Below, in pieces: positions 1 to 27,655 of a stretch of 27,655 nucleotides of DNA. A model generated the notes under the pieces. It was not told where the DNA came from, made no database searches, and was given only the letters and a program-made list of their open reading frames with translations. The first letter of the stretch is position 1. Every line of letters begins with the position of its first letter. The DNA is from a virus. The stretch lies in IMG/VR virus record IMGVR_UViG_3300031722_000135, positions 1 to 27,655 of that record; one strand, 5' to 3'. The position numbers were made by a program, and so were the translations under genes.

Positions 1-28
1 GCACTAATTATTAATTTTTTTAGAAAAA

Positions 29-62
29 AAGACGTTTAGCAAATGTGTCGGCTAAACGTCTT
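29..62 (-). terminator. Intrinsic terminator at the tmRNA stub
   Basis: A 12-bp perfect stem (29-40 with 51-62) encloses a 10-base loop. Read leftward it is followed by a T-rich tract (complement of 20-30), and read rightward by a T run at 65-71, so it could work in both directions. It lies just beyond the tmRNA 3' fragment, which fits the native ssrA terminator. After integration it would also stop the leftward phage repressor operon. Confidence 0.8.
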
Positions 63-72
63 GGTTTTTTTG

Positions 73-87
73 TGGAGCTGGAGGGAG
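73..87 (-). other. tmRNA 3'-end fragment, probable attachment-site core
   Basis: The minus strand reads CTCCCTCCAGCTCCA, which matches the T-arm 3' side and acceptor stem at the end of Bacteroidetes tmRNA as I remember it. The T-loop that should come next (GGTTCGA before CTCCC) is absent, so the match stops at base 87 and the DNA becomes phage-like. This is what an attL or attR stub looks like when a phage integrates in the ssrA 3' end and rebuilds the gene at its far end. A chance match is possible because the core is short. Confidence 0.55.
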
Positions 88-133
88 ACCCTACTTGCTA
101 ATTAAAAGCTTGACAATGCTGTATTAAATTACC

Positions 134-176
134 GTCTATTTCGTCTATAATGGTCTATTCGTCTATAAAAGTCTAT
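134..176. repeat. Five GTCTAT direct repeats beside the attachment core
   Basis: GTCTAT occurs at 134-139, 143-148, 153-158, 161-166 and 171-176, with spacings of 9, 10, 8 and 10 bases, so the copies lie on roughly the same helical face. The cluster fills the gap between the probable attachment core and the stop codon of the first phage gene. Repeats in this position often bind integrase arms or excisionase, but no recombinase gene is visible here to support that. Confidence 0.6.
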
Positions 177-499
177 TAATACTGTATATTATTTTTTTGC
201 AGTAGGTCTTCCAGATATATAATATAAAGTTCGTTTTTATCCTTAATTTCCAGTAACCGCTTGTTTGATTTATCTATTGTTTCAAAATCAGTCAAGAAAT
301 TCAATTTGAATCCAGATTTTTTGTGGAATTCATTTATTAATAAGAACACCTCATGAAATCCATCATATATATCAGGGTCGTCAAAATCTATTTCGATACC
401 GGGCCGGCGTTGGGCGATGAATACTCTCAAGTGGTTTGTCATGCTGGAAGAATATTGTTCCAGTTTTAAAAGATATTTCTCAGCTTCTTCTCTTTTCAT
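176..499 (-). CDS. Hypothetical protein downstream of the repressor
   Basis: This 107-aa protein is not recognised. It is rich in charged residues and looks helical, starting MKREEAEKYLLKLEQYSSS, with a central acidic stretch (EIDFDDPDIYDGF) and a Leu/Ile/Lys-rich C-terminal half that could form a coiled coil. No membrane segment or catalytic motif is seen. It starts 12 bases after the repressor stop codon on the same strand, so the two probably share one leftward transcript that would be expressed in the lysogen. Its stop codon overlaps the last GTCTAT repeat. A lysogeny function such as superinfection immunity or repressor modulation is possible but has no sequence support. Confidence 0.7.
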   Translation of the reverse strand: MKREEAEKYLLKLEQYSSSMTNHLRVFIAQRRPGIEIDFDDPDIYDGFHEVFLLINEFHKKSGFKLNFLTDFETIDKSNKRLLEIKDKNELYIIYLEDLLQKNNIQY

Positions 500-511
500 A
501 TATATATGGTG

Positions 512-961
512 TTATTCTTTTTTTTCTTTGTCGTTCAATTCAATTTGTGGTTCGGCAGCCACAAGAGTCTGTTCGATTCCATGCATGTATTGCACCTCCT
601 TTTTTTGAGCCTTTAATTGAGTTTTCAACTCATTGTTTTCGATTACTAATTCTTCGTATCGCTTTAGGATGTAGTCGGGAGTTACTTCTTGAATCTTTAA
701 CTTGACTTTCTCTTTGTAATCTTGTTCAATTTCATTTGGTAGACTAGATATTTCGCCTAATGTTATCCATTTTGGGTCGGCTTTGTGGTATGTTTTGAGA
801 AATTTGATCAGATTTTCTTCGCTAATTCCATTTTTTTGACCTAAAACTCCCCTTGACATACCAGTTTCTTGGTAGCATTTGTACATGCTAATTCCTTCTT
901 TCTTAAGGAATTCTAAAATTCTTTTCTTTATAATCGAAAATTCTTGCTTATTTTCTTGCAT
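512..961 (-). CDS. CI-like phage repressor with HTH
   Basis: This 149-aa protein has an N-terminal helix-turn-helix at about residues 10-60: helix 'IIKKRILEFLKKEGIS', then 'YKCYQETGMSRGVLGQ' and a segment on growth from position (KADPKWITLGE) typical of phage repressors of the Bacteroidetes. The C-terminal part is a Lys/Glu-rich coiled coil likely to dimerise. No LexA-type Ser/Lys peptidase domain is visible, so induction by RecA self-cleavage is unlikely. The start at 961 was chosen because the longer reading frame (to 1075) runs through the operator and the promoter and encodes a Cys/Tyr-rich stretch that does not look like protein. It is the first gene of the leftward lysogeny operon. Confidence 0.85.
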   Translation of the reverse strand: MQENKQEFSIIKKRILEFLKKEGISMYKCYQETGMSRGVLGQKNGISEENLIKFLKTYHKADPKWITLGEISSLPNEIEQDYKEKVKLKIQEVTPDYILKRYEELVIENNELKTQLKAQKKEVQYMHGIEQTLVAAEPQIELNDKEKKE

Positions 962-986
962 GATCGAAATATCTGGTCTATATTTG
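956..986 (+). promoter_or_regulatory. Rightward early promoter (Bacteroidetes type)
   Basis: TTG (956-958), a 20-base spacer and TATATTTG (979-986) fit the Bacteroidetes housekeeping promoter TTG-N19/20-TAnnTTTG. Transcription would start near 993, just before the operator at 1010-1031, and run into the Cro-like gene at 1092. The promoter overlaps the start codon of the repressor gene. Confidence 0.6.
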
Positions 987-1009
987 CAGTGTGTTTTTAC
1001 AGAATATAC

Positions 1010-1031
1010 ACAGTATCTATACAGATACTGT
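1010..1031. promoter_or_regulatory. Repressor operator, 9-bp inverted repeat
   Basis: ACAGTATCT (1010-1018) and AGATACTGT (1023-1031) form a perfect 9-bp inverted repeat around the 4-base centre ATAC. It lies between two promoters that point at each other, so one bound dimer could block both transcripts. This is the most obvious binding site for the HTH repressor encoded at 512-961 or for the Cro-like protein at 1092. Confidence 0.7.
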
Positions 1032-1039
1032 ACACAATG

Positions 1040-1070
1040 CAAAGATAAGACAGCAAATATACAAATACAA
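1040..1070 (-). promoter_or_regulatory. Leftward repressor promoter (Bacteroidetes type)
   Basis: On the minus strand TTG (1070-1068), a 20-base spacer and TATCTTTG (1047-1040) match the TTG-N20-TAnnTTTG pattern. Transcription would start near 1034, immediately upstream of the operator, and run leftward into the repressor gene. Bound repressor would therefore limit its own synthesis. Confidence 0.6.
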
Positions 1071-1091
1071 TACAAATAAAAGGGTAAAAAA

Positions 1092-1343
1092 ATGGAACAA
1101 AATCAAGAAAACGAAATGTTCAAAGAAAATCTAAAGTCAATTAGTGAATTTCTTGCGCAAAAACAAAAACTTAGTGAATTGGCTTCCCAAGCTAAAACTT
1201 CGTTAACTACAGTCTATGATACTTTCAAAGTGGAAAGCTTTGATTTGTTATCAGGAAAAAAGTTAGACGTATATCAGAAAGCCATCGAAATGGTTAACCA
1301 AATCAAGTCACTTCCACAACAAGCCAACGAGGCTATTAAATAG
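1092..1343 (+). CDS. Small Cro-like DNA-binding protein
   Basis: This 83-aa protein is the first rightward gene after the control region. A helix-turn-helix is likely at about residues 22-60: 'FLAQKQKLSELASQAKTS' reads like recognition of a regulatory helix pair followed by 'LTTVYDTFKVE'. The tail is helical and charged. By position and size it corresponds to the Cro/antirepressor gene of temperate phages and may bind the same operator at 1010-1031. It is separated from the next gene by 7 bases. I do not recognise it by family. Confidence 0.6.
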   Translation: MEQNQENEMFKENLKSISEFLAQKQKLSELASQAKTSLTTVYDTFKVESFDLLSGKKLDVYQKAIEMVNQIKSLPQQANEAIK

Positions 1344-1350
1344 TACGATC

Positions 1351-1704
1351 ATGGATCAAACTCTAAACCCTGCAGAATTTGAGATAGCCGAACGCATTGC
1401 GCTGGGTGAATCAAAAAAAGAGGTGGCCTACCGCACGCATCGCAGCGTATATACGGTTGAAACGACTATAAAAAATGTCTATGCAAAATTAGGTTTCAGC
1501 AAAATAACTGATCTTGTTCTGTGGTATTGCGGCCAGACGTTTGATATCTCATTTCAGATATCGGAACGAAAACGCCAGGTGTTCGCTACAGTTCTTCTAC
1601 TATTGATAGTTTTTGACATTTCATGTAATCCGTCAGACTTCTGTAGAGTTCGCAGATCGCGAGGTCGTAGAAAGGCTGAAACAGAACTTTTCGAAGAAAT
1701 TTAA
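1351..1704 (+). CDS. LuxR-type helix-turn-helix protein
   Basis: Residues 6-60 are a clear LuxR/GerE-type four-helix HTH: 'LNPAEFEIAERIALGESKKE', then 'SVYTVETTIKNVYAKLG', which keeps the usual TVxTHxxNIxxKLG signature in the form TVETTIKNVYAKLG. There is no receiver or autoinducer domain, so it is a bare DNA-binding domain. After the HTH comes a hydrophobic run (TVLLLLIVFDI, about residues 81-91) and a basic tail (RRSRGRRK). The protein is probably an early phage transcription regulator. It sits 7 bases after the Cro-like gene. Confidence 0.75.
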   Translation: MDQTLNPAEFEIAERIALGESKKEVAYRTHRSVYTVETTIKNVYAKLGFSKITDLVLWYCGQTFDISFQISERKRQVFATVLLLLIVFDISCNPSDFCRVRRSRGRRKAETELFEEI

Positions 1705-1721
1705 ATAAAAAATAATCAATT

Positions 1722-1925
1722 ATGAGTTCATTATCACAATTTGAAACAGAAGCATTAAAGCTTAATGCACACATTACGGATGTAAAACAACCGGATGGTG
1801 TAGTAAAAACCATGACCGGCATTATTGCCGGTAAAAATTATACATGGAACAAAACCGGTAGATGCTACAGAGCAAAAAAACGGGTTCCCGAATATGATCT
1901 TAATTTAAAAAGCAAACCGGTATGA
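1722..1925 (+). CDS. Small basic hypothetical protein
   Basis: This 67-aa protein is not recognised. It is basic toward the C-terminus (RCYRAKKRVPEYDLNLKSK) and has a likely beta-rich middle (VVKTMTGIIAGKNYTWNKTG). Its stop overlaps the ATG of the next gene at 1922-1925, so the two are probably translationally coupled. It belongs to the cluster of small early genes that lead into the replication module. Confidence 0.65.
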   Translation: MSSLSQFETEALKLNAHITDVKQPDGVVKTMTGIIAGKNYTWNKTGRCYRAKKRVPEYDLNLKSKPV

Positions 1926-2200
1926 TAAAGCTCCAGTTGCTGTTTTCCCCTTCCGATGCCGTTGCTGTTTTTCGCAATGCTGGGCTAGAGGTTGAAAGTT
2001 ACGATATGCCGGTATACTTCAATGCTCCTCACGGCGATGGAAAAACCGAAATGATGCCAATGTGGACAGTCCGTAATCCACATACCGGCAAGCTTGAAAA
2101 ACTGGATGAATTCTTCTTGAAATATTTAGAATCAAAAAAGAATGAGCTTTTCCTTAATCCGGAGAAACTCGAAATCTATAATTTATTTCCAAAAAAATGA
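1922..2200 (+). CDS. Hypothetical protein
   Basis: This 92-aa protein is not recognised. It contains an aromatic and Met-rich centre (HGDGKTEMMPMWTVRNPHTG) and a helical C-terminal part. Overlap with both neighbours (4 bases on each side) places it in a tightly coupled early operon. No motif points to a function. Confidence 0.65.
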   Translation: MIKLQLLFSPSDAVAVFRNAGLEVESYDMPVYFNAPHGDGKTEMMPMWTVRNPHTGKLEKLDEFFLKYLESKKNELFLNPEKLEIYNLFPKK

Positions 2201-2697
2201 ATAACATTATAAAACCGCTTTGGGACAAGCATTCAGAATCAATGGCGAATTTAGTAACCTTGTTGGATGAATTCAATGCCGGAATTACCGACACCCGCAC
2301 GCAAAAAGCATTTAAAAAAATAGTAGAGTGCTTTGGTCAAGCTGTTGCTCAGCACAACGAAATTGATAAGCTTATCGACCCCATTGCACCAATAACGGTG
2401 AAGCTCCCATTCGAGGGAGAGGAATTCTCAAAGGCTTGGGAATTTTACAAAGAATCATTAGTCGAAAAACACGGATTTGCGCTAACCAGTAGGCAAGAAC
2501 AAATCCGGCTTAACCGCCTAAAAAAAATGGCAGATTCTAATCAGCCGCGTGCTATAGCCATGATGGATTTCTTTATAGACAATGGTTATAAAACCATTTT
2601 TAAACCCACAGAAAAGCAACTTACAGGCGATGAGCCAACAAAAGTAGAGGAACATCAATCCACTATTGATCTATCTAAAAAAGGAAAATTAGACTAA
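2197..2697 (+). CDS. Possible phage replication-associated protein
   Basis: This 166-aa protein is helical in its N-terminal part. Residues about 75-140 (from EFSKAWEFYKESLVEKHG to AIAMMDFFIDNGYKTIFK) resemble the short domain found at the C-terminus of many phage replisome-organiser and primase-loading proteins, where a W..Y....G pattern is followed by 'A..ii..sI.nGw.glf'. This suggests a role in replication, but it is a pattern judgement without a database match. The start overlaps the upstream stop by 4 bases. The tail is charged and probably disordered. Confidence 0.6.
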   Translation: MNNIIKPLWDKHSESMANLVTLLDEFNAGITDTRTQKAFKKIVECFGQAVAQHNEIDKLIDPIAPITVKLPFEGEEFSKAWEFYKESLVEKHGFALTSRQEQIRLNRLKKMADSNQPRAIAMMDFFIDNGYKTIFKPTEKQLTGDEPTKVEEHQSTIDLSKKGKLD

Positions 2698-2698
2698 T

Positions 2699-2980
2699 AT
2701 GTCACAGTCATCTGCATATCAACTCGATTTATTTGCCAATTCGGTTACTATCCGACCCCGGCAACGTAAATCATCGGTTACGATCAGCGAACGCGATCGT
2801 GATTCGGACGGAAGATATGCCGGTGCTAGCGAACTGCCTGCCGAAAATGAGGTGGATAAACTCAAACGACAGTTAGAAACCGAACGTAGGCGCAATGATG
2901 CTGTAGCAGCTAGTTTGCGCCAAAAAGACGAAATGATACAAAGTCTCAATGAAAAACTAAAAAAATATGGAATCACCTAA
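2699..2980 (+). CDS. Coiled-coil hypothetical protein
   Basis: This 93-aa protein has a disordered, polar N-terminal half (IRPRQRKSSVTISERDRDSD) and a coiled-coil C-terminal half (NEVDKLKRQLETERRRNDAV, then LRQKDEMIQSLNEKLKKYG). The first residues (YQLDLFA) look like the beta-clamp binding motif QxLxLF, here in the form QLDLF, so contact with the host sliding clamp is possible. That would fit a replication neighbourhood but is an inference. It overlaps the next gene by 14 bases. Confidence 0.65.
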   Translation: MSQSSAYQLDLFANSVTIRPRQRKSSVTISERDRDSDGRYAGASELPAENEVDKLKRQLETERRRNDAVAASLRQKDEMIQSLNEKLKKYGIT

Positions 2981-3167
2981 AATAAATCAATCAAAATCGA
3001 GCTATCAACGCCGGTACGATGCTAGGAACGAACGGTTATTTGATGCAATCATTATTGCCATTGTAGCTTTCACCATAGGATGTTTTCTTATTTCTTTAGT
3101 TCAAAAAAATAACGATATCCCCGACAAGGAAAACCGCACCGAAAGCGTTCGGGCGGGGGCAAAGTAA
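2967..3167 (+). CDS. Small single-pass membrane protein
   Basis: This 66-aa protein has a basic N-terminus (KSSYQRRYDARNERLF) and one clear membrane helix (DAIIIAIVAFTIGCFLISLV, about residues 26-45), then a short charged tail. The positive-inside rule puts the N-terminus in the cytoplasm. Its role is unknown. Small single-pass proteins in this position can be exclusion proteins or holin-like proteins, but nothing here selects one. Confidence 0.65.
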   Translation: MESPKINQSKSSYQRRYDARNERLFDAIIIAIVAFTIGCFLISLVQKNNDIPDKENRTESVRAGAK

Positions 3168-3182
3168 CATATTGCCAATAAG

Positions 3183-3296
3183 AAGAAAAAGGAGTGAAAA
3201 GTGACAATAAAAAACCAAATTTTTGATATAGTGTAAGTGTAATGGTTGCCCAAAGTCACTGGGCGGTAACTCGGTTGCACACTCCTTTTTCTTTCT
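3183..3296 (+). ncRNA. Candidate structured RNA with a 14-bp closing stem
   Basis: The 173-base gap between two genes holds AAGAAAAAGGAGTG (3183-3196), which pairs perfectly over 14 bases with 3280-3293. Inside is a hairpin GCCCA/TGGGC (3248-3252 with 3260-3264) extended by GTT/AAC across a bulge. The loop of this hairpin contains GTCAC (3255-3259), which pairs with GTGAC at 3201-3205 and so could form a pseudoknot. A T-rich tract (to about 3301) follows the closing stem, as in a terminator. The element may be a small RNA, a leader for the next gene or a terminator. No upstream promoter was recognised. Confidence 0.5.
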
Positions 3297-3340
3297 TTTT
3301 TATACAAGAAATCAAATTAATAATCAATAAATAAATTGAA

Positions 3341-3916
3341 ATGAAAAACAAAAGCAATCAAGCAATCAATTCACTAGACATTGAAGAACTGCAGTCTGTA
3401 TTGACTGGGTGCGAATCGGAAGATTCCGGAGAAATAGAATCGGCATTGTATGATAAATTCGGTATTGATTCTGAAAATTTCGAATTCCTTATCCGATCTT
3501 TATTTGAAATGTTGACATTTAATGTCAGCCAATTGACAAATACAGCCTTTGTCGGTTTTGGTAAGGATGGTGTTTGGACTATTAAAAAGGATGTAACCAA
3601 CGAATTCATTGGAGCGGTAATTCAATTCCTTCTCGATGGTGAAGAGTATAACAAGGATGGAAGAGGTTATACACGCATAATTACCGATGATGACAAACCA
3701 GAGTATCAGCTTTTGATCACTAAACCCGAAAACACCATTCAAGTAATTAAACCTGAAGATACAGCGCATATCCCAACTGCAAAAGATGCTTATAAGTATT
3801 TGAACCAAACAGCGGATATTACTCGATCGCTTAGCTGCATAGATTTTTCTGATAAATTAATCATCGATATTGCCAATCATATTTGGATACAAAATCAGAA
3901 TAGAACCAATAAATAA
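3341..3916 (+). CDS. Acidic hypothetical protein
   Basis: This 191-aa protein is acidic and not recognised. The N-terminal half is helical and rich in Glu/Ser (ELQSVLTGCESEDSGEIESA) and is followed by a likely globular region (FEMLTFNVSQLTNTAFVGFG). The C-terminal part is mixed (TAKDAYKYLNQTADITRSLS). It is preceded by the structured RNA candidate and may be controlled by it. The gene starts an early segment that runs without large gaps to 11977. Confidence 0.65.
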   Translation: MKNKSNQAINSLDIEELQSVLTGCESEDSGEIESALYDKFGIDSENFEFLIRSLFEMLTFNVSQLTNTAFVGFGKDGVWTIKKDVTNEFIGAVIQFLLDGEEYNKDGRGYTRIITDDDKPEYQLLITKPENTIQVIKPEDTAHIPTAKDAYKYLNQTADITRSLSCIDFSDKLIIDIANHIWIQNQNRTNK

Positions 3917-3923
3917 AAACATT

Positions 3924-4268
3924 ATGATCAAAACATTAGAATACGATTATTCACGCCATGAGGCAAGTTGCACATTGCAGCTTGATACAGAAAAATTCAT
4001 GAAAGAAGATGCACAAGTACTTCTTGATTTCTTTTCTTGGGATTATCCTTATGACACCGATGCCAACCCGGTAGACGAATACATGAAAAAAGTAGCAATG
4101 GAATGTATTAAGGTAGCCACTTTCAATAACTATAACGAAAAAGGAGTTATATCCGAATTTGAAGAAATGGAAGGGTGGCCTCGTATTGATGGTACTAATG
4201 GCATAACATTGCTTGATGTAAGTGCTTATGAATTTTACGAAGGTGATTTGGACCTTATAGAAAAATAG
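3924..4268 (+). CDS. DUF2528-like protein
   Basis: This 114-aa protein resembles the phage/plasmid family DUF2528, whose function is unknown. Evidence is the pattern YNEKGVISEFEEMEGWPRID followed by GTNGI, which reproduces the family signature YN..GaI..f...EGWP.lDG..GI, preceded by a helix with conserved small residues. The start at 3924 was chosen over a longer frame because that frame overlaps the upstream gene and shows no protein-like pattern. It ends 2 bases before the next ATG. Confidence 0.65.
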   Translation: MIKTLEYDYSRHEASCTLQLDTEKFMKEDAQVLLDFFSWDYPYDTDANPVDEYMKKVAMECIKVATFNNYNEKGVISEFEEMEGWPRIDGTNGITLLDVSAYEFYEGDLDLIEK

Positions 4269-4270
4269 CC

Positions 4271-4486
4271 ATGTCAGTCATCGCAATTTCAACCGACAAA
4301 AACACCGTAACTGTAGGTATAACCATTCACCGGTTTCATCCTGATATCATCGATTGCGGACAATGTTCGCTATTTAGAGAATGTTGCGCGCTTCAAAACA
4401 CAGTGGAAAACGAATTTCCTTTTCCCTGTGTTCAGGAAAATCGCCCAGACTATCAGTACGGAAACTTTCAGCTTGATCCCGCATAA
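4271..4486 (+). CDS. Small Cys-rich protein, probable metal binder
   Basis: This 71-aa protein has an N-terminal beta-like part (VTVGITIHRFHPDIIDCG) and a Cys cluster: C-x2-C-x5-CC (DCGQCSLFRECCALQ), then PFPC. The pattern suggests bound zinc or another metal, possibly a small zinc finger. The function is unknown. It is one of at least three small Cys-rich proteins in the early region (see 7803 and 10043). Confidence 0.6.
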   Translation: MSVIAISTDKNTVTVGITIHRFHPDIIDCGQCSLFRECCALQNTVENEFPFPCVQENRPDYQYGNFQLDPA

Positions 4487-4499
4487 AGAATAATAGGAA

Positions 4500-4733
4500 A
4501 TGGATAAAGATACTGCCAATTATATACTGCAGGTCGATTCCGAATTAGAAGAAATTCGCGAATACTTAGCCGCTTACCTATCTATTCCGTGCTCCATTAA
4601 AGCAGCACTTTATGCTGAAATAAATCGCAAAATAGAATCAAAAATACAGATTTATGATACTTCCATTAGACAACTTAAACCCGATACAACAGCAAGCCCT
4701 GAGTATTTATCCTACGTATCAAAAATTTTTTGA
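4500..4733 (+). CDS. Small helical hypothetical protein
   Basis: This 77-aa protein is mostly helical (DKDTANYILQVDSELEEIRE, then SIKAALYAEINRKIESKIQ). It is not recognised. Its last 80 bases overlap the start of the next gene in another frame, which is more than elsewhere in this operon, so either this gene or the start of the next may be shorter than drawn. Confidence 0.5.
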   Translation: MDKDTANYILQVDSELEEIREYLAAYLSIPCSIKAALYAEINRKIESKIQIYDTSIRQLKPDTTASPEYLSYVSKIF

Positions 4734-5376
4734 CGACTATAAACCAAAGCAGTTATTAGTATCATTTGAAAACATAACTACAATCGAAGAAAGCATTTCA
4801 AAGCCTAGAATCACAATAGGTGATCTGTGCCTGATATATCCGGATTCATCAGGTAAAAAAAATGTATCAGTTGATTTTATCAAAAGTTGGTTGGTGTATT
4901 TGAATAGTATTTTGAATATCAACAAGCCATTGCTCGAGATAGATCCTATTGCATTTATGATTTATACAGATTATAAATGTCTATACCTTAGTGATTTCAA
5001 AATAATTCTTGGCAGAATCGTAAAAAATGAATATGGTACATTCTATGGCTCTGTGGATGCTCAATTAATTATGCGTGCTTTTGGTCAATACACGAAAGAT
5101 TGGAAAGCGTTACAGCGCAAAATGCGCGCAAAGTCGGCTTCCGATGATGACAAACCGAAGAGGGAAAAAACGGAACTGGATGAATACCTGCATAAGGTGC
5201 AAGCACGTATAACGCGCGAAGTCGATGAAATAATGCGCAGCAAGTTTCCCCTCTTGTCCGCCCTCGAAGCTCTGTCAAAACGATGTGAACTGGTGAACGC
5301 TCGATTGGAGAAAGAACTTCCGGAAGCTAGCAAAAACTTTAAAAACTTACACATTGATGAACGACAAACGGGATAA
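4654..5376 (+). CDS. Early phage protein of unknown function
   Basis: This 240-aa protein has a globular N-terminal domain (residues about 1-150) with a Gly-Ser-Val-Asp region (YGTFYGSVDAQLIMRAFGQY) and a charged helical C-terminal region (residues about 155-235, basic then acidic). Proteins of this layout are frequent next to the VapE-like ATPase in phages of the Bacteroidetes, but I cannot name a function. It overlaps the upstream gene by 80 bases and the downstream gene by 20 bases. The next in-frame start that would reduce the overlap was not evident. Confidence 0.7.
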   Translation: MILPLDNLNPIQQQALSIYPTYQKFFDDYKPKQLLVSFENITTIEESISKPRITIGDLCLIYPDSSGKKNVSVDFIKSWLVYLNSILNINKPLLEIDPIAFMIYTDYKCLYLSDFKIILGRIVKNEYGTFYGSVDAQLIMRAFGQYTKDWKALQRKMRAKSASDDDKPKREKTELDEYLHKVQARITREVDEIMRSKFPLLSALEALSKRCELVNARLEKELPEASKNFKNLHIDERQTG

Positions 5377-5551
5377 AACAAAAACAAGGCTTTATAATCT
5401 GACTTATCAGGTCAGAAAAAAAGGATTCCGGATTGATCATAGACAGCGAACCATTTATTACAACTGGTCCGATCCGGAATCGACAAACGCAACGGTCGTA
5501 AAACGACTGCAAACTGAATTTAATTACGTTCTTCAATCAGAAATAAGATAA
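5357..5551 (+). CDS. Small basic protein
   Basis: This 64-aa protein is strongly basic (NDKRDKTKTRLYNLTYQVRK) and could bind nucleic acid. The ATG at 5357 was chosen over the TTG just before it. It overlaps the upstream gene by 20 bases, and its stop shares one base with the ATG of the VapE-like gene, so the two are probably coupled in translation. Its function is unknown, with a helper role in replication possible. Confidence 0.6.
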   Translation: MNDKRDKTKTRLYNLTYQVRKKGFRIDHRQRTIYYNWSDPESTNATVVKRLQTEFNYVLQSEIR

Positions 5552-6834
5552 TGGCACAACTTACAGCTCCAGCAAAACATGAATCACAAAAATCACTATT
5601 CGATGACAAAATACAATACGCGGCAAATTTCCTGCTGGAACATTACGAAATCAGGGTGTCAGTTCAGGACCCTTCAAAAAAGTACATAGCCTGTAAAGAT
5701 GCCGATCGCAAAGGCATTGAGCCAAAGTTTAGCGAAATATCCCTACACCTGGCAGCTAATAATGTAAATGTAGGTGATTCTATGCTTCGTAAAATTCTAT
5801 GCTCACCCTACTATATTCCACATTGCGACCCAATTAAAGATTACTTCGATAGTATTCGGGGTACCTGGGATGGAAAATCACAAATCGACATATTGTGCGA
5901 TCACATAAAGACCCGCATTTTCGACGAAAATCCCGCTGAATTTTACATTACCCGTACCAATAATCTTTTCCGTAAATGGCTTGTGTCGTGTGTGGCCATG
6001 TGGCTTAAAAATGAGTCGAACGACGTAACACTCGGACTCGTTCAGGCCGTGGGTGGATCCGGAAAAACATATCTCACCCGCTGGCTGCTTCCGGATGTAC
6101 TGAAAGACTATTACATAGAGTCTTCAAACAATCCGAAAAACTTCGATATAGAGGATGTGTATACGCGCTATATGATCATCAATTTCGAAGAATTAGTCGG
6201 ACTTAATAAGTCCACGATAAATACATGGAAAAAGGTACAAACAAATACTGAAATTGATATAAAACAACGTGGTGAAGAATTTCCTTCGAAAAAAACACGC
6301 ATTGGATGTGGGGTGTTAAGCACCAATGCCAACGAAGAAAATGGCGGTTTCATCCAGTCATGGTATGGCAGCGACACCCGCCGGTTGGGCTTGATCGAGA
6401 TAACCGAACTCGATCAGAATTATTCCAACGTGATCGATAAAAATCAGCTATGGGCCGAAGCACTCACCCTACTCGAAAGCAGCAAGTTCGAATATAGATT
6501 CAGACAACCAGATTACGAAGATTTCAATACCTATAATGCCCGGTACCGCTTCGAAACCGATGCCATGCGCGTACTCCAGCGATCTATCCGCCGGCCGGAA
6601 GCCGACGAAGAAGGCGAAAAACTCACTCCAACACAAATAATGCAACGCCTTGATACACTCCGAAAAATTAAATCGGACGAAATGAAAAACATTACTCCGC
6701 AAAAAATAGGACAAGCACTCAATTCTCTCGGTTACGAACAAATTTCGTATCGATCTAAAGCAGACCAAAACGAATCCAGAAAAGGATATCATATAGTATT
6801 TATAACTAACGAAGAAACTAATAAAAAGGAATAA
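5551..6834 (+). CDS. VapE-like P-loop ATPase, probable replication helicase
   Basis: This 427-aa protein matches the virulence-associated protein E family, which in phages and satellites acts as a replicative helicase or a primase-associated ATPase. The Walker A motif is AVGGSGKT (about residues 166-173), Walker B is YMIINFEEL (207-215), sensor 1 is VLSTNAN (255-261) and the arginine finger is in DTRRLG (275-280). The C-terminal region (about 350-427) looks like a winged helix. A full primase domain is not seen. It is shorter than VapE proteins fused to a primase. It is the only recognisable replication enzyme in the window, so the phage must use host polymerases. Confidence 0.85.
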   Translation: MAQLTAPAKHESQKSLFDDKIQYAANFLLEHYEIRVSVQDPSKKYIACKDADRKGIEPKFSEISLHLAANNVNVGDSMLRKILCSPYYIPHCDPIKDYFDSIRGTWDGKSQIDILCDHIKTRIFDENPAEFYITRTNNLFRKWLVSCVAMWLKNESNDVTLGLVQAVGGSGKTYLTRWLLPDVLKDYYIESSNNPKNFDIEDVYTRYMIINFEELVGLNKSTINTWKKVQTNTEIDIKQRGEEFPSKKTRIGCGVLSTNANEENGGFIQSWYGSDTRRLGLIEITELDQNYSNVIDKNQLWAEALTLLESSKFEYRFRQPDYEDFNTYNARYRFETDAMRVLQRSIRRPEADEEGEKLTPTQIMQRLDTLRKIKSDEMKNITPQKIGQALNSLGYEQISYRSKADQNESRKGYHIVFITNEETNKKE

Positions 6835-6835
6835 A

Positions 6836-7147
6836 ATGAAAACAACAACAGTCAATTTTACCGGGCAGCTAATTTTTCAATACGATGAAAATTCTCCGGA
6901 ATTCAAACAAGCATTCACCGATTTCAAACAAGTGATCGATAGCGGAGCAACTTCAATAGTTGACATGATAAGTCATATTGCTTACAATGTTGCCAGACAA
7001 GGAGTCGAACAACTTGTCGAAGGCGTAGGATATGTAAAGTACAATGGTCGTGTAGAAGATGAAGAAATGTATTGTGGTGTAGAACTCCTAGATGAAGGAT
7101 ATGACAATATGTTTGGACAGGTAGAACTCGAATCGGAAATAGAATAA
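6836..7147 (+). CDS. Acidic hypothetical protein
   Basis: This 103-aa protein is acidic, especially at its C-terminus (GYDNMFGQVELESEIE), and has a beta-like N-terminus (TTTVNFTGQLIFQYDENS) and a central helix. It is not recognised. It starts 1 base after the VapE-like gene, so it probably belongs to the same transcript. Small acidic phage proteins can be DNA mimics or inhibitors, but there is no specific evidence for that here. Confidence 0.6.
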   Translation: MKTTTVNFTGQLIFQYDENSPEFKQAFTDFKQVIDSGATSIVDMISHIAYNVARQGVEQLVEGVGYVKYNGRVEDEEMYCGVELLDEGYDNMFGQVELESEIE

Positions 7148-7169
7148 ATAACCAATAAAAAGTAAAATA

Positions 7170-7799
7170 ATGTCACAAAAAGAAATATCAGAACTATCCG
7201 TAATGGATAGAATGTTACAGGAAAACAATACAGGAATTTCCATGTGGTCTACTGAACAGTTGACCAATAAAGACAGGGCTATATGCATTGTTGTTATTGG
7301 CGAAGAATTTAGAAAAACAAAATTCAAAATCAATCACGAAAATACAGAAAATACCACTTCACGTATGATTGATCGGTTTGAGCAGTGCCATTGCGCGCAA
7401 ATCAGAAATCTTTACTGGATGATGTGTCAGTACGAAAATGATGATCTAAAGGAAATGCTTTGCGAAATGGGAAAAGAAGATTTTGAAAAATGCTTTCCCG
7501 GAGTTCTATCTTCTCCGTATAACGTCCATATACAAGACGATAAAGACGAAATAATATGTTCGCTTTCCGACGCTGGATTTTCAGGATTCATTGCTGAAAT
7601 TGAATATCCGAGAATGGAAGCTTTTGAATTTGGCGAAGATGGTGATTATAAATCATGTACAATTAATGGTAGTTATATGCAGTATGGATATGTGTATGCA
7701 GATTCTAAAGAGGAACTGCTTTCTAAAATAGAGGTTCAGTCAGAAGCGATGGTTGAATATTGGATTGAAGAGCATCAGAATAAAATAGCTAAAATGTGA
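7170..7799 (+). CDS. Hypothetical protein with Cys pairs
   Basis: This 209-aa protein is not recognised. It has an N-terminal helix, a central stretch with Cys residues (FEQCHCAQIRNLYWMMCQYE) and an acidic C-terminal half (MEAFEFGEDGDYKSCTINGS). The pattern does not match a known metal-binding motif. It is co-directional with its neighbours, 22 bases after the preceding stop codon. Confidence 0.6.
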   Translation: MSQKEISELSVMDRMLQENNTGISMWSTEQLTNKDRAICIVVIGEEFRKTKFKINHENTENTTSRMIDRFEQCHCAQIRNLYWMMCQYENDDLKEMLCEMGKEDFEKCFPGVLSSPYNVHIQDDKDEIICSLSDAGFSGFIAEIEYPRMEAFEFGEDGDYKSCTINGSYMQYGYVYADSKEELLSKIEVQSEAMVEYWIEEHQNKIAKM

Positions 7800-7802
7800 A
7801 TC

Positions 7803-8030
7803 ATGAAAGTAACAAGAACTAAAAGCGGAATTATAACAATGACTGCAACCAACAAAAATGACTCATTGTATTTGTTGAAAATGTTATCAGGTGAAAATCC
7901 GGATCCAGAACGAGCTAAAATGATATCTGATAAGGAGGCTGAATTAGAAACAATAGAACCCCAAATTTGCTATAAATCAAATGAACCATGCAAACACAAT
8001 TGTCAGGGTTTATGTAAAGAAAGCTGCTAA
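7803..8030 (+). CDS. Small protein with a Cys-rich tail
   Basis: This 75-aa protein has a beta-like start (MKVTRTKSGIITMTATNK), a helical middle and a Cys-rich end (ICYKSNEPCKHNCQGLCKES, then C). Five Cys in about 20 residues suggest metal binding. It is not recognised. It follows the previous stop codon by 3 bases and is followed by a start 2 bases later, in a compact operon. Confidence 0.6.
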   Translation: MKVTRTKSGIITMTATNKNDSLYLLKMLSGENPDPERAKMISDKEAELETIEPQICYKSNEPCKHNCQGLCKESC

Positions 8031-8031
8031 T

Positions 8032-8220
8032 ATGAAATTTAATCACGAAGCTCCATTTCGCAATCCCGCCGGGGATGTCATCACCATGAAAGCAAAAGTA
8101 ACAATGCACGGCGTAGTGCACATTGAGTGTTACGAAAACTCAGAGCGATACCGGCCGGAAGACTTGAAACCAATGACCCCGGAAGAATACCAGGCATATC
8201 AAACCAATGATTTTGAATAA
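8032..8220 (+). CDS. Small hypothetical protein
   Basis: This 62-aa protein is not recognised. The start at 8032 was chosen because the longer frame (from 7981) overlaps the previous gene and reads as its Cys-rich tail in another frame. The sequence is mixed, with a likely short beta sheet (GDVITMKAKVTMHGVVHIEC) and an acidic C-terminal end. It precedes the cytosine methyltransferase by 6 bases. Confidence 0.55.
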   Translation: MKFNHEAPFRNPAGDVITMKAKVTMHGVVHIECYENSERYRPEDLKPMTPEEYQAYQTNDFE

Positions 8221-8226
8221 AATATT

Positions 8227-10020
8227 ATGGATATAAACCCAAACATACTCCTGATCGTAATCGATAGTTTTTGCGGTGGTGGTGGAACTACAACAGGCTT
8301 TCACCGGGCAAAGATAAACGGTGAAAATATAGCCAAAGTAGTGATCGGTATTAATCACGACGCTACGGCCATAGCCAGTCATGCAGCCAATCACCCGGAC
8401 ACCGTTCATTTTGTCGAAGATTTCACCACACTGGATCCACACAGATTGGTCGATATCGTTGAAGCTGCAAAACTTCGTTACCCAAATGCCAAAGTGTTGT
8501 TTCATGCTTCGGCCGAATGTACGCACCATAGCAAAGCCAAAGGCGGTTTATCACGAGATGCTGATAGTAGATCACTACCAGAGCATATCGAACGTTATGT
8601 TCGCGTTTTACATCCGGATATTATTGGAGTGGAAAACGTGATCGAGTTTATAGACTGGGGACCGCTAAAAGTAAAGACTATTTGTAACAAAAAAGGCGAA
8701 GAGATATATTGTAAACTGGATTACAAAAAGGATAAGAAAACGAAAAAAATTCTTTCAATAGAGCCTGTATGGGTACCGGTAAATGAACGCAAAGGTGAAT
8801 ACTATAAAGCTTGGCGCGATGATCTTATACATCATGGCTACGCATACGACTACCGTAAATTGAATGCTGCCGATTATGGCGCATATACTTCACGAAGTAG
8901 ATATTTCGGGTTGTTTGCAAAAAATGATATCAACATTCAGTTCCCGGTACAAACACACTCCAAAAGTGGTACTGGCGGGTTTGAAAAATGGAAAGCGGTA
9001 AAAAATGTCTTGCAATTAGATGTTGAAGGTGAAAGTATTTTCAACCGAAAGAAAACATTAGTCGATGCAACGCTCGAAAGGATACTAAACGGAGTTGTAC
9101 GCTTCGTTTTAGGTGGAACAAATGATTTCCTTATCAAATGGAATTCGATGCAAGCTAATGGAAAGTATAAAGCTCCTAGCGTGGAAGAACCGTCGCCAAC
9201 CGTAACCACTCAAAACCGATTGGGATTAGTCAAGGCCTCATTTATTCAGGTTCCATCTGGTGGTGATCCTTGGTTTTTGAATATAAATCGCCCATCCAGA
9301 ACAACCACGACGGTAGATCATCATCAAATGATTACAGCCTATTATGGCAATGGTTATAACTCGGACGTTTCCGAACCTTGCGGAACGGTAACTACTAAAG
9401 ATCGCTTTGCTATGGTAACAACAAAGGTTCAAAGTTTGATGACTTACAATTCGCCCGGTTTAAATTCTCCAATTTCAGAACCGTGTGGAACAGTAATGAC
9501 AAAGGATAGATTTGCTCTTATTACTTCAAAATTCATTGATGAACAATACGGGAATAGTAGAGCCGTAAGCATTGATAAGCCTTGCGGAGCTCTGCTTACA
9601 AACCCAAAGCAACGCCTTGTAAGTGCACAATGGCTCCTGAACCCACAATACAACAATAAAGGTGCAAGTATTGAAAAACCATGCTTCACGCTTATTGCCC
9701 GGATGGATAAAGCACCACCATATTTGCTTCAATCAAGTTTTGGATACAGTAAGATCCGGATAGATGAATCCGATACCGAAACAATGATCAAGCTAAAGAA
9801 CCTCTGCAATGAGTATGGTATTACCGACATATTCATGCGCATGCTCTTTATCGACGAACTGAAGCGAATAATGGGCTTTGGCGATGATTATATTCTGAAG
9901 GGCACTAAGGCCGAACAAAAGAAATTCATTGGTAACGCTGTAGAGTGCACCCAATCACAAGTAAATGCCGAAGCGGTGGCCATGAGCATTTATCAAATGC
10001 TTTTAAAACAAGCAATGTAA
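8227..10020 (+). CDS. C5-cytosine DNA methyltransferase
   Basis: This 597-aa protein is a DNA (cytosine-5) methyltransferase that transfers a methyl group from S-adenosylmethionine. Motif I is SFCGGGGTTTGF (about residues 14-25). The catalytic Cys is C98 in AECTHHS, a variant of the usual PCQxFS that is common in phage enzymes. Motif VI is ENV (136-138) and the QxRxR equivalent is SRSRYF (222-227). The last block is IMGFGDDYIL with FIGNAVE. Between about 318 and 495 lie six divergent repeats of a P..T.TT.dR..lv pattern, for instance EPCGTVTTKDRFAMV. No restriction gene is nearby, so it probably protects phage DNA from host restriction. Confidence 0.92.
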   Translation: MDINPNILLIVIDSFCGGGGTTTGFHRAKINGENIAKVVIGINHDATAIASHAANHPDTVHFVEDFTTLDPHRLVDIVEAAKLRYPNAKVLFHASAECTHHSKAKGGLSRDADSRSLPEHIERYVRVLHPDIIGVENVIEFIDWGPLKVKTICNKKGEEIYCKLDYKKDKKTKKILSIEPVWVPVNERKGEYYKAWRDDLIHHGYAYDYRKLNAADYGAYTSRSRYFGLFAKNDINIQFPVQTHSKSGTGGFEKWKAVKNVLQLDVEGESIFNRKKTLVDATLERILNGVVRFVLGGTNDFLIKWNSMQANGKYKAPSVEEPSPTVTTQNRLGLVKASFIQVPSGGDPWFLNINRPSRTTTTVDHHQMITAYYGNGYNSDVSEPCGTVTTKDRFAMVTTKVQSLMTYNSPGLNSPISEPCGTVMTKDRFALITSKFIDEQYGNSRAVSIDKPCGALLTNPKQRLVSAQWLLNPQYNNKGASIEKPCFTLIARMDKAPPYLLQSSFGYSKIRIDESDTETMIKLKNLCNEYGITDIFMRMLFIDELKRIMGFGDDYILKGTKAEQKKFIGNAVECTQSQVNAEAVAMSIYQMLLKQAM

Positions 10021-10042
10021 GTAAACTAAACAATAAATTATT

Positions 10043-10198
10043 ATGATAACAGAAACAACTTACTCCGAACATGATCTTGAAACAGGAAAATGTACTTCAT
10101 GTGGTGAACAATCGAATGAAATCCTTATTGGCGATGGCCGATGCATTGATTGTATAGAATCAGAAGAGTTTTATGAAGAAACAATGAAAGGATTATGA
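10043..10198 (+). CDS. Small zinc-ribbon-like protein
   Basis: This 51-aa protein was found by eye between two larger genes. It carries two CxxC pairs (CTSCGE and CIDC) about 19 residues apart, as in a small zinc ribbon or zinc finger. Its start has an AT-rich leader as expected in this phylum, and its stop overlaps the next ATG at 10195-10198, which supports it being translated. The function is unknown; a nucleic-acid-binding role is possible. Confidence 0.65.
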   Translation: MITETTYSEHDLETGKCTSCGEQSNEILIGDGRCIDCIESEEFYEETMKGL

Positions 10199-10878
10199 AC
10201 CAACTACCAGCCCTATTCTCCACGCCCATGGTGCAAGCCATACTGGAGGACCGAAAGACAATGACCCGACGTACACGCGGGTTAGAAAGAGTAAATAAAT
10301 GCCCAGATGAATGGACAATCACATCAGATACAACTAATAAAGGAATTTTATTCTTCAATAAAAGTGGATTTTCAGAAAGAATGAAACCACAATACCAGGT
10401 TGGGGATCATATCTGGATTAAGGAAGAATATTATGCATCAGGTTATTGGGTTACAACCGGTGAAAAAACTAAGACGGGTAAACCTGAAAAAATGTTTGTA
10501 GATAATACATTGAATGTTATTGACCAAACTTATTTTTACTTCGATAGTAAACCCGATTCATTTAGAATTGATAGAAATACAGTAAGAGGAAGTTGGTTTA
10601 AACGATCGTCTTTATTTATGCCTAAAAAAGCCGCTCGCATTTGGCTAGAGTGTACCGGCGTAAGGTGTGAGCGCCTGCAGGATATTACAGAAACCGATGC
10701 AATAGCCGAGGGAATTTTAAAAGGAGAATCCAAATTTATGAATTATCACACTAAAAAGTTTGAGTTCATAAACGGAAAATATTCATTTTATTCATTATGG
10801 GTGAAAATAAACAGTGAGGATTCATATTATTTGAACCCGTGGGTATTTATATACGAATTTAAACGAATTAACCCATGA
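10195..10878 (+). CDS. ASCH/PUA-like phage protein
   Basis: This 227-aa protein resembles phage proteins with an ASCH or PUA-like fold. Signs are the opening LFSTPMVQAILEDRKTMTRR, the block YQVGDHIWIKEEYY, and the late block KKAARIWLECTGVRCERLQD with DITETDAIAEGI, which occur in the same order in that family. These domains are thought to bind RNA or modified bases, but the biochemical role of the phage form is not known. It overlaps the genes before and after it by 4 bases. The inserted region (about 85-110) is longer than usual. Confidence 0.75.
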   Translation: MNQLPALFSTPMVQAILEDRKTMTRRTRGLERVNKCPDEWTITSDTTNKGILFFNKSGFSERMKPQYQVGDHIWIKEEYYASGYWVTTGEKTKTGKPEKMFVDNTLNVIDQTYFYFDSKPDSFRIDRNTVRGSWFKRSSLFMPKKAARIWLECTGVRCERLQDITETDAIAEGILKGESKFMNYHTKKFEFINGKYSFYSLWVKINSEDSYYLNPWVFIYEFKRINP

Positions 10879-11168
10879 AACAACTACCCAAAGGATTTCC
10901 AACCCATACGAAAGATATTACCGGCAGACAGATATGTTTAGGGGATAAAGTAACCTACGATTTTGACGACAACACATCTTCCTTCGAAGTCGTGTTTGAA
11001 GACAACGCTTTCCGAAAGAAATATAGAGGTTGGGATCGGACATTAGAAAAACCGATTTTAGAATATGGTAATCGAGCCAAAGCAATGAGATTAAAATTGA
11101 TAAAACCTGCAACAACGCAGGAAATAATCAATAAAGTAAAAACAAATTTACAATTAATCAACCCATGA
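10875..11168 (+). CDS. YopX-like small phage protein
   Basis: This 97-aa protein has a central block KDITGRQICLGDKVTYDF, similar to the 'kD.nGkeIyeGDiVky' start of YopX-type phage proteins, then a beta-rich stretch ending near YRGWDR and a helical end. YopX-type proteins are common in phages of Gram-positive bacteria and Bacteroidetes and have no known function. The 4-base overlaps with both neighbours place it in the methyltransferase operon. Confidence 0.5.
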   Translation: MKQLPKGFPTHTKDITGRQICLGDKVTYDFDDNTSSFEVVFEDNAFRKKYRGWDRTLEKPILEYGNRAKAMRLKLIKPATTQEIINKVKTNLQLINP

Positions 11169-11977
11169 AAACCCCAATCACCTACTACGGCGGAAAACAA
11201 GGTCTGGCCGATACAATAATCAACATGCTGCCGGCTCACAAAATCTATTGTGAGCCGTTTTTCGGAGGTGGTGCCGTATTCTTCCGCAAGCCGAAAAGTT
11301 ATCTGGAGGTAATCAACGATATCGACGATCGGTTAATCAACTTCTACCAGGTAGCGCAAAACAATTTCGAGCAGCTTGAGATATTGATCAGTCAAACGTT
11401 GAACTCCGAGCGCATGTATCTGGCCGCAAAAGATATTTGGAATAATCGCGTGCCGGCAAGTGATGTCGAACGTGCGTGGTCGGTGTGGTTGATTACAAAC
11501 GGCAGCTTCGCCGGATCAATGCACGGTGGGTGGAAATGGTCGAATAGAACTGGAGGAAGCCACACCGGCGTTTATATAAAGAATAAACGCGCAAGTTTTG
11601 ATGCAGAGCTTCGCGATCGGTTACAAACGGTACAGATATCCTGCAGGGATGCTATCAAGGTAATACGCGAACGCGATACACCCGACACAGTTTTTTATTT
11701 GGATCCACCATACCCCGGATGGTATAATGGTCACTATACCGGGTACACTCACGCTAATCTATATGAATTACTGCAGGCACTTTCCACCATTCAAGGCAAA
11801 TTTATATTGTCCAACTATTGGAGTCAAACTCTGCGATATCACATTGCCCGGTACGGTTGGCAGTTCAAGCGCATTGAAGTATTGCTGAAAGTGGCGAATA
11901 CCGGATCTACCCCGGCAAAAACCCGAACCGAAATTCTGGTGTGGAACTTCGATCAACCAAAAGATCTATTCTCGTAA
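11165..11977 (+). CDS. D12-class N6-adenine DNA methyltransferase
   Basis: This 270-aa protein is a DNA adenine methyltransferase of the D12 (Dam-like) class. It has the N-terminal YYGGKQ motif (residues 7-12), the SAM-binding EPFFGGGAVF block (30-39), the ND.D segment (NDIDDRLINFYQ, 51-62) and the catalytic DPPY (180-183) followed by PGWYNGHYTGYTHANLYELL. The length is usual for the class. Its target site cannot be read from the sequence; GATC would be typical. It is the last gene of the early operon and is followed by a terminator. With the cytosine enzyme it gives the phage two kinds of methylation, probably against host restriction. Confidence 0.93.
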   Translation: MKTPITYYGGKQGLADTIINMLPAHKIYCEPFFGGGAVFFRKPKSYLEVINDIDDRLINFYQVAQNNFEQLEILISQTLNSERMYLAAKDIWNNRVPASDVERAWSVWLITNGSFAGSMHGGWKWSNRTGGSHTGVYIKNKRASFDAELRDRLQTVQISCRDAIKVIRERDTPDTVFYLDPPYPGWYNGHYTGYTHANLYELLQALSTIQGKFILSNYWSQTLRYHIARYGWQFKRIEVLLKVANTGSTPAKTRTEILVWNFDQPKDLFS

Positions 11978-11986
11978 TGTAATACA

Positions 11987-12017
11987 CAAAGATACTAAAT
12001 AAATGCAAGACACACAA
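11987..12017 (-). promoter_or_regulatory. Possible leftward promoter after the adenine methyltransferase gene
   Basis: On the minus strand TTG (12017-12015), a 20-base spacer and TATCTTTG (11994-11987) match the Bacteroidetes promoter. It would transcribe antisense to the end of the methyltransferase gene. It lies inside the terminator region, so it may be a chance match. Confidence 0.3.
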
Positions 12018-12035
12018 TGTTTTGCATTTATTTTT
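11997..12035 (+). terminator. Early operon terminator
   Basis: A 12-bp perfect stem (11997-12008 with 12022-12033) encloses a 13-base loop and ends in a short T run. It starts 20 bases after the methyltransferase stop codon, as expected for the end of the early operon. The stem is AT-rich, so its efficiency is uncertain. Confidence 0.65.
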
Positions 12036-12243
12036 CAAACTATTTTCAATCCACCACCACCCGAAAACATTACCCCACGCGGCCCTCTATTGCTCCCCAT
12101 GCTCCTGGCATCGTTCGTACAAGCTGTGTGACTGCTTACCGACTGTCCGACACCGACTCACTCACATATATATTATATTAATAAAAAATAAGTTTTAATA
12201 AATATAAATTTTATTGTAACATGAACGAAGAATCTAAACACCT

Positions 12244-12429
12244 AACCTACCACATACCACAATCGTGGTTAATTAGCTGAAATTCAAATATAAATATGTG
12301 GTAGGTATCTGCAATTATAACAATTACCACACATCACCACAACCCACCACAAAACAAACCTACCACAAGCCTACCACACTATAACGAGTTTATATACTGC
12401 ACATTAAAACTTGTGGTATGTGGTAGGTT
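12244..12429. repeat. CCTACCACA iteron-like array within an 18-bp inverted repeat
   Basis: An 18-base arm at 12244-12261 is repeated as its exact reverse complement at 12412-12429. The 9-mer CCTACCACA occurs three times on the plus strand (12246-12254, 12359-12367, 12370-12378) and twice on the minus strand (12297-12305, 12419-12427). Degenerate copies of ACCACA lie at 12326-12331, 12336-12341 and 12346-12351. The arrangement, next to an AT-rich stretch, fits protein-bound iterons of a replication origin or an operator array. The binding protein is not known. Confidence 0.7.
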
Positions 12430-12441
12430 ACTTTTTATTCG

Positions 12442-12549
12442 ATGAAAAAAAACAGAAAAGCAACCGAAAATCAGCCAAAAAATAACACTAAATATTTGAT
12501 TATTAGAAAATTAAATTGTATTTTTACTATCGAATATACTCTTTTTTAA
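12442..12549 (+). CDS. Possible small basic peptide
   Basis: A 35-aa reading frame (MKKNRKATENQPKNNTKYLI, then a hydrophobic end) starts just after the iteron array. It is basic at the start and Ile/Leu-rich at the end. No homolog is recognised and the base composition is that of the surrounding AT-rich gap, so it may be a chance frame. Confidence 0.2.
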   Translation: MKKNRKATENQPKNNTKYLIIRKLNCIFTIEYTLF

Positions 12550-12571
12550 TCAAAACATTAAGCACAATATT

Positions 12572-13057
12572 ATGATTTCAGTCAAAATAACTATAAAACC
12601 ACATCTGGCCGAGTACTTGATTGGTAAATACAACAATCATGATACGTCAAATCCAATCCAGTTTTCGGATAATCTTGATCTATACCATACTATTTACGAT
12701 TTGTCGGAACGTTGCCCGGCCAATGTCAGACAAATAGATGTCGGAAATCTTTGGTTCTATCTTCCCGAGCGGGAAAATGGAAAATCAACACAGGTATTTA
12801 ATTACTTCGGTCGCCGATCGGTTGAATTAATCGAAGAACGAATCGAAGCAAAATTCTGGGCCGATATCCACGACTACATGGATTATGAAAAACACATGAA
12901 TGGAGTCGACTTCAAAGACTCCGCGCATATATTCATGACAAAATATGGCATCGAATCTATAACGATAGATGCATTACTTAAAAACTACCAACGGTGGCGC
13001 GATAAATGCCGAAATCGGAAAAAGAGGAGAAGATATAGCTCCAATAAGGTTAAATAA
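12572..13057 (+). CDS. Basic protein, possible late-gene regulator
   Basis: This 161-aa protein is not recognised. The body is mixed and globular (ISVKITIKPHLAEYLIGKYN to WFYLPERENGKS), and the C-terminal part (about 125-161) has the look of a DNA-binding helix pair (YGIESITIDALLKNYQRWRD) followed by a strongly basic tail (KCRNRKKRRRYSS). It is the first gene after the iteron array and is followed by a non-coding stretch with three 11-bp repeats ahead of the head operon. Position and basic tail suggest a transcription activator of the late genes, which is an inference. Confidence 0.6.
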   Translation: MISVKITIKPHLAEYLIGKYNNHDTSNPIQFSDNLDLYHTIYDLSERCPANVRQIDVGNLWFYLPERENGKSTQVFNYFGRRSVELIEERIEAKFWADIHDYMDYEKHMNGVDFKDSAHIFMTKYGIESITIDALLKNYQRWRDKCRNRKKRRRYSSNKVK

Positions 13058-13116
13058 TGTCAAAAAACAGGTGCAAAATCACTAAGCAAGTGGCGTCTAC
13101 AGTCCTTTAAATCACT

Positions 13117-13149
13117 GAAAAACGTCCGAAAAACGTCCGAAAAGCGTCG
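13117..13149. repeat. Three 11-bp tandem repeats upstream of the head genes
   Basis: GAAAAACGTCC occurs at 13117-13127 and 13128-13138, followed by the variant GAAAAGCGTCG at 13139-13149. The 11-base period is about one helix turn, so a protein could bind the copies on one face. An 8-bp palindrome GTGTACAC follows at 13152-13159. The site lies 36 bases before the first late gene and is a candidate activator-binding site. No standard promoter was seen nearby. Confidence 0.55.
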
Positions 13150-13185
13150 GAGTGTACACAAATAATTGATTAATAATAGATTAAT

Positions 13186-13554
13186 ATGAAAAAATATGTA
13201 ATTTGTAACTATCTTGATTACGTTCATACCGCGGATGTAGAGTCCGACGACGATGGCGTGATCACATTGAATTCCGGTGCATCGTTCACTCGAATATCAT
13301 CGAAAAGTAAAATTGTTTATCAGAGCGACACCGAAACCCCGTCGGCTGGCGCAATTCTGAAAGAAGTTGTTACTGTTGTTGCCGATGTTGCCGATGTATC
13401 CGATTTATTTAACCGAAAAGAAAATTATATACTTCGGTTGTATAATGCCGGTGAAATAATCATTGTCGGGTCACAGAACTATCCCGTACGAAAAATTTAC
13501 TCAGACAATAAAGTAACAGCCACCATCACTTTTACCCGCCAGTCCGCATTATAA
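13186..13554 (+). CDS. Hypothetical phage protein at the head of the late operon
   Basis: This 122-aa protein is not recognised. It appears beta-rich throughout (KYVICNYLDYVHTADVES, then YILRLYNAGEIIIVGSQNYP and VTATITFTRQSAL), with an acidic loop near residue 20 (SDDDGV). It ends 57 bases before the protease gene, in a gap that contains a 28-bp palindrome. Beta-rich small proteins beside head genes are often capsid decoration or connector proteins, but that is only a positional guess. Confidence 0.6.
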   Translation: MKKYVICNYLDYVHTADVESDDDGVITLNSGASFTRISSKSKIVYQSDTETPSAGAILKEVVTVVADVADVSDLFNRKENYILRLYNAGEIIIVGSQNYPVRKIYSDNKVTATITFTRQSAL

Positions 13555-13586
13555 TTGTCATTTCGCTGACATTATATAATAAGTAA

Positions 13587-13614
13587 CATTGCACTATAAA
13601 TTTATAGTGCAATG
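13587..13614. promoter_or_regulatory. 28-bp perfect palindrome ending on the protease start codon
   Basis: Bases 13587-13600 are the exact reverse complement of 13601-13614. The last three bases are the ATG of the capsid protease gene. In DNA it could be an operator for a dimeric protein. In RNA it would fold into a hairpin of up to 12 pairs that hides the start codon, so it could control protease translation. An additional short stem (TGTCA with TGACA, 13556-13571) lies just upstream. Confidence 0.6.
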
Positions 13615-14529
13615 ACAAACCTACTCACCGAACTCACATCATCACCACTTCTTTTGGCCGAATCGGCCATCACCGAAGCCGAATTACTTATTTCACGGCT
13701 TATTTCATCATCACATTATACCGGCGATAAAAGCATCAAGCCAACCATGCCAAAATTGCACCCAAATATGATCTGTTCAGATTGTATGGACGATTGCGAC
13801 GACAACGGACCATTTGCCGGTTACGAAGATGGATCTGTGGTTATTCTACCCATTATAGGCATGATGATGAAATATTCCGGGATAGATTGGGATGCCTATA
13901 AATATATAATGGGTATGGATTCAATTGCCAATCTTATTCGGCAGGCAGATGCAGCTTCCAATATTGCAGGTACCGTTTTGCTTTTTAATACACCAGGTGG
14001 AACTACCGATTCTATTTTTCAACTCGAAGATGCCATGCGCAACCGTACCAAACCAAGCATTGGGTTGATTGATGGCATGTGCGAATCGGGTGGAGCTTAT
14101 GCTGCTTCATTTTGCAATAAAGTTGGCGCAACCAATAGAATGTGCAAATGGGGATCAATCGGAACCTTTGCACAATTGATTGATCAGAGCAAAATGCTCG
14201 AAAATGCCGGGGTTAAAATCATATCCATTTATCCTCCAGAATCAAAATTTAAAAATCTTCCATTTCGTGAAGCTTTAAACGGAAACGATAAACCGATGAT
14301 CGATGAATCTCTAACCCCTTTTGCACTTCATTTCCAAAATATAATAAAAGAAGGTCGTCCAAAAATTGATCAATCGGTAGAAGGTATTTTGGAGGGGCGC
14401 GAATTTTATGCCTACGATGCAATAACATACAAGGCTATCGACGGACTTATGAACCTAAACCAAGCAATTGCTGAGGTTCAAAACATAGCAAACACAAACA
14501 AAAGTATTTACTCACAATTAAAATTTTAA
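13612..14529 (+). CDS. S49-family capsid maturation protease
   Basis: This 305-aa protein is a ClpP/SppA-fold serine protease of family S49, used by many tailed phages to process the capsid and scaffold during head assembly. The oxyanion block is LLFNTPGG (123-130) and the nucleophile is Ser159 in MCESGGAYAAS, matching the usual A.SGG.y..a. The region after it (about 175-215) carries GSIGTFAQLIDQSKMLENAG, the expected domain order. An N-terminal extension of about 60 residues includes a Cys cluster (CSDCMDDC, 55-62). It directly precedes the major capsid gene, which supports the role. The start at the edge of the palindrome fixes the ATG. Confidence 0.88.
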   Translation: MTNLLTELTSSPLLLAESAITEAELLISRLISSSHYTGDKSIKPTMPKLHPNMICSDCMDDCDDNGPFAGYEDGSVVILPIIGMMMKYSGIDWDAYKYIMGMDSIANLIRQADAASNIAGTVLLFNTPGGTTDSIFQLEDAMRNRTKPSIGLIDGMCESGGAYAASFCNKVGATNRMCKWGSIGTFAQLIDQSKMLENAGVKIISIYPPESKFKNLPFREALNGNDKPMIDESLTPFALHFQNIIKEGRPKIDQSVEGILEGREFYAYDAITYKAIDGLMNLNQAIAEVQNIANTNKSIYSQLKF

Positions 14530-14535
14530 AAAAGT

Positions 14536-16515
14536 ATGAAAAAGTGGCAAAAACGTTTTATGGCGTTGATTGTAGCTCTTGGCTACTCTGAGCAAGTTAA
14601 AGCAGGAACTTTAACAGCAGACGAACAAAAGCTTATTTTCGCTAAGTATGAGGAAACTCACAACATCACATTTGAAGCAGATCGCGCTTTGGATGAGCCT
14701 GCCGAAATGGAGCAAACTCTTTTATCAGCGGAAGACATTGCTTCAATAGCAACTCTTTTGAGTGTAGAACCAGCAAAGGCTCCACAAACAGCTCCTGCAG
14801 CTGTACAAACCTTAATCACTACAGCTCAAAACCAACAGCAACAGATTGCAGCATTAGCTGCCGAACCGGAACCTGTTCAGGTACCCGCTGTACAAGCATC
14901 TTCGGCAGCTGGATCTTCTCGTATGTTGGCAACTGTATTAGGCAAAACTGCTCACACAGCTACTCACCTGTTTGGTTTGGAAGCTCCGATGTTTGCCCGT
15001 GGAAAATGGTACAACGAAACATTTATTACTCGTAAACCTCATGGCGAAAATCTAAGCGAGGGAGATAAAGAAATGTTTATTACAGATTTCAAAGCATTTG
15101 CCGGAACTGTACGTAATCGTATGGCTTCGTTGGATGCAAGCAATCTGCTTGGGGCATTGGATTACAAACAAATGATTGCTGGCGAAAGCGGAATGGATTA
15201 CTCCGGCTTAGATGATGCCGGAGCTCCTGAATATTCTGTACGTCGTACCGATTTGATTCTGGCATACTTCCGTACCATTCCGTCAGTAGCTTCCATATTC
15301 CCTGTTGTTTCAAATATCCAAAATAAGGAATTTGCACCAACCGCTAACTTTGGTGAGCTTTCTCAGGGATATCGTTCTGGAGATAATTTCAAAGGAAACG
15401 TAAATTTTGCAGCCGAAGTGTATTCAGTTATCGATCTTGGTTTCAAATTCAAGTTTGAAGACATGATCAAGTTAGAAAAACTGTATATCGGTTATCTGAA
15501 CCGCGAAGGATCCAACCCAATCAAGTGGACATTCATTGAATGGATTTTGGTTTACTTTGGTCAGATTCTACTCAACGAACAAAATCGTCGTCGTGTATGT
15601 GGTGTTCGCGTTCCATTGCAAAACGTAACTTCCAACCCTGCTCTTTTAGGTGCTGATGGTGCATTACGTGCTATCGAACGTGTTGAAGAAGATTTGAAAA
15701 TTCTTCCTTTCTCAGAATTAGGAGTGTACGATCACACTTCGATGTTAGATGTTTACGAAACTTTGTGGGACAATACCAACGAAGTAGTTCCGGACATGAC
15801 CGGGTATCAAATCTATGGTAATGCCCGTCACAAACAATGGTACAAACGTGCGTATAGGGCCAAGTACCAATTGGCAGATGACTTTACCGGATCAACCGGA
15901 AACGCATTGGTAGACCTTTCACCTGATGCAATTGTATGGGTACCTAATATGCCAATGAATTGCTTCAAAGTTTGGATCACGTTGCCTAACAATGTAGAAA
16001 ACTACGAAGACAAACCAATGGAAATGTTGGCATTCAATTACCAACAATGGATGGAAACGCTTATCGCATTTTCGCGTTGGAAAGAAGGTTCAGGAGTACT
16101 TCGTGCCGGAATTAAGTACAAAACAATGGCTGATCAATTGGCTGCAAACCGTGAGTTCCAGTGGATTTTTACCAACTTCCCTGCTTCCGATTTAGCATTG
16201 GCTGATTCAATTTCGTTCAAGGCAAATACCTTGTTTGAAATTACAGGTAACACACCGGTTACAACTGTGACTAATTTTAGTCATGAGTTTGTATACAAAT
16301 TAGTTGCCACCGATGCATTTGCAGGATGTAAACTTGCTAAGTCAGGGGTATTCTCTACAATAGGTTCTGATTTCGTACCAGCAGCAGCTGGCGACTACAT
16401 CAAGGTGTATGCTGAACTTCACGATGTGACGGAAACTGTCGACGGTGAAGCTAAAATTGTGACTAAACCGACAGGAAAATTCTTGGAACTCGAACGTAAA
16501 GTGACAACTGTCTAA
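14536..16515 (+). CDS. Major capsid protein with scaffold-like N-terminus
   Basis: This 659-aa protein is the probable major capsid protein, judged by its position right after the S49 protease and by its length and composition. Residues about 20-130 are Ala/Gln/Glu-rich and low in structure (PAAVQTLITTAQNQQQQ), like a scaffold or delta domain that the protease would remove. The following segment (about 135-560) is the likely HK97-type shell domain (for example 'YYSGLDDAGA'-like region near 222 and YFRTIPSVASIFPVVSN). The last 95 residues (from ANTLFEITGNTPVTT) form a beta-rich domain shared with the next gene. It ends just before a strong hairpin. The fold assignment is an inference from context. 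Confidence 0.8.
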   Translation: MKKWQKRFMALIVALGYSEQVKAGTLTADEQKLIFAKYEETHNITFEADRALDEPAEMEQTLLSAEDIASIATLLSVEPAKAPQTAPAAVQTLITTAQNQQQQIAALAAEPEPVQVPAVQASSAAGSSRMLATVLGKTAHTATHLFGLEAPMFARGKWYNETFITRKPHGENLSEGDKEMFITDFKAFAGTVRNRMASLDASNLLGALDYKQMIAGESGMDYSGLDDAGAPEYSVRRTDLILAYFRTIPSVASIFPVVSNIQNKEFAPTANFGELSQGYRSGDNFKGNVNFAAEVYSVIDLGFKFKFEDMIKLEKLYIGYLNREGSNPIKWTFIEWILVYFGQILLNEQNRRRVCGVRVPLQNVTSNPALLGADGALRAIERVEEDLKILPFSELGVYDHTSMLDVYETLWDNTNEVVPDMTGYQIYGNARHKQWYKRAYRAKYQLADDFTGSTGNALVDLSPDAIVWVPNMPMNCFKVWITLPNNVENYEDKPMEMLAFNYQQWMETLIAFSRWKEGSGVLRAGIKYKTMADQLAANREFQWIFTNFPASDLALADSISFKANTLFEITGNTPVTTVTNFSHEFVYKLVATDAFAGCKLAKSGVFSTIGSDFVPAAAGDYIKVYAELHDVTETVDGEAKIVTKPTGKFLELERKVTTV

Positions 16516-16523
16516 CATATAAT

Positions 16524-16545
16524 TCAGGTGGCTTCGGCCACCTGA
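16524..16545 (+). terminator. UUCG-loop hairpin after the capsid gene
   Basis: A 9-bp perfect stem (16524-16532 with 16537-16545) is closed by a TTCG tetraloop, the most stable kind in RNA. It begins 9 bases after the capsid stop codon. There is no T run after it, so it is more likely an mRNA-protecting or partial attenuating hairpin that raises capsid output relative to downstream genes. Confidence 0.55.
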
Positions 16546-16575
16546 TAGTTATTCACCCTTAAAAACTTAAATAAT

Positions 16576-17379
16576 ATGTTATTCGATATAACAAAAAATA
16601 ATAACAACAATGAAAAAAGCACGTCGATTAAATATCGTGCTTATATAGCATTGTTAACTGATGTTGATATTGATAATTTCCCGAAAGCCGTCAATGCTAC
16701 CATTTCCACCAATGTATTGTTGGCCGGAAAAACACATAAATACATTGATTGCCGGGTAAACACAATTAAGCCATCTACAGCAGCTGGTTCTTCTCCTTAC
16801 GAAGGTAAACAAACTGTTGCACTCACTTTGGATGGTATTAGTAAACCGACTCTTCAATGGGTATATGCTAATCTGGGTCTTGAAGTCGTTCTCATTTGGG
16901 AGCGTTGTTCAGACGGACAGAAATTTATTGCCGGTTCACCATGTTCAAGTGGATTGACAATTAAACTGAAATCCATTGGTGATGTGAGCAATATTGCTGG
17001 TGTAGAACTTTCGCTCGAAGGTGGTGATTGTCCTGAACCATTCTGGTTCTACGATGGTCCGATCATTCGTGAGGATCCTCTTACTATTCAACTAGCAGAC
17101 GGAACTACATTTGGATTGGGAGTTATATCCCTATATCTACTTACGGACAATGCAACAGCCAAAACACTGACAGATATCACAGGTGTGACAGATGCCGATG
17201 TGGGTCGTATCATTGAGTTGCAAGGTGCCGGGGTTGTATTCCCGACTGTAATCAATAACTCAGATAAATTCATTCTGAAATCGGGAGTATCATTCTCAGC
17301 TAAGGTTGGAAATTCAATTTCGTTTGCAATTACAAAAACGGGTACCGGCTACGCTTTCTACGAAGTGTATAGATCATAG
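16576..17379 (+). CDS. Head-associated structural protein
   Basis: This 267-aa protein has a beta-rich body (residues about 18-160, e.g. KYRAYIALLTDVDIDNFPKA) and a C-terminal domain (about 190-267) that resembles the end of the capsid protein: TDITGVTDADVGRIIELQGA, then SDKFILKSGVSFSAKVGNSI. The repeated pattern ITG.t...... fil.kSG.f...vG..I. occurs in both. The position, following the capsid protein, suggests a head decoration or minor head protein. It lies between two hairpins, so it may be a separate mRNA segment. An Asn-rich start (KNNNNNEKS) is unusual. Confidence 0.65.
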   Translation: MLFDITKNNNNNEKSTSIKYRAYIALLTDVDIDNFPKAVNATISTNVLLAGKTHKYIDCRVNTIKPSTAAGSSPYEGKQTVALTLDGISKPTLQWVYANLGLEVVLIWERCSDGQKFIAGSPCSSGLTIKLKSIGDVSNIAGVELSLEGGDCPEPFWFYDGPIIREDPLTIQLADGTTFGLGVISLYLLTDNATAKTLTDITGVTDADVGRIIELQGAGVVFPTVINNSDKFILKSGVSFSAKVGNSISFAITKTGTGYAFYEVYRS

Positions 17380-17401
17380 GTTTATTAATTGTATAAAAAC
17401 T

Positions 17402-17429
17402 GTAGAGACACACAACCGTGTGTCTCTAC
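17402..17429 (+). terminator. 12-bp hairpin between late genes
   Basis: A 12-bp perfect stem (17402-17413 with 17418-17429) has the 4-base loop AACC. It lies 22 bases after the structural gene and 15 bases before the next start. No T run follows, so it is probably an RNA-stabilising or partial attenuator hairpin and not a full terminator. Confidence 0.5.
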
Positions 17430-17444
17430 TATAAAACACAAAAT

Positions 17445-17981
17445 ATGAAAAAGCAATTAACCATATCCGAAAAAACAAAGGCCTCGCATTCATTGCGGGT
17501 ACAGGAGCATTTTTATACAGACCTGAATCTGTTTAAAAAACACTTTCCATTGTCACATCTCAACAACGAACTTGCCCGTGTCAACCGATACAACATAGAT
17601 CGTCTGCATGGTCAGATCATTTATTCACTGTTGGACAAAGTTTCTCAGGACGAAATTGAAGCAAATAGGCTGACTAAAGAGGAAGCAGTTACTGCAGAAT
17701 TAAAAGCGAAAGAAGCTGCTGAATTGAAAGCCAAAGAGGAAGCTGACGCTGCAGAATTAAAAGCGAAAGAAGATGCTGAACTGAAAGCCAAAGAGGAAGC
17801 TGATGCTGCAGAATTAAAAGCGAAAGAAGATGCTGAACTGAAAGCCAAAGAGGAAGCTGATGCTGCTGAATTAATAGCGAAAGAAGCCGCCAATATAAAC
17901 ACTGATGAAACTAAAGAAGAATCACCAGTCGTAGAAAATGAAAAAAAAAGCGACAAAAATCTGACGAATTCCCAAGAATAG
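17445..17981 (+). CDS. Lys/Glu/Ala repeat protein
   Basis: This 178-aa protein has a short N-terminal domain (residues 1-70, KKQLTISEKTKASHSLRVQE) and then about 90 residues of a repeated Ala/Glu/Lys helix (ELKAKEEADAAELKAKEDA, 19 residues, three copies). This is a long charged helix of the TolA type. The ATG at 17445 was preferred over the TTG or other start at 17418, which lies inside the hairpin. Its function is unknown; it might be a scaffold or a head-linked fibre. The repeats are nearly identical in DNA, so the length could change by slippage. Confidence 0.7.
   Translation: MKKQLTISEKTKASHSLRVQEHFYTDLNLFKKHFPLSHLNNELARVNRYNIDRLHGQIIYSLLDKVSQDEIEANRLTKEEAVTAELKAKEAAELKAKEEADAAELKAKEDAELKAKEEADAAELKAKEDAELKAKEEADAAELIAKEAANINTDETKEESPVVENEKKSDKNLTNSQE
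17694..17888. repeat. 57-bp tandem repeat inside a gene
   Basis: Three copies of a 57-base unit start at 17694, 17751 and 17808, with a partial fourth from 17865 to about 17888. They encode the 19-residue Glu/Lys/Ala unit of the protein above. The copies differ by only a few bases, which indicates recent expansion or ongoing recombination. Confidence 0.85.
17941..17949 (+). other. A9 run that breaks a reading frame
   Basis: An ATG at 17938 is followed by nine A residues. In this form the frame stops at 17962-17964. With eight A residues the frame would be open from 17938 through 18430 and encode MKKKRQKSDEFPRIAW and the downstream protein. The A run could be a sequencing error, a real 1-base mutation, or a site of transcriptional slippage or ribosomal frameshifting. 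Confidence 0.6.
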
Positions 17982-18058
17982 CCTGGTCGAACAATACCGA
18001 TCCAGATATTCAAACATGCATTCTCCTGTATGATGAACGAGTAAACACTTACCGTCGC

Positions 18059-18430
18059 ATGCAGGAGATTGATGTTTTAATAGATGAGCATACTGATCTA
18101 GCACTTGAAATGGTTGAGTGCGATATCCGCAATCAATCCGCACACCGGGAACTACAATCCTACAATGACACTGGTGCATTTTTGTACATTCACAGCCTCA
18201 CACGCTCCCGTAAGTTTTCAAATGATCAATATACCGAACTAGCCAATTTAAAGGCTGAGAATCCAGCCGAATTTTTAAATCAGGTAACCAACATTGTTCA
18301 GAACATTCGCCGCATCGAAAGTCAGATCCGGACAAAGAAATACAAATCGGATGAAGAACTTCAGAGTTGGGAGCTCAACCTTTCCCGTGCAAAAATCCGG
18401 CATGAGATATTAAAGCAACTTTTAAAATGA
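18059..18430 (+). CDS. Late hypothetical protein, probably truncated at its start
   Basis: This 123-aa in-frame reading frame is helical and charged (QEIDVLIDEHTDLALEMVEC to ENPAEFLNQVTNIVQNIRRI). The frame stays open upstream to 17942 without a start codon, and the 39 residues there (SDEFPRIAWSNNTDPDIQTC and following) look like real protein. The native start is therefore probably the ATG at 17938, put out of frame by the A9 run, which would give a protein of about 163 aa. Its function is unknown. It lies 4 genes ahead of the portal and precedes the terminase genes. The gene is followed by a strong terminator. Confidence 0.65.
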   Translation: MQEIDVLIDEHTDLALEMVECDIRNQSAHRELQSYNDTGAFLYIHSLTRSRKFSNDQYTELANLKAENPAEFLNQVTNIVQNIRRIESQIRTKKYKSDEELQSWELNLSRAKIRHEILKQLLK

Positions 18431-18477
18431 TTAGAAGTTGGAATTTTCAATAAAATATGCGGTTTTACTTCAAAAAG

Positions 18478-18508
18478 TATCAGATTCAAGCAATCTGATA
18501 TTTTTTTT
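18478..18508 (+). terminator. Intrinsic terminator before the terminase genes
   Basis: TATCAGATT (18478-18486) pairs perfectly with AATCTGATA (18492-18500) around a 5-base loop and is followed by eight T residues (18501-18508). This is the clearest intrinsic terminator of the window and ends the first late transcript, so the terminase and portal genes need their own promoter. Confidence 0.85.
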
Positions 18509-18516
18509 ATACATAA

Positions 18517-18645
18517 ATGTCTAATAATCGGAACTATGATGTTTCTACGACTCAAACAAAAACGCAAAATGTCTCTGTCTCCTCCGTTCCGCTGAGTTTT
18601 GGATTTGTAATGCGAGAGTGCATGAAAAAAGGGATATATGATTAG
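18517..18645 (+). CDS. Possible small protein
   Basis: This 42-aa reading frame (MSNNRNYDVSTTQTKTQNVS, then a C-terminal half with Phe, Cys and Lys) starts just after the terminator. The polar, Thr/Ser-rich first half looks protein-like but matches nothing I know. The gap 18431-18801 otherwise contains no gene. Its expression would need a promoter that was not found. Confidence 0.3.
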   Translation: MSNNRNYDVSTTQTKTQNVSVSSVPLSFGFVMRECMKKGIYD

Positions 18646-18764
18646 GCTATTTATATCAGCAGGTTACGTATAGTTGCTCATATTGGGTGCTGAGATAGCA
18701 AAAATGTATCGCTTTTGGCTCATTAATACTTAGAATAGTCCTTTAACGACATGTATTAGTTGAT

Positions 18765-18772
18765 TAGTTTTG
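18765..18772 (+). promoter_or_regulatory. Weak promoter candidate for the terminase operon
   Basis: TAGTTTTG at 18765-18772 fits TAnnTTTG. The upstream element is TTTA in place of TTG at the right distance (about 18742), so the match is partial. It would start transcription near 18779, 20-odd bases before the terminase ATG. Confidence 0.3.
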
Positions 18773-18801
18773 CTCAAAACAAGATACATATAGTCGAAAT
18801 T

Positions 18802-19413
18802 ATGATAGAACATCTGCAAAAATTACCCATTGAAGTTGTAGAAAGATTCCTTGAAGTTCGGGATGCAAAGAAGACAGGCATACCGCCTGCACTAGCAGAC
18901 TATATACTTCAAGTTAATGAAGCATCTAATTTGTTCAGACGCTACGCGTCTGTGTCTGATTGTGCCAAACGACTTCAGAAGTCATACACACACCTATCTA
19001 TATCCGCATGTAAGACTCGTATATACGATGCAATCAACTACTTCAACTCTGATTGCTCAGTCACAAGTGAGGCATGGAACCTTTACTATGCTGATCAAAT
19101 GATGAAGCTTTGGGAGGTTGACATGGTAGCACATGACTTTAAAGAAGCACGTACATGCTTAGAACGTGCCCGTGATTATCGGATTGCTGCATCTGCCAAC
19201 ACCATTAATCCAGATCGTATTAAGTTCAAACCGCAGATAGTATCAGCAGATATGCAACTAGAACGAATGGGTGTAAGCAAGAAGGGTGTACTGTCAGCAT
19301 ACGAGCAGGCATTGAGTCTTATAGAATCATTCGATATAAGTGGCAACGATAAGGGCAGACTCAAAGGAGAGGTTGAAATGGAATTGAATATTACTGATAT
19401 ACAGAAGAAATGA
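18802..19413 (+). CDS. Probable terminase small subunit
   Basis: This 203-aa protein is the likely small terminase, which recognises the phage DNA and recruits the large subunit. Support is position: its stop overlaps the ATG of the large subunit by 4 bases. Residues about 60-100 (YASVSDCAKRLQKSYTHLSI) look like a helix-turn-helix and residues 100-150 are helical (WNLYYADQMMKLWEVDMVAH). The C-terminal part has SADMQLERMGVSKKGVLSAY. The ATG at 18802 was chosen over an in-frame TTG at 18760, because the extra 14 residues overlap the promoter candidate. Confidence 0.75.
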   Translation: MIEHLQKLPIEVVERFLEVRDAKKTGIPPALADYILQVNEASNLFRRYASVSDCAKRLQKSYTHLSISACKTRIYDAINYFNSDCSVTSEAWNLYYADQMMKLWEVDMVAHDFKEARTCLERARDYRIAASANTINPDRIKFKPQIVSADMQLERMGVSKKGVLSAYEQALSLIESFDISGNDKGRLKGEVEMELNITDIQKK

Positions 19414-21131
19414 AAATAAAGAAGTATGCTCAGGATATATTCTTAACGGTTTATCTGACTGTTATTCAGATAAAGATAAAACTGTGCGATCCTACATTCC
19501 TTTTTGCTGAATTAGGGCGTGGATCAGGTAAGACAACACACGTACTTGCACCGCGTATAGATAGGATACAGAATGATCTTCCGGGTGCTGTTATTGTTTT
19601 GGCTGCTTCCACATATAAATCAATCCTTGAAAATATATTGCCCGGATTGATGGAATACTTTTATGAGAACTATGAGCGGGGTGTATATTTTGAAATAGGT
19701 AAGGAACCGCCAAAGCATTTCGCAAAATGTGAAACTTACATTGACAACTGGAAACATACAGTTTCTTTTGTCAATGGTTGTGTAATACAATTTGTTTCGT
19801 GCGACCGTCCTGAAAGTATGCTTGGTAAGAATGCTGCTCACCTATTAGTGGATGAAATGCTTCGAATTCCAGAGGATAAATTCACCGAACGTATTATTCC
19901 TGCATTACGTGCCAATCGTGCGAAATTTGGGCATTCTCATTACTTTATGGGAATAACCGGTATTTCATCAACCCCCAATTTTGAAACTGATAACGATTGG
20001 TTTACAAAATACGAAGCAAACATGAATCCTGAATTGATGGATTGTATTCAAGAAATTGCTTATGAAGTTGATCAGAAAAAAGCTGAATTAATCGTTGCTG
20101 AAAACAAGTTAGATCAACAAAAAATCAGTAAACTGACTAAATATATAGAAAGGTGGTCTAAGCGGTTGACCGAATTAAGACGTGGACAAACATTATACGT
20201 CCGAGCCTCATCATTTTCAAATATTAAAATATTAGGGCTTGACTATATCGTAAATCAGGTTAAAAACATAAAAGATACAGATCGGCTTAATACCTCAATT
20301 TTGGCCGTTCGAAAACATAAGGTGAAAGATCGTTTTTTCGGAAAATTCGGAAAAGAGCACACTTTTGATGACGGCTATACTTACGGCAATATTGATGATT
20401 TTTCCATCGATAAAGAATTTAAACATACATGCAAAAATCTGAAATATTGGAATAAGGATTTGCCGCTGATAATTGGATTAGATCCAGGACCATTTTCGAG
20501 CTTGATAATAGCTCAACGCAATAAACGAGAAAAGAAATTTCGTGTGATTAAAGATATGTGGGTAATTCACCCGGATCAGCATGAAGAAATGGCCAAACAG
20601 TTTGATGATTTTTTCCAAGCTCAACGAAAAACGGGTAATAAGTCCGTAATTTTTCATTACGACAGAGCCGCCAATCAGCGGGATCCTCATTATCGAAAAT
20701 ATTATCCATTGAAAGGCGATCTTAATGATACCGATGCCATATTACTCAAAACAGCACTTCAAAAACTAGGTTGGAATGTGACATTAATGAGTTTGGGTCA
20801 GCCTACGATATATTATCCCCAACATTATAGGCTATTGAATTTACTATTTGGAAAAAATGAAGGAAACCGTGATGATGTGTTGATTGATGAAAACGAATGT
20901 GAAGCATTAATTTCTTCTATCAATCATTCGCCCCTGAAACGTACAGAAGGACAAGTGGAACTGGATAAAAAATCAGAAAAGGAACTGGAGTATAAAGATC
21001 AGGCATATTACTCAACACAGCTGTCATCTGCTCTATTGTACCTTCTTTGGGGTGAATTCAGTAATCTGTTACCAGACTCAGAACGAAAGCAAATTTCGCC
21101 AATGGGTGCTGGAAATTATTCCGTTGGTTGA
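19410..21131 (+). CDS. Terminase large subunit (DNA packaging ATPase/nuclease)
   Basis: This 573-aa protein packages DNA into heads: an ATPase domain drives translocation and an RNase-H-like nuclease cuts the DNA. Walker A is GRGSGKTT (residues 36-43) and Walker B is LLVDEM (145-150). The nuclease domain starts at about 352 with LIIGLDPGPFSS (first acidic residue D358), then FHYDRAANQRD (D418) and a late helix (YYSTQLSSALLYLLWG). It lies between the small subunit and the portal, as is usual. The N-terminus is short, so the adenine-binding segment is reduced. It ends just before a terminator. Confidence 0.9.
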   Translation: MKIKKYAQDIFLTVYLTVIQIKIKLCDPTFLFAELGRGSGKTTHVLAPRIDRIQNDLPGAVIVLAASTYKSILENILPGLMEYFYENYERGVYFEIGKEPPKHFAKCETYIDNWKHTVSFVNGCVIQFVSCDRPESMLGKNAAHLLVDEMLRIPEDKFTERIIPALRANRAKFGHSHYFMGITGISSTPNFETDNDWFTKYEANMNPELMDCIQEIAYEVDQKKAELIVAENKLDQQKISKLTKYIERWSKRLTELRRGQTLYVRASSFSNIKILGLDYIVNQVKNIKDTDRLNTSILAVRKHKVKDRFFGKFGKEHTFDDGYTYGNIDDFSIDKEFKHTCKNLKYWNKDLPLIIGLDPGPFSSLIIAQRNKREKKFRVIKDMWVIHPDQHEEMAKQFDDFFQAQRKTGNKSVIFHYDRAANQRDPHYRKYYPLKGDLNDTDAILLKTALQKLGWNVTLMSLGQPTIYYPQHYRLLNLLFGKNEGNRDDVLIDENECEALISSINHSPLKRTEGQVELDKKSEKELEYKDQAYYSTQLSSALLYLLWGEFSNLLPDSERKQISPMGAGNYSVG

Positions 21132-21148
21132 TAATAATGTCCTTTAAG

Positions 21149-21172
21149 AGCTCACGAAAGTGGGCTTTTTTT
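21149..21172 (+). terminator. Terminator after the large terminase gene
   Basis: AGCTCAC (21149-21155) pairs with GTGGGCT (21160-21166), with one G-T pair, around a GAAA tetraloop, followed by a T run (21166-21172). The small gene that follows starts at 21177, so the terminator would be leaky or the next transcript starts elsewhere. Confidence 0.8.
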
Positions 21173-21176
21173 GTAT

Positions 21177-21497
21177 ATGGAATTGAAAGAAAAGACAATT
21201 AGCGGTGCCGACGCTTTTATCCGGATCCGAAATTTAAAACTCATTCCGGGAGCTACTTTTTCCATTGTATTTATTACGTGCGATTTGGCTCGCAATGAAT
21301 ATGGGCAAATTCGAAAATATGAAAATTGTAGAATACGGCCAGCCATGAAAGGGGAGGGGTTGAGTGTAAATTCAGATCATTATTTATATTTCGAAGATAC
21401 TGAAAGTGGAGATGCAAGGCAATGTTTTAAAAAATTGATCCGAAAAATAGCCTTTCCGCCAAACAATGAATTTCTAACCATAAAATGGTTTGACTAA
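21177..21497 (+). CDS. Hypothetical protein between terminase and portal
   Basis: This 106-aa protein is not recognised. It is beta-rich with a basic centre (SGADAFIRIRNLKLIPGATF, then IVFITCDLARNEYGQIRKYE) and ends in FLTIKWFD. The ATG at 21177 was preferred to a TTG two codons upstream, inside the terminator tail. The position is typical of a head or connector accessory protein, but no motif supports that. Confidence 0.6.
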   Translation: MELKEKTISGADAFIRIRNLKLIPGATFSIVFITCDLARNEYGQIRKYENCRIRPAMKGEGLSVNSDHYLYFEDTESGDARQCFKKLIRKIAFPPNNEFLTIKWFD

Positions 21498-21518
21498 TAA
21501 AAAATTTAATCAACAAAA

Positions 21519-23051
21519 ATGAAAAAAACGGTTTTAGAAAAAGATGTAAAAGTTGAATGGACAAATAACCATAGGGGCATTGCTAGATCACAATCTAATG
21601 TGTTGACGTTCGAAATTCAAGGTGTATCTGAGCGTGAAAACATTCTGACACGTGAATATCAAACAATTTACAGTAAATTTTCAACCGATCGTGTTTGCAT
21701 GCGTTTGGAAGATTATTCTGTACCTCTTTGGGGGGATGGGCACAACCTTTACCCACAAGAAGTGGCAGCCGTAACCGGAGAACATAAATTAATCCCTCAA
21801 TTAATTCAAAAACAAGTTGATTTTTTGTTTGGAAAAGGTCCGAGACTTTTTACAGAACGTATAATTGGGAAAGATCAGGATGCTCGTCGCGTTAGAGTAC
21901 CTTATTACGATTCTAAAATTGAAGATTGGTTAAATAGTTGGGAAGAAAAAGGATATAATTCATTCTGGGAGTATATAACCAATATGTCGTATGACTATTA
22001 CTTGGTTAAAACTTGCGTGTCAAAATACAATTTTAATAAAGGCCGCAGAATTGGCACAGCTGCTTCCATAGATGCGCTTAGCTATGTTGGATCGGATGAA
22101 GCCCGTTTGGCTGCGACTGGTGACTGGACTAACCGTCGTATCAAATCGGAAGATTGTCAATATGTAATAGTTGGTGACTGGTTATACATTTCAACTCACC
22201 AATATGATGTTTATCCACGTTTTGACCCTAAAAATCCTACCAAATATCCTGTATCAATTGCTTTCAACAGCGACAAATCATTCGCTAAATGGGTTTACGC
22301 CTATAACGATTGGTTTAAAGGTGCATCGGAATATATAAAATCGTCCAATCTGGCACCTAAATACACTAATTCATATTACAAAAATGCGCTGAATGCACAC
22401 GTTCATGTCATTATCCCCGGTACCTGGTATATGCAGCAAAAATCCATTCTACAGGATATATGTACTCGGAATTTACAGGGAGATCCTGACACGCCACGTC
22501 AAACTGAATATAGGGGTGTGAAATTAGTGGATGACACCGGTAAGCCATTTCCATTTTACGAAGTAATGGTTGATGATTTGATTTCGTGTGAACTTCGCCG
22601 AATAACAAGCCTGATGAGTGGTGAGGGTAAAAATCAGGGAAAATTATACGCCACCACCCAATGGGGAGATACACCTTGGAAATTTGAAGATTTTCCCGGT
22701 AAGTTCAAGGAATTTATTGAGTCTATAAATAGCAACGATAAACGATCCGATCAGGTTGTGTTGGCTTCGTTGGGAATTCCGGGAGCAATCACCGGTGTTG
22801 ATAAGGATGGTGTTATTTCATTGGCAGGTGCCGATGTCTATTATAACTACCTGTTATATGTTTCCACGCTCACATGGGACGAATATTTCATTCTTAAGGA
22901 GATTAATCGCGCTATCTGGATCAATTTCCCGTATGCAAAACAGCTAGGCTTAAAACTAGGATTTTGGATTGATATCCCCGCAAAACAACAGGACACTACA
23001 CCAAAGGATCGGTTGACAAATACAGCAACGGCTGATCCAGTTAAACAATAA
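21519..23051 (+). CDS. Portal protein
   Basis: This 510-aa protein is the probable portal, the ring through which DNA enters and leaves the head. Support is position (after terminase and a small gene), length, and sequence: an N-terminal region with MRLEDYSVPLWGDGHNLYPQ, a middle with LIQKQVDFLFGKGPRLFTER typical of portal family starts (q..aDy.fG.gp), and a C-terminal segment with ASLGIPGAITG and SLAGADVYYNYLLYVSTLTW, matching the late helix of portals. The tail (about 485-510) is Thr-rich and probably disordered. Confidence 0.8.
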   Translation: MKKTVLEKDVKVEWTNNHRGIARSQSNVLTFEIQGVSERENILTREYQTIYSKFSTDRVCMRLEDYSVPLWGDGHNLYPQEVAAVTGEHKLIPQLIQKQVDFLFGKGPRLFTERIIGKDQDARRVRVPYYDSKIEDWLNSWEEKGYNSFWEYITNMSYDYYLVKTCVSKYNFNKGRRIGTAASIDALSYVGSDEARLAATGDWTNRRIKSEDCQYVIVGDWLYISTHQYDVYPRFDPKNPTKYPVSIAFNSDKSFAKWVYAYNDWFKGASEYIKSSNLAPKYTNSYYKNALNAHVHVIIPGTWYMQQKSILQDICTRNLQGDPDTPRQTEYRGVKLVDDTGKPFPFYEVMVDDLISCELRRITSLMSGEGKNQGKLYATTQWGDTPWKFEDFPGKFKEFIESINSNDKRSDQVVLASLGIPGAITGVDKDGVISLAGADVYYNYLLYVSTLTWDEYFILKEINRAIWINFPYAKQLGLKLGFWIDIPAKQQDTTPKDRLTNTATADPVKQ

Positions 23052-23055
23052 TATC

Positions 23056-24033
23056 ATGCTAAAAATACCATTTGTACGCACAGGATTTTCTTCAATATTA
23101 AAGAAAAAACTTTCCGGGGCTAACTTGACCCTAGAATTCGACAATCTTGAAAGCTCGTTGACGAAAGTAGGAGTGGAGATATCCGATCTTATCGGTCAGA
23201 CTCTGTACAACAAACTTTGTGATGGTAAAGCTGCTGTTACCGTAGCTTCCGATGCTATTCCGGCACACGATGATGTTCCGGAAGTTCCGGCAGTCGAAGC
23301 CAATGTGGAGACTGAATTAAATGCTGAATTAACCGATTGCCTACAAAGTGCAATGTTAAACTTTGCTTTGTATGCGCATTCCATTTTTTTAATTGCCAAA
23401 ATTGGTAATGATGGGATCACCATAAAAAAGACTGACAGCGAGACAACCATTTACAAATATCAAAAAGATGAGCTCGACAACAAATTGATTACCGATGCTT
23501 GGTTTTGGATGAACCAGCTAATAAAACTGTTGGATGCCAATGCCGCCAAAATTTCCGATTGGAAAGATTCTGAAAAACAAAAAGAATATGCAGAATTACC
23601 GATCAATATCGACGACTTAAAGAAATGGGTTGGTGTTTCAGATATTTATTTCGTGCTTAATGCCACATGGATTATCCGCGAAGTTTGGGCAGATTGCGTA
23701 TTAAGCCGCAATAAATCATCTAAAAAAACAGACGATATAGCCCGTGCCGTTTGCTACGAAACCATGTATCGGGCCTGTTTGCGCCTTTCGTATTATTGCC
23801 TGCCGGAAACTATCCGCCTTGAAATAAACAACGAAATGGACTCCAAAAACAAAAAGGATCTACCAGAAAAATTCATCCGCGAAAAAGTGGCCTATCAATT
23901 TCAAGCTAAAGCCGAAAGCTTTTGGCGCGTAATGGATATCGAAAAATCAACCGATCCAACTGCAACCGGAATTTCATCTACTCAGGTTTACAAATTGCAG
24001 GGAGTAAAAGAAAGTGATTCATTCGCTTATTAA
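23056..24033 (+). CDS. Probable head-tail connector protein
   Basis: This 325-aa protein starts 4 bases after the portal stop. Its N-terminal half includes a two-part region around a Pro/Ala/Glu-rich linker (DDVPEVPAVEANVETELNAE) and its C-terminal half is helical (CYETMYRACLRLSYYCLPET). It resembles a family of unknown function (DUF6712-like) found after portal genes of Bacteroidetes phages, which is my recollection and not a database check. The position suggests a connector or head-completion role. Confidence 0.55.
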   Translation: MLKIPFVRTGFSSILKKKLSGANLTLEFDNLESSLTKVGVEISDLIGQTLYNKLCDGKAAVTVASDAIPAHDDVPEVPAVEANVETELNAELTDCLQSAMLNFALYAHSIFLIAKIGNDGITIKKTDSETTIYKYQKDELDNKLITDAWFWMNQLIKLLDANAAKISDWKDSEKQKEYAELPINIDDLKKWVGVSDIYFVLNATWIIREVWADCVLSRNKSSKKTDDIARAVCYETMYRACLRLSYYCLPETIRLEINNEMDSKNKKDLPEKFIREKVAYQFQAKAESFWRVMDIEKSTDPTATGISSTQVYKLQGVKESDSFAY

Positions 24034-24061
24034 AAATAGCTAACCAATAAAAAATAACATT

Positions 24062-24613
24062 ATGACATGCATTGTAGGATTTTTAGACAAAGAAAATGAT
24101 AGAGTTATCATGGGTGCTGATTCTGCCGGAGTAGCAGGATCACTTATTATGGCAAGAAAAGACACTAAACTTTTTAAAAATGGTGATTTTATTATTGGAT
24201 GTACATCATCATTTCGAATGATACAATTGCTTCGATTTTCATTCAATCCACCAGTTGTTAACGATAAAGACATTTACGAATATATGTGTACTGATTTCAT
24301 CAACGAAGTTCGAAAATGCTTTACTGATGGTGGATTTATTCAGAAACAAAAAGATGGAGATGAAAAGGGTGGTAGTTTTTTAGTAGCATATAAAAACAGA
24401 CTTTTCCAGATTGATGAAGATTTTCAAGTTGGTGAAAATATGGAAGGATTTGCTTCTGTAGGATGTGGAAGTGATTATGCATTAGGAGCAATACATTCAT
24501 CTATCTCTGCATCTATCACAGCAGAGATGGCAGTATTAAAGGCTTTAGAAGCTGCTGAGCATTTTTCGATTGGAGTCTGTAAACCTTTCACATTTGAATC
24601 AACCAACCAATGA
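24062..24613 (+). CDS. HslV/proteasome-beta-like Ntn hydrolase
   Basis: This 183-aa protein resembles the HslV protease and proteasome beta subunits. Removal of Met would expose Thr2 as N-terminal nucleophile. Next come VIMGADSAG (Asp20, counterpart of HslV Asp17) and KDTKLF (Lys36, counterpart of Lys33), then IIGCTSSFR. Late in the protein ASVGCGSDYALGAI corresponds to HslV AIGSGGPYAQAA. The Ser of HslV GSGG is Cys here. The length is close to HslV (about 175-180 aa). No HslU ATPase lies in the window, so it may work alone or borrow a host unfoldase. Its stop overlaps the next ATG. Confidence 0.85.
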   Translation: MTCIVGFLDKENDRVIMGADSAGVAGSLIMARKDTKLFKNGDFIIGCTSSFRMIQLLRFSFNPPVVNDKDIYEYMCTDFINEVRKCFTDGGFIQKQKDGDEKGGSFLVAYKNRLFQIDEDFQVGENMEGFASVGCGSDYALGAIHSSISASITAEMAVLKALEAAEHFSIGVCKPFTFESTNQ

Positions 24614-25542
24614 AAACGATCCACCTAAAACGATCTACAATCAACATCCCCGAATGTTGGGAAGATGTGCCACCTAAGCATATACCATTTGTTTTCCGCA
24701 ATATGATATTGCTTTTTGCAAATGAAATTACACCATTTCAGTTTAAGCTCAATTTGCTTATAGAATTCACCGGTTACATGCCGGCGAAAACACGCGGGTT
24801 CTGGTTTGGGCTCAAACACTTTTTCTATATCATCTTTTATAGACTATTTTTAGGAAAAGAGCGATTTCGTGAAATGCTGGAGCATGAAGCCGAAACACAG
24901 GAAAACATCCAGTTCAATCTGATACAACTGGCTGAGAGATTTAATTTCGCATTTGAGCTAGAAGAAAGTAAGATCATTCCTAACTACTATTTTGCCCGAA
25001 ACCCTATTGTTCTTTACTCAGATTGCGCCCCGATGTTCGATCGTGATGTAACCGTGGAAACAAATATAACCGCCAAACAATACACAGATTGTATGGATTT
25101 GCTTCAGGCATATAATGAATCGGGCGACGTCAATGTCAAGGCTTATTGCATGAATAAAATTATGTGTGTGCTGTACGGTTTTCCGATGCATGTGGTGAAG
25201 AAATTTTCCCCTGAAATACCATTTGGGGTGATGTATTGGTTTACCGGCATTATCAAGTTTTTTCGCGAACATTCAACCTACAGCATTCTGTACAGTCGCA
25301 AAGGAGGTGAAGATTTCGACCCCGATAAAATAAACCTGGGTTTAAGCGAAACTATGCTTTTCCTCGAAAAAGAAGGATATTCTTTTGTTGAAGATAAAAC
25401 TATAATTGATTTTTTCAATGCTCAGATCAAAGCATTGAAAGATTCTATCAATAACGCGCTGGCTTCGGGCATCAAGCTTGATGAACTGGCACAGCGGACC
25501 GGATTAAGTATAACCGATATAAACAGATTAAGCAATGAATAA
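24610..25542 (+). CDS. Late phage protein of unknown function
   Basis: This 310-aa protein is not recognised. It has a hydrophobic, aromatic segment (FWFGLKHFFYIIFYRLFLG, about residues 73-91) that could be membrane-interacting, then mixed helices (EHEAETQENIQFNLIQLAER). The last 27 residues (LDELAQRTGLSITDINRLS) resemble an HTH. The start overlaps the Ntn hydrolase stop by 4 bases and the end overlaps the next gene by 8 bases, so it is part of one translationally coupled run. A role in head, tail or lysis cannot be chosen. Confidence 0.6.
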   Translation: MKTIHLKRSTINIPECWEDVPPKHIPFVFRNMILLFANEITPFQFKLNLLIEFTGYMPAKTRGFWFGLKHFFYIIFYRLFLGKERFREMLEHEAETQENIQFNLIQLAERFNFAFELEESKIIPNYYFARNPIVLYSDCAPMFDRDVTVETNITAKQYTDCMDLLQAYNESGDVNVKAYCMNKIMCVLYGFPMHVVKKFSPEIPFGVMYWFTGIIKFFREHSTYSILYSRKGGEDFDPDKINLGLSETMLFLEKEGYSFVEDKTIIDFFNAQIKALKDSINNALASGIKLDELAQRTGLSITDINRLSNE

Positions 25543-26092
25543 GCAGGATTACATCATTGATATTTACAAATATTTTTCACGGTTTGTTCCTAAAACCGTG
25601 CTGACCGATTTGTTTTCACAAACAACTGAAACTAAAAAAGAAGGTTACGACGAATTAGTTTCGGACATGCTTAATCAGTCTGACGACTTGGTGTTCCCCG
25701 GTATTGGTACATTTATCGTTTCGGCCGATCGAAAATACGTAGAGGATAAAATAAGTAATTCTAAAGGATTTGTTCTATTCGTCGAATACGGAGAATTTTC
25801 TTATAATCCGCTAACCACCGATGGAGTTAGTGAAAAAATAGGTATAAATCTTTGTCGTGATTTCAACTTTAGCAACAACGATAATCTAAACGAAGCCTTG
25901 CTGATGAACGAGTGTAACAATGTGCTGAATGCCATTTTGAACCAAATGCAGACGGATCAGACAGAACTCAATTCATGCGGGTATCTGAGTTTAATAAAAT
26001 TTCCAGCTGATATTTATCCCATCGCACCCGAAACTTTTTATGGGCGAAGCGGTTGGGCGGCCATGTTTGAAAATTCAAAAGAAATATTATGA
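25535..26092 (+). CDS. Late phage protein of unknown function
   Basis: This 185-aa protein has an N-terminal helix (NKQDYIIDIYKYFSRFVPKT), a central beta-rich region (DDLVFPGIGTFIVSADRKYV, then LFVEYGEFSYNPL) and a C-terminal part with NECNNVLNAILNQMQTDQTE. Layout and size are compatible with a phage neck or head-completion protein, but this is a guess. It overlaps its neighbours (8 bases before, ATGA with SufE after), which ties it to the late operon. Confidence 0.6.
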   Translation: MNKQDYIIDIYKYFSRFVPKTVLTDLFSQTTETKKEGYDELVSDMLNQSDDLVFPGIGTFIVSADRKYVEDKISNSKGFVLFVEYGEFSYNPLTTDGVSEKIGINLCRDFNFSNNDNLNEALLMNECNNVLNAILNQMQTDQTELNSCGYLSLIKFPADIYPIAPETFYGRSGWAAMFENSKEIL

Positions 26093-26478
26093 CACTAGAA
26101 GAGAAACAACAGGAATTTATCGATATGTTCAACGATTTGGGCGAATGGAACAATAAATTTGATTATCTCATTTCGTTATCCGACGAACAACAACCCATGC
26201 CGGCACACATGGTGATACCCGAAAATAAAATACAAGGCTGTGTGAGCCAAACATATTTTTGCTGTACCTATCTGAACGACGTAGCACATATCTACGGACA
26301 GTCTAATGCCTGCATACCTAGCGGCCTTATTGCTGTGGTGAAAGAACTGTTTCAAGGCTATACACGACAGGAAATTCACGATACAGTAATAAAATTCCAT
26401 GCTGCCACCGAACTATTACAACACCTAACCCCTGCACGTTCCGGGGCTTTACTTCAAATTCTTTCTCGTATCATTTGA
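26089..26478 (+). CDS. sufE: SufE-family sulfur-transfer protein
   Basis: This 129-aa protein matches SufE, which takes persulfide sulfur from the cysteine desulfurase SufS and passes it to the SufBCD scaffold for Fe-S cluster building. The active-site Cys is Cys51, the same number as in E. coli SufE, in the block IQGCVSQ. It is followed by GLIAVVKEL (about 79-87) and by LTPARSGALLQI (about 113-124), all key family blocks. Compared with E. coli it lacks about the last 10 residues, and the usual GCQSQVW has VSQTYF. Its ATG overlaps the stop of the preceding late gene (ATGA), so it is coupled to phage genes and is not a stray host gene. Confidence 0.9.
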   Translation: MTLEEKQQEFIDMFNDLGEWNNKFDYLISLSDEQQPMPAHMVIPENKIQGCVSQTYFCCTYLNDVAHIYGQSNACIPSGLIAVVKELFQGYTRQEIHDTVIKFHAATELLQHLTPARSGALLQILSRII

Positions 26479-26508
26479 TTTGTTTCATTTTATTGGTTAA
26501 TATGAAGA

Positions 26509-26540
26509 GATGCCTGGGCTGTGAAGTTCGGGCATTTTGT
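26509..26540 (+). terminator. Weak terminator after sufE
   Basis: A stem of about 7 bp including a G-T pair (26509-26515 with 26530-26536) has a 14-base loop and is followed by TTTTGTTTG. It lies 30 bases after the sufE stop codon and marks the likely end of the late operon, but the stem is short. Confidence 0.45.
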
Positions 26541-26588
26541 TTGTAATTATAAATATCGTTAATATCTAAAATAAATCTTGCTATTTAC

Positions 26589-26618
26589 TTGCAAATGGTA
26601 GAAAATTGACTACCTTTG
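26589..26618 (+). promoter_or_regulatory. Promoter of the hicAB genes
   Basis: TTG (26589-26591), a 19-base spacer and TACCTTTG (26611-26618) match the Bacteroidetes promoter. It lies 33 bases before the hicA ATG, with a start site near 26625, so the pair is expressed independently of the phage late operon. Confidence 0.65.
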
Positions 26619-26651
26619 TATCGAGTTTAATAAACGAAAGCTCTTTGAAAT

Positions 26652-26852
26652 ATGAAGTATACTGAATTCCATCGTTGGCTTCGAAAGCACAGAGACGAAT
26701 CTGAGCGTGATTGGGAGTGGACAGGAGAATCTTCAGGTAGCCATTATATCTACAAAGATAAAAATGGACTAAGATATCCTGTTCCTTATCATGGAGCTAA
26801 AGAATTTCCGGAAGGATTAAGAAAAAGAATTTTAAAGGATATGGGGTTTTAA
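26652..26852 (+). CDS. hicA: HicA-family mRNA interferase toxin
   Basis: This 66-aa protein is a HicA toxin, a small RNA-cleaving protein with a double-stranded-RNA-binding-like fold. The catalytic His is His31 in GSHYIY, and the conserved ending is VPYHGAKEFPEGLRKRILKD followed by MGF. The length is close to the usual 60 residues. The first helix (MKYTEFHRWLRKH) also fits the family. The HicB antitoxin gene lies 186 bases downstream, further than usual. It may keep the phage in the population by addiction, or defend against other phages. Confidence 0.85.
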   Translation: MKYTEFHRWLRKHRDESERDWEWTGESSGSHYIYKDKNGLRYPVPYHGAKEFPEGLRKRILKDMGF

Positions 26853-26870
26853 TTCCCATATCCTTTAAAA
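26830..26870 (+). other. 16-bp hairpin over the hicA stop codon
   Basis: Bases 26830-26845 pair perfectly with 26855-26870 around a 9-base loop that contains the stop codon region of hicA (26850-26852). No T run follows on the plus strand. It could stabilise or attenuate the mRNA between toxin and antitoxin genes and so set their ratio. Confidence 0.65.
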
Positions 26871-26967
26871 GGAAACTTAATATATTATCAACCCCACCTA
26901 CGTTTGTACCAAACGAAAAAAAACAAACTTACATACAGAAAAAAAAGAACACAATTTTTTGTTAGAC

Positions 26968-27021
26968 TAAATGATTAAATGATTAAATGACAAAAATGAC
27001 TAAATGCAAAAATGACTAAAT
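26968..27021. repeat. TAAATGAY-type short repeats ahead of hicB
   Basis: TAAATGAT (26968-26975 and 26976-26983), TAAATGAC (26984-26991), AAAAATGAC (26992-27000), TAAATGC (27001-27007), AAAAATGAC (27008-27016) and TAAAT (27017-27021) form a run of about seven degenerate copies. Each copy offers an ATG followed directly by an overlapping stop, which might delay ribosomes before the hicB start at 27039. Similar ATGA-rich runs occur ahead of other Bacteroidetes genes, so it may have no special role. Confidence 0.65.
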
Positions 27022-27038
27022 AGACAAAACAAACAATT

Positions 27039-27434
27039 ATGAAGGCAATTATTATAAAAATAGAAAAAGGAACCGACCAATATGGTGCTTGGGCTGAAGG
27101 TATTCCTGGAATATACGGTGCGGGGGACACCGTAAAAGAAGTCAAAGAGAATATTTTGGAAGCTATCACATTATATAAAAAGTATAATGAAGATATTCCA
27201 GAGGCTTTAAAAGGAAATTATGAGATTAAATGGGAATTCGATACGGCTTCATATTTAGAGTATATTTCAGTAATTTTCACAAAGTCGGGTTTAGAAAAAA
27301 TCACAGGCATCAATCAAAAACAATTAGGTCATTATTCTACAGGTTTGAAAAAGCCAAGGAAAACTCAAATTGAAAAGATTGATACAGGGATTCATAAATT
27401 TATGGATGATTTAATGCAGATTCATTTAGTGTGA
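27039..27434 (+). CDS. hicB: HicB-family antitoxin with HTH domain
   Basis: This 131-aa protein is the HicB antitoxin. The N-terminal part (residues 1-65) is the partial RNase-H-like HicB fold (IKIEKGTDQYGAWAEGIPGI, then GAGDTVKEVKENILEAITLY). The C-terminal part (about 78-131) is an XRE-type DNA-binding domain (KSGLEKITGINQKQLGHYST). Together these neutralise HicA and repress the operon. The order hicA-hicB is usual. The intergenic space is unusually long and contains a hairpin and short repeats. Confidence 0.88.
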   Translation: MKAIIIKIEKGTDQYGAWAEGIPGIYGAGDTVKEVKENILEAITLYKKYNEDIPEALKGNYEIKWEFDTASYLEYISVIFTKSGLEKITGINQKQLGHYSTGLKKPRKTQIEKIDTGIHKFMDDLMQIHLV

Positions 27435-27452
27435 ATCCAAAATACTATATTA

Positions 27453-27481
27453 AAAGCCTCACAGAAATGTGGGGCTTTTTT
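27453..27481 (+). terminator. Terminator after hicB
   Basis: An 11-bp stem with one G-T pair (27453-27463 with 27468-27478) has a GAAA tetraloop and leads into a T run (27476-27481). It lies 18 bases after the hicB stop codon and ends the toxin-antitoxin transcript. Confidence 0.85.
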
Positions 27482-27506
27482 GCGTTAATACTTTTTTATA
27501 TCTTTG
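27480..27506 (+). promoter_or_regulatory. Promoter of the secreted-protein gene
   Basis: TATCTTTG (27499-27506) is a full match to the -7 element; TTG lies at 27480-27482 with a spacer of 16 bases, shorter than the usual 19-20. Transcription would start near 27513, about 26 bases before the ATG. Confidence 0.5.
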
Positions 27507-27538
27507 TAACTCATATTCATTACTAAAAATTATCACGT

Positions 27539-27655
27539 ATGAAAAAAACTATTCTTTTATCTATTCTGTCTATTCTGTATTTTAGCAGTGCAAATGCGCA
27601 AGAACCTTTATCATTCTCAAAAGTAATTCAAGCTGATTCTGCGAAAAAGGAAATT
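27539..27655 (+). CDS. Secreted protein, start only (cut by window edge)
   Basis: The first 39 residues are visible. MKKTILLSILSILYFSSANA is a typical signal peptide with cleavage likely after Ala20 (ANA-QE), so the mature protein is exported past the inner membrane. The next residues (EPLSFSKVIQADSAKKEI) resemble the start of DUF4468-type secreted proteins of Bacteroidetes, but too little is present to be sure. It has its own promoter and could be phage cargo or a host gene. Confidence 0.7.
   Translation, partial: MKKTILLSILSILYFSSANAQEPLSFSKVIQADSAKKEI

Follow-up and report, generated by a model that had tools for sequence, protein, structure and literature searches.

What is the function of a dense array of short repeats that lies in a 594-bp intergenic gap of a phage genome, and which protein reads it? 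The gap, in a 27,655-bp virus record (the window, meaning the whole stretch of DNA analysed), is bordered by an adenine methyltransferase gene (ending at 11977) and a gene that starts at 12572. The initial annotation proposed either a replication origin or a large operator, and named the VapE-like ATPase and the product of the 12572 gene as candidate binders. Comparative evidence strongly favors the first of these proposals and does not favor the operator. By sequence comparison and by analogy with the SaPI Rep and pri-rep-ori precedent, the array (12243–12430) is very probably a phage replication origin with VapE as its initiator and helicase (probability about 0.85).

The array is built from one word and its variants. 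Exact copies of CCTACCACA occur three times on the plus strand (12246–12254, 12359–12367, and 12370–12378) and twice on the minus strand (12297–12305 and 12419–12427), just as first described, and the degenerate copies claimed with them were recovered as three one-mismatch copies within the array (12253 and 12343 on the plus strand, 12412 on the minus strand). A repeat search identified perfect inverted arms, with TAACCTACCACATACCACAA at 12243–12262 and its complement at 12411–12430. The arms are exact and paired as annotated, but they are 20 bp long rather than 18 and are separated by 148 bp rather than 150. In the site map, each arm holds two tandem sites 7 bp apart, with 7-mers at 12248 and 12255 on the plus strand at the left and at 12412 and 12419 on the minus strand at the right, the latter pair also supported by relatives. 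Between the arms are a single inverted site, TACCACA (12297–12303, minus strand, within the exact 9-mer at 12297–12305), three plus-strand sites at 12325, 12335, and 12345 (12325–12351) in 10-bp steps of about one helical turn, and two further plus-strand sites in exact copies of CCTACCACA (12359–12378), with 7-mers at 12361 and 12372 that are 11 bp apart. Expressed as 7-mer sites, the window has gaps of 7-42-28-10-10-16-11-40-7 on strands ++-+++++--, a pattern that we refer to as the ruler.

Repeats of this kind might be chance or unselected features of AT-rich intergenic DNA. Five identical 9-mers are not by themselves significant in such a region, as shuffled sequences also reached a maximum of five. 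The cluster and the arms, unlike the bare 9-mer count, do stand out statistically. Allowing up to one mismatch, CCTACCACA occurs 11 times in the whole window compared to 2.7 expected and a maximum of seven in 100 dinucleotide shuffles. When the 594-bp region was shuffled 1000 times, the longest inverted repeat averaged 9 bp and never exceeded 14 bp, compared to the observed 20 bp. Word, arms, and spacing are also kept in relatives, as described below, and this conservation already refutes chance, which retains virtually no probability.

An AT-rich stretch precedes the array at 12166–12222, where the initial annotation had placed it, and is a candidate DNA-unwinding element. The 100 bp to the left of type C arrays (those of VapE phages, defined below) have an AT content of 59%–87%. 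Further upstream, an inverted repeat search found a 16-bp imperfect hairpin followed by a T run (11997–12033); it may tentatively mark the end of the early operon and is absent from the terminator-scan output. No matches to the DnaA box TTWTNCACA were found on either strand between 11901 and 12700. An Rfam search gave no matches, and a DNA-level search of phage records returned a low-complexity match only. GC skew, a check suggested at the outset, does not switch at the array, either in the window itself or when averaged over 62 relatives, and is uninformative.

The VapE gene (5551–6834, plus strand) codes for a VapE-like, putatively self-loading helicase (Pfam PF05272 and PF12990; PHROG DNA helicase) with a GGSGKT P-loop and a C-terminal DUF3874 domain. 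No primase domain was detected in the family search. The structure model (pLDDT 84) has its best PDB match in 7pds, PriRep1 of SaPI5 with DNA (E value 2.7e-13), followed by NrS-1 and D5/E5 helicases; a profile search against PDB sequences produced no detectable match. Residues 356–417 are predicted to form a strand-helix-helix-strand-strand arrangement that resembles a winged helix. Within the predicted wing, residue 409 is S in four sequences with the word TACCACA, P in ten with TACTACA, and T in four with TACAACC. Residue 409 is a possible specificity determinant, but these alignments are suggestive only: the word groups are clades, two of the P sequences (L074 and L121) look like one phage, and three other VapE positions also separate the first two word groups.

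To identify what the array travels with, homologs of the 12572 gene were sought in viral contigs and in one genome per species, which yielded about 95 loci that include Porphyromonas gingivalis phages and Bacteroides phage BT-TP2. Most of these homologs have a dense short-repeat array upstream, which usually outranks every other repeat cluster of the scanned stretch. Its words are unlike that of the window and include GTAACAAA, GTTACAAA, GTCACAAA, CGTCCAACA, CCTACAAA, CTACTACA, CTTACAACC, and others. The primase-helicase gene in the early modules of these phages is of one of three types: type A (~975 residues), type B (a DnaG-like primase fusion of ~1330 residues), or type C, which is VapE and is the type found in the window. 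We counted 78 loci that have a 12572 homolog and at least 4 kb of upstream sequence, calling arrays by word score. An array is present in 62 of 64 loci with a type A, B, or C helicase and absent from 13 of 14 loci without one, although the latter keep the 12572 gene (Fisher P value of 6e-12, in which independence is overstated because the loci are related to each other). More generally, because the whole genome, helicase and array included, has a common ancestry, neither this test nor the correlations below are independent. Words and arrays were also scored by the same scan that found them, except in the set of loci fetched by VapE.

The exceptions are few. Both helicase-bearing loci without an array by word score, L044 and L067, are type C; L044 has a clear ruler fit and L067 a borderline one. 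The single array without a recognized helicase is in L051, a contig that begins 6 kb upstream. Six of the 13 array-less loci carry other initiator-type proteins, either a winged-helix-like protein with weak family support (L048, L055, L073, and L083) or a DnaD-like/replication-initiation protein (L049 and L071), and the remainder are mostly chromosomal with distant 12572 homologs. L073 is among the closest 12572 homologs to the window (53%–54% identity) and has no array. The three closest VapE relatives (L022, L023, and L024; 62%–69% identity) have the same word, arms, and layout, an invariant arm core (CCTACCACATACCACAA), and an AT-rich block in the same place. The gene 3' of their arrays has no tblastn similarity to 12572, and a very remote relationship is possible. 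The array is present in related phages; its absence from close relatives, named at the outset as a refuting case, did not occur.

Array words also covary with the helicase in type A. Among these loci, word similarity correlates with helicase identity (rho of 0.87) and continues to do so given 12572 (partial correlation of 0.73). There is no residual correlation of word with 12572 given helicase (0.02, permutation P value of 0.41, among related loci). In type B, which has 12 loci, the correlation of word and helicase gave no signal, and when types are pooled, both helicase and 12572 retain some correlation with word. The C-terminal 130 residues of the type A helicase predict the word worse than the whole protein, and the correlation therefore does not point to the C-terminal domain in particular.

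Spacing was compared using the window ruler as a template with small slack, giving a score out of 70. Type C arrays score 59–69, compared to background maxima of 52–56, and at ten type C loci the ruler outscores all 24,000–55,000 other placements. In nine of ten arrays, none of 500 shuffles of the ruler gaps and strands reached the observed score; in the tenth, L067, nine of 500 did. Arrays on which the window ruler beats its shuffled versions include four with a clearly different word. Because shuffled rulers lose on the same arrays, it is the spacing that is conserved and not only repeat density. L074 (CTACTACA), L016 (CTTACAACC), and L025 (TTTCAACC) have nearly the same gaps as the window with different words, and VapE phages that fit the ruler use TACTACA, TACAACC, or TTTCAAC as alternatives. 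The single inverted site is kept in relatives at its ruler position 40–43 bp past the second site, and the 10–11 bp spacing of inner sites is kept in L023, L074, L016, and L025. The window ruler does not fit type A or type B arrays. A separate type A ruler suits many type A arrays, though not all: the fit is clear in L007, L059, L047, L053, L026, and L079 and not in L036, L080, L072, or L057. Few type B arrays match a ruler of their own type.

An out-of-sample set was obtained by fetching loci with VapE as the sole query. Where VapE is at least 41% identical, the ruler has a single best placement in 14 of 15 loci that lies 3' of VapE (scores of 59–70 out of 70, compared to background maxima of 51–56). 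The fifteenth, L120, ends 4 kb past VapE, and in L119, apparently its sister, the array is 6.1 kb past VapE. Some of these contigs were already in the first set, and the additional evidence is mostly that of L119, L121, L122, L124, L127, L128, and L129. The array starts about 85–210 bp past the VapE stop codon in ten loci (L122, L125, L126, L128, L130, L131, L134, L151, L155, and L161). It is not immediately 3' of VapE in the window (5.4 kb), L119, L116, or L117, and in L135 (12535–12720) and L150 (13803–13990) it directly follows terL, ~9 kb from VapE and not between the early and late modules. Results are mixed for VapE homologs of less than 40% identity, where many loci lack a clear ruler match, so the rule is limited to a subfamily. 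In one further locus (L157, 9956–11594) the VapE frame is apparently split, with the C-terminal part in a separate open reading frame (11184–11594), and the array is still 3'. VapE, one of the two binders first suggested, is the better candidate from these comparisons: the array tracks the helicase, fits a VapE-specific ruler, and is usually just 3' of VapE.

The other suggested binder is the product of the first late gene (12572–13057, plus strand), a conserved 161-residue protein defined here by a family alignment. It has no Pfam, NCBIfam, or PHROG family, and its model has no PDB fold match at E ≤ 0.001 and none to a known DNA-binding fold. A promoter-like block, TTTG-N20-TATTTTTAC (12495–12527, plus strand), was found by pattern match, is conserved in L022–L024, and is putatively that of the late operon; we take it to be of the Bacteroidota −33/−7 type. 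The array is 65 bp upstream of this block and, in most relatives, just upstream of a 12572 homolog, as would be expected of a large operator through which a phage regulator, such as the 12572 product, controls the late promoter. The array is not, however, confined to the 12572 family beside a late promoter. Phages with good 12572 homologs and other initiators lack it (L073 included), phages with a close VapE and no recognizable 12572 keep it, and L135 and L150 have it after the terminase gene. With helicase identity given, 12572 also adds nothing to type A word similarity. We dropped the 12572 protein as a binder on these association grounds and for want of a fold match; its gene is probably only a neighbor of the array, and an operator is improbable.

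Placement bears on two further possibilities. The array could serve as an origin and, in addition, tie late transcription to replication, with Rep binding or fork passage altering the late promoter. This extends the origin reading rather than excluding it and fits the usual place of the array between early and late modules beside a conserved promoter block, but the position after terL in L135 and L150 indicates that coupling is not required, and we consider such a dual role rather unlikely. The same two loci would suit a packaging (pac/cos) site or a partition centromere read by terminase or a ParB-like protein, elements in which clustered inverted sites also occur. This is very improbable: presence of the array goes with helicase type, yet array-bearing and array-less phages have terminase and capsid genes in common, and no ParA or ParB was recognized among the window genes scanned.

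An origin served by VapE has counterparts in several known systems. The primase-helicase alpha of phage P4 is phage-borne and recognizes short iterons through its C-terminus; it is a primase-helicase fusion and needs a second site (crr), whereas the window has a VapE without a detected primase domain and one array only. Origins of the lambda O type likewise combine repeated initiator sites with AT-rich DNA, but they have their iterons within the initiator gene and recruit the helicase of the host, unlike the intergenic array and phage-encoded helicase of the window. The closest likeness is to the rep-ori of SaPIs and other PICIs. The SaPI Rep C-terminal domain binds iterons directly 3' of the Rep gene (PMC7581432), and pri-rep-ori segments drive plasmid replication (PMC6092414). 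The VapE phages share with these a helicase of the same fold class, whose C-terminal domain is likewise expected, from its model and by analogy, to read the iterons. They partly resemble them in having two outer sets of short iterons placed about AT-rich spacers and, in most relatives, a putative origin 3' of the helicase gene. They differ in having one ordered array of ~180 bp, in which inverted outer pairs flank the array and site-free spacers, with a further set of sites inside them in a helical-phase cluster. The putative origin of the window is also 5.4 kb from the helicase gene, and there is no detectable sequence similarity to solved PDB chains. Unlike PICI satellites, which are small islands without capsid and terminase genes, the genomes here are those of phages that encode a capsid, a terminase, and a portal. 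In the window, family searches recognized the VapE-like helicase, an S49 head protease, and two DNA methyltransferases; the assignment of capsid, terminase, and portal comes from gene position and from homologs in annotated P. gingivalis phages, and the relatives point to a Bacteroidota origin of the window.

Binding, melting, loading, and replication may be pictured from the observed array, its conservation and ruler, the helicase association, and the fold resemblance of VapE. Several VapE copies would bind the 7–9 bp sites through the C-terminal winged-helix domain. The fixed spacing, with outer pairs facing inward and inner sites one helical turn apart, would order a complex over ~180 bp, possibly as two helicase rings. 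Flanking AT-rich DNA would then melt, and the VapE helicase would load itself without the host DnaA/DnaC route. Counting against an origin are the lack of a skew switch, the 5.4 kb between array and VapE, the uncorrelated type B loci, and L051. More tentatively, these phages could have a family of origins in which spacing is conserved with a ~180-bp ruler occupied by one VapE assembly, the word and the winged-helix domain drift together so that each phage has its own replication identity, and parallel arrays with other rulers serve the two further primase-helicase types in related phages. Geminiviruses offer a parallel without claimed homology, with rolling-circle Rep and ssDNA genomes: according to one account, closely related viruses have different short iterons but keep the layout and the pairing with Rep (PMC12548392).

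The mechanistic kind is already known from SaPI/PICI rep-ori, and the authors who described this origin plan regarded it as restricted to PICIs (PMC6092414). The phage version, the fixed ruler, and the drifting word appear to be undescribed. The available part of a paper on the P. gingivalis relatives mentions neither iterons nor a replication origin, and a full-text search of open-licence papers for iterons in Bacteroides phages found nothing. Our reading would extend this origin plan beyond PICIs towards ordinary temperate phages and would assign an initiator role to VapE-like genes, which are often annotated only as virulence-associated. The ruler would offer a way of finding such origins from sequence, and natural pairs with the same spacing and different words could be used to study self-loading helicase assembly and origin choice.

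Several other features were recorded in these loci. Comparable arrays upstream of a 12572 homolog occur in L027, L030, L031, L026, L010, L018, and others, which include P. gingivalis phages, many gut phages, and BT-TP2, an isolated phage of B. thetaiotaomicron with an array of type A; these other-word arrays adjoin the two other primase-helicase types and are candidate origins. Seven distant 12572 homologs (L104, L107–L111, and L114; 30%–37% identity) are in Bacteroides chromosomes with no phage genes around them and adjoin a tyrosine recombinase and apparent capsule-locus genes. Reverse-transcriptase-like genes in L048 (6461–7645), L055 (7201–8256), and L032 (952–1905) are beside short proteins with SASGF-type ends and are possible diversity-generating retroelements. 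The right end of the window has SufE-like and HicA/HicB-like genes (26089–27434). Positions 25500–27655 are 100% identical in a second virus contig (G001) that continues for 17 kb, which indicates that the window is a fragment.
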